64,000 bases of DNA from Pseudomonas protegens. Its GTDB lineage: Bacteria; Pseudomonadota; Gammaproteobacteria; Pseudomonadales; Pseudomonadaceae. The notes under the pieces are model-generated. The model was not told where the DNA came from and did not search any database. It saw only the letters and a list, made by a program, of their open reading frames with translations. The stretch lies in contig NZ_CP060201.1 of assembly GCF_013407925.2 (NCBI RefSeq), forward strand, positions 62,001 through 126,000. Reading direction: 5' to 3'. This document shows positions 1-64,000 of the stretch, one piece after another (the stretch's first letter is position 1; each line of letters opens with the position of its first letter). Position numbers and translations under genes: made by a program.

Positions 1-303
1 CACCAGCCCCTGGCCGCCGCGCAAGGTCACCTGGTACTGGATAAAGGCGGTGTCGCCATCCAGGCGAATCCGATCGCAATGCTCCAGGGCCTCGTCGGGG
101 GCCCGGGGCATGCTGGCCTGCACATACTCGCGCAGCTCGTCGAGGCCCAAGGTGCGATTCTGGAAAAAATCGTTGTACTGAATCTCGGGGTGATACAGCG
201 CCATCACGCCATCAAGGTCGCGGTGCTTCCAGCACAGGTGATAACGCATCACGGTTTCACCGGTGGCCTGGGTTTGCAGCGGCCCGTCATCAGGGGCAGA
301 CAT
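1..303 (-). CDS. NTF2-like / SnoaL-like family protein (partial, C-terminus outside window)
   Basis: The reverse strand reads MSAPDDGPLQTQ... from an ATG at 303 and stays open to the left edge, giving 101 residues. The pattern of a helix ending in MRYHLCWKHRDLDGVMALYHPEI, followed by an aromatic-rich YNDFF strand and a later IQYQVTL strand, is that of the cone-shaped NTF2/SnoaL fold. This fold is used by small isomerases, hydrolases and ligand-binding proteins. No catalytic residue can be assigned with confidence and the C-terminal half is missing, so the substrate is unknown. The gene stands alone here; 257 bases without a recognisable gene separate it from the DUF1652 gene on the other strand. 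Confidence 0.7.
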   Translation of the reverse strand, partial: MSAPDDGPLQTQATGETVMRYHLCWKHRDLDGVMALYHPEIQYNDFFQNRTLGLDELREYVQASMPRAPDEALEHCDRIRLDGDTAFIQYQVTLRGGQGLV

Positions 304-560
304 AGGTTTCTCGAACAGCAAAAGGCGCAGCTTGCCCAACTTGCGCAGCGGCTTCAACGACCACCCGCACGCCGCGGATCGTGGCACGACAATGGCACTG
401 CGCGCCAAGACATGACCTGCATCATGAATCCGACAGACAACTGCCGGACGGCGGGCAAAAAAACGCCGGGCTGTCATCAGCCGGTGCTACTTTTATAGCC
501 TCAAGCGAGCGGATCAATGACGATCGGCTCGTCCCTACCGCGAGCACAAGGAAGCGCTCA

Positions 561-851
561 ATGAACCAGGGTGGGCCACCGATGAACAGAGTCTGGGCCA
601 GTAAAGTCACCTTTCCCAACGCCTGCCAGCTGATGCGCTGGCATTTCCATCCCCTGGGCTTCGAAGCCAGCATGGATGCGCCCGGCAGCATGATCGCCAG
701 GCTCTTCGACCGTGCCAGCGGCGAAACCATGATTGCCATCGCCGGCATTCCCTGTGCCACGGTGATGAGCGCGGCGGATGTCGAACGAATAATCGAAGCC
801 GTGGAGGACGAACTGGAAGCCTTTGCTCCCTCTCTGGCGCTCAAGGCCTGA
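561..851 (+). CDS. DUF1652 family small protein
   Basis: This 96-residue protein has the core NACQLMRWHFHPLGFEA, then a strand-rich GETMIAIAGIPC stretch and an acidic C-terminal helix (ADVERIIEAVEDELEAF). I recognise this as the DUF1652 pattern, a small family common in Pseudomonas with no established function. I chose the ATG at 561 because AAGGAAG lies about 6 bases upstream; a second in-frame ATG at 582 is possible and would remove seven residues. No signal peptide or membrane segment is visible, so it is probably cytoplasmic. A strong terminator follows 20 bases after the stop, so it is likely a single-gene transcript. Confidence 0.75.
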   Translation: MNQGGPPMNRVWASKVTFPNACQLMRWHFHPLGFEASMDAPGSMIARLFDRASGETMIAIAGIPCATVMSAADVERIIEAVEDELEAFAPSLALKA

Positions 852-871
852 AACGCGGCCTCCGCGACTGA

Positions 872-897
872 AGCCCGCCTGACCGGCGGGCTTTTTT
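872..897 (+). terminator. Rho-independent terminator of the DUF1652 gene
   Basis: AGCCCGCC and GGCGGGCT form a perfect 8-bp stem around a TGACC loop, followed directly by six T. It ends transcription of the upstream plus-strand gene just before the end of the convergent helicase gene. Confidence 0.9.
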
Positions 898-902
898 CAT
901 GG

Positions 903-3362
903 TCACTGCCGCAGGTCGCGGAAATATGGCTTGTCGCGGGGCACCCGGTCCGAAGCCTTGGGCGCATTGCCCGCCGCCGATTCCTGGGGATCGACGTACC
1001 AGTAGCAATGCTTGACCGCGCGGGTGATGCCCACATAGGCCAGGCGCAGGATCTCGTCTTTCTGCGCATTGTCGTAAGGCTCGGCGTCGCCATCCTTGCC
1101 CAGCCCGGCCTGGCGGTAGACCTGATTCTTGTAGGGCGAACTGCTCAGGTGCTGGCAATCGCCCAGCAGGAACACGGCGTCCGCCTGCAGGCCCTTGGCG
1201 CTGTGGTAAGTCAATTGCTTAAGCCGGCGGGCCGACGGCGGCAAGCTAGAATCAACATTAACTATTTGTGAAATATGCTCTTCAATCAATAACTTATCGC
1301 TAGTTTTTCGAAACAACATCAAGATCGAATCACCCTGGCGGTAATGCTCTGCCAGGCGCTGGGCCAGGTCCTGATCGTTCCGATCCAGCACCTGCACCGG
1401 CCACAACTCCCGCTCCTCGCCGGCCGCCTTGGCCTTCTTGCCGGCAATGGCCGGGGCTGCACGGACAATGTGCTCGGCGGCGTCGATCACGTGCTGATGA
1501 CTGCGGTAGTTCTCGCTGAGCATCACCCGCGTGGTGCCCGGGGACGGGAACTCCTTGTTGAACTCGATGAAGTACTTCGGCGAGCTGCCGCGCCAGCCGT
1601 AGATCGACTGCCAGTCGTCGCCGACACAGAGCAAGGATGAATGCTGGGCCCCACGCCCCAGGTTCAAGGCCGCGCCACGGCGGCGGATCTCGCGCAGGCT
1701 GGCCTTGATCCAGGAAACGATCTGCGGCGAAACATCCTGAAATTCGTCGATCATCAGGTGCGACAACGGCCGCAGGCAGGCATCGCTGAGCAGCTTGAAG
1801 TTTTCCGGCGAGCGCTCGCTGAACAGGGCGAACATCCGGTTGTAGCTCATGATCGGCGGCGACTGATCCAACAGGTGGTCTTCCAGGGCTCGCCAGAACA
1901 GGCTCAGGGCCTCGAAGAAGAAGCGATCCGGGTCGTCCTGCGCAAAGCTCATGCCGGCCACGGCGTCCCCGACCTCCAGCCCCAGGTTCTCGATAAAGCC
2001 GGCTGCCGCAACGAAGCAGTCCAGCAAGGGCGCCGAAGCCAGCTCGCCCTTGACCCGGTAATCAAAGCCCGGCCCCGCACTGACCTGGGCGGAAAAGGCC
2101 CCTGACACGCGCTTTGCGCCCTCATAACTATCAAGCCAAATCAATGGCTTACGACAGAAAGCTTGAAACAAGGTGCGCTTTACAGCGCATTCGGCACGCA
2201 GCGTCAGCTTGGCCCCGGGCCGGGTAATCTGCGGGCTCTCTCGAGGGTCGAAACCCAGCACGACCCAGGCATCCAGTTCGGCGGCATAACCATGGCAGTA
2301 GAAGGTCGAACCGTTGATCTCAAAACTCTGGCGCTTTGGCTCAATCCCCTGAATCGGCCAGGCACCGGCACGCAGCCACAGGTCTTCCACGGTGTCGCAC
2401 AGCTCTTCGTCGCGCTTGGCGGCCAATTCGGTGACCGCCATGCGCTTTTGCACATCCGGGTGATCGCGTTCCAGCTCCCTCTGCTGCAAGGCGTGGCGCG
2501 CCAAGGGCTTCAACGCCAGGCGAAAGCGCTCATCACTGCGATACAGCGCCTGATAACAGGCATTGAGGTGCCGGCGCTGGGCATCGTTGATGCGCAGGTC
2601 GAAGGGATTGCTGTCCACGTCCTCCTCGGCACCTTGCGGGCGCTCGCTGAGGTTCTCGAAGGCCTGCAAGCGCTCGAACCCCGGCAGGCTGCGCACCATG
2701 GGCAGGATCCGCGAATGGAAGGTGCGCACCAGATCCCGGGCCTCCCGGGGCGCCAGTACCCGTCCCCACAGGGCGAAGACCTCCACCAGCTTGCTGATGA
2801 AGTCCTTGCGCGACTCGCGGGTGAAGGTCACCACGGTCATGGAGTCCAGCTCGAATCCCAGGTAATGGCTGAGCAGCAACAGACGCAACACCAGCGACGT
2901 CGACTTGCCGGCCCCGGCCCCGGCAATCACCGCCGTGGCCGGTGTGTCGCTGAAGATCATCTTCCACTGCGCGGCGCTGGGCTGGGCCTGGGCCGGCAAC
3001 AAGCGGGCGACATCGGCCTTGAAGCGCTTCTTCAGTTCTGCAGTCAACGGCAGGCGCCAGTCGTCGAACAACCGGTCATCCACCCCTGGCGGGCGGTGCT
3101 CGGTGTTGCGGCTGTCACGGATCAACAGCACCTGGCGGCCTTCTTCCAACCCCTCAAGACGGCCCTCCTTGTAGCCGTATTCCACTCCCGCCGTGTGACC
3201 GCTGCGAAAGCCGTCGGCCTGACCGTGCAGCCAGGAGGCCCGATGCTGGGCCCGCAGGCGGTTCAGGCCATGACCGAAGAAACGCGCGGCCAGGCGCTTC
3301 AACAAGGGCATCTGGGCCAGGGGCAAAAGCTCGGGGGGCAGATCGGAATTGTGTTGCGACAC
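903..3362 (-). CDS. UvrD/Rep-like superfamily 1 DNA helicase
   Basis: An 819-residue protein with a full set of SF1A helicase motifs. Walker A GAGAGKST lies at about residues 148-155, followed by TFTRESRKDF (motif Ia), Walker B in IDEFQDVS, motif III in GDDWQSIYGWRGS, motif IV in SENYRSH, motif V in YHSAKGLQADAVFLLG and motif VI in AYVGITRAVK. These are the signatures of ATP-driven 3'-5' DNA translocases of the UvrD/Rep/PcrA group. The first 120 residues form a charged non-helicase extension, and about 250 residues between motifs Ia and II form an insertion unlike UvrD itself. It is therefore a UvrD-like accessory helicase rather than the housekeeping uvrD. It is convergent with the DUF1652 gene and divergent from pirin. 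Confidence 0.88.
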   Translation of the reverse strand: MSQHNSDLPPELLPLAQMPLLKRLAARFFGHGLNRLRAQHRASWLHGQADGFRSGHTAGVEYGYKEGRLEGLEEGRQVLLIRDSRNTEHRPPGVDDRLFDDWRLPLTAELKKRFKADVARLLPAQAQPSAAQWKMIFSDTPATAVIAGAGAGKSTSLVLRLLLLSHYLGFELDSMTVVTFTRESRKDFISKLVEVFALWGRVLAPREARDLVRTFHSRILPMVRSLPGFERLQAFENLSERPQGAEEDVDSNPFDLRINDAQRRHLNACYQALYRSDERFRLALKPLARHALQQRELERDHPDVQKRMAVTELAAKRDEELCDTVEDLWLRAGAWPIQGIEPKRQSFEINGSTFYCHGYAAELDAWVVLGFDPRESPQITRPGAKLTLRAECAVKRTLFQAFCRKPLIWLDSYEGAKRVSGAFSAQVSAGPGFDYRVKGELASAPLLDCFVAAAGFIENLGLEVGDAVAGMSFAQDDPDRFFFEALSLFWRALEDHLLDQSPPIMSYNRMFALFSERSPENFKLLSDACLRPLSHLMIDEFQDVSPQIVSWIKASLREIRRRGAALNLGRGAQHSSLLCVGDDWQSIYGWRGSSPKYFIEFNKEFPSPGTTRVMLSENYRSHQHVIDAAEHIVRAAPAIAGKKAKAAGEERELWPVQVLDRNDQDLAQRLAEHYRQGDSILMLFRKTSDKLLIEEHISQIVNVDSSLPPSARRLKQLTYHSAKGLQADAVFLLGDCQHLSSSPYKNQVYRQAGLGKDGDAEPYDNAQKDEILRLAYVGITRAVKHCYWYVDPQESAAGNAPKASDRVPRDKPYFRDLRQ

Positions 3363-3636
3363 GCGGACTCCAAGGGGGTGAGGCTGAGCGGTAATGGTCG
3401 CCGGATTTATTCCTGGTATCCAGCGAATTGCTTGCAGGTCATTAACTTAAGCGATGAACCGAAGGTTTAACACCAAGATTCCGACAAAATAATCATCTAA
3501 TTTTACGATTGGATTACGGCATTTTTTGCGCTTTTTATCGATCAATGACTGATAGAAGATGCACGCCATCAACCAACGGTTATCGTTTTTGGCCCGAGTA
3601 AAAGGCGCCATGGCGAAGCCTCATGAGGAGACGATC

Positions 3637-4332
3637 ATGCTTGAACTCAGACCCTTCAGCTCCCTGGGCGGCGCACACCACGGCTGGCTGGATGCTCATC
3701 ACCATTTTTCCTTCGCCCAATACCATGACCCCAAGCGCATGCACTGGGGCAACCTGCGGGTCTGGAACGATGACGTGATCGCCCCCGGCACCGGCTTTCC
3801 CCAGCACCCGCACCGGGACATGGAAATCATTACCTACGTCCGCGAAGGCGCCATCAGCCATCAGGACAACCTGGGCAACAAGGGCCGCACCGAGGCCGGC
3901 GACGTACAGGTCATGAGCGCCGGGACCGGGATCGCCCACAGCGAATACAACCTGGAAGCCACGCCGACCAAGATCTTCCAGATCTGGATCATTCCCAACC
4001 AGGCCGGCTCCGCGCCGTCCTGGGGCGCCAAGCCTTTTCCCAAGGGCCAGCGCGAGGGTTTTGTGACCCTGGCCAGCGGCAAGGACGGCGACGAGGAAAG
4101 CCTGCGCATTCGAGCCGATGCCCGACTGGTGGCGGCCAATCTGAAGGCTGGGGAAACCGCCGAGTACCATCTGGACGCTGGACGCCGGGCCTATCTGGTG
4201 CCCGCTACCGGAGTGATCGAGATCAACGGCTTGCGCGCCGAAGCTCGAGACGGGGTTGCCGTCGAGGATGAACGGGTGCTGCGAGTGAGCGCGCTGCAGG
4301 ACAGTGAAATCGTCCTGGTGGATTTGGCGTGA
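3637..4332 (+). CDS. Pirin family protein (YhhW-like, possible quercetinase)
   Basis: A 231-residue bicupin. The metal ligands of the pirin fold are all present: His57 and His59 in QHPHRDME, and His101 and Glu103 in GIAHSE. These are the same positions as in E. coli YhhW, a quercetin 2,3-dioxygenase in vitro. The usual pirin opening LELRPFSSLGGAHHGWLDAHHHFSF is intact. I chose the ATG at 3637 because GAGGAG lies 6 bases upstream; the longer frame from 3559 adds only non-conserved residues. An AT-rich stretch at about 3470-3545 probably holds the promoter. Cytoplasmic; the physiological substrate is not shown by the sequence. Confidence 0.9.
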   Translation: MLELRPFSSLGGAHHGWLDAHHHFSFAQYHDPKRMHWGNLRVWNDDVIAPGTGFPQHPHRDMEIITYVREGAISHQDNLGNKGRTEAGDVQVMSAGTGIAHSEYNLEATPTKIFQIWIIPNQAGSAPSWGAKPFPKGQREGFVTLASGKDGDEESLRIRADARLVAANLKAGETAEYHLDAGRRAYLVPATGVIEINGLRAEARDGVAVEDERVLRVSALQDSEIVLVDLA

Positions 4333-4348
4333 AGCGCAGCGGCAACTA

Positions 4349-4383
4349 AAAAGGGGCGACCGTGATGGTCGCCCCTTTTTTTC
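4349..4383. terminator. Bidirectional Rho-independent terminator between pirin and pgm
   Basis: A run of A, then GGGGCGACC, loop GTGAT, GGTCGCCCC and a run of T. The stem is perfect, and the A and T tracts on either side let it work for both convergent genes. Confidence 0.9.
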
Positions 4384-4405
4384 GCCAGCAAGCCGGCTCC
4401 TACGT
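4381..4405 (-). repeat. Single REP-type repeat
   Basis: Read on the minus strand this is a GTAGGAGCCGGCTTGCTGGCGAA element, the common extragenic palindrome of P. fluorescens-group genomes. It sits in the short gap between the terminator and the end of pgm. A related copy is present at 62786-62816. Confidence 0.6.
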
Positions 4406-4408
4406 GAA

Positions 4409-6055
4409 TCAGTTGCCGCTGATGGCGGTGTCCACCAGGGTCTGGGCTTCCTGCACCAGTTGCTTGAGGTGATCGTCACCGATGAAGCTTTCGGCGTAGA
4501 TCTTGTAGATGTCCTCGGTGCCGGACGGGCGTGCGGCGAACCAGCCGTTCTCGGTCATGACTTTCAGGCCGCCAATGGCCTGATCGTTGCCCGGGGCCTG
4601 GCTGAGGATTTGCTGGATCGGCTCGCCGGCCAGCTGGGTCGAGGTCACTTGTTGCGGCGAGAGCTTGCTGAGCAAGGCCTTCTGCTGCGGGTTGGCCTTG
4701 GCATCGACCCGCACCGAGAAAGGTTCGCCCAACTCATCGCACAGGGCGCGATAAGCCTGACTCGGATCGCGACCGGTGCGCGCGGTCATTTCAGCGGCCA
4801 GCAGCGACGGGATCAGGCCGTCCTTGTCGGTGCACCAGACACCACCGTCCTTGCGCAGGAACGAGGCACCGGCGCTTTCTTCACCGCCAAAGCCCAGGGA
4901 TCCGTCGAACAGGCCGTCGGCAAACCACTTGAAGCCCACGGGCACTTCGTACAGGCGGCGGCCCAGACGCGCGGCCACCCGATCGATCAGGCCGCTGCTG
5001 ACCACGGTCTTGCCCACGGCGGCGTCGGCGCGCCATTGCGGACGGTTCTGGAACAGGTAGTCGATGGACACCGCCAGGTAGTTGTTCGGCGCCAGCAGGC
5101 CGCCGCTGGGGGTGACGATGCCGTGGCGGTCGTGATCGGGGTCGCAGGCGAAGGCCACGTCGAAGCGCTCCTTCAGGCCGATCAATCCTTGCATGGCGTA
5201 GCTGGAGGATGGGTCCATGCGAATCTGTCCGTCCCAGTCCACCGACATGAAACGGAAGGTGGCGTCCACCTGCTTGTTCACCACCTCCAGATCAAGGCGG
5301 TAGTGCTCGGCGATGGCCGACCAGTAGCGCACCCCTGCTCCACCCAGCGGATCCACGCCAAGGCGCAGCTTGGCGTTGCGGATGGCATCCAGGTCGATGA
5401 CGTTGATCAGGTCGGCGACGTAGGTATTGAGGTAGTCATGGCGATGGGTGGTATCGGCCTTCAGCGCCTGCTCGTAGCTGATGCGCTTGACTCCGGCCAG
5501 CTTGGCCGCCAGCAGTTCGTTGGCCTTGGCTTCGATCCACTTGGTGATGTGGGTATCGGCCGGGCCGCCATTGGTGGGGTTGTACTTGTAGCCGCCGCTT
5601 TGTGGCGGGTTGTGGGACGGAGTGATGACGATCCCGTCCGCCAGGCCCGAGGTGCGGCCGCGGTTGTAGCAGAGAATGGCATGGGACACCGCCGGGGTCG
5701 GGGTGTACTCGTCACCGGCAGCGATCATCACCGTCACGCCGTTGGCCGCCAGGACTTCCAGGGCGCTGGCCCCGGCCGGGGTCGACAGGGCGTGGGTATC
5801 GATGCCGACAAACAGCGGCCCGGTGATGCCCTGGGCTTCACGGTACAGGCAAATGGCCTGACTGATGGCCAGGACGTGCCATTCATTGAAACTCAGATCG
5901 AACGAACTGCCGCGATGTCCGGAGGTGCCGAAAGCCACGCGCTGGGTAGGCACCGAGGCATCGGGTTGACCGGTGTAATACGCCGTAACCAGTCGCGGGA
6001 TGTCGACCAGCAATTCAACCGGTGCCGGTTTACCCGCAAAAGGACTGAGAGTCAT
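4409..6055 (-). CDS. pgm: Phosphoglucomutase, alpha-D-glucose phosphate-specific
   Basis: A 548-residue enzyme that interconverts glucose 1-phosphate and glucose 6-phosphate, feeding glycogen, trehalose and surface polysaccharide synthesis. The phosphoserine loop is TPSHNPP with Ser147, and the Mg-binding loop is DPDHDRHG with Asp305, 307 and 309. The sugar-specificity loop is [10 protein letters not shown] and the phosphate-binding loop [14 protein letters not shown] is near the C-terminus. Length and motif order match bacterial Pgm (about 546 residues) rather than the shorter AlgC/PMM type. The ATG at 6055 is the only sensible start, with TTTTGC upstream rather than a strong Shine-Dalgarno. 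Cytoplasmic and apparently monocistronic. Confidence 0.95.
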
Positions 6056-6246
6056 GCAAAACCTCTGGAAAAGGATGGTTCGGGAATGGAGCGCAGTTTA
6101 CTGGCAGTTTGACCGCAGCGCGATGGAATCTATCCCGCCCCGCCGCGCTTTTCTGTAGGCGTCGGCCGGCCGGCAAAAGGCTCCGGGAACCCCGTGCAGA
6201 TTTGAAGAGGGTCTTCGCCAACCGGCCGATAGCCAGGGGCACAGAT

Positions 6247-6275
6247 ACAAAAACGCCAGGCTAGGCCTGGCGTTG
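6247..6275 (-). terminator. Rho-independent terminator of the dehydrogenase gene
   Basis: On the minus strand AACGCCAGGCC, TA and GCCTGGCGTT form a near-perfect hairpin followed by a short T run. It starts 7 bases beyond the stop codon of the dehydrogenase gene. Confidence 0.8.
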
Positions 6276-6281
6276 GAGTCA

Positions 6282-7304
6282 TCAGGCCGGTTCGACCTGC
6301 AGAGCCACCCGTTCGCGGCATGGACACTCGTCCATGTAACGGTGCGCCTCGACAAATTCGCTGAAGGGGAAGACCCGGGTCTTCAAGGGCAGCAGCACGC
6401 GGTCGGCGGTCAACTGGTTGATGTCGCGCAGCGCGCGCTGTAACGCCACCTGATCCTGAATGATCCCCAACTCGGGCTTGCCGGTGAAATTGCCGATGCA
6501 GTGGACGAAGAACTGAATGTTCTTCTGGAACGCGGCACAGGCCGGGAACGGCGTCTGGTTGCCACCTTGCAAGCCATACAGCACCAGGCTGCCACGGGGC
6601 GCCAGGACATCGCCAAGCATCGACATCTGCGGACCGCCCAGGCCATCGAACACCACGTCGACCCCGCGATTGTCGGTGAGCTTGTTGATCTGCATCAGCA
6701 GGTCCTGCTCCTCGGTGACTATGACTTTCTCGGCACCCAGGGACAGCAGGTACTCACGTTCTTCCGCGGTCTTGGTGGCGGCAATCACCCGCACACCCAG
6801 GGCTTTGCCCAACTGCACAAAGGACGGACCGGCACAGTGGCTGGCGTCGGTCACCAAAGCGAATTGCCCGGGCTTGACCCGCGCCAGATCGACATAGGCG
6901 AAATAGGCGATCAACAGCGGCGTGTAATGCACGGCCGCCTCGATGGGGCTCAGCACCTCCGGGTAGCGGGTCAGGGCCGAGCGCGGCAGGACGATCAGTT
7001 CGCCGTAGACCGGATAATCATTGGGACTTTCGGCGGGAAAGCTGGCGACCTTGTCACCGACCGCAAGGTCGTCGACGCCCTCGCCCACTGCGGTGACCAC
7101 GCCGGCCATTTCATGCCCCAGCCCAGATGGCAGGCGGGCATGGGACGACGCCAGGTTCTGCCGCCAGAGCACATCGTACCAACTGATACCAATGGCTTCG
7201 ACTCGTACCTGCACTTCGCCTGGCGCAGGCAACGAGGCCGCATGCTCTTCGCATTTGAGCACCTCGGCCGGTCCAAACTTGTGAAAACGAATCGTGCGGG
7301 ACAT
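6282..7304 (-). CDS. Medium-chain dehydrogenase/reductase, quinone-oxidoreductase-like (annotated as zinc-dependent ADH family)
   Basis: A 340-residue MDR-superfamily enzyme. It has a GroES-like N-terminal half with GLGHEMAGVVTAVGEGVDDLAVGDKV, and a Rossmann half in which the usual glycine loop reads TDASHCAGPSFVQLGKALG. A DVVFDGLGGP strand follows, the common cofactor-side motif of quinone oxidoreductases. The classic zinc ligands are not all present, so an NADPH-dependent quinone or enone reductase is more likely than an alcohol dehydrogenase. I chose the ATG at 7304, with GAGG five bases upstream, over an in-frame TTG at 7319. It is divergent from the lysR gene at 7574, which probably regulates it. 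It ends at a clear terminator. Confidence 0.85.
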   Translation of the reverse strand: MSRTIRFHKFGPAEVLKCEEHAASLPAPGEVQVRVEAIGISWYDVLWRQNLASSHARLPSGLGHEMAGVVTAVGEGVDDLAVGDKVASFPAESPNDYPVYGELIVLPRSALTRYPEVLSPIEAAVHYTPLLIAYFAYVDLARVKPGQFALVTDASHCAGPSFVQLGKALGVRVIAATKTAEEREYLLSLGAEKVIVTEEQDLLMQINKLTDNRGVDVVFDGLGGPQMSMLGDVLAPRGSLVLYGLQGGNQTPFPACAAFQKNIQFFVHCIGNFTGKPELGIIQDQVALQRALRDINQLTADRVLLPLKTRVFPFSEFVEAHRYMDECPCRERVALQVEPA

Positions 7305-7363
7305 CGCAAACCTCGTCAAATTAACCTCTAATGCCGCGAACTTTATCCGGGCTTTGAAAGCAA

Positions 7364-7387
7364 GACTATCAGTGCCTATTAATAGTC
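7364..7387. promoter_or_regulatory. Candidate LysR binding site in the divergent promoter region
   Basis: GACTAT and ATAGTC form outer arms and CTATTAATAG forms a 10-bp inner palindrome, inside the 269-base gap between the dehydrogenase and lysR. Position and dyad symmetry fit a LysR-type site; the assignment is inference. Confidence 0.35.
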
Positions 7388-7573
7388 GACATGTCTGTCA
7401 TTGATTCCGTGCCCTTGATCAGCGGGGCGGACAGCACTTCCCGTGCGCGGCCTGACTACAAACAAAAACATTTAGCCGGTGCAGAGTACCAGCCTTTACC
7501 CGTAAGATTCACGCCGACCTTTTTACCCAAAGGGTCGCTCCCGTCAAGTTCGCTGACTCTGCCAGGACTCCAG

Positions 7574-8488
7574 ATGAATCGTAATGACCTGCGTCGTGTC
7601 GACCTGAACCTGTTGATCGTGTTCGAAACCCTGATGCACGAACGCAGCGTGACCCGCGCCGCCGAGAAGCTGTTTCTTGGCCAGCCGGCCATCAGCGCCG
7701 CCTTGTCGCGCCTGCGCAATCTGTTCGACGACCCCCTGTTCGTGCGTACTGGCCGCAGCATGGAGCCTTCGGCCCGGGCGGTAGAGATCTTCGCCCTGCT
7801 CTCGCCGGCCCTGGACTCGATTTCCACCGCCGTCAGTCGCGCCGCCGAATTCGATCCCGCCACCAGCACCGCGGTGTTCCGGATCGGCCTGTCCGACGAT
7901 GTGGAATTCGCCCTGCTGCCCATGCTGCTCAAACGCCTGCGGGCCGAGGCCCCGGGTATCGTGCTGGTGGTGCGTCGGGCCAACTACCTGCTGATGCCGT
8001 CGCTGCTGGCCTCCGGTGAAATCTCCATCGGCGTCAGCTACACCGCCGACCTGCCGGCCAATGCCAAGCGCAAGGTATTGCGCCGCAGCCTGCCGAAACT
8101 GCTGCGTGCCGACACCGTTCCGGGCGCCCTGAGCCTGGACGACTTCTGCGCCCGCCCCCATGCCCTGGTGTCGTTCGCCGGGGACCTGAGCGGCTTTATC
8201 GATGAAGAACTGGAGAAGCTCGGACGCAAGCGCCATGTGGTACTGGCCGTGCCGCAATTCAACGGCCTGAGCACCCTGCTGGCCGGCACCGACATCCTCG
8301 CCACCGTCCCCGACTACACCGCCGAGGCCCTGACCGCCGCCGGCGGAGTACGCGCCGAAGACCCGCCCCTGCCGGTGCGCAGCTTCGAGTTGCACATGGC
8401 CTGGCGCGGCTCCCAGGACAACGACCCGGGAGAGCGCTGGTTGCGTTCGCGGATTCAGATGTTCTTCGGCGACCCTGAGAGTCTTTAG
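7574..8488 (+). CDS. LysR family transcriptional regulator (3' end used as island insertion site)
   Basis: A 304-residue LysR regulator. The N-terminal winged helix runs through DLNLLIVFETLMHERSVTRA, AAEKLFLGQPAISAALSRL and DDPLFVRTGRSMEP, followed by a periplasmic-binding-like effector domain from about residue 92. This is the NodD/PcaQ-like variety with the DLNLL opening. I chose the ATG at 7574 (AGGA 6-7 bases upstream, family-typical opening); the longer frame from 7391 lacks conservation. It is divergent from the dehydrogenase gene, the usual arrangement for a LysR target. The final codons (MFFGDPESL) recur in altered form at 18822-18853, which marks this 3' end as the likely attachment site of the island that follows. 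Confidence 0.9.
   Translation: MNRNDLRRVDLNLLIVFETLMHERSVTRAAEKLFLGQPAISAALSRLRNLFDDPLFVRTGRSMEPSARAVEIFALLSPALDSISTAVSRAAEFDPATSTAVFRIGLSDDVEFALLPMLLKRLRAEAPGIVLVVRRANYLLMPSLLASGEISIGVSYTADLPANAKRKVLRRSLPKLLRADTVPGALSLDDFCARPHALVSFAGDLSGFIDEELEKLGRKRHVVLAVPQFNGLSTLLAGTDILATVPDYTAEALTAAGGVRAEDPPLPVRSFELHMAWRGSQDNDPGERWLRSRIQMFFGDPESL
8457..8488 (+). repeat. Left attachment-like repeat: 3' end of lysR
   Basis: The last ten codons plus stop of lysR. The copy at 18822-18853 encodes MFFGDPDSL followed by a stop, matching MFFGDPESL here. About 24 of 30 bases are identical and nearly all differences fall at third codon positions. Integration into the 3' end of a gene with a substitute end carried by the element would give this pattern. 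Confidence 0.6.
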
Positions 8489-8572
8489 GCGTCGGCTGGC
8501 AGGCTGTTCGGCTGATCATTTTTGCCTTTCCACAAACCATGGAGCTCCATTCACTTCCAGTGGATTGCTACA

Positions 8573-8596
8573 TTGGGGGCATATTTGAGGGCATGC
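8573..8596 (+). repeat. Tandem GGGGGCA repeat, left island border
   Basis: TTGGGGGCATAT is followed directly by TTGAGGGCATGC: two 12-base units differing at a few positions, 85 bases inside the left border. The arrangement matches the pair at 18755-18778. An inverted copy (GATGCCCCC) follows at about 8616-8624. Such spaced repeats are typical of tyrosine-recombinase binding arms. The rest of 8489-8835 holds no gene I can recognise. Confidence 0.5.
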
Positions 8597-8835
8597 TTTG
8601 GATGGTTTGAAAAGGATGCCCCCAGCCTGAGGCCAAGCAGGCTATTGATGAGGATGGGTGCACTGAGGGAGCTATGAATCCTCGACCCTACCCCGTATCA
8701 ATGACCGAGCCGTAGTGAGCGCACCACCCACCACGCTCGACAAATGCGTGCGAATGTAAAAAAAATATGATGGCACAATGCCTTGGCAACCGGCAAAATC
8801 CATACGTTCCCAACGGATTTGAAGGACCGGTTCCG

Positions 8836-9135
8836 ATGACATGGCCAGTCACGCTGAAACTCGACAGCTCAGCCTACCCGCTGAGCGTGGTGCAACGCGC
8901 CGCTTATTCCTTGGCCGACACTGTCGCGATCCAGGTCGGTATTGTAACCAATCAGATAAGCCTCACGGCCCACCCCGCTGAAGCGAGGCTAACGCTTTCC
9001 CCGGAACAGGCTCACTCGCTGATCCTTCAGCATCTGAACGACTTCGCCCTATGCGACCATATCAACCGCGAAACAGCAGGGCTGCGCAAAGTCTTGGCCC
9101 GAACCGCGCTCGCTGGATGTGGGATTTCCCAGTGA
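8836..9135 (+). CDS. hxsD: HxsD-like protein of the His-Xaa-Ser radical SAM system (orphan)
   Basis: A 99-residue protein. The opening LKLDSSAYPLSVVQRAAYSLAD, a central strand region and the closing HLNDFALCDHINRETAGLRKVL fit HxsD, where a YPL..V.RAAY motif and a terminal helix around (I/V).(K/R)ET...R(N/K).(I/L) are typical. HxsD accompanies the radical SAM maturases HxsB and HxsC and the peptide HxsA; its exact role is not established. I chose the ATG at 8836 with GAAGGA 9 bases upstream; the frame also runs back to 8767. No intact HxsA, HxsB or HxsC is present. The next frame starts with a GTG overlapping this stop codon and may be a broken hxsB. Confidence 0.65.
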   Translation: MTWPVTLKLDSSAYPLSVVQRAAYSLADTVAIQVGIVTNQISLTAHPAEARLTLSPEQAHSLILQHLNDFALCDHINRETAGLRKVLARTALAGCGISQ

Positions 9136-9365
9136 CACTAATTGCGACAGACGCCAAGCACTGCCGCTTGTTGCCTTTTCGATCATGTGGCCTACAACCT
9201 TCACCAGATCTTGGAGGGGCGTTGGTCGTTTCATCGAGTTTTATTCGGCGTGACAAGGCTGAAGACTACATGCAACACGGACAATTCGACGCAGTCGCCA
9301 AGCCATCGATTACTGCACCCTGCTCTCAAAGGTGTCCGATCCGTGCTCCTGATTCCAGTGCTTAA
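9132..9365 (+). pseudogene. Possible truncated HxsB-like reading frame
   Basis: A GTG at 9132 overlaps the hxsD stop by four bases (GTGA) and opens a 77-codon frame containing HCRLLPFRSCGL and ALVVSS. This is loosely like the LLPFRF...LLVNE opening of HxsB maturases. The frame then ends inside the mvaT remnant that runs the other way. The overlap and position are what a hxsD-hxsB operon would show, but similarity is limited to a few residues. It may equally be a chance frame. Confidence 0.3.
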
Positions 9366-9661
9366 GGATCTTGTGGTTGGCAGCCTGGGTTCCGCGACTT
9401 CACCGCTGTGCGTGTTCTTGTAACGCTTCACCTCGCGAGGCTTGCTCTGGGTGTTGAGGGGCGCGCTGGTGGAGGTCACGGTCAGACCTTTGGACGGATC
9501 CAAGATGGTGCTCACTTGACGCAAGCTCATACCGTACTCCTCCGGTTCGCCTTGAGTTTTTGTTCAATCTCTATTTCCTACTCCAAGCCGGAGTCGTTCT
9601 TCATCGCATCCAGTTGTCGCAGCTGCGCTTCCAGCACTTTAAACTCTGCAAGTTTCGACAT
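9310..9661 (-). pseudogene. Broken mvaT/mvaV-like gene (H-NS family silencer)
   Basis: Reading the minus strand from the ATG at 9661 gives MSKLAEFKVLEAQL...KNDSGLE, then an amber stop at codon 28, where MvaT proteins have lysine. The next parts appear in other frames: EEYGMSLRQVSTILDPSKG, then VKRYKNTHSGEVAE, then QAANHKILKHWNQEHGSDT before a stop at 9310. In order these match the N-terminal coiled coil, the SLRDVISLLDP linker and the C-terminal KYKNPHTGEV...GGNHK..LK.W DNA-binding domain of MvaT. At least one nonsense codon and two frameshifts (near 9550 and 9393) show it is dead. An intact copy would have silenced AT-rich foreign DNA such as the gene that follows. Confidence 0.85.
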
Positions 9662-9723
9662 AGACACCCTAACAATAAGGCTACTCTGGCAAAAACAACC
9701 GAAACGCATCGGGTCGTCGAGAG

Positions 9724-11142
9724 CTACTCTGCTTCGCTACATTTACCCGACGAGCCGTCGCATTCATTAGAGTTAGGCGTTTTACTTTCCTTATATTTAT
9801 CTATGAATTTCTTACTTTCCGCCCCCCAGTCATTTTTATGCAAGAACCAATCATCCGAGAGCGCACTATGAGTGAGATTCCGCATAGCCCTATCGAAATC
9901 AGAGAACAGATCATCGACGACATTCAATGGCAGTTCAACTCTAACCAGATGAGAGCTGGTCGCAGTTACTTTGGCATCACTGAACAATTCCTCAATTCTA
10001 GGCCTCGAGAGAGCTATTGTAGTTTCCTGTTCAAGAGGCGAAAGTTTGATTAATTCATTCAAATCTTCCTTAAGAATTGAAAGCGACCACTCCAACGAAC
10101 GCACCAAATGCGATAGATGTTTACTCTCAATTTCTTCCGAAGTAACTAAAGGCAGATTTTCACCTTCCGTGCCGCTCGCAAACTCCTTTCGATATCGTAA
10201 CAATGATTCAATAGTCTGCAATACCCCAACGACCTGTGAAATCATGGATGAAACAGAACCATACAATATAGTAATTGGCATGTTGTATTGAGAGCTACCA
10301 ATACCTTTTTCGGGTGAAACTTGAGAGCTCGACACTTTATGATAATATGAGCCTGCCCCATAAACATCCTGAGACCAACTGTATCGTCCTTGTAGCTTAG
10401 CTAGCACTTGTGGGTAGACCGTACTCCACACACCGCTAACTGACGGGCCTCTATCTTCCGTCCATAAATTACTCAAAGGAATGGTGGTACATCTTTGACT
10501 TGCTACTAAAGCATCAATTTTTCGCTTATATTCTCCCTGAATCCTTTTTCCGCCCTCATCTATTAGCAATATTAGATGACATTCATTCAATCCTTCAGCT
10601 TCAAGCGCATCGAGAATTTCAACCACAGCTCGACCAGAGATCACGGTATCAATAAAAATAAACTTGCTAGACGGAAGATTTCTAGGCAAAACAGACGTCA
10701 ACTCTTTCTTCTGTAAGTGCTCAACAATTTTTTGATAAAAAATGAGATGCGGATCTCTTCCGTCACGTCGAACAAGAGCTGAAAGCACCTTTACCCAGAA
10801 CGTACGAATACCCTTTGAGGTCTGCTTCTCCTCGTCAGGATCAGCCGAAAATGGCAGCATCGTTACCGCATGCATAGGAGACCCTAGCATTTCTATTTTA
10901 GATAGAAACCGGTCCTCTGATGATTGAAGATTTCTTATTTCGTAATGCCAGGCATGTTGAGCAGCGCGAAATAGAGGAACTGCTCCACGACTTGGGATTA
11001 CAATTGAGTCATACCCATCCAAAAAAAGCACCCTCAAATAATAAGCAAGGTCCTTAGCCGCTCGGCCATACTCAATAATATTCTCAGCAGTAAAAACATG
11101 CTCCAAGTAGTGATTGGAGATTGACAAATTATCCTTGCTCAC
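9724..11142 (-). CDS. Phosphoribosyltransferase-fold protein of unknown function
   Basis: A 472-residue protein from visibly AT-rich DNA, unlike the flanking genes. The N-terminal third resembles a type I phosphoribosyltransferase: SIVIPSRGAVPLF at residues 47-58, and FIFIDTVISGRAVVEIL at 161-177 in place of the PRPP-binding (V/I)xxDDVxxTG loop. The second Asp of that loop is replaced by Thr, so PRPP chemistry may be altered or lost. The C-terminal half, from about residue 270, is predicted mostly helical and is not recognised. The start is GTG at 11142 with a perfect AAGGAGG five bases upstream. The gene stands apart from the operon upstream, behind a pseudogene. I cannot assign a substrate; a defence or nucleotide-related role is inferred only from its setting. 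Confidence 0.75.
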   Translation of the reverse strand: MSKDNLSISNHYLEHVFTAENIIEYGRAAKDLAYYLRVLFLDGYDSIVIPSRGAVPLFRAAQHAWHYEIRNLQSSEDRFLSKIEMLGSPMHAVTMLPFSADPDEEKQTSKGIRTFWVKVLSALVRRDGRDPHLIFYQKIVEHLQKKELTSVLPRNLPSSKFIFIDTVISGRAVVEILDALEAEGLNECHLILLIDEGGKRIQGEYKRKIDALVASQRCTTIPLSNLWTEDRGPSVSGVWSTVYPQVLAKLQGRYSWSQDVYGAGSYYHKVSSSQVSPEKGIGSSQYNMPITILYGSVSSMISQVVGVLQTIESLLRYRKEFASGTEGENLPLVTSEEIESKHLSHLVRSLEWSLSILKEDLNELIKLSPLEQETTIALSRPRIEELFSDAKVTATSSHLVRVELPLNVVDDLFSDFDRAMRNLTHSALSDDWFLHKNDWGAESKKFIDKYKESKTPNSNECDGSSGKCSEAE

Positions 11143-11163
11143 TCGAACCTCCTTGATTCAAGA

Positions 11164-11662
11164 TCATGATCTGCTCAAAGCATTTAATATAATAACCGAA
11201 TTAAACTTCGAAACCGCCACCACCCTAACACCAACACTTCCAAGTTCTAAACCTACACATTCCAAAGCAAGAGCTAACGACCTTTTGGTGCCGATCCGAT
11301 TTTGAACCCGGCTACCAGAATTCATTGATCCCTCCGAGCTCTCGAAAAATGATGGTCTTGGATTCATAGCTCTGTTGATGAAAAGGATGAGATGGTTCCC
11401 GACTGGATGCTGCTTTTGCATTTGTGCCAAAGCGTTGAAACAAGCGCTTCCACTTGGTGTAGTTGGCGTCGGCGTCCGGAACGCGAATGTCTTGGAGGAG
11501 ATATCCAATTTGAGTGCCCCTCAAGCCACGTTCCGTATCAGCCAGAACACGACATGCAGCTTCTAGGTGTTGCGAACTAAAAGGTGGGATGCGGGTACTC
11601 AAAGCCAATCTCCATCGGTAAACACTAGAGTGCCACTCGAGCAGCTGGGAAAAATAGCCCAT
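11164..11662 (-). pseudogene. Frameshifted, truncated TIGR02391 (Ymh) family gene
   Basis: The first frame (start 11662) carries STRIPPFSSQHLEAACRVLAD, RGLRGTQIGYLLQDIRVPD and TKWKRLF. The sense then continues in a second frame as NALAQMQKQHPVGNHLILF and INRAMNP. These pieces match the N-terminal half of TIGR02391 proteins, often found in phage-defence neighbourhoods, where PPFS..LE.....DT..GL.G.EI is followed by TKWKRL..AL...QN. The frame changes near 11440. Later sequence only faintly recalls the family (LALALECVGLELG), and the C-terminal domain is missing, ending at a stop near 11164. Probably a dead gene; a sequencing error alone would not explain the missing C-terminus. Confidence 0.65.
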
Positions 11663-11697
11663 AGGCCAATGTGTCGAATGAGAGAGCGCACGAGGTG

Positions 11698-12483
11698 CTA
11701 ACCCTCAATATCCGATCTGAGGTTTTCCTCCAGATGCTCAACTCTGGATGTGCCCGGGATTGGGAACATGACCGTCGAGTAATTCAGAAGCCATTTCAAG
11801 GCATGGGCTGCCGAAGCGGATTGGTTTCGAACCTCACCGGATGAAAAATACCTTCCGGCGCTCAGAGGCGCGTAGGGAATGAACGCTATTTCGTTCTGCT
11901 CACACCAGCGGATCACATCCTCGGACTGGTAATCCAGGATACTAAATTGATTCTGAACCGCGACGATGGGTGCAATCGTAATCGCCTGCGTGAGTTGAAG
12001 AATATCGACTTTCGACAAGCCTAGGCATTTGATCTTCCCTTCTTGACGCATCTTCTCAAGCTCCCCAACCTGGTCAGCCAAAGGGACATTTGGATCGACA
12101 CGGTGCAAGTAATACAGATCTATCGCTTCGACGTTGAGCTGCCTGAGGCTCATCTCAACGCACTGACGCAAATACGCTGGAACGCCACATGGCGTCCACT
12201 TGCCAGGGCCTTGGCGGGTGAAGCCACCTTTAGTCGCAATGATCAGGTCGTCGGCATAGGGAAATAACGCTTTACGAATTAGCTCCTCGGCCACATTTGG
12301 CCCATACGCGTCAGCGGTATCGATGTGCTGCACGCCCAACTCCACCGCTTTACGCAGGAGCTGAACAGCATCAGCTTCTGAAGCTGGTGGGCCCCAGATG
12401 CCCGGCCCCGTGAGCCTCATGGTACCAAGCCCGAGGCGCCTAACCTGCTTTCCTGCCAAGAGTCCCGTACGGGCGGCGGTCAT
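11698..12483 (-). CDS. Aldo/keto reductase (YdbC/PdxI-like)
   Basis: A 261-residue NADPH-dependent oxidoreductase of the aldo/keto reductase fold. The tetrad residues are in place: Asp and Tyr in HIDTADAYGPN, Lys in IIATKGGF and His in LYYLHRVDP. The C-terminal FPIPGTSRVEHLEENL is the usual NADP-binding segment. The sequence is closest in style to E. coli YdbC (PdxI), a pyridoxal reductase; an aldehyde substrate is expected but not defined. At 261 residues it is slightly short at the C-terminus. Its ATG overlaps the stop of the P-loop kinase gene by ATGA, making it the last gene of a coupled four-gene operon. A general metabolic enzyme tied this way to a radical SAM protein and an exonuclease is unusual. 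Confidence 0.85.
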   Translation of the reverse strand: MTAARTGLLAGKQVRRLGLGTMRLTGPGIWGPPASEADAVQLLRKAVELGVQHIDTADAYGPNVAEELIRKALFPYADDLIIATKGGFTRQGPGKWTPCGVPAYLRQCVEMSLRQLNVEAIDLYYLHRVDPNVPLADQVGELEKMRQEGKIKCLGLSKVDILQLTQAITIAPIVAVQNQFSILDYQSEDVIRWCEQNEIAFIPYAPLSAGRYFSSGEVRNQSASAAHALKWLLNYSTVMFPIPGTSRVEHLEENLRSDIEG

Positions 12484-13061
12484 AAGTGCTCCAATTTTTG
12501 AAGGATTTGAGTGTGTAAGCTATCGAGAAGAGCATCCCGTACGTCAGGAACAAGCATCTGATGCTGGATCCCGAAGTCGCTCAAAATCTGGTGCAAATGG
12601 CTGTCGACGGACGCCCTGAAAGGCAAGTTGGTATCACGTCCTGGGCCAAGAGCAATGGAGCTATCAAGCCTGGTCGCAACGATCGTCGTGTAGCCAGGAA
12701 GCTGGCTGGTGATTAATGACCTGACCGCATCTACCTGATGCATCGGTGCAGGTGTACCCCGATGCTCGACTGCGGCATTCCAATACGCCACGGCATCGAT
12801 GATCGGTCGATCAACCAATATCACCTCGGCAGCGTCAGCCGCTGCTCGTTGCGCCTCGAGCGTACGGTCGATAAACCACATCGTGGAGTCGTAGGTATGC
12901 TGAGTGAGCAGCGGGATACCTTGCTGTACCGCCAGCTTCCCGAAAGATGGAATGGTCGCAATGCAGATGCCTTTGCACTCAAGTGAAGCTTTGAGCGCTT
13001 CACAGAAGGTGGACTTTCCCGTGGAGTGCGTTCCAGTGACACCTAAAAAAACAGATTTCAC
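12480..13061 (-). CDS. P-loop NTPase / nucleoside-kinase-like protein (AAA_28, NadR-kinase-like)
   Basis: A 193-residue protein with Walker A GTHSTGKST at residues 10-18 and a Walker-B-like strand VILVDRPIIDAVAYW. It is organised like the AAA_28 family, which includes the ribosylnicotinamide kinase domain of NadR and related thymidylate-kinase-like enzymes. A phosphotransfer role on a small nucleoside or cofactor is the likeliest reading. I chose the GTG at 13061: it overlaps the exonuclease stop as GTGA and has AAGGA about 8 bases upstream. A longer frame to 13142 would overlap the exonuclease gene by 85 bases. It sits between the exonuclease and the aldo/keto reductase in a coupled operon. 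Confidence 0.75.
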   Translation of the reverse strand: MKSVFLGVTGTHSTGKSTFCEALKASLECKGICIATIPSFGKLAVQQGIPLLTQHTYDSTMWFIDRTLEAQRAAADAAEVILVDRPIIDAVAYWNAAVEHRGTPAPMHQVDAVRSLITSQLPGYTTIVATRLDSSIALGPGRDTNLPFRASVDSHLHQILSDFGIQHQMLVPDVRDALLDSLHTQILQKLEHL

Positions 13062-13672
13062 CACAGGCTTCCTTGCTCCGGGGGAGGCGACTGCTCGTAA
13101 GGTTGCGTTTTGAGCTGCGCAATTTTGCAGATTTCCTGCCAAGTGCTGGCAGATGACTTTTCGATGAGATGATCAAGCAATAACGCCGTTGCATAAGCAT
13201 CATCAGCTGCTCGGTGGAGCTGGTCGGCGACCTTATCGCGCAGCCCTGTGTCAATGAGCAATGATTCAAGCCGATGGCTTTTGGCGTTAGGGTAAACGTG
13301 ACGAGCAAGTTTCAACGTGTCGATGACTCCCACCGGCGACCATTCGGGCAGGTGACGCTTCATCACGCCATAGTCGACCGACGCATTGTGCGCGACGAAC
13401 CATCGGTTCTGCAGGTGCTGTTCGACGTCGTCCATGATCTCAGCCCAGGATTGGCAACTTTCCAGCTCCGCATTTTTAATACCGTGGATTCGCTGGGCCA
13501 GCCAAGTGATCCGGTTGACGGGTTTGATTAACCAAGACAAAAGTTCGCGGTTTTCCATCGGTGGAAATGAGGCGATTCCCACTTCGACCAAGTCGGGTGG
13601 CGTATGTCCATTGCCCTCAACGTCTACGATGATGATTGGTTCAGAGGGCCAGACGAAGTCTGTTTTCAGCAT
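13058..13672 (-). CDS. DEDDh 3'-5' exonuclease (DnaQ-like)
   Basis: A 204-residue single-domain exonuclease. Motif Exo I is IIIVDVEGNG with Asp17 and Glu19, Exo II is VAHNASVDYGVMKRHL, and Exo III is HRAADDAYATALLL with the His and Asp of the DEDDh class. These residues bind two metal ions and cut DNA or RNA from the 3' end. Such small enzymes act as proofreading subunits, RNases or oligonucleotide trimmers, and the target cannot be read from the sequence. Its ATG at 13672 overlaps the radical SAM stop (TGATG) and its own stop overlaps the next start, so it should be made in step with both partners. Confidence 0.88.
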   Translation of the reverse strand: MLKTDFVWPSEPIIIVDVEGNGHTPPDLVEVGIASFPPMENRELLSWLIKPVNRITWLAQRIHGIKNAELESCQSWAEIMDDVEQHLQNRWFVAHNASVDYGVMKRHLPEWSPVGVIDTLKLARHVYPNAKSHRLESLLIDTGLRDKVADQLHRAADDAYATALLLDHLIEKSSASTWQEICKIAQLKTQPYEQSPPPEQGSLW

Positions 13673-14808
13673 CAGAGATTCCTTGTTGCCTCGGCGCGGC
13701 CATGGCGCGCGTAGTGGTGGGGCTTGTCAGCGTCGTGCACCTGATAGCCTAGGGAGTGCTGTAAATAGTAACGACGCTGTTCGTCCAGACCACGAACGAC
13801 AATCGCACGGTCGTTCACCTGCGGGTCTTCCACAGCACCCAGCTCGTGGCACATTCGATTGAGAATCTGCTGATCTGGCTTCTTCCATGCCGCCTTGCAG
13901 ATGGAGAATTGCGAGCTAGGGCAGGTATCGCACAGTTCGGTGATGCCGAAGTGTCCGTTGTAATCGGGTTGCAGATGCGCATAGGCGACTCCGCAAGAGG
14001 TTTTGTGGAAGATCGGTGTCACCTGATTCTGCTCCCCGTACAACCTCAATAGCCTCTGCTCATCTTCCAGTGGGAGGAGCTTTCGCCTGGCCGTCATTTT
14101 GTATGGCTCAGGGATTCCTTGGCTCTGGTAAAACTCGGCTATCTCCTTTCGATAGAACAGCCCGCTAAATACGGTCGCGTGGGCATAGTTAGCGAGCGCC
14201 GCGGCCTTTGCAATGTGCTCTGACGAGTCGTTTAGCCCTGGAACGATCGGGCGCCAATACAACACCACTTTGTAGTGCCTGGCATGGCGGAACAGCATCT
14301 TCAGGCTATTGGCAGCAATCGAAGACTTGATGGGTTCGATCTTCGGATCATCAATTCCTGAGTACGTAACCAGCACTGTCAGCTTGATATTTCTGAGCGT
14401 ATTGAAGCGCTCGCAATCGTCCTGAGATACACGCCATCGAGTGATAACAAGCACATTGTTGGTTAGCCCAGCCTCATTAAGCATACGCAGCAGATTGTGG
14501 GTATGACTCTTGACCTCGGGGAGCATCGGGTCGGTGGCCCGGTTGAACAGCTGAATAGGTGTGATATGAGGCTGGAAATACCTGTGATTGATAAATCGCT
14601 GGAAGGCTTCTTCATCGCTCATCAGCGCCTGCGGCGTGCGCTGATCGAAATTTCCATAAAGGTGACGAACGCAGTAGCTGCAGTCGAGTGGACAGCCAAT
14701 GATGTGATTCAAACTGAGCCCGCTTTTGCGGTACCCGACTGGATCTACAAGACTCGGGTTCGCGTTTTGTAACTGCGTCGAGTTGATGATTCTGACCTGG
14801 GATCTCAC
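13672..14808 (-). CDS. Radical SAM protein (SPL/photolyase-like) leading a coupled operon
   Basis: A 378-residue protein with a radical SAM cluster motif CPLDCSYC (Cys39, 43 and 46, CX3CX2C). This spacing and the following VRHLYGNF resemble the spore-photoproduct-lyase-like family. The C-terminal third has four further cysteines (TSCGVAYAH and ELCDTCPSSQFSIC), suggesting a second cluster or a zinc site. The expected chemistry is 5'-deoxyadenosyl radical formation; the substrate, perhaps a nucleic acid or nucleotide, is unknown. I chose the GTG at 14808 because AGGAG lies 7 bases upstream; an in-frame ATG at 14988 has no ribosome binding site. It is the first of four genes overlapping by 1-4 bases and begins 236 bases after the hamB stop. 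Confidence 0.8.
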   Translation of the reverse strand: MRSQVRIINSTQLQNANPSLVDPVGYRKSGLSLNHIIGCPLDCSYCVRHLYGNFDQRTPQALMSDEEAFQRFINHRYFQPHITPIQLFNRATDPMLPEVKSHTHNLLRMLNEAGLTNNVLVITRWRVSQDDCERFNTLRNIKLTVLVTYSGIDDPKIEPIKSSIAANSLKMLFRHARHYKVVLYWRPIVPGLNDSSEHIAKAAALANYAHATVFSGLFYRKEIAEFYQSQGIPEPYKMTARRKLLPLEDEQRLLRLYGEQNQVTPIFHKTSCGVAYAHLQPDYNGHFGITELCDTCPSSQFSICKAAWKKPDQQILNRMCHELGAVEDPQVNDRAIVVRGLDEQRRYYLQHSLGYQVHDADKPHHYARHGRAEATRNL

Positions 14809-15044
14809 TGCGATGCTCCTTGCTTGCCATCGGATCATCAGATGGAGTGAGCGCCCATTTAGGGTGCCTACCCTCCCATCCTTGGTAGGTAACAATAATG
14901 GCCAGATGACAGCTTGATTTCTGAGCTCGCGGGGGAGCCAAGTTCGTATGGTAGGGCCAATAGTTTCGCTGTCCGCAGCTTCCGGCATACGGAGAATTTA
15001 TCGTTTATCCTGATCGACTTCGTAGGCGCTTCTAAGATCCTCAA

Positions 15045-17510
15045 TCAGATGGGTTTGAGGTTCATCTTGGCTTCAAAAATCAGCAGATCGCTTTCCTCGT
15101 TGTTGATCATCATGTTGACTAGGCGAGGGCTTACTTCGATCTCGCCGCCGAGCGTCGCACGCACGGTTTCGGGGTACCGTTCGAGCATCAGATCCGCCAA
15201 GCCATGGCTGTAGCCATCGCGGATGAGCTTGATCTTGGTGTCATCCGCGGTACCGTATTTGATGAGTTTGTAGAACCCTGGATCCAGGGCTCCTACCCCA
15301 TTCAGCACCTCGACGAACTTGAAAATCTTGTTGTCGAAGAAATCGTCCTCGTCCTTGAGACGGACGATTGCCAGGTTAATACGCTCGCCGTCATCCTTTT
15401 GGGAGATTCTTACCCAGTTCTCGTACTTGCTGTCGCGATATTTGGTATCACCCCATTTACCCACGAATACGTGATCACTATGGCTAGTCTCGACCAGCTT
15501 TTTCCAGTACGCGAGCGTCTGTCGGATCGTCTGCTTGACGCTGAGTTTCTTCAGCTTCCAATCCAGGATCATGGCGTAGAAATTCCGGGCAGGCTCTTGC
15601 TTGAGACGCACCAGGTCGCTGTACTCTCGGCTGTCGTCGAAGTGATCGACGAACGATTTGGAGATCGCAAGCATCAGCCTGTCAACGGTATTGATGACGC
15701 CGTTCGCCTCGATGCCTCGCCTGATCTTCCGTTCAATAGCCTGCTCCTCTGAAAACACGTCAATTTCACTGACACTATTCGCGATGAGGAGCTTGCCCAC
15801 CTGAGTGGTAACGTAACGACACTCTCGATCTTTAACCACGCCAGGATGCAGATTCTCTAGACGAGCCACGGCGTCGTCGTAGAGAACCGACACCTTCCCA
15901 TCGATGATCTTGGTGGCTTCAAGCAGAACGTTGCTGACAGTGTCCTTGACCACCTTTGAGACGTTGACGGATTTATCGTAGAAGGTCTCAAGCGCTGCAT
16001 TTTCGCGTGTGTAGCCATTTACGCCCAACAGGTAGATGCTGGACTCCAGCTTTCTCAACGCAGCCTTAGCTCCAGGCGCAAAGACCTCACTGAACCGATT
16101 GACGCGTCCGACCAGGTTCTTGAATTGAGATGGCGTCAGCTTTTGCTTCCCTTTGAAAAAATCAAAAACGAAGAGTCGTTCGATCGGCAGGTTCACCCCT
16201 TCCAGAAGCGTGGAGTTGCAGACCAGAAACCTCATCTGCTTGGAGCTACTGAAGAGGTTCTCCAAGTAAAGACGGATGGTGTCAGGGATCGAACCATGGT
16301 GGTACATAACCCCTTTGCGCAGGCAGCCGATCAGTTTGTAGCGTCGGTCAAAAAGCTCTCCTAGCTCGGCACAGGCCGTCTGGATCAGCGGACAATCTAC
16401 GGGCGGCAGCACGGCTGCCAGTTCAACCGCAAATGACTCAATGCTTTTCTTCCTGTTGCCGTAAACAATGTTTTTGGACAGTGCTTCGCCTTTGATGAGC
16501 TCGAAGCAGTTTGCATACCTCCGATCGAACTCCATCCAGTCATTCAGGAAATGGTCATAGAGCTTGAGCTTCGTCTGGCCCCTCCCTCCCCTAAAATCCC
16601 TGATATAGAAGCGCTCAGACTTGATGTACTCGTCGATCTTGAATCCGCTCGGGATCATGTCCAGGAAGCGCACACGGACGTTGAGTTCATCGCATAGGAA
16701 GGGAGTCAGGAACTTGAATGATGTTTCCGGATTACGAGCCCCCAGGATGCACAGCATGGCGGCCAGTAACTCATTTCTGCGGTCGCTCTGCAGCAGGTTG
16801 TGGGCCTCGTCGACGAAGACCATATCGAAGCTCAGCCCGGCGTTCTCGTTCAAGAGCCTGTTGAGCCGCTCCTGGGTCAGGACAAATGCCCTGTTCTTTC
16901 GCTCAACCGAATACATCTCGGGATGGGTCACCACCTTGCCCAACCCCTCAATGTCCGCGTAGATCAACCGCTTTTTCGTCTGGGCCAGCAGAGCCTTAGA
17001 AGGCACAAGGATCAGGATCCGCTGCCCTGGATTTTCCCTCACCGATTGAATGATGAGCTCAGATTTACCGTAACTGGTCGGAGCAACCACGACTGACGAC
17101 TTACGGTACTCCGACTGAACAAATGTCCGCAGGGCATCCTGTTGCTCAGTCAGCACGATGCCTTGATCACGGAAGGTATCGATGTAGCTGCCCACGATGT
17201 TTCGGATGAACGACTCGCTGCGGTGATCATCCTCGGAAAAGTAGCTGCTGATTACTGCTGAGACAGGGTGAAGACCACTGTTGAGTGCTACATCGTACAG
17301 CGCCTGGTACTGACCCGAAGCGTTACCGTAAAACAGGATAATGCGGTAGCCGAGACGTCGAATTTCGAGGGTCTTGTGGTTAAGGAGCAGCACGGCGATC
17401 GCCAAAAGTTTCACAATCTCTGTGTTACCCAGTTCGTCTCCCTTGAGGAGTTGGAAATACAGATCCTTGAACTTGGTGTTGCCCAGTTTCCTGATAGTCA
17501 GCTCTTCCAT
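15045..17510 (-). CDS. hamB: HamB-like DEAD/DEAH helicase of a Hachiman/AbpAB-type defence pair
   Basis: An 821-residue superfamily 2 helicase. The Q-motif region LTEQQDALRTF is near residue 120, Walker A is APTSYGKS (143-150), motif Ia is LVPSKALLAQ, the DEAH box is VFVDEAHN (232-239), and later come STLLEGVNLP and the motif VI segment LVGRVNRF. The first 110 residues and about 300 C-terminal residues are family-specific. In Hachiman the helicase HamB holds the nuclease HamA in check and releases it when it meets damaged or phage DNA. The start lies one base after the stop of the HamA-like gene, so the two are translationally linked. AbpB is the main alternative name, as the AbpAB pair is closely related. 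Confidence 0.8.
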   Translation of the reverse strand: MEELTIRKLGNTKFKDLYFQLLKGDELGNTEIVKLLAIAVLLLNHKTLEIRRLGYRIILFYGNASGQYQALYDVALNSGLHPVSAVISSYFSEDDHRSESFIRNIVGSYIDTFRDQGIVLTEQQDALRTFVQSEYRKSSVVVAPTSYGKSELIIQSVRENPGQRILILVPSKALLAQTKKRLIYADIEGLGKVVTHPEMYSVERKNRAFVLTQERLNRLLNENAGLSFDMVFVDEAHNLLQSDRRNELLAAMLCILGARNPETSFKFLTPFLCDELNVRVRFLDMIPSGFKIDEYIKSERFYIRDFRGGRGQTKLKLYDHFLNDWMEFDRRYANCFELIKGEALSKNIVYGNRKKSIESFAVELAAVLPPVDCPLIQTACAELGELFDRRYKLIGCLRKGVMYHHGSIPDTIRLYLENLFSSSKQMRFLVCNSTLLEGVNLPIERLFVFDFFKGKQKLTPSQFKNLVGRVNRFSEVFAPGAKAALRKLESSIYLLGVNGYTRENAALETFYDKSVNVSKVVKDTVSNVLLEATKIIDGKVSVLYDDAVARLENLHPGVVKDRECRYVTTQVGKLLIANSVSEIDVFSEEQAIERKIRRGIEANGVINTVDRLMLAISKSFVDHFDDSREYSDLVRLKQEPARNFYAMILDWKLKKLSVKQTIRQTLAYWKKLVETSHSDHVFVGKWGDTKYRDSKYENWVRISQKDDGERINLAIVRLKDEDDFFDNKIFKFVEVLNGVGALDPGFYKLIKYGTADDTKIKLIRDGYSHGLADLMLERYPETVRATLGGEIEVSPRLVNMMINNEESDLLIFEAKMNLKPI

Positions 17511-17511
17511 G

Positions 17512-18312
17512 CTACTGCTCCGCCTCCTGCCTCAAAAACTCTTCCAGCTTTTCCATGGTGCCTTTGTGGAGGGACAGCACCCACACCGTTTTGAACACAG
17601 CTTCAGCTACCAGCTTGGTGGTGAAATTTGACACGGTATTTTCGGCGATAGCCTGGGACACTTCGCTGAACAGGGCAGAGACCAGAAACACATTGTTGTC
17701 CGAAGCAATCGCCCCGTCTTCTTCAGCCAAATCACCTTCCATCTCCAAGATCTCAATAACCGAGTCCCGGTAATTAGCTTTGTTGTGGATCGCATTTTTC
17801 GCGGCATTTATCGCATTGAGCCAGTGATTGAGCTCCGGCTCAGCCAAACGCCTCTTAAGGTCATCCCGAGCCAAACGCAATTGAGCACTTGTGGCCGAGC
17901 AAGAAGTCTTGTCCGCCCCTCTGCCGCCCGACTTGACCTCGGTGATCCAGACGTTGTTGGTTGAGGTCTCGTATAGGAGGAGATCGAAGCCCTTCCGGAT
18001 ACTCTTCTCTTCCATATTGAAGAACGGGGAGACCACATCGAAGTTGGGGAAGAGCTTCAGAATGATGACGTGAGACAGGAGCTCACCCAGCATACCAATC
18101 CGGGTTTCCCAAGTTTTCTTGGAATAGCGCTCGTTCCAGAAGTGCTTAATCGTCGCAGGGTATTTGTAGATCGCCCTGTCCTTGCTGGCCTGATCAGCAC
18201 CATGGCAGATACGGGTGAGGTTTTCCCTCAGCGCGAGCTTAAGCTCATCAGAAAAATTCTCGACACAACACAGGGCATACTGATCTACCTGCTTGAAGCT
18301 CACGCCATCCAT
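17512..18312 (-). CDS. hamA: HamA-like DUF1837 nuclease of a Hachiman/AbpAB-type defence pair
   Basis: A 266-residue protein with the layout of a PD-(D/E)XK nuclease of the DUF1837 (HamA/AbpA) family: GE at residues 76-77, Asp110 in IRKGFDLLLYE and Glu125/Lys127 in VWITEVKSGG. HamA nucleases degrade DNA once freed by the helicase partner, killing the infected cell or stopping the phage. I chose the ATG at 18312 with AGGAAG five bases upstream; a GTG at 18330 is in frame. The helicase gene follows after a single base. Nothing upstream for about 500 bases looks coding, so the promoter of the defence operon should lie there. Confidence 0.78.
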   Translation of the reverse strand: MDGVSFKQVDQYALCCVENFSDELKLALRENLTRICHGADQASKDRAIYKYPATIKHFWNERYSKKTWETRIGMLGELLSHVIILKLFPNFDVVSPFFNMEEKSIRKGFDLLLYETSTNNVWITEVKSGGRGADKTSCSATSAQLRLARDDLKRRLAEPELNHWLNAINAAKNAIHNKANYRDSVIEILEMEGDLAEEDGAIASDNNVFLVSALFSEVSQAIAENTVSNFTTKLVAEAVFKTVWVLSLHKGTMEKLEEFLRQEAEQ

Positions 18313-18821
18313 AACACTTCCTACAAACACTAAACCGCAGAATCCTCTTGCGGTTGCTGCGCGCGATCAATGATCCCGCCCTGATTAAGGGTAGGCACCA
18401 GCTGAGCAGCTGTGCGCGCGAGTGAGATCTGGTCAGGGATGACCGATAGTGGCACTCTGTCAGCATTACCGCAAGTTAGCGTGATTGACGGGAGCGGTAA
18501 ACAACAACGGAGACAATTTTTGGTGCAAATCGTCGGAGGTTGCGTAATGGCTGTATAAGTATCCAGATGTTCGCAGATCAATCAGCGTCGGACTGAAAGA
18601 TTCGCAGCACCGTAGACAGCTCTATCCGACGTCGCTGGTAATTCCCGACTGAGAGGTAGGCAATGTGAGCCCCCCTCTCCTCACTTATGAACTACTGAAA
18701 GCCATCTGAATCCATCTGGCTCTGCCGGAGATCGCCACTCGCGAACCTGATGCACTGGGGGCAAAACTGGGGGCACATTTGAATTTTTTCCGCCTGAAAA
18801 TATTGTCCTAGAGCCCAGTCA
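18313..18821. other. Non-coding right end of the island
   Basis: About 500 bases without a gene I can support. It should contain the promoter for the HamA/HamB genes. Near its end are the tandem CTGGGGGCA repeats. The frame around them (ALGAKLGAH on the plus strand) recalls some integrase C-termini but is too short to call. Confidence 0.5.
18755..18778 (+). repeat. Tandem CTGGGGGCA repeat, right island border
   Basis: CTGGGGGCAAAA is followed directly by CTGGGGGCACAT: two 12-base units about 45 bases inside the duplicated lysR end. The pair at 8573-8596 has the same sequence core, period and orientation. Confidence 0.5.
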
Positions 18822-18853
18822 AAATGTTTTTTGGCGATCCGGATAGCCTTTGA
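18822..18853 (+). repeat. Right attachment-like repeat: diverged copy of the lysR 3' end
   Basis: AAAATG then TTTTTTGGCGATCCG and GATAGCCTTTGA encodes KMFFGDPDSL followed by a stop, against QMFFGDPESL plus stop at the end of lysR. Upstream of this point the similarity stops and an in-frame TAG occurs. The downstream 18854-19087 holds no gene I recognise, only a 7-bp inverted repeat (ACATCCA/TGGATGT, 18875-18896). Confidence 0.6.
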
Positions 18854-19087
18854 GATCGACCAGTGTCGCCTTCAACATCCATCGATTATTGGATGTGTGT
18901 CGCAGTCCAAGGTCGTGGCGCCTTGGTTGTAGGCGCTGATGAAGAATTGACCCATCTGCCGACAAACCGCTGACCCAGGCAGCCTTCAAGGCTAAGGCCG
19001 TCTGTGCGGGGTATCTACCTATCCATGTTGGGGCAGTCTTGCCCTCAGCAGGCGGGGCAATTGCGCATCAATGCCAACACTCGGCCC

Positions 19088-19837
19088 TCATGCAGAGAAG
19101 GCGGCGAGCACATCGCTGGCAATCAGCTCTTTTCTGGCGTTGCACTGATCGTCGCCAGTCATGCGCCAGACATTCCAGCCGTTTTGCAGCTGACGCTCAC
19201 CGAACCGATTCATCACCGACTCCAGTGCGCTTTGCTTTTGCACTGGCAAGGCATTCAGCTTTTCCTCACTGAACCCATTGAAGTCAAAAACATCCCTGAT
19301 GTAGTGAGCATCGACTGCATTTCGAGTGGCCGCTGCCCATTTGCCGACCTGGTTACGCCCCTCCCACATCAAAGGGTGCAACTCGTCCGGGGTGTAAAAG
19401 CCCAAGCCGAACCCGGTTCCGTAACCCTGGCTTTCCTGATAGGCATACAGATATTCAAAGAGCTCGGTAAAGTCCTCCAGACGCCAGAACGATTCGATCA
19501 GTTGCTCGAGACTCATGACCTCGTCTGCGACGCTCAAGAGCAAGCCATTGTCGTGCAGGAAAACGGCACTGACATGACAGTTCATCGATTCGTCGCATTC
19601 ATCCTTTGACCAGATTCGCTCGGAATAAAGCGTTACTCCTGCGGAATCGGGAGCCAGCAAGTTCTTTTCATGATTTTTCTCAGAGAACTTGACGACTTTC
19701 CCGGCATTGTTACCGAAGCGTTCAATGGCCACTCCCAACTGCCCAAACCATTCCCTTAAAGAGACGCTGACGGCAGGCAATTGTGCCAAACCCTCCTTTT
19801 TCAAATGGGCGACAAGGAAATTGTACGGTCGACTCAT
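19088..19837 (-). CDS. Hypothetical protein, not recognised
   Basis: A 249-residue soluble protein that I do not recognise. It opens MSRPYNFLVAHLKKEGL and has a block of aromatic and acidic residues (QLIESFWRLEDFTELFEYLYAYQ), then GYGTGFGLGFYTPDELHPLMWEG in the middle. The last 60 residues are helical. There is no signal peptide, membrane segment or known catalytic motif. I chose the ATG at 19837 (GAGAG upstream) because the earlier part of the frame overlaps the TonB receptor end. It lies immediately outside the right border of the island, downstream of the receptor on the same strand, with a 121-base gap. Single or low-copy accessory genes of this kind often carry immunity or regulatory roles, but nothing here shows that. 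Confidence 0.55.
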   Translation of the reverse strand: MSRPYNFLVAHLKKEGLAQLPAVSVSLREWFGQLGVAIERFGNNAGKVVKFSEKNHEKNLLAPDSAGVTLYSERIWSKDECDESMNCHVSAVFLHDNGLLLSVADEVMSLEQLIESFWRLEDFTELFEYLYAYQESQGYGTGFGLGFYTPDELHPLMWEGRNQVGKWAAATRNAVDAHYIRDVFDFNGFSEEKLNALPVQKQSALESVMNRFGERQLQNGWNVWRMTGDDQCNARKELIASDVLAAFSA

Positions 19838-19958
19838 TTCGAGGCTCTCTTGGTTTTGGAGTTGCTGTGTATCACCGGCACAAGGTCCCATTGCAAACAG
19901 GCACGATGACCATCGTGTCAGCGGAACAAGCTCGGCCCGTACCAGCAAAACACACTCA

Positions 19959-22085
19959 CTATAAGGTGTAGGCAATGCCGACCTGCAGCGTTCGCGGAGC
20001 CCCAGGATAGGCGTAAACGTTGCCGAACGCGCCCTCTTCATAATCACGGTCAAACAGGTTTTTCAGATCCAGATTGAGCCGCACCTTGTCATTGACCTTG
20101 TAGAAACCGAGCAGGTTGACAACGGTGTAGCTGCCCATCGAAAACCCGGTATTGGCGGTTTGCCCGGCGCGCTCGTCGACGTACTTGAGTCCGCCCCCCA
20201 GGCCCAGGCCCTTGAGCATGCCGTCCTGGAACTCGTACATATTCAGCAGGCTGAAGCTGTTTTTCGGGATGTTCAGCAGCCGCGTGCCAGAGCGCAGCAC
20301 GTTGTCCTTGGTGACTTCGGCATCGACATAGGCGTAGCCGCCGATCACCCGCCACTCGGGCGTCAGGTTGCCGGCAACGTTGACATCCAAACCACGGCTT
20401 CGCACTTCACCGGCGGCCACGCTGAAGGTCGAGTCAACCGGGTCGGCGGTCAAGACGTTGCGCTTTTCGATCTGATAGATCGCCGCGTCGACACTCAACT
20501 GCTGATCCAGTGCTTCCCACTTGATACCCATTTCATAAGACTTGCCCTTCTCTGGCGCAAACCCGCCGCCGAGGCGGCTGGCGCCGGTGTTGGGCTTGAA
20601 CGAGCGCGCGGTGTCGGCGTAGAGCGCCAAGGTCTCGGTCAAGTCGTAGCTCACGCCAATGCGCGGTGTGACCGCGTTGTCACTGGCCTGCCAACTCTTG
20701 CCGCCGGGTACATAGGTTTCGTAGTCATGTTCGAAGCGTTCGAAACGCGCCCCTGCCAGCACTTTCAGTTTGTCGGTCAGGGCCACTTGATCCTGCACGA
20801 ACGCGGCATAGGTCTTGAGGTTTTCCTTGTCATGAGTCGGCGTGCGGGTCAGGGCCGGACGCGGCTGGCCGTACACTGGATCGAAGAGGTCGATGGGGTA
20901 CGCACCGACAGCGCCACTGGAGCGTTGAATGATCGACTGGTAGTCGTAGTCTTCATACTCGATGCCGGTGAGCAAAGTGTGCTGCAAACCGGCGGTATCG
21001 AAATGGCCGGTCAGATTGAGCTGGGCATCCCGGTCGGTCCATTCCAGCTTGCGATAGTTGAAATTGCGCCCCAAGGTGCGGCCGTCAGCGGCAATACCGT
21101 TGGCCTCGACCGCGTTGCCCTTGAGCGAACCATCGAGCCACTGCACACCACCCCCAAGGGTCCAGTCGTCGTTGAGCAGGTGTTCGAAGCGCAGTTGCGC
21201 CATGTTGTTGTCGTTGTGCAGTTTGCCAACGTCTTTTTCACCGAAAAAACTGTCGCGAGAAGCGCTGCCAATCTGCTTCGCGTAGCGGGTAACGCCTCGA
21301 TCCAGAGGCGCGTTGTTACGCATGAAATCGCCTTCGAAAATCAGCCGGGTCGCGTCGCTGACCTGCCAGCTGAGCACCGGCGTGACACCGTAGCGCTCGG
21401 TGTCGACATGATCGCGGAAGGTGTCGCCGCCCTCGCCCACGACGTTCAGTCGATAGGCCAGGCGCCCGTCTTCGTCCAGCGGCCCGGAAGCGTCCAGCGT
21501 GCCGCGCTTCATGCCCTGGTCGTTCAATTGACTGCCCAGGGTGACCGTGCGCTCGGGCAACGGCTGCTTGGAAACCACGTTGAAAGTACCGCCAGGATCA
21601 CCCCGGCCATAAAGCATGGTTGCCGGGCCGCGCAGCACTTCAAGGCGTTCGATGGTGTTGGCATCCGGCATGTTCGGATAGCCGCGGTTGATGGGAAAAC
21701 CGTTGCGGTAAAACTCGCCGGTGGTGAAGCCACGGACGGTAAACGTGGTCAGCCCCTGCCCACCAAAATTGTTCGCCCGCCCCACGCCCCCGGCGTAGTC
21801 CAGCGCGTCCTGCAAACGCGTGGCTCCAAGATCCTCCACCGCATCCTTGGCGACCACACTGATCGACTGCGGGGTTTCATGGATCGAAGTGTCAGTCCGC
21901 GTGGCGCTGGCCGAGCGCGTTGCGCGATAACCCTGCACCGGACCATCCGCCCTTTCGTAAGTCGCGGTGCCGATGACATCGGCGGTGTCCAACTCAAGGG
22001 TTGAGGGCTTTACCTGCGCTTGTTCAGCCCATGAGGTGGACGACAACGCTTGCAGCACACAAATGGAAAGCAGGGTTCGGCGCAT
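19959..22085 (-). CDS. TonB-dependent siderophore receptor
   Basis: A 708-residue outer-membrane receptor. A signal peptide (MRRTLLSICVLQALSSTSWA) precedes a TonB-box region. The plug domain follows (TPQSISVV, TTFTVRGFTTGEFYRNG, IERLEVLRGPATMLYGRGDPGGTFNVVSK), then the 22-strand barrel ending in the terminal aromatic-poor motif LQVGIAYTL. The GDPGG...NVVSK plug and the long barrel are typical of receptors for ferric hydroxamate and other siderophores (FhuE/FoxA/FiuA type); the ligand cannot be told. I chose the ATG at 22085 because the signal peptide starts there; longer frames to 22172 only add charged residues. A Fur-like site lies upstream. Confidence 0.9.
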   Translation of the reverse strand: MRRTLLSICVLQALSSTSWAEQAQVKPSTLELDTADVIGTATYERADGPVQGYRATRSASATRTDTSIHETPQSISVVAKDAVEDLGATRLQDALDYAGGVGRANNFGGQGLTTFTVRGFTTGEFYRNGFPINRGYPNMPDANTIERLEVLRGPATMLYGRGDPGGTFNVVSKQPLPERTVTLGSQLNDQGMKRGTLDASGPLDEDGRLAYRLNVVGEGGDTFRDHVDTERYGVTPVLSWQVSDATRLIFEGDFMRNNAPLDRGVTRYAKQIGSASRDSFFGEKDVGKLHNDNNMAQLRFEHLLNDDWTLGGGVQWLDGSLKGNAVEANGIAADGRTLGRNFNYRKLEWTDRDAQLNLTGHFDTAGLQHTLLTGIEYEDYDYQSIIQRSSGAVGAYPIDLFDPVYGQPRPALTRTPTHDKENLKTYAAFVQDQVALTDKLKVLAGARFERFEHDYETYVPGGKSWQASDNAVTPRIGVSYDLTETLALYADTARSFKPNTGASRLGGGFAPEKGKSYEMGIKWEALDQQLSVDAAIYQIEKRNVLTADPVDSTFSVAAGEVRSRGLDVNVAGNLTPEWRVIGGYAYVDAEVTKDNVLRSGTRLLNIPKNSFSLLNMYEFQDGMLKGLGLGGGLKYVDERAGQTANTGFSMGSYTVVNLLGFYKVNDKVRLNLDLKNLFDRDYEEGAFGNVYAYPGAPRTLQVGIAYTL

Positions 22086-22155
22086 GGAGAGAAAAAACCT
22101 TTGCGAATAGGCCAATACAAGGGGTGAAACCGCCAGAAAACTGCGGCGCATGCTA

Positions 22156-22176
22156 TACAAAACCATTCGCAATTAA
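22156..22176 (-). promoter_or_regulatory. Possible Fur box of the TonB receptor
   Basis: On the minus strand AATTGCGAATGGTTTTG resembles a degenerate Fur site (GATAATGATAATCATTATC type), about 70 bases before the receptor start. The match is partial. Confidence 0.35.
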
Positions 22177-22300
22177 TACAAATTCCCATTAGCACCCGAA
22201 GCCGCTATTGCTCCGCCTTAGCCATCGCCGAAGCGCGCCACGTGAAATCCCCACCTGCATCCATTGACAAGGCCAAGGCAAAAATTCAACATGCCAGCAC

Positions 22301-22311
22301 TTGTTGGACAA
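22301..22311. promoter_or_regulatory. FadR-family GntR operator candidate
   Basis: TTGTTGGACAA fits the FadR-subfamily consensus TNGTNNNACNA exactly. It lies 76 bases before the amidohydrolase start, and a FadR-type regulator is encoded downstream at 24653. Three ACAACCA heptamers (22308-22328) extend it, and CTTGTTGG/CCAACAAG forms an outer inverted repeat (22300-22333). Confidence 0.5.
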
Positions 22312-22386
22312 CCAACAACCAACAACCAACAAGTACCGCTCTGCAACCGCCAAGGCGTGCGAAGAGCTGTCGAGGAGATGAAATCC

Positions 22387-23277
22387 ATGCCTCACCCCAA
22401 ATCCGCCACAGCGTGGCCGCCCTCCTGTGCCGCCCCGAGAGAAAGGATCCAAGCCCCGAGCTTCGTGCCGCCGCCAGGTGCATGCGACACCCATGCCCAT
22501 GTGATCTGCGCTGATTTTGAGCGTTATCCCCTGGTACCCGAGCGCAGTTACACCCCGCCTCCGGCACCTGAGGCGCTGTATCTGGACATGTTGCGGGCCA
22601 CGGGGATGCAGCGCGGGGTTCTGGTGCAGCCGAGCGTCTACGGCACCGATAACCGCTACATGCTCGAGGTGTTGCAACGTCACCGTGATCGACTGAGGGG
22701 GGTGGCGGTAGTCGACGAACGAATCAGCGATGACGAACTGGCGCACATGCACGCCTTGGGTGTGCGCGGCGTTCGCATCAACGTGCTGTTTCGCGGCGGC
22801 GTGAATCTGGACTTGATGGAGCGCCTTGCCCATCGGGTTGCCGACCTTGGCTGGCATCTGCAGTTCTTGATTGATGTCCGGCTGTTAAGCGAGCTGCAGG
22901 CACGGATAGCCAGGCTGCCCTGCCCCGTGGTGATCGATCACTTCGGACACTTCCCGGCCCGCCTGGGCGTCAAGGAGCCGGGGTTCGAGTTGCTGCTGAG
23001 AAACGTGGCGGAACACGGTTGGTGGGTCAAATTGTCGGGCGCTTATCGCCTGAGTGAGCGGCATCCGGACTATGCCGATACGGATGCGCTGGCCCATGCC
23101 TTGCTGGGCGCCGCCCCCGAACGAATGGTTTGGGGCAGCGACTGGCCCCACGTAGCGCTCGAAAGCACGCCCGACACCGGTTCATTACTGGATCGCTTGC
23201 GCTCATGGGCGCCCGATCAGCGCCAGCGACAGAGCATCCTGGTCGATAACCCCGCCGTTCTGTACGACTTCAAATAA
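22387..23277 (+). CDS. Amidohydrolase family protein (PDC-hydrolase / lactonase-like)
   Basis: A 296-residue TIM-barrel hydrolase of the amidohydrolase_2 family. The metal-site motif CDTHAHV is near residue 37, with VLVQPSVYGTDN, VVIDHFGHF and a C-terminal WGSDWPH carrying the catalytic Asp. Relatives include 2-pyrone-4,6-dicarboxylate hydrolase and D-galactarolactone isomerase, so a lactone or cyclic acid substrate is likely. I chose the ATG at 22387, nine bases after GAGGAG; the nearer ATG at 22378 directly abuts it. It is the first gene of a pair with the MFS transporter 47 bases downstream. A second copy of the same enzyme type is fused to the regulator at 24653. Confidence 0.85.
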   Translation: MPHPKSATAWPPSCAAPRERIQAPSFVPPPGACDTHAHVICADFERYPLVPERSYTPPPAPEALYLDMLRATGMQRGVLVQPSVYGTDNRYMLEVLQRHRDRLRGVAVVDERISDDELAHMHALGVRGVRINVLFRGGVNLDLMERLAHRVADLGWHLQFLIDVRLLSELQARIARLPCPVVIDHFGHFPARLGVKEPGFELLLRNVAEHGWWVKLSGAYRLSERHPDYADTDALAHALLGAAPERMVWGSDWPHVALESTPDTGSLLDRLRSWAPDQRQRQSILVDNPAVLYDFK

Positions 23278-23324
23278 CAAAAACAATAACCCAGCGGCGC
23301 CAAGGTGCTGCACGGAGAACAATA

Positions 23325-24554
23325 ATGAGCTGGTTTAGCGAACTTAATACCGTTGAAAAACGCACCTTCTATTCCGCATTGGGTGGCTGGGCGCTGGACG
23401 CCCTGGACTTCATGGTGTTCACCTTTGTCATCGCCTCCTTGATGACCCTCTGGCACATCGACAAGGGATCCGTGGGACTGCTGAGCACCGTGACCTTGCT
23501 GTTTTCGTCCATTGGCGGATGGGGAGCGGGGATCCTGGCTGACCGCTACGGTCGGGTGCGGCTGCTGCAGATCAGCATTCTGTGGTTCTCGATCTGCACC
23601 GTACTGATCGGCTTCGCGCAAAACTTCGAGCAGCTGTTTGTGCTTCGCGCGCTGCAGGGCCTGGGGTTCGGCGGCGAGTGGGCGGTGGGCTCGGTGCTGA
23701 TCGGCGAAATGGTCCGAGCGGAACATCGCGGCAAGGCCGTGGGCATCGTGCAGAGCGGATGGGCCATTGGCTGGGGCGCGGCCGCGCTGCTCTACACAGT
23801 GGCCTTCAGCTACCTTCCCGAAGACCTTGCCTGGCGCTCACTGTTCTGGATCGGCATCGCACCTGCAATGCTGGTGCTCTACATTCGCAAATACGTGCCA
23901 GAACCCGAGGTGTTCCTGCAGAGCAAGAAGCACCAGAGCGAAACTGGCAACAGGGTGGCCTTCTGGCACATCTTCTCCCCTTCGCTGCTGCGCACCACCC
24001 TGTTGTCCGCGCTGCTGTGCATGGGGGTACAAGGTGGCTACTACGCGATCACCACCTGGTTGCCGGCCTACCTGAAGCTGGAGAAGGGCCTGTCAGTGTT
24101 CGGCACCGGCAGCTACCTGCTGGTGGTCATCCTGGGGTCATTCTTCGGCTATGTCTGCGGTGCCTACCTGTCTGACCGGCTGGGGCGCCGCGCCAACTTC
24201 ATCCTCTTCGCCGTCCTGTCGGCCATCAGCGTGATCTGCTACATGCAACTGAACCTGACCAATACCCAGATGCTGATTCTCGGTTTCCCCCTGGGGTTCG
24301 CCGCATCCGGTATCTACAGCGGCATGGGGGCCTTTCTGACGGAACTCTATCCTTCGGCAGTGAGGGCCAACGGCCAGGCGTTCTCCTATAACTTCGGGCG
24401 CGCGGTGGGCGCACTGTTCCCGGGACTCGTCGGTTTCATCAGTGCCCAATACAGCCTGGGCACCGCGATTGCGATGTTCGCCGGAGGTGCCTACTGCCTG
24501 GTCCTGGTGGTGACCTGCTTCCTTCCGGAAACCAGGGGCAAGCAATTGCACTGA
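23325..24554 (+). CDS. MFS transporter, organic/aromatic acid:H+ symporter type
   Basis: A 409-residue permease with twelve predicted membrane segments. Its opening FYSALGGWALDALDFMVFTFV carries the Asp pattern of metabolite:H+ symporters (AAHS/SHS families). A GILADRYGRVRL loop 2-3 motif and GGEWAVGSVLIGEM follow, both typical of that group, and the second half repeats the motif as YLSDRLGRR. Such proteins import aromatic or short organic acids with protons. The ATG at 23325 follows GGAGAAC. It lies directly behind the amidohydrolase gene, which probably acts on the imported compound or a derivative. A perfect 12-bp hairpin follows the stop. Confidence 0.88.
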   Translation: MSWFSELNTVEKRTFYSALGGWALDALDFMVFTFVIASLMTLWHIDKGSVGLLSTVTLLFSSIGGWGAGILADRYGRVRLLQISILWFSICTVLIGFAQNFEQLFVLRALQGLGFGGEWAVGSVLIGEMVRAEHRGKAVGIVQSGWAIGWGAAALLYTVAFSYLPEDLAWRSLFWIGIAPAMLVLYIRKYVPEPEVFLQSKKHQSETGNRVAFWHIFSPSLLRTTLLSALLCMGVQGGYYAITTWLPAYLKLEKGLSVFGTGSYLLVVILGSFFGYVCGAYLSDRLGRRANFILFAVLSAISVICYMQLNLTNTQMLILGFPLGFAASGIYSGMGAFLTELYPSAVRANGQAFSYNFGRAVGALFPGLVGFISAQYSLGTAIAMFAGGAYCLVLVVTCFLPETRGKQLH

Positions 24555-24576
24555 ACCAGACATCATTTGTTAGAGT

Positions 24577-24608
24577 AACGCCCGCGTATCGTTCGTTACG
24601 CGGGCGTT
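24577..24608 (+). terminator. Terminator-like hairpin after the MFS gene
   Basis: AACGCCCGCGTA and TACGCGGGCGTT pair perfectly over 12 bp around an 8-base loop. Only a short, interrupted T run follows, so it may be a leaky terminator or attenuator before the regulator fusion gene at 24653. Confidence 0.55.
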
Positions 24609-24652
24609 CTACGTTTCAAGCTTTTGAAACCGACATTCGATGACTGAGAAAA

Positions 24653-26263
24653 ATGACTATAAAAGCAATTGGCCGACGTGATCACTTCTCGGTCGAGATC
24701 TTTCGTTATCTGGAAAGTGAGATACGTGAAGGTCGACTCCGTCCCGGTGATCGCATCCCCACCGAAAGCCGCTTGGCCGAAGCCTTCGCCGTCAGCCGAA
24801 ATGTCGTGCGTGAAGCCGTGGCGCGGCTCAATTCCGCCGGCCTCGTCATCAGTCGCCAAGGGCTCGGGGTGTTTGTTGCCACTGAAGCCAACCAGAGCAG
24901 CTTCCGCATCACTCAAGAGGAACTGACAGACAGCACCAAGCTGCGCCAGCTCTACGAACTGCGCCTGGACCTCGAAGTCGCCGCCGCCGCCATGGCCGCC
25001 CGCCGTCGCTCACTCAATCAGTTGAACAAGATCGCGGCGGCGCTGGACACCCTGCGCGACGGCCTGCAAAACCCTGAGGACATGCTGGAGCACAGCCTGC
25101 AGTTCAAGCGCGCCATTGCCGATGCCACAGGCAATGACTACTTTCGCAACTTCATCATCTTTCTCTGCAGCCACGTCTACGAAGCGGCCTTGCTGGAGAA
25201 CCGCCTGGTACGTTCGAGCGACCTCGGCGAAACCCTGCTGGCCGAACATCAGGCGATCTTTGACGCGATCAAGCTCGGCGACCCCGACCTCGCCAGGCGC
25301 GCCACCTGGCAACAGATCATCAACTCCGCCGAGCGCAATGGGTTGCGGGGATTGCAAGGCTGGGAAATCACTCGCATGAGTTCGCTGGGCGAAACCTATG
25401 CCCCGCAATGCGCAGGCCCGGATCCCGAGCCGCGCAAACTGCAACGCAGCTTGCCGGACGGGGCATGCGACTGCCACTTCCACGTCTTTGGTGACGAACA
25501 TGGGCAACCGTTCTCCCCTCACCGTTCCTACACCCCGCCCCCCGCTCCCCTGGAGGCCTTTGAGCACGTCCAGAAAACCCTGGGGCTGAGTCGCGCAGTC
25601 ATCGTCCAACCCAGTGTCTATGGGGCGGACAACAGCACCACCCTGGCGGCGCTGAAGCAAGGGGGCAGCGCATTGCGCGGGGTTGTGGTGATCGATACCG
25701 ACACCGATAGCCAAACCCTGCAGGCGATGCATCGCCTCGGGGTTCGCGGCGTGCGGGTCAACCTGATCTTCAAGAGTGGCGTCGAGGTGTCGGATGTTGC
25801 GGCCCTGGCGGAAAAAGTCGCACCGCTTGGCTGGCACCTTCAGTTGCTGATCGATATCACCGAATTCGCCGATTTGTACGAAACCGTGGCCAGCCTGCCG
25901 GTGCCAGTCGTCATCGACCACATGGGGCACATGCCCACCAGTTGCGGGCTGAACCACCCGGGATTCACCGACCTGCTGCGCCTGCTGCAAGAAGGCCGGG
26001 TGTGGGTCAAGCTTTCCGGCGCCTATCGCTTTACCGCGTCGAAGGACTTTCCTTACGACGACGTAACGCCCTACGCCCGGGCGTTGATCGAGGCCAATCC
26101 GAACCGGCTGCTGTGGGCAAGCGATTGGCCACATCCGTGCATACCGGTGCCGATGCCCAACGACGCCAGCCTGCTGGAGATGTTGTTCGACTGGGTTGAT
26201 AACGACGACGCGCTGATCAAGCAGATCCTGGTGGACAACCCGGCACAGCTCTACGGCTTCTGA
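24653..26263 (+). CDS. GntR/FadR-type regulator fused to an amidohydrolase
   Basis: A 536-residue single frame joining two normally separate proteins. Residues 10-78 are a GntR winged helix (IREGRLRPGDRIPTESRLA, then AVSRNVVREAVARL). Residues 92-230 are an FCD effector domain with HSLQFKRAIADATGN and AEHQAIFDAI. From about 265 a complete amidohydrolase follows (CDCHFHVFG at 272-280, VIVQPSVYGADN, VVIDHMGHM and WASDWPH). The enzyme half is paralogous to the 22387 gene, including the shared RSYTPPPAP stretch. The junction carries an in-frame ATG (residue 242, position 25376), so the enzyme might also be made alone. Regulator and enzyme in one chain suggests substrate-sensing control of the neighbouring transport operon. 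I see no frameshift, but a lost stop codon could have created it. Confidence 0.85.
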   Translation: MTIKAIGRRDHFSVEIFRYLESEIREGRLRPGDRIPTESRLAEAFAVSRNVVREAVARLNSAGLVISRQGLGVFVATEANQSSFRITQEELTDSTKLRQLYELRLDLEVAAAAMAARRRSLNQLNKIAAALDTLRDGLQNPEDMLEHSLQFKRAIADATGNDYFRNFIIFLCSHVYEAALLENRLVRSSDLGETLLAEHQAIFDAIKLGDPDLARRATWQQIINSAERNGLRGLQGWEITRMSSLGETYAPQCAGPDPEPRKLQRSLPDGACDCHFHVFGDEHGQPFSPHRSYTPPPAPLEAFEHVQKTLGLSRAVIVQPSVYGADNSTTLAALKQGGSALRGVVVIDTDTDSQTLQAMHRLGVRGVRVNLIFKSGVEVSDVAALAEKVAPLGWHLQLLIDITEFADLYETVASLPVPVVIDHMGHMPTSCGLNHPGFTDLLRLLQEGRVWVKLSGAYRFTASKDFPYDDVTPYARALIEANPNRLLWASDWPHPCIPVPMPNDASLLEMLFDWVDNDDALIKQILVDNPAQLYGF

Positions 26264-26365
26264 AGACGCCCGGCGAGCTGGCCGCGCCAGTGCTCAACGA
26301 AACCGCCAGCACCCGTCCACACCGACCCCAGCCGCGACGGTCAAACCGCCCCACATCCGCGCCGC

Positions 26366-29300
26366 TCAAGCGCCTGAGGCTTGGTCGGCGCCGCGCAGCA
26401 ACTTCAGCAAGGCCTGGAGCGGGTGCTGGACGGTCTGTCCGTCCTTGCGCTTGACCTGGCTGCGGCACGAGTAGCCATCCGCCAGCAGGCGCCCGTCTCC
26501 ATTGAGACGGGCCACCAAGGGGCCCCAGGACTGGCGATAAATAACCTCCGAGGTCCCGGCGTTCTGGGCTTCGTGGCCGTAGGTTCCAGACATCCCACAG
26601 CAGCCGCTGGCTGGCACCTGCAACTTCAGGCCGACTCGCGCAAAAATCGTCTGCCACAGCGCCACGCTGCCCGGCTCGTTGGTTCTCTCGGTGCAGTGCG
26701 GCACAAAGTGGTAAGTCTCCTGGCCCGCGCCCAGCGCTGACGGCGCCAGTACCTGGGCCAGCCATTCCTGCGGCAGCAGCACGCTCGGGGCCTGATCCTG
26801 CCCCAGGGTCTTGGCGTACTCCTGCCGATAAACCAGGGTCATCGCCGGATCAAGCCCCACCAATGGAATCTGATAGCGGTGCAGCTCGCGCAGCGTTCGG
26901 CCGTTGTAATGCGCAGCCTTTTCGAAGGCGTTCAAAAAGCCCTGGACCTGCAGCGGCTTGCCATTGGCCGCGAACGGCGCGATGTACACCTCAAATCCCA
27001 GCCTGGCAATCAATTCGATCCAATCGGCCAGCAGCGGTGTTTCGAAGTAACGGGTAAAGGCGTCCTGCACCAGAATCACGCTGCGAGCCCGTTGCACCTC
27101 GTCCATCCCCTCAAGCAGCGCCGGCGAGGCCACGCGCACGTTCCACCGACGGCAAACCTCATCAAAATCCAGCAGGCTCAGCCGCGGGCTGTCGATCATT
27201 CCGGCCACTCGCCGCAGCAACGCCCCCACCATCCGCGAGCCGATGATCCCGTTGTACAAGCGCGGCACGCGGGCGAAATGGGGAATGGTGTACTCCAGGG
27301 AACCGATGAGGTAATCCTTCAGCGGGCGCAGATAGCGGCTGTGGTACAGCTGCAAGAACCGCGAGCGAAAGTCCGGCACATTGACTTTCACCGGGCACTG
27401 CCCCGCACAGGATTTGCAGGCGAGGCACCCGGCCATCGCCTCGTAGACCTCGTGGGAAAAGTCTTTCTGGCCCAGCTTCCGTGCCAGCGTATTGACCGCA
27501 CGCCTGGGCAGGCCAAGCAGCGCGGACCTGGACGAGAGAGCCACTTCCAGTACATCGATACCTTGCTGGCCCTGCAAGCGCAGCCACTCACGCACCAGCG
27601 ACGCGCGCCCCTTGGGCGAGTGCAGTCTATTGCGGGTGCCTTTCCAGGACGGACACATGGCGTCATCGGGGTCGAAGTTGTAGCAGGCGCCGTTGCCGTT
27701 GCAATGCACGGCGGCGTCGTAGTGCGACCAGACCCGCTCATCGATGGTGCGATCAAGCTCGCCGCGCAACAAGACCTCATCCACCCGGGTCAAGCGGGCC
27801 TCGGGCAGCGTCTTGGGCGTGGCGATCTTGCCCGGGTTGAGTTGGTTGTGCGGGTCAAAAGCCGCCTTGAGTTCCTGCAGGGCCGGATAGAGTTCGCCGA
27901 AGTAATCGGGCACGTATTGCGAGCGCAAGCCTTTGCCGTGCTCGCCCCAGAGCAAGCCGCCGTGCTTGTACGTGAGCTCGGCGACGGCGTCGGAAATGGG
28001 CCGGATCAGGGCCGCCTGGGCGGGGTCTTTCATGTCCAGGATCGGCCGCACATGCAGGACCCCGGCGTCCACGTGACCGAACATGCCATATTCCAGGCCA
28101 TGGCTATCGAGCAACTCGCGGAACTGCGCAATGAAATCAGCCAGGTGCTCGGGAGGAACGGCAGTATCTTCCACAAACGGCTGGGGCCGGGCGGAGCCTT
28201 TGACATTGCCCAGCAGCCCCACGGCCCGCTTGCGCATCGCGTAGACCCGCTGCACGGCCTGGGCGCCGACGGCCAGGGTGTGCCCCAATCGCACCACGCG
28301 GGTGTCACGCTGCAGGTGCAGGACAAATTCATCCACGCGTTGCAGCAAAGCCGCCTCGTCGTCGCCGCTGAACTCAACCAGGTTGATGCCCAGGGTCGGC
28401 ACCTCGGGGTCTTGGGGAAAGTACTCGGCGACGCCGTGCCAGACGATGTCGTTCATCGCCAGCCCGAGGACCTTGGAGTCCACCGTCTCGATGGACAGCG
28501 GCTTGAGCTGCATCAACGCCTTGGCGTCGCGCAACGCATCCATGAAGCCTGCATACCGCACATTGACCAGGATCGAGTACCGGGGGACCGGCAGCACATT
28601 GAGCGTGGCTTCCACGATGAAACCCAGCGAGCCTTCGGAGCCGCACAGGACACTGTTCAGATTGAGTCGCGCGTTGGGCTCCTGCAGATGCGCCAGGTCG
28701 TAGCCCGTCAGGCAACGGTTCAGCTTGGGAAAGGTGTGTTCGATCAGCTCGGCGTATTGCTCCACGATCTGCGATGCACAGCGATGGATCGCGCCCACCT
28801 TGTCTTCGCGACGGGCCTGTGCCTGCCACTGCTCAGGCTCCAGGGGCGCACTGTCGAGCCGCTCGCCACCGATGAGAATGGTCGACAGCGCCAGGACATG
28901 ATCACGGGTCTTGCCATAGGTGCAGCTGCCCTGGCCGCTTGCGTCGGTATTGATCATGCCGCCGATGGTGGCGCGGTTCGACGTCGACAGCTCCGGCGCG
29001 AAAAACAGGCCATGGGCTTTCAACGCCGCGTTGAGCTGGTCTTTGACCACGCCGCTTTGCACCCGCACCCAGCGCTCCTCGACGTTGATCTCAAGGATGC
29101 CGTTCATGTGGCGCGACAAGTCGACCACGATCCCGCTGGTCAACGATTGACCATTGGTGCCGGTTCCTCCGCCCCGCGGCGTGAGTACCACCGAGCTGAA
29201 TGGCGCCAGCGCCACGAGGCGGGCCAACAGCTGAACATCCTGCACATTGCGCGGAAACACCGCGGCTTGCGGCAGGCGCTGATAGATCGAGTTGTCGGTC

Positions 29301-29425
29301 GCCAGCACGGTCCTGAGCCCATGATCGCGAGCGATTTCTCCCTGGAAACCTTCCTGTTCCAGGCGCGCCAGGAACAACTCGCAGGCTGGGTTTTTGACTT
29401 CATGGGGAGACAACCGGGCAATCAT
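26366..29425 (-). CDS. ydiJ: FAD-linked / 4Fe-4S D-2-hydroxyacid dehydrogenase (YdiJ-like, D-2-hydroxyglutarate dehydrogenase)
   Basis: A 1019-residue flavoprotein, almost exactly the length of E. coli YdiJ (1018). The N-terminal half is a vanillyl-alcohol-oxidase-type FAD domain with LTPRGGGTGTNGQS and TIGGMINTDASGQGS. Then come cysteine sets: CNGNGAC...AMCP near residue 575 and CLACKSCAGQCPVKVNVP near 665 (4Fe-4S). The C-terminal half has HCTERTNEPG and a CCG-type motif ASGCCGMSG. YdiJ oxidises D-2-hydroxyglutarate. I chose the ATG at 29425 with AGGAA 8 bases upstream; the longer frame to 29545 adds unrelated sequence. It is divergent from the LysR gene at 29585 and convergent with the regulator fusion gene. 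Confidence 0.88.
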   Translation of the reverse strand: MIARLSPHEVKNPACELFLARLEQEGFQGEIARDHGLRTVLATDNSIYQRLPQAAVFPRNVQDVQLLARLVALAPFSSVVLTPRGGGTGTNGQSLTSGIVVDLSRHMNGILEINVEERWVRVQSGVVKDQLNAALKAHGLFFAPELSTSNRATIGGMINTDASGQGSCTYGKTRDHVLALSTILIGGERLDSAPLEPEQWQAQARREDKVGAIHRCASQIVEQYAELIEHTFPKLNRCLTGYDLAHLQEPNARLNLNSVLCGSEGSLGFIVEATLNVLPVPRYSILVNVRYAGFMDALRDAKALMQLKPLSIETVDSKVLGLAMNDIVWHGVAEYFPQDPEVPTLGINLVEFSGDDEAALLQRVDEFVLHLQRDTRVVRLGHTLAVGAQAVQRVYAMRKRAVGLLGNVKGSARPQPFVEDTAVPPEHLADFIAQFRELLDSHGLEYGMFGHVDAGVLHVRPILDMKDPAQAALIRPISDAVAELTYKHGGLLWGEHGKGLRSQYVPDYFGELYPALQELKAAFDPHNQLNPGKIATPKTLPEARLTRVDEVLLRGELDRTIDERVWSHYDAAVHCNGNGACYNFDPDDAMCPSWKGTRNRLHSPKGRASLVREWLRLQGQQGIDVLEVALSSRSALLGLPRRAVNTLARKLGQKDFSHEVYEAMAGCLACKSCAGQCPVKVNVPDFRSRFLQLYHSRYLRPLKDYLIGSLEYTIPHFARVPRLYNGIIGSRMVGALLRRVAGMIDSPRLSLLDFDEVCRRWNVRVASPALLEGMDEVQRARSVILVQDAFTRYFETPLLADWIELIARLGFEVYIAPFAANGKPLQVQGFLNAFEKAAHYNGRTLRELHRYQIPLVGLDPAMTLVYRQEYAKTLGQDQAPSVLLPQEWLAQVLAPSALGAGQETYHFVPHCTERTNEPGSVALWQTIFARVGLKLQVPASGCCGMSGTYGHEAQNAGTSEVIYRQSWGPLVARLNGDGRLLADGYSCRSQVKRKDGQTVQHPLQALLKLLRGADQASGA

Positions 29426-29584
29426 GCTGGAATTCCTACTGGCGATACCGCTAATCTGAGCATTCTCGTTATGTATGCTTACCCCCCGCCAGCTGCTGCA
29501 TGGCAAGGGGCGCACCCACGATTTTGTGGGGCCAAGACGTTTCACACAAACGTAAAACCTGCAGCTTTTGCATGAGCTTTATGA

Positions 29585-30478
29585 ATGAACCCACGCCGAC
29601 TGACCCCTTCGATGTCCCTGCTGGTCGCCTTCGAGGCCGCCGCCCGCCATTGCAGCTTCACCAAAGCCGCGGACGAACTGGCCCTGACCCAAAGCGCGGT
29701 CAGCCGGCAAGTACAGGCCCTGGAATCGCAGCTGGAGATCTCGCTGTTCAAGCGCGAGGGCAGAAAAATCGAACTCACCGCCGCCGGCGCCCTGTACCAG
29801 CATGAGCTCAGCGCCGCATTGGGGCGCATTCGCAGCGCCACCCTGCAGACCATTGCCTTCAAGGAAGAAGATGGCCCGTTGAACCTGGCGGTGCTTCCGA
29901 CGTTCGGCTCAAAATGGCTGCTGCCGAAAATGCATGAGTTCTATGCCCGTCATCCCAGGAACCTGGTGCATATCCATTCAAGGATCATTCACGCCGACAA
30001 CCCCTCCAGCGTGGGCGACATGCAGGCCATCATCTGCGCGGGGAAAGGGGATTGGCCGGGCTACGTGTCGCACCTGCTGCTGCGGGAAAAACTGATCGTC
30101 ATCGCCAGCCCCAAGGCCCTGGCAGACAACCCCGAGCTAGCGCTGGACGACCTCCCCCATCATTTGCTGCTCAATGTGGTGTCTCGCCCCAACGGCTGGT
30201 CCGATTGGTTCGACTTCAACAACCTGGATCACCAGAAAATGCGCACGGGCCCCAGCTTCGAGCTCACCGCCCACCTGATCCAGGCGGTGGCCGCAGGCAT
30301 AGGTATCGGGCTGGTTCCCGATATCCTGGTGCAGGAGGAAATCGAGTCTGGCGCCGTGGTCAAGCTGTTCGACCCCATGCAAAGCGGTCGCAACTATTAC
30401 CTGACCTGCGCCGCGCGCTATCAGCACTTTCCGGCGTTCAAGACCTTCAGCGCCTGGTTGCTGTCCCTCCCCTCCTGA
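29585..30478 (+). CDS. LysR family regulator (GcvA-like)
   Basis: A 297-residue LysR protein. The helix-turn-helix runs SLLVAFEAAARHCSFTKAA, DELALTQSAVSRQVQALE and LFKREGRKIELTAAG, followed by a substrate-binding domain with PTFGSKWLLPKM and a GIGLVPDILV segment, both common in GcvA-type regulators. It is divergent from the YdiJ-like gene with a 159-base gap, so that gene is its probable target. The ATG at 29585 gives the usual MNPRRL opening; a shifted ATG at 29581 is out of frame. No strong Shine-Dalgarno is visible. Confidence 0.88.
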   Translation: MNPRRLTPSMSLLVAFEAAARHCSFTKAADELALTQSAVSRQVQALESQLEISLFKREGRKIELTAAGALYQHELSAALGRIRSATLQTIAFKEEDGPLNLAVLPTFGSKWLLPKMHEFYARHPRNLVHIHSRIIHADNPSSVGDMQAIICAGKGDWPGYVSHLLLREKLIVIASPKALADNPELALDDLPHHLLLNVVSRPNGWSDWFDFNNLDHQKMRTGPSFELTAHLIQAVAAGIGIGLVPDILVQEEIESGAVVKLFDPMQSGRNYYLTCAARYQHFPAFKTFSAWLLSLPS

Positions 30479-30618
30479 AGCGACTCTGCTGAAGCGCCCG
30501 CCGCCACTCATCCAGCGGTCGGCGTCCAGCTGGCAAGCAAAGCGCCTTTGCCTTCCCAGCCGCAATGCCACGGCTGCGGGCTCTGCAGCATCAATGACCG
30601 AGCGCTCCGTTCAACCCC

Positions 30619-31275
30619 TCACCAGCGCATGATCAGCGGCAGCAGCGGACGCAAATCCCGGCGCTGACCGCTGGCTCCATGATCGATTTCCACCTCGATC
30701 AGGTGCTCATCCCCCTGGACCATCGCAAAGCCCTGCAGCTGGTTTGCGCAGTCGGCAGCGGCTGACAAAGCCTGGCGGCCGGGCGTGGTGATGCGCACGG
30801 CGGTCATCTCGCGAAAGCCGTTGGGATGTTCAAACGGCTGGGCTCGCTCAATCGGAGCCTCATCGGGTCGTTTGGCAAAGCCAAGAAAAAACCACATCGG
30901 TTCGCCGACAGGCCCGTGCCCCACATCGACTTTCAGGGCCGCGGGCAAATAAACGGGTCGATATTCCCAGACCGGAAACGGCGGCGCCTCGCCCACGCTG
31001 GAAGGCCGGAAGCAAACGCCGAAGGGCGCGGCGACGCCATCGCTGCCCTTGAGGCGCTCATAGAGCCGTGTTGGCGCGGTCAACTGACTTTGCGCCTCGG
31101 CCTCATCGGTGAGGTACAAAAGCTCGATGAAGGCATTGCGCAAGAAGAACCGTCGGTTGGCCGTGCCTTGACCCGGGTGGGTGTTTGGCGTCCCTTCAAC
31201 CAGCCCGAGGGCTTTCAATGCATCAGCGCCTTGCCCGTGATCATTCACGCCAATAAAAATGTGGTCTGTTTCCAT
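30619..31275 (-). CDS. VOC-superfamily protein (glyoxalase-like domain)
   Basis: A 218-residue protein opening METDHIFIGVNDHGQGADAL, with the His of the first beta-alpha-beta-beta-beta unit. RRFFLRNAFIELLYL and VEIDHG supply the further sheet residues, consistent with a vicinal-oxygen-chelate (glyoxalase-like) fold. These proteins include dioxygenases, lyases and resistance proteins; the substrate is unknown. The start ATG at 31275 has AAGGGAA six bases upstream. It stands alone, with a 140-base gap to the LysR gene on one side and 232 bases to the lipoprotein gene on the other. Confidence 0.8.
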   Translation of the reverse strand: METDHIFIGVNDHGQGADALKALGLVEGTPNTHPGQGTANRRFFLRNAFIELLYLTDEAEAQSQLTAPTRLYERLKGSDGVAAPFGVCFRPSSVGEAPPFPVWEYRPVYLPAALKVDVGHGPVGEPMWFFLGFAKRPDEAPIERAQPFEHPNGFREMTAVRITTPGRQALSAAADCANQLQGFAMVQGDEHLIEVEIDHGASGQRRDLRPLLPLIMRW

Positions 31276-31507
31276 CGTTAATTCCCTTTAATCCTGATCG
31301 TGAGCAGCGGCACTTTTGCCATGGGACAAAAAAGCCGGCGAGCAGTCTGACATGGCCCATTGCGGCCATCCAGAACAATGCTCGAACGGGTTTTTGCTGA
31401 CGATCAGGTACAGGGCTGGCTCCCCGATCGATGCCCGCACCCATAGCGCTGACAGCTCTGCCATTGGCGGGGGAAGGATGCTCGGCGCTCAGCGACAGGC
31501 CGCCGGC

Positions 31508-31879
31508 TCAGGAGTCAGGACAGCGATAGACATTGCCCGAAAGCGTCACGTTGGTTTGCTCCAGGCGATTGTCCGAACCGGTCTGCCCTGCGCGCTGGGT
31601 GAGCAGGTAAACCCGGTTGCCCCCCAGCGCCGCGGCCTTGTTTTTCAGGTCGTTGCGGGCGCCGGTTTCGAGATTGGCGTTGCCCGTGATACTGCCCAAT
31701 AAAAAGTCGCCCTGACTGCCGGTGACATCGCCAAGAAACTGGCATTCACGTCCCGGTTCATTGTGGGTGATGCGTACCTTGTTGGCCCCGGGTCCGGCGA
31801 TTGAAGTGGGCGCGCAACCCGCCAGGACAGACAACACGGCACACAGGCCGATTCCCGTGAGTCGATGAGAACGATGCAT
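31508..31879 (-). CDS. DUF4156 family lipoprotein
   Basis: A 123-residue secreted protein with signal MHRSHRLTGIGLCAVLSVLAGC and a lipobox LAGC, so it should be lipid-anchored. The mature part carries NEPGRECQFLGDVTGSQGD, KNKAAALGGNRV and a terminal YRCPDS with a second Cys pair. This is the DUF4156 (YjeI/RcsF-like) pattern. RcsF senses envelope stress, but no function is established for most DUF4156 proteins. I chose the ATG at 31879 for the signal peptide, with AGGA 10 bases upstream. Confidence 0.8.
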   Translation of the reverse strand: MHRSHRLTGIGLCAVLSVLAGCAPTSIAGPGANKVRITHNEPGRECQFLGDVTGSQGDFLLGSITGNANLETGARNDLKNKAAALGGNRVYLLTQRAGQTGSDNRLEQTNVTLSGNVYRCPDS

Positions 31880-32114
31880 CCGGATGATTCCTTTCGTACA
31901 TTTGCAGCGATACCCCAAGCGGATAATCCTGCGGGGCGGTAGAGCGCGCAGTATCAAACGTTGGCAGAGCCGCCGTTGTATTAATCCGTTGATTTACCGT
32001 CAAAAAATGTAAAGAGAGGCCCGCGAACGCCACCTCAGGGCGTGGCCGATGATTGGCCAGCGCCAGCCTCATGCACTCGCGCCGAGTGGTTGCTTGCCCC
32101 GTCAGCCCTTGTGT

Positions 32115-33113
32115 TCAACAGGATTGGCGTTCCACCAGCGGGCATGCAACTCGGTGAATCGTCGGTTGTTCCCTGCGTTCAATGAGGTACTGAGCAGAGC
32201 GCCGCCCCATCTCGTAATACGGCAATTGCACGGTACTGAGCGGCGGATAGAACAGCTCGGCCACGCCGATCATATTGTCGTACCCCAGAACCGCTACCTG
32301 ATCCGGAATGCGCAAGCCGCGACTGAGCAGGTACTGGTAGGCGACCAAGGCGATCCGATCGTTACCGCACACCAGAAGATCGAACGCCGGCCTGCCCTGC
32401 AAGTCGCGCAGTCGGCTCTCCAGCACGGCAATCGTTTCCTGATAGGCGTCATCCCGGGACAGGTTGTACTGCGCCACATCGGCCGCGGGGATCCCGGCTT
32501 CGGCGAGGGCGCGGGCCAAGCCCAGTTGACGCTGCTCCCAGGCCAGACTGGTCTGCGGCAAGTTGATGCACAGCGGATTGCGGTAGCCGCGCTTGAGGGC
32601 GTATCGCACCGCCTGATACTGACCGTCTGCGTCATCCGGCACGTAACAGGCCACGCCGGGCTCCAGGCTCACGCAGTTGCTCAGGACCAGCGGCAGGCCG
32701 CGCAGCACCGGGGGAATCTCGACGGTGCGCAGTTGCATGGCGCTGAAGATGATCCCGTCAGGCTGATGGGACAACATCAGATCGATGGTCTGCTGGTTCG
32801 GCGGCACTTCGAAGACGTTGAGGATGAACAGGTTCCAGCCGTTCTCACGGGCGGTGCGCTCCATGGACAGGAGCATTTCCACAGCGAAGGGCGTGGTGGC
32901 GGTATCCAGGGCGAAGACCCCGATGGTCTTGCCGCGCGAGGAGCCGCCGCGGATCTTGCGCGCCGAAAGACTGGGGACATACCCCAGGGTCTCTACCGCT
33001 TGCAGAACTTTCGCCAGGGTTTCCTGATTGACTTTTTCCGGGGTATTGAGCGCCCTGGACACCGTCATGAAGGAAACCCCTGCCAGGCGCGCGACATCTT
33101 TAACTGAGGCCAT
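32115..33113 (-). CDS. LacI family repressor of the sucrose locus (CscR/ScrR-like)
   Basis: A 332-residue LacI regulator: headpiece MASVKDVARLAGVSFMTVSR, hinge SARKIRGG, and a periplasmic-binding-type core with FDLLVCGNDRIALVAYQYL and VAVLGYDN. It is the last gene on the strand after the hydrolase gene, with a 100-base gap, and most likely binds the palindrome at 36019-36030. Sugars bound to the core release it. The ATG at 33113 gives the family-standard opening. Confidence 0.9.
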   Translation of the reverse strand: MASVKDVARLAGVSFMTVSRALNTPEKVNQETLAKVLQAVETLGYVPSLSARKIRGGSSRGKTIGVFALDTATTPFAVEMLLSMERTARENGWNLFILNVFEVPPNQQTIDLMLSHQPDGIIFSAMQLRTVEIPPVLRGLPLVLSNCVSLEPGVACYVPDDADGQYQAVRYALKRGYRNPLCINLPQTSLAWEQRQLGLARALAEAGIPAADVAQYNLSRDDAYQETIAVLESRLRDLQGRPAFDLLVCGNDRIALVAYQYLLSRGLRIPDQVAVLGYDNMIGVAELFYPPLSTVQLPYYEMGRRSAQYLIERREQPTIHRVACPLVERQSC

Positions 33114-33213
33114 TCGCAGGTGCCAATGCTTGTATGGCCGGGCATCATGTCATGCCTGGCAAAAGCATGACAACACAGCGCCGGAGCCGTGCCAGACACG
33201 GCCCACCCACGCA

Positions 33214-34689
33214 TCAGAGGCGCAGATCGGCCAGGCGCCAGAGCGAAACGTCGCCGAAAGCACCGCGTCCATTGATGGCAAAAGCCCTGAGCGCCTGGCT
33301 GTCGGGACGAGGATAGATCCGGCTGCTCAAGCTGTAGGCGCCATCATCGACAAACACCTCGATAGAGGAGCGATCCAGGAAAATCCGCAGGGCGACCTGC
33401 GTTTGCCCCCAGGCTATCGGCACGCTGCGCACCCCGCTCACACCGACTCCCGAGTGTTGCCGGTCAAGCACCAGACGGCGCGCCATCGCATCGAAATACA
33501 CCAGGGTCCGCTCCTGCTGATCCTCACTGCAACGCAGGGCCAGGCCGAAGCGCTCGGCGCTGCTGCCAGCCAGGTCCAGGGTCAGCTCGAACTCCAGCAA
33601 CGTGCCTCGCTCATCGATCAGGCAATCGGCGGATTCCACCGCGCCGATCGGCAAGCTCCGCAGCGACTGGCGCAACCCCGTCAATTCGCGAGCCGGCCGC
33701 ATGCGCAGCCGTTCGCCGTCGCGGCTCAACTCCCGAGGCAGCGACAGCGCACCACACCAGTGATGGGCCTGACTCGGCATCGGGCTGTCCCACATGTCCA
33801 TCCAGGCCCACAGCAAGCGTCGCCCGTCCGGCGCCAGCAGGGTCTGCGCGGCATAAAAGTCATGCCCGTGATCCAGCTCGCGCAACTTGCCGCACTCGCT
33901 GAAAAAGCCCCGGTCGTCCAGCAGGCCCATTCGGTAGCTGTTCTGGAACTTGTTCCAGTTGTCATAGCCGCTGGGGGCGAGGCCCTGGGGCGAATAGAGA
34001 AACACATCGCTGCCATCGAGCTCGAACAGGTCCGGACACTCCCACATGTAGCCGTCCGCCTGACGTTGCCCTTGCAGCGCGCAGCTCAGGTACTCCCAGT
34101 GCCGCAGATCGTCGGAACGATAGAGCAGGAGCTGCGGGTCGTCGCCGCGACGGGCGCCGAGGGCCATCCACCACTGCCCTGCTCGCCGCCAGACCTTGGG
34201 ATCGCGAAAATGCATGATGCCCGGCTCCGGCGCCGCCTCGATCACCACCCCGTGCTTGTCAAACGACACGCCATCGGTGCTGCTGGCCAGGCACTGGACC
34301 TGACGGATGTGCCGGTCGTCGCCCGGAGCGCCCAGCCACACATGCCCGGTATAGATCAGGTACAGCCTGTCGTCCGCGACCACCGCAGACCCCGAGAAGC
34401 AGCCGTCGCGGTCATAGGCAGCGCCGGGCGCCAGCGCTATGGGCAGATGTTCCCAGTGCACCAGGTCACGGCTCCTGGCATGCCCCCAGTGCATCGGCCC
34501 CCAGTGCGCCGAATAGGGATGATGCTGGTAGAACACGTGATACTCGCCGCGAAAAAACACCAGGCCGTTGGGGTCGTTCATCCATCCCGCCGGCGGCGCA
34601 AGATGGTAGGCGGGGCGAAAGTCATCGCCCCGCTCAGCCAAGGTCTTTTCAATAGCGCGATGCGCTTGGTCCAACAGTGCAGCGTGCAT
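33214..34689 (-). CDS. cscA: GH32 sucrose hydrolase (CscA/ScrB-like)
   Basis: A 491-residue glycoside hydrolase family 32 enzyme. The nucleophile motif WMNDPNG (Asp39), the RDP motif in HFRDPKVW and the acid/base motif WECPD are all intact. The five-bladed propeller is followed by a beta-sandwich containing LDRSSIEVFVDDG. It splits sucrose or sucrose 6-phosphate into glucose and fructose. With a proton symporter beside it rather than a PTS, free sucrose is the likelier substrate (CscA type). I chose the ATG at 34689 with CAGGAAC upstream. It follows the permease stop by 13 bases, so the two are one operon. No signal peptide is seen; it acts in the cytoplasm. Confidence 0.92.
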   Translation of the reverse strand: MHAALLDQAHRAIEKTLAERGDDFRPAYHLAPPAGWMNDPNGLVFFRGEYHVFYQHHPYSAHWGPMHWGHARSRDLVHWEHLPIALAPGAAYDRDGCFSGSAVVADDRLYLIYTGHVWLGAPGDDRHIRQVQCLASSTDGVSFDKHGVVIEAAPEPGIMHFRDPKVWRRAGQWWMALGARRGDDPQLLLYRSDDLRHWEYLSCALQGQRQADGYMWECPDLFELDGSDVFLYSPQGLAPSGYDNWNKFQNSYRMGLLDDRGFFSECGKLRELDHGHDFYAAQTLLAPDGRRLLWAWMDMWDSPMPSQAHHWCGALSLPRELSRDGERLRMRPARELTGLRQSLRSLPIGAVESADCLIDERGTLLEFELTLDLAGSSAERFGLALRCSEDQQERTLVYFDAMARRLVLDRQHSGVGVSGVRSVPIAWGQTQVALRIFLDRSSIEVFVDDGAYSLSSRIYPRPDSQALRAFAINGRGAFGDVSLWRLADLRL

Positions 34690-34702
34690 GGCTGGTTCCT
34701 GT

Positions 34703-35992
34703 CTAGGGTTCATAACGAGGGGCGGATTGAGCAATGGCGGGGAGCGGCGGCGAATCGCCAGGCGCGACCTCACAGGTGTGGCGTGCCGGGTCCTTGCGCA
34801 ACAAGGTCCATGACAGCAGCAGGCAGGCACCGACCAGCCCGGCCATCAGCACGTACACGCTGGCAAACCCGAGATGGTCGTAGCCGTAGCCCACCAACGG
34901 CGACAGCAGCATGGCGGTCAGTTGCTGGGCGAACTGGAATCCCACCAGATAGATCGAGGCAGACAACCGAGAGTCGAAGTTGAGCGAGATGTATTTGAAT
35001 ACCGAGATCAGCAGGATGGGCACTTCCAACGCGTGCAACATCTTGCAGGCGGCGATGGCCCAGGCCTGGGTCGCCAACCCGGAGCCGAGGATCCGCACGA
35101 ACATGATGCTGCCCGCCAGGATCAGCCCGTATTTGGCGCCTGTGCGACTGACCACCCAGGGGGCAAACAGCATCAGTACCGCCTCGACCAGCACCTGAGA
35201 CGAATTCAGGTAGCCGTAGGCGCGGGTGCCCTGCTCCGGGGTCGGGAAAAACGAGGAGAAGTACACCGGAAACTGTTGCTCGTAGATCATGTAGATCCCG
35301 CACACCCCGGTCAGGTAGAGGCTGAAGGCCCAGAATCGCGGCAGTGTCAGCAACCGCCACAGATCGTGCAGACGCGCGGGACTGGCAACCGCGCCGACCC
35401 CGGCAGTCGACCTGCTCAGCCGGTCCAGATCCAGGCGGGACAGCGTCAGCAGAAACAGGGCACCGGCGGCGCTGCTCATGTAAAACGCGATATTCGGATC
35501 GATATTGAACACCACCCCGACCGCGCCGGTCGCACTGGCCCAGCCCAGGGATCCCCACATCCGGGTGATCCCGAACTCGAAACCGGCATGGCGAGACAGG
35601 CGCTCGGTATAGGACTCGATCACCCCCACACCGGCGAGCATCGCCAGGGCCAGGAACGCCGCACCGAGCAGCGCGCCCAGCACCACGTTCTGCGCCAGCA
35701 GACCGGCATAGACATAGATTGCAAAGGGCGCCGCGGCACACAGCAAGATGCCGATCCACACCAGGAGCTTCTTGGACAGCCCGAGGCGGTCTTGCAGTGC
35801 GCCGTAAAAAGGCTGAACCAGCAACGCCGCAATGGCGTTGGCGGCGAAGATGAAGCCGGTTTCCGTGCCATTCAGGCCAATGACCCGATGCAGCCAGATA
35901 GAGAACAGCGAATAGCTGGATGACCACGAAAAGAAGAAGAAAAACAACAGACCACTGATAAGCCAGTACTCGCGTTTGGCGGCAAGCTGCAT
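34703..35992 (-). CDS. cscB: LacY/CscB-type sucrose:H+ symporter
   Basis: A 429-residue oligosaccharide:H+ symporter of the MFS with twelve membrane segments. The opening LAAKREYWLISGLLFFFFFSWSSSY and the loop QDRLGLSKKLL are typical of LacY/CscB. The segment IYMIYEQQFPVYF is the usual helix VII-VIII region. Together with the neighbouring GH32 enzyme and LacI regulator it forms a non-PTS sucrose uptake operon (permease, hydrolase, repressor on one strand). The ATG at 35992 lies 27 bases from the operator palindrome at 36019-36030. Confidence 0.88.
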   Translation of the reverse strand: MQLAAKREYWLISGLLFFFFFSWSSSYSLFSIWLHRVIGLNGTETGFIFAANAIAALLVQPFYGALQDRLGLSKKLLVWIGILLCAAAPFAIYVYAGLLAQNVVLGALLGAAFLALAMLAGVGVIESYTERLSRHAGFEFGITRMWGSLGWASATGAVGVVFNIDPNIAFYMSSAAGALFLLTLSRLDLDRLSRSTAGVGAVASPARLHDLWRLLTLPRFWAFSLYLTGVCGIYMIYEQQFPVYFSSFFPTPEQGTRAYGYLNSSQVLVEAVLMLFAPWVVSRTGAKYGLILAGSIMFVRILGSGLATQAWAIAACKMLHALEVPILLISVFKYISLNFDSRLSASIYLVGFQFAQQLTAMLLSPLVGYGYDHLGFASVYVLMAGLVGACLLLSWTLLRKDPARHTCEVAPGDSPPLPAIAQSAPRYEP

Positions 35993-36018
35993 GTGACGAC
36001 CCTCTTGTTTTTATTTAG

Positions 36019-36030
36019 GTTAACGTTAAC
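36019..36030. promoter_or_regulatory. LacI-type operator between permease and porin genes
   Basis: GTTAACGTTAAC is a perfect 12-bp palindrome with the central TTAACGTTAA expected of a LacI-family site. It lies 27 bases from the permease start and 145 bases from the porin start on the other strand, placing both divergent arms under one repressor. Confidence 0.7.
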
Positions 36031-36111
36031 ATCGCAACACATTACGCGTCTTCCAACGCTTCGCTGTCAAGTGGAGTGCGCTGCGAAAAGTGCCCGGCGC
36101 GCCCTGCATGA

Positions 36112-37788
<1,677 letters not shown>

Positions 37789-37911
37789 GGACTGCCGCCG
37801 GCCCCTGCCACAGCGCCCAATATTGCGTGGCGAGCAACAATCAATTGCGCGCCCGGGGATTGATAGCCGCCTAACCAAAGGCGCAGGCTAGAGGGCTGGC
37901 TCGCGGCTTAT

Positions 37912-37926
37912 ATCATTCCGAATGAT
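37912..37926. promoter_or_regulatory. Inverted repeat before the efflux operon
   Basis: ATCATT and AATGAT flank CCG about 85 bases before mexE. A TetR, LysR or Fur-like regulator could bind it. No adjacent mexT is present in the window. Confidence 0.35.
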
Positions 37927-38010
37927 AGTTACCTTCGCTTCATTCGATTCGTGAGATACCAGCCTGCCGAGCATCATCCGCCCATCTCAAATTACCTTGG
38001 CGGATGAACC

Positions 38011-39258
38011 ATGGACCAGTCAGTCAAATTCTTGCGTTACCCCTTAGCCGCCCTCGCCGTTCTGGTCATGAGTGCCTGCGGCAAAGCCCCGGAAACCGCC
38101 TCCGCGCCACCCGCCGCCAAAGTCAGCGTGGCCAAGGTGCTGGAGCAACCGGTCAACGAATGGGACGAGTTCACCGGACGCCTGGAAGCCCCGGAAACCG
38201 TGGAGATCCGTCCACGAGTCTCGGGCCAGATCGACCAGGTGGCCTTCACCGAGGGCGCCCTGGTGAAGAAAGGCGACCTGCTGTTCCAGATCGACCCGCG
38301 TCCGTTCCAGGCTGAAGTGCGTCGCCTCGAAGCCCAGCTGCAACAAGCCCGGGCCACCGCCACCCGCAGCGCCAACGAAGCCCAGCGCGGCCAGCGCCTG
38401 CTGACCAGCAACGCGATTTCCGCCGAGCTGGCCGACACCCGCAGCAGCGCCGCCCAGGAAGCCCGGGCCGGGGTCGATGCGATCCAGGCCCAGCTGGACC
38501 TGGCCAAGCTCAACCTGAGCTTCACCCGGGTGGTGGCGCCCATCAGCGGCCGGGTCAGCCGCGCGCAGATCACCGCCGGCAACCTGGTGACCGCCGATGT
38601 CACCCCGCTCACCAGCCTGGTGTCCACCGACAAGGTCTACGCCTACTTCGACGCCGACGAGCGCGTGTACCTCAAGTACACCCAGCTTGCCCGCCAGGGC
38701 CAGCGCGGCCAGACCACCCCGGTGTACCTGGGCCTGTCCAACGAAGAAGGCCACCCACACCTGGGCCAGATGAACTTCGTCGACAACCAAGTCAACCCCA
38801 AGACCGGCACCATCCGGGGCCGCGCGGTGTTCGACAACCGCGACGGCAGCTACACCCCGGGCCTGTATGCGCGCCTGAAACTGGTGGGCAGCGGCACCTA
38901 CTCGGCGATGCTGATCAACGACGAAGCCGTGGGCACCGACCTGGGCAAGAAGTTCGTGCTGGTGATGGACGCCGACAACAAGCCGGCCTACCGCGCCGTG
39001 GAACTGGGGCCGAAGATCGAAGGCCTGCGCATCGTGCGCAGCGGCCTGAGCAAGGACGACACCATCATCGTCAAGGGCTTGCAGCGGGCACGCCCGGGCG
39101 CCCCGGTGACGCCTGAAGTGATCCCCATGGCCAGCCAGGAAACCCTCGCCGCCCTGGCCCAACAACGCCAAGCACTGGAAGCCAGCAACCTGCCGCAGGT
39201 CACCCCTGCCAAGGCGGCTCCGGCTGTGAAACTCGCCGCTGCGACTCCGCGCGGTTAA
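38011..39258 (+). CDS. mexE: RND efflux periplasmic adaptor (MexE-like)
   Basis: A 415-residue membrane-fusion lipoprotein. Signal FLRYPLAALAVLVMSAC has an MSAC lipobox. Barrel-sandwich halves follow (EIRPRVSGQIDQVAFTEGALV and LSFTRVVAPISGRVSR), flanking an alpha-hairpin rich in Gln/Arg/Ala, then beta-barrel and membrane-proximal domains. It bridges inner-membrane pump and outer-membrane channel. The sequence is strongly MexE-like in style, and the next genes are a MexF-like pump and an OprN-like channel. Start at 38011 with GGCGG upstream; the pump gene begins 15 bases after its stop. Confidence 0.93.
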   Translation: MDQSVKFLRYPLAALAVLVMSACGKAPETASAPPAAKVSVAKVLEQPVNEWDEFTGRLEAPETVEIRPRVSGQIDQVAFTEGALVKKGDLLFQIDPRPFQAEVRRLEAQLQQARATATRSANEAQRGQRLLTSNAISAELADTRSSAAQEARAGVDAIQAQLDLAKLNLSFTRVVAPISGRVSRAQITAGNLVTADVTPLTSLVSTDKVYAYFDADERVYLKYTQLARQGQRGQTTPVYLGLSNEEGHPHLGQMNFVDNQVNPKTGTIRGRAVFDNRDGSYTPGLYARLKLVGSGTYSAMLINDEAVGTDLGKKFVLVMDADNKPAYRAVELGPKIEGLRIVRSGLSKDDTIIVKGLQRARPGAPVTPEVIPMASQETLAALAQQRQALEASNLPQVTPAKAAPAVKLAAATPRG

Positions 39259-39273
39259 GGGACGACTCTCAAG

Positions 39274-42200
39274 ATGAATTTTTCCCAGTTCTTCATTTCA
39301 AGGCCGATCTTCGCCGCGGTGCTGTCGCTGCTGATCCTGATCGCCGGCGCCATCTCGCTGTTCCAGCTGCCCATCAGCGAATACCCGGAAGTGGTGCCGC
39401 CCACCGTGGTGGTGCGCGCCAACTTCCCCGGGGCCAACCCGAAAGTCATCGGTGAAACCGTGGCCGCGCCGCTGGAACAGGCGATCACCGGGGTCGAGAA
39501 CATGCTCTACATGTCCTCGCAATCCACCGCCGACGGCAAGATCACCCTGACCATCACCTTCGCCCTGGGCACCGACCTGGACAACGCCCAGGTCCAGGTG
39601 CAGAACCGCGTGACCCGCACCCAGCCCAAGCTGCCGGAAGAAGTGACGCGCATCGGCATCACCGTGGACAAGGCCTCTCCGGACCTGACCATGGTGGTCC
39701 ACCTGACCTCGCCGGACAAACGCTACGACATGCTCTACCTGTCCAACTACGCCCTGCTCAACATCAAGGATGAGCTGGCGCGCCTGGGCGGCGTGGGCGA
39801 TGTGCAGTTGTTCGGCATGGGCGACTACTCGCTGCGGGTGTGGCTGGATCCGAACAAGACCGCCTCGCGCAACCTGACCGCCACCGACGTGGTCACCGCG
39901 ATCCGTGAACAGAACCGCCAGGTCGCCGCCGGTGCCCTGGGCGCGCCGCCTGCGCCCAGCGCCACCAGCTTCCAGCTGTCGGTCAACACCCAGGGCCGCC
40001 TGGTCACCGAAGAAGAGTTCGAGAACATCATCATCCGTTCCGGCGAGGACGGTGAAATCACCCGCCTGAAGGACATCGCCCGCATCGAGCTGGGGTCGAG
40101 CCAGTACGCCCTGCGTTCGCTGCTCAACAACCAGCCGGCGGTGGCGATCCCGATCTTCCAGCGCCCGGGTTCCAACGCCATCGAGATCTCCAACGAAGTG
40201 CGGGCCAAGATGGCCGAGCTCAAGCAGAGCTTCCCGCAGGGCATGGACTTCAGCATCGTCTACGACCCGACCATCTTCGTCCGCGGCTCCATCGAGGCCG
40301 TGGTGCACACCCTGTTCGAAGCGCTGATCCTGGTGGTACTGGTGGTGATCCTGTTCCTGCAGACCTGGCGCGCCTCGATCATCCCGCTGGTGGCCGTACC
40401 GGTGTCGCTGATCGGCACCTTCGCGGTGATGCACCTGTTCGGTTTCTCGCTCAACGCCCTGTCGCTGTTCGGCCTGGTGCTGGCCATCGGCATCGTGGTG
40501 GACGACGCCATCGTGGTGGTGGAGAACGTCGAACGTAACATCGGCCTGGGCCTGAGCCCGGTGGAAGCCACCAAGCGCGCCATGCGTGAAGTGACCGGCC
40601 CGATCATCGCCACCGCCCTGGTGCTGTGCGCGGTGTTCGTACCGGCGGCCTTCATCAGTGGCCTGACCGGGCAGTTCTACAAGCAGTTCGCCCTGACCAT
40701 CGCCATCTCCACCGTGATCTCGGCCTTCAACTCCCTGACCCTGTCGCCGGCCCTGGCCGCGGTACTGCTCAAGGAACACCATGCGCCCAAGGACCGCTTC
40801 TCGAAGATCCTCGACAAGCTGCTGGGGGGCTGGCTGTTCAAACCCTTCAACCGCTTCTTCGATCGCGCCAGCCATGGCTACGTCGGCACCGTGCGCCGGG
40901 TCATCCGCGGCAGCGGCATCGCCCTGTTCCTCTATGCCGGCCTGATGGTGCTGACCTGGTTCGGCTTCGCCCACACCCCGACCGGCTTCGTTCCGGCCCA
41001 GGACAAGCAGTACCTGGTGGCCTTCGCCCAACTGCCGGACGCCGCCAGCCTGGACCGCACCGAAGACGTGATCAAGCGCATGTCCGACATCGCCCTCAAG
41101 CAACCCGGCGTGGAAAGCGCGGTGGCCTTCCCTGGCCTGTCGATCAACGGCTTCACCAACAGCCCGAACAACGGCATCGTCTTCGTCACCTTGAAGCCCT
41201 TCGATGAGCGCAAGGACCCGAGCATGTCCGCCGGTGCCATCGCCGGTGCCCTGAACGGCAAGTACGCGGACATCCAGGACGCCTACATGGCGATCTTCCC
41301 ACCGCCGCCGGTACAGGGCCTGGGCACCATTGGTGGCTTCCGCCTGCAGGTGGAGGACCGCAGCGGCCTGGGCTACGACGAGCTGTATAAGGAAGTGCAG
41401 AACGTCATCACCAAGAGTCGCAGCGTGCCGGAACTGGCCGGGCTGTTCACCAGCTACCAGGTCAACGTGCCCCAGGTCGATGCCGCCATCGACCGGGAAA
41501 AGGCCAAGACCCACGGCGTGGCGATTTCCGACATCTTCGACACCCTGCAGATCTACCTGGGTTCGCTGTATGCCAACGACTTCAACCGCTTTGGCCGCAC
41601 CTATCAGGTCAACGTCCAGGCCGAGCAGCAGTTCCGTCTCGAACCCGAGCAGATCGGCCAGCTGAAAGTGCGCAACAACAAGGGCGAGATGATTCCCCTG
41701 GCGACCTTCATCAAGGTCAGCGACACCGCAGGTCCCGACCGCGTGATGCACTACAACGGCTTCGTCACCGCGGAAATCAACGGCGCGGCCGCCCCGGGCT
41801 ACAGCTCCGGGCAAGCGCAAGCGGCGATCGAGAAACTGCTCAAGGAAGAACTGCCCAACGGCATGACCTACGAATGGACCGAGCTGACCTACCAGCAGAT
41901 CCTGGCCGGTAACACTGCCCTGTTCGTCTTCCCGCTCTGCGTGCTGCTGGCCTTCCTGGTACTGGCTGCGCAATACGAGAGCTGGAGCCTGCCGCTGGCG
42001 GTGATCCTGATCGTGCCGATGACCCTGCTGTCGGCGATTACCGGGGTGATCGTCTCCGGGGGCGACAACAACATCTTCACCCAGATCGGCCTGATCGTAC
42101 TGGTGGGCCTGGCCTGCAAGAACGCGATCCTGATCGTCGAGTTCGCCAAGGACAAGCAAGAGGAAGGCCTCGACCCGCTGGCCGCGGTACTGGAAGCCTG

Positions 42201-42453
42201 CCGCCTGCGTCTGCGGCCGATCCTGATGACCTCCTTCGCCTTCATCATGGGCGTGGTGCCCCTGGTGATCTCCAGCGGCGCCGGTGCGGAAATGCGTCAT
42301 GCCATGGGGGTCGCGGTGTTCTCCGGGATGCTCGGGGTGACCTTCTTCGGCCTGCTGCTGACCCCAGTGTTCTATGTCCTGATCCGCAATTATGTGGAGC
42401 GCGGCGAGGCCCGTAAGGCCGCCCGCGCCCTGCAACTGGAGACGCAACAATGA
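39274..42453 (+). CDS. mexF: RND efflux permease (MexF-like)
   Basis: A 1059-residue inner-membrane resistance-nodulation-division pump, close to MexF length (1062). The opening MNFSQFFISRPIFAAVLSLL is typical. The proton-relay acid pair is in GIVVDDAIVVVENVE, and GAGAEMRHAMGVAVFSGM near the end is the family signature. Twelve membrane helices and two large periplasmic loops are seen. MexEF-OprN exports chloramphenicol, quinolones and quorum-sensing precursors in P. aeruginosa; the same spectrum here is inference. It follows mexE by 15 bases and its stop overlaps oprN (ATGA). Confidence 0.95.
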   Translation: MNFSQFFISRPIFAAVLSLLILIAGAISLFQLPISEYPEVVPPTVVVRANFPGANPKVIGETVAAPLEQAITGVENMLYMSSQSTADGKITLTITFALGTDLDNAQVQVQNRVTRTQPKLPEEVTRIGITVDKASPDLTMVVHLTSPDKRYDMLYLSNYALLNIKDELARLGGVGDVQLFGMGDYSLRVWLDPNKTASRNLTATDVVTAIREQNRQVAAGALGAPPAPSATSFQLSVNTQGRLVTEEEFENIIIRSGEDGEITRLKDIARIELGSSQYALRSLLNNQPAVAIPIFQRPGSNAIEISNEVRAKMAELKQSFPQGMDFSIVYDPTIFVRGSIEAVVHTLFEALILVVLVVILFLQTWRASIIPLVAVPVSLIGTFAVMHLFGFSLNALSLFGLVLAIGIVVDDAIVVVENVERNIGLGLSPVEATKRAMREVTGPIIATALVLCAVFVPAAFISGLTGQFYKQFALTIAISTVISAFNSLTLSPALAAVLLKEHHAPKDRFSKILDKLLGGWLFKPFNRFFDRASHGYVGTVRRVIRGSGIALFLYAGLMVLTWFGFAHTPTGFVPAQDKQYLVAFAQLPDAASLDRTEDVIKRMSDIALKQPGVESAVAFPGLSINGFTNSPNNGIVFVTLKPFDERKDPSMSAGAIAGALNGKYADIQDAYMAIFPPPPVQGLGTIGGFRLQVEDRSGLGYDELYKEVQNVITKSRSVPELAGLFTSYQVNVPQVDAAIDREKAKTHGVAISDIFDTLQIYLGSLYANDFNRFGRTYQVNVQAEQQFRLEPEQIGQLKVRNNKGEMIPLATFIKVSDTAGPDRVMHYNGFVTAEINGAAAPGYSSGQAQAAIEKLLKEELPNGMTYEWTELTYQQILAGNTALFVFPLCVLLAFLVLAAQYESWSLPLAVILIVPMTLLSAITGVIVSGGDNNIFTQIGLIVLVGLACKNAILIVEFAKDKQEEGLDPLAAVLEACRLRLRPILMTSFAFIMGVVPLVISSGAGAEMRHAMGVAVFSGMLGVTFFGLLLTPVFYVLIRNYVERGEARKAARALQLETQQ

Positions 42454-43871
42454 GTGCCAAAGTCTTCCTGCCGAGCCTGCTGGTGCTGGCCCTCAGTGCC
42501 TGCGCCGTCGGCCCGGACTACCAGAGCCCAACCACCGAGGCGGCGCACATCAGCGCCGCCACCGATGGCGCCGCGGGCCAGAAGAACTTCGACCGCGCAC
42601 GCTTCGAAGGCATCTGGTGGCAGCAGTTCGATGACCCGACCCTCAACCAACTGGTGAGCAAATCCTTGCAGGGCAACCGTGAGCTGCGGGTGGCCTTCGC
42701 CCGCCTGCGGGCCGCCCGAGCGATTCGCGATGACGCCAGCAATGACGCCATGCCGACCATCACCAGCCGCGCCAGCAGCGACCTGGCCAAGGGGCAGATC
42801 CCCGGCCAGACCAGCAAGCGGGTCAACAGCGAGCGCTACGACCTGGGCCTGGACATGGCCTGGGAGCTGGACCTGTTCGGGCGCATCCAGCGCAACCTGG
42901 AAGCCACCGACGCCGACCAGCAGGCCGCCGAGGCCGACCTCTACCAACTGCAGGTGACCATGATCGCCGAGCTGGTGGACGCCTACGGCCAGTTGCGCGG
43001 CGCACAGCTGCGGGAAAAGATCGCCCTGGCCAACCTGGACAACCAGCAGGCCTCGCGCAAGATCACCGAAAGCCTGCGCGACGCCGGCGTCGGCGACCAA
43101 CTCGACGTGGTCCGCGCCGATGCTCGCCTGGCTTCGGTGGAAGCCAGCGTGCCGCAACTGCAGGCCGAGCAGACCCGCCAGCGCAACCGCATCGCCACCC
43201 TGCTGGGTGAGCGTCCGGACCAGCTCAGCGTCGACCTGTCGCCGGCGCAGCTGCCGGCGATTGCCAAGGCCCTGCCGATTGGCGACCCGGGCCAGCTGCT
43301 GCAACGCCGGCCGGACATTCTCAGCGCCGAACGCAAGCTGGCCGCCGCCACCGCGCGCATCGGCGTGGCCAAGGCCGACCTGTTCCCACGGGTCAGCCTC
43401 AGCGGCTTCCTCGGTTTCACTGCCGGACGCGGTTCACAGATCGGCTCCTCGGCGGCCAATGCCTGGGCCCTGGGCCCGAGCATCACCTGGGCCGCCTTCG
43501 ACCTGGGCAGCGTGCGCGCCCGCCTGCGCGGCGCCGACGCCAACGCCGACGGCGCCCTGGCCAACTACGAGCAACAGGTGCTGCTGGCCCTGGAAGAATC
43601 GGAGAACGCCTTCAGCGACTACGGCAAGCGCCAGCAACGGCTGATCTCGCTGATTCGCCAGAGCGAGTCCAGCCGCGCCGCGGCGGACCTGGCCGAGATC
43701 CGCTACCGCGAAGGCACCGTGGACTTCCTGGTGCTGCTGGACGCCCAGCGTGAACGCCTGGCCGCCGAAGACGCCCAGGCCCAGGCCGAAGTCGACCTGT
43801 ATCGCGGCATCGTCGCCATCTACAAGGCGCTGGGCGGTGGCTGGCAACCGGAGACGGTGGCCAGCAACTAA
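42450..43871 (+). CDS. oprN: Outer-membrane efflux channel (OprN-like)
   Basis: A 473-residue TolC-family lipoprotein channel. The signal FLPSLLVLALSACAVGPDY has an LSAC lipobox, and DMAWELDLFGRI and LQRRPDILSAERKLAAATARIGVAKADLFP are family landmarks. A repeated second half ends EAVDLY-type helices (AQAEVDLYRGIVAIYKALGGGW). The ATG overlaps the mexF stop by four bases. A Rho-independent terminator closes the operon. Confidence 0.93.
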   Translation: MSAKVFLPSLLVLALSACAVGPDYQSPTTEAAHISAATDGAAGQKNFDRARFEGIWWQQFDDPTLNQLVSKSLQGNRELRVAFARLRAARAIRDDASNDAMPTITSRASSDLAKGQIPGQTSKRVNSERYDLGLDMAWELDLFGRIQRNLEATDADQQAAEADLYQLQVTMIAELVDAYGQLRGAQLREKIALANLDNQQASRKITESLRDAGVGDQLDVVRADARLASVEASVPQLQAEQTRQRNRIATLLGERPDQLSVDLSPAQLPAIAKALPIGDPGQLLQRRPDILSAERKLAAATARIGVAKADLFPRVSLSGFLGFTAGRGSQIGSSAANAWALGPSITWAAFDLGSVRARLRGADANADGALANYEQQVLLALEESENAFSDYGKRQQRLISLIRQSESSRAAADLAEIRYREGTVDFLVLLDAQRERLAAEDAQAQAEVDLYRGIVAIYKALGGGWQPETVASN

Positions 43872-43918
43872 GGATTTGCAACGAGCTCCTTTGGTTGGCC
43901 GCAACCAACCAATGTTTG

Positions 43919-43952
43919 GCCCCGTGGATCATTCGGTCGCGGGGCTTTTTTT
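43919..43952 (+). terminator. Terminator of the mexEF-oprN operon
   Basis: GCCCCG and CGGGGC form a stem, followed by seven T, 48 bases after the oprN stop. Confidence 0.8.
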
Positions 43953-43989
43953 CGCCACGACATCGCCAAGCAAGGTCCTGCGGACCTTC

Positions 43990-44057
43990 GCGCAGCCTCG
44001 CCGCAGGCTCGACAGCGGCTACACAATTCCCTGTAGCCGCTGCCGCAGGCTGCGAAC
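43990..44057. repeat. REPIN: two facing REP elements
   Basis: CGCAGCCTCGCCGCAGGCT...AGCGGCTACA faces TGTAGCCGCTGCCGCAGGCTGCG across an 8-base spacer, the usual inverted pair of Pseudomonas REP sequences. The surrounding 43953-44232 has no gene. A GATCATTCGGTCG motif occurs at about 43927-43939 (in the terminator loop region) and again at about 44147-44159. Confidence 0.65.
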
Positions 44058-44232
44058 GGCCCGAAGGGACGCCAGGACCGCAGGGCCGCTTAAGGCTCCG
44101 CGGGCAATCGTCAGGCAAGGGCCGGCGGCCGATAGAGGCAGTCGATCATTCGGTCGATCGTTGCGATTGGACAGCCTTGCAGCGCGCTCCTACTCTTCAC
44201 TACGCCGCGTAGTCGCCCTGGCCTCAGCCCTC

Positions 44233-45132
44233 ATGATTGTCCGCCCCAAGCCGAACCTGATCAGCATCCTCTTCGCCCTCAAGGGCTCGATCGCCAAGCG
44301 CATTGCCTTGCGCTGTGTGCTGATTACCCTGCTGGCGTCGGTCATCGTGCTGGTGGAAACCCTGCAGCCCACCTTTTTCTCCAAGGTCAACGCCACGCCC
44401 TTCACCCTGCTGGGGCTGTCGCTGTCGATCTTCATGAGCTTTCGCAACAACGCCTGCTACGACCGCTGGTGGGAAGGCCGCAAGCAGTTGGGCCAGTTGA
44501 TCATCGAAGTGCGCTCGCTGATCCGTGAAAGCCTGGTCATCGACGGCCATCCCGAACGCGAGGGCCTGCTGCGCGATCTGTGCGGCTTCGCCCACAGCCT
44601 GATCGCTCGCCTGCGCCATGAAGACGAGGCCGCCGCCCTGCGCCCCTGGGCCCAAGCGGGTATCGACTCAAGGCATCCGAACCTCACCGACGCGCAGTTG
44701 CAACGCATCGGCCAGCGCTGCTCGCAATGGGCGCAACAGGGATTGATCAGCGAATGGCGCTACACCCAGCTGGAAACCCGGCTGGTCAGCCTGAGCCTGG
44801 TGCAAGCCGCCTGCGAGCGGATCCAGAACACCCCGCTGCCCTTCCCCTATACCCTGCTGCTGCACCGCACCATCTACCTGTTCTGCATCCTCCTGCCATT
44901 CGCCATGGCCGAGCCCCTGGGCTGGCTGACACCGATCTTCACCGCCATCGTCAGCTACACCTTCCTGGGCCTCGACGAGATCGGCAACGACCTCGAAGAC
45001 CCCTTCGGCTACGACGACAACGACCTGCCCTGCAACGCTCTATTGCGCGGCCTGGAGCGTGAAGTCCTGGCGGCCCTGGGGCAGCGCGAGCTGCCGCCGC
45101 CACTGCAGCCGGTGGAATACGTGCTCAGCTGA
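44233..45132 (+). CDS. Bestrophin-like (UPF0187) ion channel
   Basis: A 299-residue membrane protein. Segment ALRCVLITLLASVIVLVETL, then TPFTLLGLSLSIFMSFRNNACYDRWWEGRK with the highly conserved RNNACYDRWWE, and a later YLFCILLPFAMAEPLGWL and FLGLDEIGNDLEDPFGYDDNDLP. This is the bacterial bestrophin family, which forms pentameric anion or cation channels in the inner membrane. The ATG at 44233 has no clear Shine-Dalgarno. It is transcribed in the same direction as the TPR gene 74 bases downstream. Confidence 0.88.
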   Translation: MIVRPKPNLISILFALKGSIAKRIALRCVLITLLASVIVLVETLQPTFFSKVNATPFTLLGLSLSIFMSFRNNACYDRWWEGRKQLGQLIIEVRSLIRESLVIDGHPEREGLLRDLCGFAHSLIARLRHEDEAAALRPWAQAGIDSRHPNLTDAQLQRIGQRCSQWAQQGLISEWRYTQLETRLVSLSLVQAACERIQNTPLPFPYTLLLHRTIYLFCILLPFAMAEPLGWLTPIFTAIVSYTFLGLDEIGNDLEDPFGYDDNDLPCNALLRGLEREVLAALGQRELPPPLQPVEYVLS

Positions 45133-45206
45133 TTGCGGGTTTGACTCGGGCCGAGTCCTGACCGAAGCTTGCGCCTTGCAAAAGTCGCCAGCTTCCGGAT
45201 TCCCCC

Positions 45207-46262
45207 ATGTCCCTGCCCCGTCGCTACCTGCTGATCAGCCTGTCGCTCGTCATTGCCCTGGCCCTGGCCTGGAACTTCCTGCGCAGCAGCCCGCCGGTGA
45301 TCCCCGAGGCCATCAAGCACGGCTATGGCCCGGCCCTGGAAAAAGCCCGCAACGGCCAGCCCGGCGCGGCACGGGTGCTGTACCAGCAACTGGCGCGCCC
45401 CGACCTCAGCGACGCGCAGCGCATCCGTCTGCTGGCGGTGCTGCCCAACTACCCCAGCCCGCAAGCCCTGAAACTGGCCGACGCCGATCTGCACCACGCC
45501 TCGCCGGCTGTGCGCAAAGCGGCGATCGACAGCGTGCTGGGCCTGGTGCCCAGCGGCCAGCGCAGCCTGCTGCTGGGGCCGCTGCTCGACGATCACGAAC
45601 AAAGCGTGCGCTTTGCCGCGGTGGACGCTCTGCTGGGCCTGTCGCCGGATGATCAGGGCCTGTACTTCGGTCCGTTGCAGCAGGTGATCGACGAATACAC
45701 CCAGGTGCTCAAGACCCAGGGCGAGAATGTCGAAGCCCAGTACCAGCTGGCGCGCCTGTACCTGCACAACGCCGATCTGCCCAAGGCTCAGCAGACCCTG
45801 GAACAGGCCCTGCGCCTGGCGCCGGACAACCTGCAGGCGGTGGTGCTGCAGATCGAGGTGCTGGACAAGCAAGGCCAGAGCGACGCCGCCCGCCAGTTGC
45901 TGGCCAAGCAACTGCAGGCCCAGCAGGACTCGGCCTACCTGCAGCACGCCCTGGGCCTCTGGCTGCTGCACCACGGCCAGGGCGAATTCGCCCTGCTGGG
46001 CCTGTCCCGGGCGGTGGAGCTGGAGCCCAACAACGCCGCCTATCGCTACGACCTGGCCACCACCCTGCACGGCCAGCAGGAACTGGAGGCAGCGCAGAAG
46101 CAACTGGAGGAAATCGTCCAGCGCCAGCCCTACAACCGCAAGGCGCGGGTGCTGCTGATCAACTACTGGAAAGAAAGCGGCCAGTTGCAGAACGTCCAGG
46201 TGCTGCTGGCCCAGCTGGAGCAGCAGAACCCCGACGACCCGGCCCTGCAACAAGGCCTGTAA
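45207..46262 (+). CDS. TPR and HEAT-like repeat protein, membrane-anchored
   Basis: A 351-residue protein. One N-terminal membrane segment (YLLISLSLVIALALAW) is followed by HEAT-like helix pairs to about residue 140 (VRKAAIDSVLGLV and VRFAAVDALLGL). Four or five TPR units then run to the end (AEYQLARLYLHNADLPKAQ-like pairs, RAVELEPNNAAYRYDLA and the next pairs). The repeats would face the periplasm. This fold builds protein-binding scaffolds; no enzyme motif is present. It lies between the bestrophin and KaiC genes but no partner can be named. Confidence 0.8.
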   Translation: MSLPRRYLLISLSLVIALALAWNFLRSSPPVIPEAIKHGYGPALEKARNGQPGAARVLYQQLARPDLSDAQRIRLLAVLPNYPSPQALKLADADLHHASPAVRKAAIDSVLGLVPSGQRSLLLGPLLDDHEQSVRFAAVDALLGLSPDDQGLYFGPLQQVIDEYTQVLKTQGENVEAQYQLARLYLHNADLPKAQQTLEQALRLAPDNLQAVVLQIEVLDKQGQSDAARQLLAKQLQAQQDSAYLQHALGLWLLHHGQGEFALLGLSRAVELEPNNAAYRYDLATTLHGQQELEAAQKQLEEIVQRQPYNRKARVLLINYWKESGQLQNVQVLLAQLEQQNPDDPALQQGL

Positions 46263-46508
46263 CCCCCTCCCTGCCGTGGTCTTGCCGGCAAATCGCCGCG
46301 TCTGCTGCGTGGCTTTGCCGGCCAGGCTTTCGCCGCCTGTGGCAGCGGCAGTACCCCCGCTCGGCCAGCGCCCGGAGGCGCGCACTACCGCTCATCGGCG
46401 ACAAAAGGTTGAACCGTGCCAATGGCCGGCGGTCAAGTGATTTATCGGCGAGATCAAGGCGCTCGACGCCATCGCCCATCACCTGAACCCATTGTGCGAG
46501 GGCATTGT

Positions 46509-48011
46509 TTGTCGACATCAACTGCGTTGCTCAGCGAAAAAGCCGCCACCGGCATCGAAGGCCTGGATGACATCCTCAACGGCGGATTGTCCCGCGGCCA
46601 TGTGTTTCTCCTGGAAGGCCAACCCGGCACCGGCAAGACCACCATGGCCTTGCATTTTCTGCGCGCCGGCGCCGAAGCCGGCGAGCGCTGCCTGTACATC
46701 ACCCTCTCGGAAACCGAACGCGAATTGCGCCAGGGCGCAGCCTCCCACGGCTGGCAGCTCGACGAGCAGATCCACATCTTCGAGCTGATCCCGCCGGAAA
46801 GCCTGCTCAATGCCGAGCACCAGCAAAGCCTGCTGTACGCCTCGGACCTGGAGCTGGGGGAAGCCACGCGCCAGATCTTCGAGGTGGTGGAACGGGTCAA
46901 GCCGACCCGGGTGGTGCTCGACAGCCTCTCGGAAATCCGCCTGCTGGCCCAGAGCTCATTGCGCTACCGGCGGCAGATCCTGGCGATCAAGCACTACTTC
47001 GTGCGCTACGACGCCACCGTGCTGTTGCTGGACGACCTGACCACCGAAGCCCTGGACAAGACCGTGCACAGCGTGGCCCATGGGGTGGTCCGCCTGGAGG
47101 AACTGACCCCCAGCTACGGCGCGGAACGGCGGCGCATCCGAGTGGTGAAATACCGCGGCCAGAAGTACCGCGGCGGCTTCCACGACTTCACCATCATGGG
47201 CGACGGCGTGCATGTGTTCCCGCGCCTGGTGGCCGCCGAACACCGCGGTCGCTACCAGCGCCGGACCCTGTCCAGCGGCATCGATGAAATGGACGCACTG
47301 TTGGGAGGCGGCATCGAAACCGGCTCCAGCACCCTGATCCTCGGTCCGGCCGGCACCGGCAAATCGCTGATCGCGCTGATCTTCGCCGCCGCGGCGGTGG
47401 CCCGGGGGGAAAAGGCCGCGCTGTTCATCTTCGACGAAGAACTGGGGCTGCTGTTGGAGCGCATGCGCAAGATGGGCATCGACCTGCAAGCCCTGCAGGC
47501 CGGTGGCGACCTGGTGATCGAGCAGGTGGACGCCGCCGAGCTGTCGCCGGGCGAACTGTCGCACCGGGTCCGGCGCTGCGTCGATCAGCAACGGATCAAG
47601 ACCGTGGTAATCGACAGCATCAACGGCTATCAGGCGGCCATGCCCGAGGAAAACGCCCTGGTGCTGCACATGCACGAACTGCTGCTGTACCTCAACCGCC
47701 AGGGCGCGGCGACCTTCATGACCGTGGCCCAGCACGGCCTGGTGGGCGACATGCAGACCCCGGTGGAGATCACCTACCTGGCCGATACCGTGGTCCTGCT
47801 GCGCTACTTCGAGGCCCTGGGCCAGGTGCGCCGGGCCATCTCCATCATCAAGAAACGCACCGGCCGCCACGAATCGACCATCCGCGAATACCGCATCAGT
47901 GGCCGCGGCCTGACCATCGGCGCCCCGCTGGAAGCCTTCCAGGGCGTGTTGCGCGGCGTGCCCAGCTACCAGGGCGAAAGCAAACCGCTGCTGCAGGATG
48001 AGGGCACATGA
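46509..48011 (+). CDS. KaiC-like double P-loop ATPase
   Basis: A 500-residue protein with two RecA/KaiC domains in tandem. The first has Walker A GQPGTGKTT (37-45) and the second GPAGTGKS near 278-285, each followed by a Walker-B strand (VVLDS, VVIDS). Glutamates lie in LSETERE and in FIFDEE, as in KaiC. Outside cyanobacteria such proteins act in light, stress or redox signalling rather than a clock. I chose the TTG at 46509 because GAGGG lies six bases upstream and it opens MSTSTALLSEKAATGI; the frame from 46416 starts with an unlikely GTG. The stop overlaps the next start (ATGA) of a hybrid kinase, so the two are coupled. Confidence 0.85.
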   Translation: MSTSTALLSEKAATGIEGLDDILNGGLSRGHVFLLEGQPGTGKTTMALHFLRAGAEAGERCLYITLSETERELRQGAASHGWQLDEQIHIFELIPPESLLNAEHQQSLLYASDLELGEATRQIFEVVERVKPTRVVLDSLSEIRLLAQSSLRYRRQILAIKHYFVRYDATVLLLDDLTTEALDKTVHSVAHGVVRLEELTPSYGAERRRIRVVKYRGQKYRGGFHDFTIMGDGVHVFPRLVAAEHRGRYQRRTLSSGIDEMDALLGGGIETGSSTLILGPAGTGKSLIALIFAAAAVARGEKAALFIFDEELGLLLERMRKMGIDLQALQAGGDLVIEQVDAAELSPGELSHRVRRCVDQQRIKTVVIDSINGYQAAMPEENALVLHMHELLLYLNRQGAATFMTVAQHGLVGDMQTPVEITYLADTVVLLRYFEALGQVRRAISIIKKRTGRHESTIREYRISGRGLTIGAPLEAFQGVLRGVPSYQGESKPLLQDEGT

Positions 48012-49678
48012 GCCGGCCCTCGGCATTTTCCGAACGCGCCCTGGTGCTGACGCCCTACGGCCGCGACAGCCAGCTGGCGCAGATGATGCTCAATGAAGCC
48101 GGTTTCAGCAGCCTGATCACCCCGCACCTGGCGGCGCTGTGCGACGAGCTGGAACAGGGCGCCGGGCTGGCGATCATCGCCGCCGAAGCCTTGCGCGGGG
48201 CCGATCTGCAGCCCTTGTTGCGTTATCTGGAGCAGCAACCGGCCTGGTCCGACCTGCCCATCGTGCTGCTGACCCAGCACGGTGGCCCGGAGCAGAACCC
48301 GGCCTCGCGCTTTGGCGCGCCCCTGGGCAACGTCAGCTTTCTCGAACGGCCCTTCCATCCGGCGACCCTGATCAGCCTGGTCAGCGCCGCCCTGCGCGGA
48401 CGCCGCCGGCAATACGAAGCCCGGGACCGGCTGATCGACCTGAGCCAGAGCGAACTGCGCCTGCAACGCACCCTGGAAACCCTGGAGCAGCAGGTGCAAG
48501 AACGCACCGCGCAACTGCGGCACAACGAGGAGGCCCTGCGCCAGTCACAAAAGATGGAAGCCGTGGGCCAGCTCACCGGCGGCATCGCCCATGACTTCAA
48601 CAACATGCTCACCGGCATCATCGGCAGCCTGGAGCTGCTGCGCCGGCGCCTGGCCCGGGGCCGGACCGAGGACCTGGACAGCCTGATCGACCTCGGGGTG
48701 ACTTCGGCCAACCGCGCGGCCGGCCTGACCCATCGCCTGTTGGCCTTTTCCCGGCGCCAGTCGCTGGATTCCAAGCCGGTGGAGATGAACGCCCTGGTGA
48801 CGTCCATGGGCGAACTGCTGCACCGCAGCCTGAGCGAAAGCATCCAGCTGGAGATGCGCCTGGACCCGCAGTTGTGGGTGGCCGAGGCCGATCCCAATCA
48901 GCTGGAAAGCGCCCTGCTCAACCTGGTGCTCAATGCCCGCGACGCCATGCCCAACGGCGGCCGGCTGCTGGTGGAAACCCTCAACCAGCGCCTGGACGCG
49001 GACTTTACCCAGGCCCACGACAACCTGGCGCCCGGCGAATATGTGCTGCTGCGGGTCAGCGACAATGGCTGCGGCATGCCCGAGGCCATCATCAACCGGG
49101 TGTTCGACCCCTTCTTCACCACCAAGCCCATCGGCCAGGGCACCGGGCTCGGGCTGTCGATGATCTATGGCTTCAGCAAGCAGTCCGGTGGCCACGTCAC
49201 CCTCGACAGCACCCTGGGACGCGGCACCGAGGTCAGCCTGTACCTGCCGCGCCTGCGCGGTGACCTGAAGCAGGATGAACCGCCCCAGGCGCAACAATCG
49301 GGGGCCGCGCAACAGGGCGAAACCGTGCTGATCGTCGAGGATGATCCGGCGGTGCGCGTGCTGGTCAGCGCGGTGCTTGGCGAACTGGGCTACGCCTACC
49401 TGGAAGCCGGCGACGCCCGCAGCGCCATGCCGATTCTCGATTCGGCGCAGCGTATCGACCTGTTGATCAGCGACGTGGGCTTGCCGGGCATGAACGGCCG
49501 GCAACTGGCGGAGATCGGGCGGCAGATCCGCCCGCAATTGAAAGTGCTGTTCATCACCGGCTACGCCGAGCACGCCGCCGCCCGTGGCGGCTTCCTCGAC
49601 CCCGGCATGCAACTGATCACCAAGCCCTTCACCTTCGACCTGCTGACCGCCAAGGTGCGGGAAATGATCCGCGACTGA
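48008..49678 (+). CDS. Hybrid histidine kinase with receiver
   Basis: A 556-residue kinase. A degenerate receiver-like N-terminal part (to about 130) is followed by a coiled coil, a HisKA domain with [14 protein letters not shown] (His near residue 194), a HATPase with [17 protein letters not shown] and GTGLGLSM, and a C-terminal receiver with phospho-accepting Asp in LISDVGLPG near residue 485. The AHDFNN box marks the HisKA/HWE-neighbouring group common in soluble kinases. No membrane segment is seen, so the kinase is cytoplasmic. It starts inside the stop of the KaiC-like gene and is convergent with the receiver gene at 49687. Confidence 0.88.
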
Positions 49679-49686
49679 GGCCCGAC

Positions 49687-50064
49687 TCAGGCCAGCAGTT
49701 GCTGGATCTGTTCCTGCAGGCTGCTGAGGTCGAAAGGCTTGGCCAGGATCGGCGCCTTGCGGGTGATGGGGCTGGCGCACTCAAGGATTTCGTTGGGGTA
49801 GCCGCTGATGAAAATCACCTTGAGGTCCGGGCGCAGCTTCACCGCAGGCTCAGCGATCATCACCCCGGTGATCCCGCCGGGCAGCCGGTAATCGGTGATC
49901 ATCACGTCCAGGTGCGGCTTGCTGGCGAGAATCTCGAACGCCTGCTCGCCATTCTCGGCCTGCAACACCCGGTAGCCCAGGCCCGACAGGTAGTCGGCCA
50001 GAAGCATCAGGATCACCGGTTCATCTTCGACGATCAGTACGACGTCTTGTGCATCTTCACTCAT
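49687..50064 (-). CDS. Single-domain response regulator
   Basis: A 125-residue receiver without output domain: acidic pocket IVEDEP, phospho-accepting Asp in VMITDYRLPGG, and Lys in APILAKPF. It would accept phosphate from one of the neighbouring kinases and act by protein contact. I chose the ATG at 50064 with AAAGG upstream. Its stop lies eight bases from the hybrid kinase stop; the genes converge. Confidence 0.85.
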   Translation of the reverse strand: MSEDAQDVVLIVEDEPVILMLLADYLSGLGYRVLQAENGEQAFEILASKPHLDVMITDYRLPGGITGVMIAEPAVKLRPDLKVIFISGYPNEILECASPITRKAPILAKPFDLSSLQEQIQQLLA

Positions 50065-50138
50065 GGAAAACCTTTGCTGGGTCAATTGCTGCTGTTACGA
50101 CCATTGGGTCACGCAGAGGTTGCGTGCGCATTACGCTT

Positions 50139-51347
50139 TTAGTCATTCGCCGGTCCCACGGTCATCGACAAGGGCAGGCTCACGCGAAACAGCGCGCCCT
50201 CGCCGATCCGACTGTCGACACTGATGGTGCCGCCGTGGGCAGTGACGATCTGTTCGGAAATAAACAGCCCAAGCCCGAGGCCCGCCGCCACGTGGCTGGC
50301 GCTGACCCGCTCGAACTGCTGAAAAATGCGTTTCTGGTTCTCTTCGCTGATGCCGATGCCATGGTCCCGCACCTCGACCCGGGCCTCGCCGCCCTCGGCA
50401 TAGACCCTCACCTCGATCGGGCTCTTGGCCCCGTAACGCAGGGCATTGGTCAGCAGGTTGGAAATCACCTGCTCGATGCGGAACTCATCCCACTGGCCTT
50501 CCAGGGGTTGCTCGGCCTGCAGCGTCAGGGACGACTGCGCGGCCTCCACCTGGGGCGCGAAATTCTCCACCAGCCCGCGCACCAGCTGCGCCAGGTCGAA
50601 GCGCGACGGGCGGATCGACAGCTTGCCGGTGCGGATCCGCGAAATGTCCAGCATGTCCTCGATCAGGCGGATCAGGCTTTTGATCTGCCGCTCATCGCGG
50701 TCGACCATGGCGTGCATCTTGTCCAGGCTGAAGGCGGCGGCGTTCTCCCGGGCCAGGTGCATCTTGCGCAGCTGGGTTTCCAGGATCAGGCCATTGAGGG
50801 GCGTGCGCACCTCGTGGGCGACGATGGACATGAAGTCATCGCGCATGCGCACCGCCTGCTCCAGCTCGTTCTGGGTGGCCTGGAGCTGGTTGAGCAGCGC
50901 CTGTTGCTCGCGCCGGCTCTGCTCCAGGGCCTCGACCTGCTGCTTCATGGCCTTGCTCTGGCGGTACAGATCGACGAACACATTGACCTTGCTCTTGACC
51001 GCATGGATGTCCAGGGGCTTGTACAGAAAGTCCACCGCCCCGCTCTCGTACCCCTTGAAGGCGTAGTTGAGTTCACGCCCGGCGGCGCTGACGAAAACGA
51101 TGGGAATGTTCTTGGTCTTCTCGGTGCCGCGCATCAGTTCGGCCAGCTCGAAGCCGTTCATGCCGGGCATCTGCACATCGAGGATGGCCATGGCGAATTC
51201 GTGCTGGAGCAGCAGCGACAAGGCTTCGTCGGCCGACAGTGCCTTGTACACCGTGCGGTCCTCGCGCTTGATCAGCGCTTCCAGGGCCAGCAGGTTCTCC
51301 GGCAGATCGTCGACGATCAGCAGCTTGGCTTGAATAGTACTTAACAT
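50139..51347 (-). CDS. Response regulator fused to histidine kinase
   Basis: A 402-residue protein: N-terminal receiver (IVDDLPEN, phospho-accepting Asp in AILDVQMPGM, Lys in FLYKPLD), a coiled coil with many Gln, then HisKA FMSIVAHEVRTPLNGL and HATPase (NLLTNALRYG, DHGIGI, GLGLGLFIS). Receiver-first kinases integrate an upstream phosphorelay. Its first seven bases overlap the end of the CheB gene, so it belongs to the same transcript. Confidence 0.9.
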   Translation of the reverse strand: MLSTIQAKLLIVDDLPENLLALEALIKREDRTVYKALSADEALSLLLQHEFAMAILDVQMPGMNGFELAELMRGTEKTKNIPIVFVSAAGRELNYAFKGYESGAVDFLYKPLDIHAVKSKVNVFVDLYRQSKAMKQQVEALEQSRREQQALLNQLQATQNELEQAVRMRDDFMSIVAHEVRTPLNGLILETQLRKMHLARENAAAFSLDKMHAMVDRDERQIKSLIRLIEDMLDISRIRTGKLSIRPSRFDLAQLVRGLVENFAPQVEAAQSSLTLQAEQPLEGQWDEFRIEQVISNLLTNALRYGAKSPIEVRVYAEGGEARVEVRDHGIGISEENQKRIFQQFERVSASHVAAGLGLGLFISEQIVTAHGGTISVDSRIGEGALFRVSLPLSMTVGPAND

Positions 51348-51946
51348 GCGATTCGTTCCAGCTCGGCGAGCAGACGGCTGATGCCGCGCAAAGGGAGGAT
51401 GTAGTCCGGTTGCTGCAGGGCCAGGGCCGCTTCCGGCATGGTGGAGACACGGGCTTCGCCGGGGTCCTGGACAATGGTCAGGCCGCCCTGGCGCTTGACT
51501 TCGAGCAGGCCTTGGGCGCCGTCCTGATTGGCCCCGGTCAGCAGTACCGCCGCGAGGCGCTCGCCGTAGGCATCGGCGGCGGACTCGAACAGGTAATCGA
51601 TGGCCGGCCGCGAGTGATGCAGGCGCTCCTCCTGGCTCAGGGACAAGGTACGGTCCTGTTCCACCGACAGGTGATAACCGGGGGCGGCGAAGTACAGGGT
51701 GCCCGGAACGATCGACTCCTTGTCGTCGGCCTCCTTCACCGTCAGCGCCAGGCGCCGGTCGAAGACCTCGGCCAATTGGCTACGACGCTCGTCGGGCAGG
51801 TGCAGGACCACGATCAGCGGCAGGCTGAAACCGGCGCGCAACTCATTGAACAGGCTCAGCAAGGCCTCGACGCCCCCGGCGGAGGCGCCCACCACAATGG
51901 CCTCGACCCGAGGCCGCTGCGGCGGCGCGACAGGTTCCTGGCTCAT
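51341..51946 (-). CDS. Stand-alone CheB-type methylesterase domain
   Basis: A 201-residue protein with the CheB catalytic triad: Ser in VVGASAGGVEALL, His in VLHLPDERRSQ and Asp in LTGANQDGAQGL. No receiver domain is attached, unlike chemotaxis CheB. It removes methyl groups from glutamates or deamidates glutamines in a partner protein. The gene overlaps the CheR-like gene at one end and the receiver-kinase gene at the other. Confidence 0.87.
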   Translation of the reverse strand: MSQEPVAPPQRPRVEAIVVGASAGGVEALLSLFNELRAGFSLPLIVVLHLPDERRSQLAEVFDRRLALTVKEADDKESIVPGTLYFAAPGYHLSVEQDRTLSLSQEERLHHSRPAIDYLFESAADAYGERLAAVLLTGANQDGAQGLLEVKRQGGLTIVQDPGEARVSTMPEAALALQQPDYILPLRGISRLLAELERIAC

Positions 51947-52758
51947 GTCTTGCGGTAGATCCGTTCTTGTTTGACCAAGGGTTCGAAATGCTTGCCATAG
52001 GCGGAAAATTCCAGGGTTTCCTTGCTGCCCAGCACCAGGAAGCCTCGGTGGCAGAGCGACTCATGGAACAGCCCAAAGGCTCGATCCTGCAATTTTTTAT
52101 TGAAATAAATCAATACGTTACGACACGAAATTAACTGAGTTTCGGAGAAGACGCTGTCGGTCGCCAGGCTGTGATCGGCAAAGGTCACGTTCTCGCGCAG
52201 GGTCTTGTCGAAGATCGCGTAGTCGTAGGCGGCGGTGTAGTAGTCGGCAAACGAGCGCTGGCCGCCGGCCTGCTGGTAGTTGTGGGTGTAGGCCCGCACG
52301 TTCTCCAGGGAGAAGATGCCCTGCTTGGCCTTTTCCAGGGAGCTGGGGTTGATGTCGGTGGCGTAGATGATGGTGCGTTCCAGCAGCCCCTCTTCGCGCA
52401 GCAGGATGGCCATGGAGTAGACCTCCTCGCCCGTGCTGCAGCCGGCGATCCAGATCTTGATCGACGGATAGGTCTTGAGCAGCGGCACCACCTCCTGGCG
52501 GATCGCCAGGAAGTGCGAAGGATCGCGAAACATCTCGCTCACCGGAATGGTCAGGAACTGCAGCAGTTGCATGAACGCGGTCGGGTCGTGCAGCACCCTT
52601 TCCTGCAACGCGGAAATGGTCTTGCATTCGAACTGACGCAGGGCATGGTTGACCCGGCGCTTGATCGAAGCGCCGGAATAGTCGCGGAAGTCGTAGCTGT
52701 ATTTGAGGTAGATCGCTTCGATCAGCAAACGCAGTTCGATCTCGGTATTACGCTCCAC
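51943..52758 (-). CDS. CheR-type methyltransferase
   Basis: A 271-residue SAM-dependent methyltransferase: CheR N-terminal helices (IKRRVNHALRQFECK), TIPVSEMFRDPSHF, SAM motif IAGCSTGEEVYSMA, ATDINPSSLEKAKQGIFS and the closing LISCRNVLIYFNKK. I chose the GTG at 52758, which overlaps the stop of the large kinase gene and has GGAAAG upstream. CheR and CheB without any chemoreceptor suggests that the methylation target is the neighbouring kinase, for example its coiled coil. Confidence 0.88.
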   Translation of the reverse strand: MERNTEIELRLLIEAIYLKYSYDFRDYSGASIKRRVNHALRQFECKTISALQERVLHDPTAFMQLLQFLTIPVSEMFRDPSHFLAIRQEVVPLLKTYPSIKIWIAGCSTGEEVYSMAILLREEGLLERTIIYATDINPSSLEKAKQGIFSLENVRAYTHNYQQAGGQRSFADYYTAAYDYAIFDKTLRENVTFADHSLATDSVFSETQLISCRNVLIYFNKKLQDRAFGLFHESLCHRGFLVLGSKETLEFSAYGKHFEPLVKQERIYRKT

Positions 52759-55700
52759 TAAATTCTTTCCATTTTCGGTAGCCACACGCGGATAAGGGAA
52801 AACAGCCGGTCAAGGTCGATGGGCTTGGCCAGGTAGTCGTTGGAACCGGCCTGCAGGCAGCGCTCCTGATCGTCCTTCATGGCCTTGGCGGTCACGGCGA
52901 TGATCGGCAGCTTGCGCCAGCGCGGGTCCTTGCGGATCTGCACCGTGGCTTCGAACCCGTCCATCTCCGGCATCATCACGTCCATCAGCACCAGGTCGAT
53001 ATCCTCCACTTCATTGAGGCGGGCAATGGCTTCATGGCCATTGCGCCCGATCACCACCACCGCGCCCTTGTGTTCCAGGGCGCTGGTCAGGGCAAAGATG
53101 TTGCGCACATCGTCATCCACCAGAAGAATCTTGCGCCCCTCGAACACCTTGTCGCGGCTGCGGGCGGTCTTGAGCATCTTCTGCCGCTCATGGGACAACT
53201 GGGATTCGACTTTGTGCAGAAAAAGCGTCACTTCATCCAGCAGGCGCTCCGGCGAGCGCGCGCCCTTGATGATGATCGAGCGCGAATACTTGCGCAGCTC
53301 GGCCTCTTCGTCCCGGGTCAGGTTGCGCCCGGTGTAGACGATCACCGGCGGGAAGGAGCAGATGTCCTCGGTGGACATGCGCTTGAGCAGGTCGTTGCCG
53401 AGCATGTCCGGCAGCTTGAGGTCGATGATCATGCAGTCGTAGACGTTCTCGCGCAGCAGGTCCAGAGCATCCTGGGCCAGGCCGACGGCGGTGATCTCGA
53501 TGTCGTCGTCGCCGATCAGGCGGGCGATGCTGTCGCGCTGCAGGTCGTCGTCCTCCACCAGCAGCACGCGCTTGACCTTCTGCGTCAGCTTGGCTTCCAG
53601 GCGGGCGAACACGTCCTTGAGCTCCTCGCGGGTGGTGGGTTTCACCGCGTAGCCCACGGCGCCCATGTGCATGGCCGCTTCCACCCGGTCTTCGACGGAA
53701 ATCACGTGCACCGGGATGTGCCGGGTCTGGGGGTGCTCCTTGAGCCGCTGCAGCACCGTGAGCCCGGAATGGTCGGGCAGGCGCATGTCCAGCAGGATCG
53801 CATCGGGGACGAACTGCTCCGCCAGGCTGAAGCCTTCGTCGGCGCCATGGGCCACCAGGCAGTGATACCCCAGCTCGTGGGCCAGATCGAAGAGGATGTG
53901 CGCAAAGTTCGCCTCATCTTCCACCACCAGGATGCAGCGACCGCTGAACGGCGCCTTGTCCCGGTCATCGGCGAACCGCGGGATCTCGACAGCCGCTGCC
54001 TCGGCCGACGTCGGCGCCACGCTCGGCGGCTGCGCCGCTGCTGCCGGCAACAACGCCGGCTGGGCCACGATCAACGGCTGCGCCGCTTCGCTGTAGTGCT
54101 GCGGCAGCACCAGGGTGAAGATACTGCCGCGCCCCGGCTCGCTGCTGACGCTGATCGAGCCGCCGAGCAGGGTCGCCAGATCGCGCGAGATCGACAGCCC
54201 CAGGCCGGTGCCGCCATAACGCCGGTTGGTGGTGCCATCGGCCTGGCGGAAAGCCTCGAAGATGCTTTCTTGCTGGTCCGCGGCGATACCGATCCCCGAA
54301 TCCTCCACGGCGAAGGCAATGCCGGCCCCCGGCTGGGCAGAAACGCTCAGGCTGACCTGGCCCTTTTCGGTGAACTTGACCGCGTTGGACAGCAGGTTCT
54401 TGAGAATCTGCTCGACCCGCTGGCGGTCGGTGAACAGCATCTGCGGCACCCCAGGCTGCAGTTGCACCTTGAATTCCAGGCCCTTGTCCGCGGTCAACGG
54501 CTGGAACAGGTTGCGCAAGCCATCCACCAGGCGCGGCACGCTGGCGTTTTCCGGACGCACTTCCAGCTTGCCGGCCTCGACCTTGGAAATGTCGAGGATG
54601 TCGTTGATCAGGTTCAGCAGGTCATTGCCGGCGGAGTAGATCGATTCGGCGAACTTGACCTGTTCGGCAGTGAGGTTCTCCTGGGGGTTTTCCGCCAGCA
54701 GCTTGGCCAGGATCAACGAGCTGTTGAGGGGCGTGCGCAACTCGTGGGACATGTTGGCGAGGAATTCGGACTTGTACCGGCTGGAACGCTGCAACTCCTC
54801 GGCGCGCTCTTCGAGCTGGGTCTGCGCCTCGTTCAACTCGTTGTTCTTGCGGTCCATGGCGTCGCGCTGCTCGGCGAGGATCTGCGCCTGTTCGGCCAGG
54901 CGTTCGTTGGTCTGCTCCAGCTCCACCTGCTGGGTTTCCAGGTGCACCTGGGACTCCTTGAGAATCCGCGACTGCTCCTCCAGCTCTTCGTTGGCGGTCT
55001 TCAACTCTTCCTGCTGCACCTGCAGCTCTTCGTTGAGCTGCTGGGTTTCGGCCAGCACTTCCTGCAGGCGCTGGCGATAGCGCGCGGCCTCGATGGAGGT
55101 GCCGATATTGCCGGCAATCAGCTCCAGCAACTCGACGTCGCGCTCGCTCAAGGCCCGCAGGAAGCCCAGCTCGATCACCCCGTTGACCCGATCGTCATCC
55201 CGGGTCGGCACCACCAGCGCGCTGTACGGCGCGCCTTCACCAAGGCCCGAGCTGACCTTGAAATAATCGGCCGGCACATTGTCCAGGCGGATCAGGCGCT
55301 TGTGCTGCGCGGCCTGCCCCACCAGGCCTTCATCGCCATACAGCGACTGTTCCTGCTGCTCCTGCTCGCGGGAGAAGCCATACGATGCCACGCGCTTGAG
55401 GCCGCCGTGGTCTTCGCGCACATACAGCGCCGCCACCGGCGTCCCCAGGTACTGGGCACAGAACTGCAGGATGTTGCGCCCCAGCAGGTTCAGGCTCAGT
55501 TGCCCGAGCATCTGTTCGGCCAGTTCAGTCTGGCCGTTGCGCAGCCAGGCTTGCTGCTCCAGGCGGCGCGCGCTCTGGTCCTGGGCCTCAAGGTTGTCGC
55601 TGTAGCTCTTTGACAGCGCCAGCAGGTCGCGGCGGCCGATGTAGGCCAGCAGGCCACTGATGCCCACCACGAACAGCAGGTACAGAATCACACTGAAAAT

Positions 55701-56252
55701 GGTCGTGCGGCTGACGTTTTCATTGCGTTCCAGGCGCAACTGCTGCTCCATGGCCACCGCGTCGTCGTACTCCTTGCGGATTTCGTCGGTCAGGCGCTTG
55801 CCGCGGCCGGCCTGGACCGCGCCACGGTAGTCGCCGTCCTGCCGACGCAGCTCGATCATGCCCTGGGCGAAGTTGTTCCACTCGGTCTGCAGGGCTTCCA
55901 GGCGCTTGAGCCGGTCCACCTGCTGCGGGTTGTCCTTCACCAGCTCCTGAAGGCTGCGCAGCTCGCTGACGATGCGCGGCTTGGCCACTTCGTAGGGGTC
56001 GAGAAAGTGCTCATCGCCGGTGATCAGGAAACCGCGCATGCCGGTTTCCAGGTCGATGGTCAGGCGCGCCGCCTCGTTGAGGTTGTTGATCACCCGATCC
56101 GTGTGCTGCACCCACTGGATTACCGAGAGCAGGTAGGTGATCAGGGACACGAAAAAAACCGCGCTGAGCACGCCCACACCCAGGGGCAGGCTGATATTGC
56201 GGGTCAGCAGCTGGCGAAAACTCTGTTCATCAATCGAAGTCGGACGAATCAT
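52758..56252 (-). CDS. Large CHASE3-GAF hybrid histidine kinase with three receivers
   Basis: A 1164-residue membrane kinase. Two membrane segments (VLSAVFFVSLITYLLS and TTIFSVILYLLFVVGISGLLA) bracket a CHASE3 sensor with NLNEAARLTIDLETGMRGFLITGDEHFLDP. A GAF domain follows (IGTPVAALYVREDHG region to about 400), a long Gln/Glu coiled coil, HisKA FLANMSHELRTPLNSS and HATPase (NLLSNAVKF, DSGIGI, GTGLGLSIS). Three C-terminal receivers with VEDE/VEDD/VDDD pockets complete it. I chose the ATG at 56252. It is the first gene of the minus-strand operon kinase-cheR-cheB-receiver kinase. Its CHASE3 domain senses an unknown signal in the periplasm. Confidence 0.9.
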   Translation of the reverse strand: MIRPTSIDEQSFRQLLTRNISLPLGVGVLSAVFFVSLITYLLSVIQWVQHTDRVINNLNEAARLTIDLETGMRGFLITGDEHFLDPYEVAKPRIVSELRSLQELVKDNPQQVDRLKRLEALQTEWNNFAQGMIELRRQDGDYRGAVQAGRGKRLTDEIRKEYDDAVAMEQQLRLERNENVSRTTIFSVILYLLFVVGISGLLAYIGRRDLLALSKSYSDNLEAQDQSARRLEQQAWLRNGQTELAEQMLGQLSLNLLGRNILQFCAQYLGTPVAALYVREDHGGLKRVASYGFSREQEQQEQSLYGDEGLVGQAAQHKRLIRLDNVPADYFKVSSGLGEGAPYSALVVPTRDDDRVNGVIELGFLRALSERDVELLELIAGNIGTSIEAARYRQRLQEVLAETQQLNEELQVQQEELKTANEELEEQSRILKESQVHLETQQVELEQTNERLAEQAQILAEQRDAMDRKNNELNEAQTQLEERAEELQRSSRYKSEFLANMSHELRTPLNSSLILAKLLAENPQENLTAEQVKFAESIYSAGNDLLNLINDILDISKVEAGKLEVRPENASVPRLVDGLRNLFQPLTADKGLEFKVQLQPGVPQMLFTDRQRVEQILKNLLSNAVKFTEKGQVSLSVSAQPGAGIAFAVEDSGIGIAADQQESIFEAFRQADGTTNRRYGGTGLGLSISRDLATLLGGSISVSSEPGRGSIFTLVLPQHYSEAAQPLIVAQPALLPAAAAQPPSVAPTSAEAAAVEIPRFADDRDKAPFSGRCILVVEDEANFAHILFDLAHELGYHCLVAHGADEGFSLAEQFVPDAILLDMRLPDHSGLTVLQRLKEHPQTRHIPVHVISVEDRVEAAMHMGAVGYAVKPTTREELKDVFARLEAKLTQKVKRVLLVEDDDLQRDSIARLIGDDDIEITAVGLAQDALDLLRENVYDCMIIDLKLPDMLGNDLLKRMSTEDICSFPPVIVYTGRNLTRDEEAELRKYSRSIIIKGARSPERLLDEVTLFLHKVESQLSHERQKMLKTARSRDKVFEGRKILLVDDDVRNIFALTSALEHKGAVVVIGRNGHEAIARLNEVEDIDLVLMDVMMPEMDGFEATVQIRKDPRWRKLPIIAVTAKAMKDDQERCLQAGSNDYLAKPIDLDRLFSLIRVWLPKMERI

Positions 56253-56506
56253 TTGATGGACCTGGACGCTGGTAAAAAAAACGAAGTTTGCCCCACATTC
56301 GGCCATTACAGCTATTTTTTATAACCTGTGGGTTCACCACTGCAATTGAAGCTGCGCTGGGACAAAGGAAGCGGTTATTCTTGCCGACGCTTGTACAAAC
56401 GCATTTTTTTGTACAGCTTCGGGAACTTGTGGCCAGCTGCCACTTACTGATGCACAAGGCCGCCTGTCACGCCGCCCCGTCGAATTCATTTCTTGAGAGT
56501 GCCCCT

Positions 56507-56866
56507 ATGCCCGCCAGCGCTTCCACCATCCTAGTCGTCGAAGACGATGCCATCGTGCGCATGTTGATTGTCGATGTTCTCGAAGAGCTCGAATTCAGCG
56601 TCCTGGAAGCCGATGGCAGCGACGCCGCGCTGCAGCTGCTGGAAGATGCCGGGCAAGGCATCGACCTGCTGATGACCGATGTCGGCCTGCCCGGCATGAA
56701 CGGCCGCGAACTGGCCGAGCGAGCCCGGCGACTGCGCCCGCAATTGCCGGTGCTGTTCGCCAGCGGTTATGCCGAATCCATCGACGTGCCGGCCGGCATG
56801 GCGGTGATCGGCAAGCCCTTTTCCATCGATCAACTGCGGGACAAGGTGCGCAGCATCCTCGGCTGA
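56507..56866 (+). CDS. Single-domain response regulator
   Basis: A 119-residue receiver only: pocket VVEDDA, phospho-accepting Asp in LLMTDVGLPGM, Lys in VIGKPF. It is divergent from the large kinase gene, with a 254-base gap, and probably belongs to the same pathway. I chose the ATG at 56507 with GAGAG upstream; the longer frame is not conserved in style. Confidence 0.85.
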   Translation: MPASASTILVVEDDAIVRMLIVDVLEELEFSVLEADGSDAALQLLEDAGQGIDLLMTDVGLPGMNGRELAERARRLRPQLPVLFASGYAESIDVPAGMAVIGKPFSIDQLRDKVRSILG

Positions 56867-56934
56867 TCCGGTGGCGGCCGGCTGTGGTTTAATGGCGACC
56901 TTTTTTTGCCCCCGCCTGCCAGGAATGCCCGCTC

Positions 56935-58233
56935 ATGAGTCCCACCGCCGCAACCAAAGTCCTGATCATTGGTTACGTCTGGCCCGAACCCCGCTCCTCC
57001 GCCGCCGGCGGGCACATGATGCAGATCCTCCAGAGCTTTCTCGATCAGGGTTGGGAGCTGACCTTCAGCAGCCCGGCCAACGAGGGCGAGCACAAGGAGG
57101 ATCTGGCGGCCCTGGGCATCCGCGAGTGCCCGATCGAACTCAACAACAGCAGTTTTGACCGCTTCGTCGCCGAGCTGGCGCCGGATATCGTGCTGTTCGA
57201 CCAGTTCATGATGGAAGAGCAGTTCGGCTGGCGCGTCGAGCAGCACTGCCCCAATGCCCTGCGGGTCCTGGAAACCTCGGACCTGCAATGCCTGCGCCAC
57301 GCCCGCCACCAGCGCCTCAAGGATCACCTCAAGGCCGGCGCCGACGAGGATGACTTCAGCGCCCTGTTCAGCCGGGCGCCGGCGGAAGAATTCCGCCACA
57401 TGGCCGACACCGACCTGGCCAAGCGCGAGATCGCCGCCATCTACCGCTGCGACCTGAGCCTGATGATCTCCGAAGTGGAGATCGAGCTGCTGGTGCAGCA
57501 GTTCCGCCTGCCCCCGGCCTTGCTGCACTGGTGCCCGCTGATGCTGGAGCGGTTGCCGGAGGAGTTCCCGCCCTTCGAACAGCGGGCGCATTTCCTCAGC
57601 ATCGGCAATTTTCGCCACGCGCCGAACTGGGACGCCGTGCTGTGGATGAAGAATCGCGTGTGGCCGCTGATCCGCCAGCAACTGCCCGGCGCGCAGTTGC
57701 ACCTGTACGGCGCCTATACCCCACCCAAGGCCGCGGCGCTGCACAACCCGGCCCAGGGCTTTCACATCATGAACTGGGCCGAAGACGCGCTGCAGGTGAT
57801 GAGCGCGGCGCGGATCTGCCTGGCGCCCCTGCGCTTCGGCGCGGGGATCAAGGGCAAGCTGCTGGACGCCATGCTCTGCGGCACGCCGAGCGTGACCACC
57901 CCGGTGGGCAGCGAATCCATGTCCCAGGACGACCTGCCGTGGCCGGGGGCGGTGGCCGAGTCCGCCAGCGCCCTGGCGGCGGCCGCGGTGCGCCTGTATC
58001 AGGATCAGGCCTTGTGGAACCAGGCCCAGGCCGATGGCGCCCGCCTGCTGCAAGCCCGCTACCGCCAGCAGGTCCACGGCCCGGCGCTGATCCAGCGCCT
58101 GCAGCACTGCCGTCAGCACCTGGAACACCTGCGCCGCGACAACTTCACCGGCGCCATGCTGCGCCACCACCATCACAAGAGCACCCAATACATGGCGCAG
58201 TGGATCGAGGCGAAGAACCGCCCCGCCTCCTGA
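56935..58233 (+). CDS. Glycosyltransferase (GT4-like)
   Basis: A 432-residue GT-B protein. The N-terminal Rossmann half opens VLIIGYVWPEPRSSAAGGHMM, and the C-terminal nucleotide-sugar half has FLSIGNFRHAPNWDAV, LHLYGAY and APLRFGAGIKGKLLDAMLCG..SVTTPVG. The last shares the usual GIKGK..EAM pattern of family 4 enzymes. The last 40 residues are His-rich (RHHHHKS). The acceptor is unknown. Start at 56935 with AGGAA upstream. It follows the receiver gene by 68 bases and is on the same strand, but a functional tie is not shown. Confidence 0.8.
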   Translation: MSPTAATKVLIIGYVWPEPRSSAAGGHMMQILQSFLDQGWELTFSSPANEGEHKEDLAALGIRECPIELNNSSFDRFVAELAPDIVLFDQFMMEEQFGWRVEQHCPNALRVLETSDLQCLRHARHQRLKDHLKAGADEDDFSALFSRAPAEEFRHMADTDLAKREIAAIYRCDLSLMISEVEIELLVQQFRLPPALLHWCPLMLERLPEEFPPFEQRAHFLSIGNFRHAPNWDAVLWMKNRVWPLIRQQLPGAQLHLYGAYTPPKAAALHNPAQGFHIMNWAEDALQVMSAARICLAPLRFGAGIKGKLLDAMLCGTPSVTTPVGSESMSQDDLPWPGAVAESASALAAAAVRLYQDQALWNQAQADGARLLQARYRQQVHGPALIQRLQHCRQHLEHLRRDNFTGAMLRHHHHKSTQYMAQWIEAKNRPAS

Positions 58234-58245
58234 CCCCGCGCCCTT

Positions 58246-58322
58246 CACCCGAGAGCCGGCCAGCCGGCGCCTACAAAAAACCGTGGCCTGCCCGCTGCGG
58301 GAGCTGGCTGGCCAGCGAAGGC
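58246..58322. repeat. REP doublet
   Basis: GAGAGCCGGCCAGCCGGCGCC faces GGGAGCTGGCTGGCCAGCG: two REP-like palindromes in opposite orientation behind the glycosyltransferase gene. Confidence 0.55.
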
Positions 58323-58460
58323 GCCAGCAAGTTCAGCACAAACCTTGCGCCCCTCCCCGCCGTACAGCCGACTCACGCGGGGACGGGCACTCACCTCATC
58401 CATAGAAGTAAACGAATCTCGTTCAGCTTGCGTTCAGCAGATGGCAATGATCTTCATTTA

Positions 58461-58479
58461 GCAATGAGTATCATTATGT
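58461..58479. promoter_or_regulatory. Fur box of the efe operon
   Basis: GCAATGAGTATCATTATGT matches the 14-base core AATGATAATCATTA at 12 positions and lies 40 bases before the efeU start. Ferric-uptake regulation of this ferrous/ferric iron operon is expected. Confidence 0.75.
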
Positions 58480-58518
58480 TACAAATTGATTCCCTAGCCA
58501 TTGCCCCGCCGGTGCTGA

Positions 58519-59367
58519 ATGCTCGTTCCATTTCTGATCATGCTGCGCGAAGGGATTGAAGCCGCGCTTATCGTTGGCATCATCGCCAGTTACCTGCAAC
58601 AGACCGGCCGCGGCCAGTGGATGCCCGCGGTGTGGATCGGAGTGTTTCTCGCCGCGGCCCTGGCCCTGCTGGTGGGTGGCGGTCTGGAATTGATGAGCGC
58701 CGAATTCCCGCAGAAGCAGCAGGAACTCTTCGAAGGCATCGTCGGCCTGGTGGCCGTGGGCATCCTCAGTTCCATGGTGTTCTGGATGCGCAAGGTGGCC
58801 CGTTCCATCAAGCACTCCCTGCAGGTGTCGCTGGACCAGGCCCTGGCCGGTTCCCGGCATCAGGTCATGGCCCTGATCGCCATGGTGTTCTTCGCCGTGG
58901 CCCGCGAAGGCCTGGAAACCGTGTTCTTCCTGCTGGCGGTGTTCCAGCAGAGCGAAGGCCCCGGCGCGCCCATTGGCGCCCTGCTCGGCCTGAGCGTGGC
59001 CATCATCGTCGGCTTCCTGATCTACAGCGGCAGCATGCGCCTGAACCTCGGGCTGTTCTTCCGCTGGACCGGGCTGTTCATCCTGCTGGTGGCCGCCGGC
59101 ATCCTCGCCAACTCGGTGCAGGCCCTGCACGAAGCCGGGATCTGGAACCACTGGCAGAGCGTGCTCTTCGACTTCAGCGCCAGCCTGCCCATGGACGGCC
59201 CTTTGGGCTCGGTGCTGGCCGGCATGTTCGGCTATCAGGACGCGCCTACCGTCAGCACCCTCGGCGCCTATGGGCTGTACCTGGCGGTGACCCTGGTGCT
59301 GTTCTTCCTGCCCGCCGGCGCCCCGGCTAAGACGCCGGCCCCGACCTCTTCCGTTTCCAGTCAGTAA
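58519..59367 (+). CDS. efeU: EfeU ferrous/ferric iron permease (FTR1 family)
   Basis: A 282-residue inner-membrane permease. The two iron-binding REXXE motifs are REGIEAALI near the start and REGLETVFF near residue 135. Seven membrane segments are visible. FTR1/EfeU carries iron supplied by EfeO and EfeB. The ATG at 58519 begins MLVPFLIMLREG. First gene of the operon; the next starts nine bases after its stop. Confidence 0.93.
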   Translation: MLVPFLIMLREGIEAALIVGIIASYLQQTGRGQWMPAVWIGVFLAAALALLVGGGLELMSAEFPQKQQELFEGIVGLVAVGILSSMVFWMRKVARSIKHSLQVSLDQALAGSRHQVMALIAMVFFAVAREGLETVFFLLAVFQQSEGPGAPIGALLGLSVAIIVGFLIYSGSMRLNLGLFFRWTGLFILLVAAGILANSVQALHEAGIWNHWQSVLFDFSASLPMDGPLGSVLAGMFGYQDAPTVSTLGAYGLYLAVTLVLFFLPAGAPAKTPAPTSSVSSQ

Positions 59368-59376
59368 GGCTCCCCC

Positions 59377-60576
59377 ATGACCCAGCAAGCCTCTCCCCAG
59401 GCCTCGCCGCCCCGCGCCTTGCGCTGGGCGGTGGCCGGCTCGGTGATCGTGATGATCGCCGCCGGCGGGCTGTTCTATTACGCCTCGCAACTGGCCGCCG
59501 ACAAGCGCCAGGCGCACCAGGGCGAAATCATCGTGACCATCCACCCCAAGAGCTGTGAGCCCAATGCGCTGACGGTTCCGGCCGGGCACGCCAGCTTTCG
59601 CATCGTCAACCGCTCCGATCGCGCCGTGGAATGGGAAATCCTCGACGGCGTGCTGGTGGTCGAGGAGCGCGAGAACATCGCCCCGGGCCTGAGCCAGGTG
59701 ATCAACGCCAACCTGCAACCGGGTGACTACGCCATGACCTGCGGGCTGTTGAGCAACCCCCGCGGCACCCTGCATGTGACGGCCACCGCCGAGTCCGAGG
59801 CCCAGGCCAAGGCCGGTCCCTCGCTGGTGGCCTTTATCGGTCCGCTATCGGAGTTCCGGGTCTACCTGAGCCTTTCCGCCAGCGCCCTGGTCAAGGCGGT
59901 GAACGCCTTGCAGCAAGCCATCGACGCCGGCGACCTGAAGCAGGCCCAGGCCCTGTACCTGCCGGCCCGCGCCGCCTATCAGCGTCTGGCGCCGGCGGCC
60001 CAGCGCCTGGCCGAGCTGGACAACGCCATCAACGCCCGCGCCGACTACTTCGAGCAGCGCGAGCAGGACCCGGGCTTTCGCGGCTTCCACCGCCTGGAAT
60101 ACGGCCTGTTCGAGCAACGCGACCTGGCCGGCCTGGCCCCGGTGGCGCAAGGCTTGTCCAGCGATGTGGCGCGCCTCAAGGAACAGCTGCTGGCCCAGAC
60201 CCTGGCGCCGCAGCAACTGGTGGACCTGGTGGCGCGCAACCTGCGCAGTCTGGCCGAGCGGCGAGCCGGCAGCGGTGAAGAGGAACGCTACAGCCACAGC
60301 GACCTCAACGGCTTTGCCGCCAACCTGGAAACCACGCGCAAGGTCATCGACCTGCTGCGCCCCCTGCTGAGCAAATCCGCCGCCCCCTTGCTGACCCAGG
60401 TGGACGCCGCCACCCAGGCCCTGGCCAGCCGCCTCGACAACCTGCGCCAAGGCTTCGGCTACGTGGCCTACGACCAAGTCAGCGCTGCACAACGCCAAGA
60501 GATCGCCGACAAGGCCAAGGCCCTGGCCGACGCCCTCGACGCCATCGACCCCGCACTCGGCCTTTCCGGCCTGTAA
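59377..60576 (+). CDS. efeO: EfeO periplasmic protein with cupredoxin and M75 domains
   Basis: A 399-residue protein. A membrane or signal segment (AVAGSVIVMIAAGGLFYYA) is followed by a cupredoxin-like domain with HPKSCEPNAL and YAMTCGLL (Cys/Met copper-type ligands) and an imelysin/M75 domain with the HRLEYGLF (HXXE) iron motif. It is thought to oxidise or bind iron and hand it to EfeU. Between efeU and efeB, spacing nine and fifteen bases. Confidence 0.92.
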   Translation: MTQQASPQASPPRALRWAVAGSVIVMIAAGGLFYYASQLAADKRQAHQGEIIVTIHPKSCEPNALTVPAGHASFRIVNRSDRAVEWEILDGVLVVEERENIAPGLSQVINANLQPGDYAMTCGLLSNPRGTLHVTATAESEAQAKAGPSLVAFIGPLSEFRVYLSLSASALVKAVNALQQAIDAGDLKQAQALYLPARAAYQRLAPAAQRLAELDNAINARADYFEQREQDPGFRGFHRLEYGLFEQRDLAGLAPVAQGLSSDVARLKEQLLAQTLAPQQLVDLVARNLRSLAERRAGSGEEERYSHSDLNGFAANLETTRKVIDLLRPLLSKSAAPLLTQVDAATQALASRLDNLRQGFGYVAYDQVSAAQRQEIADKAKALADALDAIDPALGLSGL

Positions 60577-60591
60577 CCAGACGAGCCCTCC

Positions 60592-61902
60592 ATGAACGAT
60601 TCAGATCAAGCCAACCCTTCCTTCAGCGCCCAACGCCGGCGCGTACTGCTGGGCATGGGCGCCGCCGGCGTGGCCCTGGCCGGCAGCAGCCTGAGCTGTC
60701 CGGCCATGGCCGCCGCGCAGGCCCAGGTCACCGAAGCCCCGAGCAGCGACCGGACCCTGGATCGCCACGATTTTCACGGCCGGCACCAGAGCGGCATCGT
60801 CACCCCGCGCCCGGCGGCGGGCATGCTGGTGTCCTTCGATGTCCTGGCCCGCGACCGTGACGACCTGGAGCGGCTGTTCCGTACCCTCAACCAGCGCATT
60901 GCCTTTCTCATGAGTGGCGGCCCGGTGACCCAGGTCGACCCGAAGCTGCCGCCGCTGGACTCCGGCATCCTCGGCCCGGTGGTGACCCCGGACAACCTGA
61001 CCATCACCGTGTCGGTGGGCGCCTCGCTGTTCGACGAGCGCTTCGGCCTGGCGGCGGCCAAGCCCAAGCGCCTGATCCGCATGGTGGGGTTTCCCAACGA
61101 CGCCCTGGAACCGGCCTGCTGCCATGGCGACCTGAGCCTGCAGTTCTGCGCCAACACCGCCGACACCAACATCCACGCCCTGCGCGACATCGTGAAGAAC
61201 CTGCCGGACCTGCTGCTGGTGCGCTGGAAACAGGAAGGCAGCGTACCGCCCCAGGCCCCGGCCAAGCCCGGCGAGCCGGCGCAGAGCGCGCGCAACTTCC
61301 TGGGCTTTCGCGATGGTTCGGCCAACCCCGACTCCAATGACCAGCAGGCCATGCAGCAGATCGTCTGGGTCCAGCCCGGCAGCGACGAACCGGCCTGGGC
61401 GGCCCATGGCAGCTACCAGGCGGTGCGGATCATCCGCAACTTCGTCGAGCGCTGGGACCGCACCCCGCTGCAAGAGCAGGAAAGCATCATCGGCCGGGTC
61501 AAGACCACGGGCGCGCCCATGGATGGCCAGAAGGAAAGCCAGGTGCCCGACTACAGCAAGGACCCCCACGGCAAGCTGACCAAGCTCGACGCGCACATCC
61601 GCCTGGCCAACCCGCGCACCGCGCAGACCCGGCAGAACCTGATCCTGCGTCGGCCATTCAACTACTCCAACGGGGTCAACAAGAACGGCCAGCTGGACAT
61701 GGGCCTGCTGTTCATCTGCTACCAGGCCGACCTGGAAAAAGGCTTTATCGCGGTACAGACCCGCCTCAACGGCGAACCCCTGGAGGAGTACCTCAAGCCC
61801 ACCGGCGGCGGTTACTTCTTCACCTTGCCGGGGGTCACCGGCGCAGAGGATTTCATCGGCCGCTCGCTGCTCGATGCTACCCGAGCGACAACCACGGCCT
61901 GA
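60592..61902 (+). CDS. efeB: EfeB DyP-type heme peroxidase
   Basis: A 436-residue Tat-exported peroxidase. The leader has the twin arginine in [20 protein letters not shown]. The DyP catalytic motif [11 protein letters not shown] carries the distal Asp, and the heme-ligand His region lies later in the chain. EfeB releases iron from heme or oxidises it for EfeO/EfeU. Starts 15 bases after efeO. Confidence 0.93.
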
Positions 61903-61937
61903 CACCCCCAACACAACCACCCCCACGGAAACGTCCC

Positions 61938-62762
61938 ATGAAAAAGTCGCCTATCGCTGTGTTGCTGACCCTCGGCCTGCTCCACGCCCCATTGTCGGCG
62001 TTCGCCGCCACCGCGCCCCTGGAGCTGGTGGGGCCGATCTCCGACTACAAGATCTACGTCACCGAACAGCTCGATGAGCTGGCCAGCCATACCCAGCAGT
62101 TCACCGCCGCGGTGAAACAGGGCGACCTGGCCAGCGCCAAAAAGCTCTACGCGCCGACCCGGGTCTACTACGAGTCGATCGAACCGATCGCCGAGCTCTT
62201 CAGTGACTTGGACGCGTCCATCGACTCGCGGGTCGACGATCACGAACAAGGCGTCAAGGCCGCAGACTTCACCGGCTTCCACCGCCTGGAATACTCGCTG
62301 TTCTCGGAAAACAGCACAGAAGGCCTGGGCGAGCTGGCCGAGCGCCTGAACAAAGACGTCAAGGACCTGCAGACCCGCGTCGCCGGCCTGACCTTCCCGC
62401 CGGAAAAAGTCGTCGGCGGCGCCGCCGCGTTGCTGGAAGAAGTGGCCGCGACCAAGATCTCCGGCGAGGAAGACCGCTACAGCCACACCGACCTCTACGA
62501 CTTCCAGGGCAACATCGACGGCGCGAAGAAGATCGTCGACCTGTTCCGCGGCCAGATCGCCAAGCAGGACCAGGCCTTTGTCGCCAAGGTGGACAAGAAC
62601 TTCGCCACGGTGAACACCATCCTGGCCAAGTACAAAACCGCCGACGGCGGCTTCATGACCTACGACAAGGTCAAGGACAGCGACCGCAAGGCCCTGGTGG
62701 GCCCGGTCAACACCCTGGCCGAAGACCTCTCGACCCTGCGCGGCAAACTGGGCCTGAACTGA
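61938..62762 (+). CDS. efeM: EfeM-type M75 family protein (second EfeO, without cupredoxin)
   Basis: A 274-residue secreted protein. Signal SPIAVLLTLGLLHAPLSAFAA is followed directly by an imelysin/M75 domain with HRLEYSLFSEN (HXXE) and matching helices (SGEEDRYSHTDLYDFQGNI, cf. EfeO SGEEERYSHSDLNGFAANL). It lacks the cupredoxin part. Such short EfeO forms (EfeM) accompany EfeU in some bacteria; both types in one operon is less common. Starts 35 bases after efeB. Confidence 0.88.
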   Translation: MKKSPIAVLLTLGLLHAPLSAFAATAPLELVGPISDYKIYVTEQLDELASHTQQFTAAVKQGDLASAKKLYAPTRVYYESIEPIAELFSDLDASIDSRVDDHEQGVKAADFTGFHRLEYSLFSENSTEGLGELAERLNKDVKDLQTRVAGLTFPPEKVVGGAAALLEEVAATKISGEEDRYSHTDLYDFQGNIDGAKKIVDLFRGQIAKQDQAFVAKVDKNFATVNTILAKYKTADGGFMTYDKVKDSDRKALVGPVNTLAEDLSTLRGKLGLN

Positions 62763-62785
62763 ACCCGACGCCCACGCCGCCACCT

Positions 62786-62816
62786 GTAGGAGCTGGCTTG
62801 CCAGCGAAAGCGTTCT
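62786..62816 (+). repeat. Single REP-type repeat
   Basis: CTGTAGGAGCTGGCTTGCC then AGCGAAAGCG, the same P. fluorescens-group palindrome as at 4381, behind the efe operon. Confidence 0.6.
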
Positions 62817-62903
62817 TGAGCTCAACCCGCCTCAAGGCACTCTTCGTCAGCCAGCCAGCGCCAGCGGCAGCATCACCGATGCAGATAAGACTGGGCTGTG
62901 ACG

Positions 62904-62919
62904 CGTTATCCCGATAACG
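62904..62919. promoter_or_regulatory. Inverted repeat before the MFS gene
   Basis: CGTTATC and GATAACG pair perfectly around CC, 33 bases before the start codon. No T run follows, so an operator is likelier than a terminator. Confidence 0.4.
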
Positions 62920-62952
62920 TTCACGGCCCATCGCTTTCATGGACGACCCTGC

Positions 62953-64000
62953 ATGTCTCGCCCCTTGGCTGCCCGTGCGCCGCTGACTGCCACACCCTTC
63001 TCATTGCTGCCGCTGATGGCCGCCTACATGGCCTGCACCATGTCGATGATGGCCTTCGTCTCGCTGATCGGCCCGATCTCTCGGGCGCTGGGCCTGGAGA
63101 CCTGGCATGCCGGCGCCGCGGTGACCGTATCCGGAGTGATCTGGATGCTCCTGGCGCGCCCCTGGGGCCAGGCCAGCGACCGCTTCGGCCGGCGCCGGGT
63201 CCTGCTGCTGGGCACCGCGGGCTTCACCCTCGCCTACTGGGCGCTGTGCCTGTTCATCGACCTGTCGCTGCACAGCCTGCCCAGCGTCGCCATGGCCTTT
63301 CTCGGCCTGATGCTCGGACGCGGCCTGATCGGTGCCTTTTATGCGGCGATTCCGGTGGGCGGCTTCGCCCTGATCGCCGACAACATCGAACCCGAGCATC
63401 GCGCCCGGGCCATGGCCACCCTCGGCGCGGCTAACGCCGTGGGCCTGGTGATCGGCCCGGCGATCGCCGCGCTGCTGGCCCGCTACAGCCTGAGCCTGCC
63501 GTTCTACGCCATGGCCGTGTTGCCATTGCTGGCGTTCCTGGTGCTGCGCTACAAGCTGCCGCGCCAGGAACTGCACCTCAAGCATGCCCCCAGCCCGGTC
63601 CGCTTGAATGACCCGCGGCTGCTGCGACCGATGACGGTGGCCTTTGTCGCCATGCTCTGCGTGTCCATCGCCCAGATCACCGTGAGTTTCTACGCCCTGG
63701 ATCGCCTGCACATGAACCCAGCCGAGGCGGCGCAGACCGCCGGGGTGGCCCTGGCCATGGTCGGCGTGGCGTTGATCGGCGCCCAGCTGGTGGTGCGCAA
63801 GCTGGAATGGCCGCCATTGCGCATGATCCGCTACGGCGCCCTGCTCTCGGCCTTGGGCTATGCCGGCAGCATGCTGGTGGACAGCGCCTGGGGCCTGTGG
63901 CTGGCGTTCTTTGTCTCGGCGGCGGGCATGGGCGGGGTGTTTCCGTCGTTCTCGGCCCTGGCGGCGAATGCCGTGCAAGCCTCGGAACAGGGCGCGGCCG
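62953..64000 (+). CDS. MFS transporter (partial, C-terminus outside window)
   Basis: The frame from the ATG at 62953 stays open to the right edge, giving about 349 residues and about ten membrane segments. Landmarks are LLARPWGQASDRFGRRRVLL (loop 2-3 motif), FYAAIPVGGFALIADNI and IGPAIAALL. This is the DHA1-like drug or metabolite exporter layout. It lies beside the iron-uptake operon and could export a siderophore, but the sequence does not show that. An inverted repeat lies just upstream. Confidence 0.82.
   Translation, partial: MSRPLAARAPLTATPFSLLPLMAAYMACTMSMMAFVSLIGPISRALGLETWHAGAAVTVSGVIWMLLARPWGQASDRFGRRRVLLLGTAGFTLAYWALCLFIDLSLHSLPSVAMAFLGLMLGRGLIGAFYAAIPVGGFALIADNIEPEHRARAMATLGAANAVGLVIGPAIAALLARYSLSLPFYAMAVLPLLAFLVLRYKLPRQELHLKHAPSPVRLNDPRLLRPMTVAFVAMLCVSIAQITVSFYALDRLHMNPAEAAQTAGVALAMVGVALIGAQLVVRKLEWPPLRMIRYGALLSALGYAGSMLVDSAWGLWLAFFVSAAGMGGVFPSFSALAANAVQASEQGAA

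Follow-up and report, generated by a model that had tools for sequence, protein, structure and literature searches.

A rare, mobile operon of radical SAM, exonuclease and kinase genes that may alter a pyrimidine nucleotide

The window, a 64,000-nucleotide stretch of Pseudomonas protegens DNA (contig NZ_CP060201.1, positions 62,001 to 126,000), carries on its minus strand, between positions 11698 and 14808, four genes that our reading of the sequence places in the order rSAM, EXO, KIN and AKR. The first, rSAM (13672..14808, 378 aa), encodes a radical SAM enzyme with a GTG start, a CxxxCxxC motif at residues 39-46 and a C-terminal extension; EXO (13058..13672, 204 aa) encodes a DEDDh 3'-5' exonuclease, KIN (12480..13061, 193 aa counted from GTG) a P-loop nucleoside/nucleotide kinase, and AKR (11698..12483, 261 aa) an aldo/keto reductase. 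The overlaps that an earlier note on this DNA had described were found at all three junctions: TGATG between rSAM and EXO (rSAM TGA at 13674-13672, EXO ATG from 13672), GTGA between EXO and KIN (KIN GTG at 13061-13059, EXO end at 13058) and ATGA between KIN and AKR (AKR ATG at 12483, KIN end at 12480). The rSAM frame is open upstream of GTG 14808 as far as an ATG at 14988; we infer the start at GTG 14808 from the starts of relatives and from a Shine-Dalgarno-like GGAG (14816..14819, minus strand), the likely ribosome-binding site, 7 nt ahead of it. Promoter and terminator scans at the operon gave no signal exceeding that of shuffled sequences. The operon lies in a genomic island of low GC, with Hachiman (HamAB) directly upstream.

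Of 233 relatives that a search returned, 80 were retained. We located rSAM at 97 loci in four or five phyla, accompanied by EXO at 96 (a tblastn count; the profile count missed EXO in L074, L081, L082 and L090), by KIN at 89 and by AKR at 54, the AKR counts being underestimates where contigs end early. The genes thus stand together in most of the loci examined, and the view of the four as one unit holds, with AKR as an optional member and a core of three genes, rSAM-EXO-KIN. Five Streptomyces-type loci (L026, L033, L044, L085 and L096) have neither KIN nor AKR, and L054 and L064 have a short KIN match only. In L052, KIN and AKR are displaced by about 2 kb and follow a reversed frame, and in L075 an AKR missed by the profile count was found by tblastn. 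Gene order is the same from Pseudomonas to Streptomyces, and its recurrence in other phyla, where rSAM identity is 50-60%, is more than chance; we rejected a chance clustering of short genes on this conservation across loci.

The rSAM-EXO-KIN(-AKR) set is a rare, mobile, conserved operon. Most copies are in Actinobacteria, and some are plasmid-borne in bacteria from soil, plants and the sea. Within Pseudomonas, rSAM occurs in 4 of 398 genomes, and KIN in the same four, adjoining rSAM, and nowhere else in the genus sample; a sample of the phylum gave rSAM in 1 of 398 genomes, the one being the window's own. A known housekeeping pathway, which the earlier note had named as one of two possible refutations, is rejected by this rarity. 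A flank comparison, in which 25 first-look candidates were scored per genome, matched the left flank in 8/8 same-genus relatives and the right flank also in 7/8; none of these eight matches the operon, and in them the flanks lie apart from each other. An origin as a phage gene was rejected, with no match among 50,697 phage records; for viral contigs, a first scan confirmed none and an alignment-based scan gave seven. Our literature searches found no published description of the four-gene set.

The window rSAM belongs to the radical SAM superfamily by its cluster motif, CPLDCSYC, and a partial TIM-barrel radical SAM fold, its match to Pfam PF04055 being weak (E 0.024, 15.2 bits, below the cut-off of 29.5). 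The cluster cysteines C39, C43 and C46 are invariant in 48 aligned rows, as are the four extra cysteines noted earlier, C272, C293, C296 and C304, all towards the C terminus; no cysteine outside these seven is invariant in the 48 rows, and C132 is retained by 90% or more of the 41 rows in alignment A3. The hydrogen-donor cysteine of spore photoproduct lyase (SPL) is C140/C141. By fold, the nearest structures are SPL and PFL-activase, in a tie, at TM-scores of just 0.44-0.46 normalised by query, followed by RlmN, NifB, TYW1 and viperin. Several of these neighbours act on nucleotides or nucleic acids. By sequence, profile A1 matched no chain among the solved structures, which include SPL, at E up to 1. 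The description of the enzyme as SPL-like therefore stands for the fold, level with PFL-activase, and falls for sequence similarity. SPL differs further from the window rSAM in that their identity is 10%, the aligned range, 2-269, stops short of the four-cysteine part, and the window enzyme has mobile operon partners. In L008 and L078 the rSAM frame is split into two pieces.

The exonuclease and the reductase proved intact, as had been claimed. EXO exceeds the cut-off for RNase_T (PF00929, 2.1e-14), is nearest among solved structures to ExoX and the PolC exonuclease (each 1.3e-9), and keeps the DEDDh residues D17, E19, D100, H153 and D158. Of 89 aligned rows, 52, the window among them, have D at position 100 and 37 have E. 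AKR exceeds the cut-off for Aldo_ket_red (PF00248, 1e-59), has AKR13B2 as its nearest solved structure (5e-62) and conserves the catalytic tetrad D55, Y60, K85 and H127, each residue being shared by 98% or more of the 48 rows aligned.

KIN has a Walker A motif and the fold of dTMP/NadR/dNK-type kinases, and exceeds the Pfam cut-off for AAA_28 (1e-10). NadR kinase comes ahead of dTMP kinase and dCK by about 1.3 Z units, and a Foldseek search put dTMP kinase in first place. The earlier label "NadR-kinase-like" is accordingly borne out as a fold but not in sequence, where the best match among solved structures (E 0.0018) is no clear relative. The window KIN does not qualify as a dTMP kinase proper: it scored 16.9 bits against PRK07933, whose cut-off is 193, and TIGR00041 was not listed. 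In one lineage the KIN slot is occupied by a dTMP kinase; the one in L086 passes the TIGR00041 cut-off, and L095 appears similar by eye. The Walker A motif is changed in three of the kinases.

Partner genes bear on the substrate. A thymidylate-synthase-family gene lies upstream in 41 of the 97 loci, with an NDP kinase alongside it in 40 by profile. L039 has the NDP kinase without the synthase-family gene, and L025 has one in its gene layout that the profile missed. This upstream gene looks like the CMP 5-hydroxymethylase MilA, an enzyme of mildiomycin synthesis (PMC5175136): the one copy tested, from L007, matched MilA at 4e-71 and its best thymidylate synthase at 7e-13. The residues whose roles in MilA specificity are described in the same paper, Lys133, Cys155, Ala176 and Asp186, have equivalents in 38, 38, 36 and 38, respectively, of 38 aligned copies (41 in total). 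Among the proteobacterial copies examined, the window operon included, none has a MilA-like gene beside it. Together, the MilA-like gene, the NDP kinase, the dTMP kinase in the KIN slot and the KIN fold itself point to pyrimidine-nucleotide modification. Of the modified-nucleotide or NAD-type pathway suggested earlier, the nucleotide part is independently supported by these partners, whereas the NAD-type part has mainly the kinase fold in its favour.

To characterize the neighbourhood, we scored genes around the operon against PADLOC 2.0 and compared them with arbitrary regions of three Pseudomonas genomes, a control that matched 47 PADLOC families with a best match of 1.1e-42. Defence genes that outscore this best match neighbour the operon at 8 of 13 proteobacterial loci, an enrichment that may reflect island location alone, because the control is mostly core genome, unlike plasmids or accessory islands. 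A type IIG neighbour in L009 (7.5e-45) is narrowly better than the control's best, and one in L010 (6.8e-28) is weaker. In Actinobacteria, 10 of 44 full-length loci supplied 111 neighbours, which matched 42 families, close to the 47 of the Pseudomonas control; three exceeded its best match: LmuB (6.6e-198), PD-T4-6 (5.7e-61) and mad6 (3.1e-53). We take the PD-T4-6 models to be protein kinases, abundant in Actinobacteria. Compared with the Pseudomonas control, the actinobacterial sample gives no clear defence signal. A role in the response to phage thus draws on the location of the proteobacterial copies but not on the actinobacterial ones.

Hachiman itself is a neighbour of the window operon and not a component. 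The window HamA and HamB had zero tblastn matches at the other loci, although a HamB-like helicase stands beside the operon in L009; the link to HamAB as a general partner is not borne out, and its absence at the other copies led us to reject HamAB as part of the operon. None of the sequence clusters represents a sensor or effector shared by all loci. The statement that no named defence system has this set agrees with our searches: rSAM and AKR matched no PADLOC 2.0 family at E 0.1, and KIN matched typeIV_RecD only, at 0.025. EXO matched two models: a CRISPR-associated DEDDh one (8e-28) and PDC-S48 (6e-20), a longer model that it covers in part.

To our knowledge, viperins are the only radical SAM enzymes well known for making altered nucleotides against phage; they convert CTP, UTP or GTP to ddhNTPs that act against phage replication. 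We rejected viperin, or any other named PADLOC system, as the identity of the operon, there being no match among structure chains (E 1) or in PADLOC (E 0.1), which we take to include viperin models. Prokaryotic viperins (pVips) have no sequence match to the window rSAM, viperin ranks lower by fold, and the window operon adds four C-terminal cysteines, an exonuclease and an aldo/keto reductase.

The operon most likely makes an altered nucleotide, a product that we infer. At somewhat less than an even chance, our preferred reading is that this horizontally spread operon makes an altered pyrimidine nucleotide and uses it, much as viperin does, against phage replication. A published precedent is thmABC (PMC12691670), described below. 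The radical SAM enzyme would abstract hydrogen from a (deoxy)pyrimidine nucleotide, at its sugar or its base, with rearrangement or dehydration to follow, and AKR might reduce a carbonyl arising along the route. KIN would phosphorylate the nucleotide and an NDP kinase, of the host or operon-encoded, would carry it to a triphosphate that could poison phage polymerases, while EXO may protect the host by removing the analogue from 3' ends or trimming blocked ends. In many Streptomycetaceae and relatives, the MilA-like enzyme and NDP kinase could supply 5-hydroxymethylcytidine nucleotides. On two alphaproteobacterial plasmids the AKR position is taken by an HD protein, dGTPase-like in the one copy tested, which might detoxify the product. 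A fuller version, more tentative still, sees an antiviral radical SAM class unrelated in sequence to viperin, with a four-cysteine enzyme of SPL fold making the poison, KIN charging it, AKR finishing it, EXO as proofreader and a 5-hydroxymethylcytidine version in streptomycetes. If true, this would be a second radical SAM route to antiphage nucleotides, found in at least four phyla and unrelated in sequence to viperin, would bring new nucleotide-analogue chemistry, and would couple the poison to an exonuclease that shields the host. With three or four genes in about 3 kb, the operon is a compact experimental object that could be transferred to laboratory strains.

The same genes could instead form a small nucleoside-antibiotic cluster, a reading we hold unlikely: a nucleoside would be released against competitors, activated by KIN or the host, with EXO and the HD protein giving self-resistance. 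Actinomycetes are antibiotic-rich, and they hold the majority of the copies. An exonuclease is an unusual component for a secreted antibiotic cluster, yet it is present at 96 of 97 loci, and the proteobacterial copies sit among phage-defence genes. Nor is a transporter constant: the most frequent sequence cluster outside the operon and its synthase-family and NDP kinase partners is a mostly divergent HTH regulator (36 loci), and MFS_1 occurs in 2 of the 111 actinobacterial neighbours. This last argument is weak, because sequence clusters would miss varied transporters and the published thmABC set (PMC12691670) is also without one. In that paper, thmABC of Photorhabdus (a radical SAM enzyme, a nucleoside kinase and an NTPase) makes 4'-thiothymidine in E. 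coli, which blocks DNA replication, and thmC alone gives resistance; with MilA being part of mildiomycin synthesis (PMC5175136), this speaks for the antibiotic. Like the present operon, thmABC is a minimal cluster, scattered in bacteria, in which a radical SAM enzyme and a nucleoside kinase are joined by an enzyme that protects by cleaving nucleotides. The likeness is one of gene content: the window operon has an exonuclease in place of the NTPase, plus AKR, and the thmA-C triplets are reported from Enterobacterales and Vibrio, whereas the present loci are mostly actinobacterial.

Repair or removal, in which the SPL-like enzyme would reverse or cut out a pyrimidine lesion or a hypermodified phage base, EXO free the nucleotide and KIN recycle it, seems to us distinctly unlikely. 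It leaves AKR, the MilA-like gene and the NDP kinase unexplained, the operon's presence is sporadic, and a hydrogen-donor cysteine of the SPL type is not evident outside the seven invariant ones. Ordinary accessory metabolism, the salvage of an unusual nucleotide as island or plasmid cargo, would suit the plasmid-borne copies, the lack of a constant sensor or effector and the absence of a clear defence link in Actinobacteria; we regard it as improbable given the repeated nearness, in Proteobacteria, to many different defence systems relative to mostly-core random regions. Most improbable of all is NAD or cofactor chemistry, with KIN as a nicotinamide riboside-type kinase and rSAM and AKR altering a dinucleotide cofactor. 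Its main attraction is the NadR-like kinase fold, but dTMP kinase tops the Foldseek search, it and dCK trail NadR kinase by no more than about 1.5 Z units, the partners encode pyrimidine enzymes, and a SIR2 gene directly follows AKR in two loci only. We rejected this SIR2 gene and a Ymh-type gene as fixed effectors, the Ymh-type gene likewise lying downstream in two loci.

All four genes are encoded on the minus strand, within 11698-14808, and the earlier note's claim that they overlap by TGATG, GTGA and ATGA was borne out by reading of the sequence. The radical SAM gene (rSAM) most likely starts at the GTG at 14808, with GGAG ahead of the start codon, and falls under the Pfam cut-off (E 0.024). 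The remaining three, on the same strand, encode a DEDDh exonuclease (EXO, 13058-13672; RNase_T, 2.1e-14), a P-loop kinase (KIN, 12480-13061; AAA_28, 1.3e-10) and an aldo/keto reductase (AKR, 11698-12483; Aldo_ket_red, 1e-59). Among the matches listed in an NCBIfam search of all four, no family scored above its own cut-off, and no model in PADLOC 2.0, a set of defence-system models, recognises the window rSAM or AKR. No description of the operon was found in the titles or abstract openings of the literature searched, and PMC10853773, in its available portion, deals with other systems; since preprints and most subscription papers fell outside this coverage, the four-gene set may be described elsewhere.

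The operon sits in a low-G+C stretch (about 45-57%, at ~8.6-19.9 kb), with the remaining window at 60-69%. The left flank was matched in 8 of 8 same-genus relatives, and the right flank also in 7 of these; the operon was matched in none of the eight, and the protein search concurs. Upstream of the operon are a HamB-like gene (15045-17510; best PADLOC match 2.9e-61) and a HamA-like gene (17512-18330; best 2.1e-5). This Hachiman-like pair (15045-18330) lies directly upstream, its HamA very divergent and its HamB of helicase type. The stretch also holds a broken Hypoth_Ymh (PF09509) remnant at 11359-11662 (minus strand; roughly residues 1-101, spread over two frames), and two related loci, L014 and L017, carry an uninterrupted Hypoth_Ymh gene of 281-289 aa in the same place after AKR. 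A 472-aa protein at 9724-11142 (minus strand), also inside the low-G+C island, has no Pfam match and only a weak orotate phosphoribosyltransferase hint (0.016), and a 321-aa frame at the island edge (19088-20053, minus strand) matches no Pfam, PADLOC or NCBIfam family.

Within the genus, 4 of 398 genomes carry the rSAM, a count that includes the genome of the window, and a search with KIN by itself found the same 4 of 398, adjoining rSAM; in a phylum sample, 1 of 398 genomes carried it, the window's own. Scanning GTDB species contigs yielded 233 relatives, the best 80 of which were taken further. Matches were also found in 37 plasmid records (25 across at least 80% of the query) and 7 viral contigs, with none in phage records. 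The working set comprised 97 loci: the window, Pseudomonas genome L014, 8 plasmid records, 80 genome contigs and the 7 viral contigs; L001-L005, L015 and L016 were left out as duplicates, and L018 and L019 were counted as two despite near-identical rSAMs. A tree of 43 rows separated alphaproteobacterial, Pseudomonas/Pantoea, Pseudonocardiales/Nocardia and Streptomycetaceae-centred groups, and also holds cyanobacterial, Acidobacteriota and Nitrospirota rows. The latter two are nearly identical metagenome bins, pointing to gene transfer or a binning mix-up, and we therefore give the number of phyla as four or five.

Profile searches across the 97 loci recovered EXO in 92, KIN in 89, AKR in 54, and a thymidylate-synthase-family gene (TS-like) and an NDP kinase gene (NDK) in 41 each, with both of these in 40 of 97; tblastn added EXO in 4 further loci, leaving the Nostoc plasmid L012 as the sole locus without it. 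In the called layouts the genes share one strand, with overlaps mostly of 1, 4 or 7 bases. Counts and layouts together mark rSAM-EXO-KIN as the core, with AKR a frequent member and TS-NDK an upstream extension that occurs in viral contigs and in copies from Streptomyces, Kitasatospora, Kribbella and Streptosporangiaceae. KIN and AKR are both absent from five copies, KIN gives only a short match in two others, and both genes are displaced by ~2 kb in L052. L008 and L078 each have the rSAM reading frame divided in two, so that some copies look broken. Two Promicromonosporaceae loci (L086, L095) have a different P-loop protein in the KIN slot, that of L086 scoring above the cut-off of the NCBI dTMP kinase model (105.1 vs 83.25 bits). 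In two alphaproteobacterial plasmids, L010 and L013, an HD protein follows KIN, the L010 copy matching a dGTP triphosphohydrolase model at 6e-7, under that model's cut-off. Separately, the KIN Walker A motif is altered in three actinobacterial loci (L025, L031, L066), where kinase activity may, judging by the motif, have been lost.

The best indication of the chemistry comes from the TS-like gene upstream. Its L007 copy matches the CMP 5-hydroxymethylase MilA at 4e-71, vs 7e-13 for thymidylate synthase. According to the available part of PMC5175136, Cys155 of MilA serves as nucleophile, Lys133 and Ala176 govern ribose preference, and Asp186 accompanies cytosine substrates. Using the L007-MilA alignment, we located the equivalent residues by hand in the 38 of 41 TS-like copies that aligned, and they are kept in 38/38 (Lys), 36/38 (Ala), 38/38 (Asp) and 38/38 (Cys). 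As the NDP kinase gene adjoins the TS-like gene, this branch would be expected to make 5-hydroxymethyl-CMP, with NDP kinase assisting its conversion to the triphosphate. The window operon has no TS-NDK extension, which suggests that its substrate would be a normal nucleotide.

For 12 proteobacterial loci, 114 of the 118 neighbours listed were compared with PADLOC at 1e-10, and 213 families matched (best 4.8e-253). An equal number of control proteins (114), taken from arbitrary regions of three Pseudomonas genomes (9 of 12 regions), matched 47 families (best 1.1e-42; mostly GajB/UvrD-type helicase models among the matches listed); this control is mostly core genome, so the comparison does not tell defence islands from accessory DNA generally. 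Because family counts are not gene counts, 20 single genes were scanned individually. These matched PprDinG, PprPIWI, GajA and GajB (L020), PDC-S65 and ThsB (L018), SIR2 and HerA (L019), LmuA (L013; 7.2e-52), SngA (L017), a CBASS cyclase, HORMA and TRIP13 (L021), HamB (L009; 7.5e-45) and a type IIG enzyme (L010; 6.8e-28). A match above the control's best was thus found in 8 of 13 proteobacterial loci, the window's HamB (2.9e-61) counted, with L010 a weaker ninth. L011, L014, L022 and L023, with one or two proteins each scanned singly, gave no strong match, although a helicase in L022 resembles DpdF (1.1e-16). For Actinobacteria we took 10 of 44 full-length loci; 111 neighbours of these matched 42 families, led by LmuB (6.6e-198), PD-T4-6 (5.7e-61) and mad6 (3.1e-53), and showed no clear defence link, with the Pseudomonas regions as sole control.

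Taken together, the parts fit a pathway that alters and charges a pyrimidine nucleotide and handles its incorporation: rSAM and AKR would alter the nucleotide, KIN and NDK would charge it, and EXO would deal with its incorporation. Viperin is a precedent in defence. The published rSAM/kinase/NTPase cluster thmABC yields 4'-thiothymidine, a nucleoside that is incorporated into DNA and stops replication, and the cluster's NTPase by itself confers resistance, as described in the available portion of PMC12691670. Given this enzyme fit and these two precedents, we tentatively rank first the production of an antiviral altered nucleotide, whose product, target and protection against phage we infer. 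The operon could alternatively make a secreted nucleoside antibiotic, which we rank second and consider unlikely, or serve the repair or removal of altered bases, ranked third and less probable again.

Several neighbours in relatives deserve mention. In two Pseudomonas loci a SIR2-domain protein is encoded on the same strand 63 bases past AKR (L018:11113-12888, the PDC-S65 match; L019:13172-14638), possibly as an add-on effector. On the Streptomyces plasmid pFRL6 (L105), a distant rSAM relative (27% identity) neighbours two dCTP deaminases, a cytidine deaminase, a nucleotidyltransferase and a glycosyltransferase, possibly another nucleotide-modification cluster. Five Pseudonocardiales loci (L040, L047, L059, L072, L077) carry a divergent trio just upstream of the operon, encoding asparaginase-like, small PPC-like (a label assigned here) and helix-turn-helix-like proteins. 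Downstream of AKR or KIN, the actinobacterial L063, L086 and L087 have a PCMT-type methyltransferase gene, its family shown for L063.
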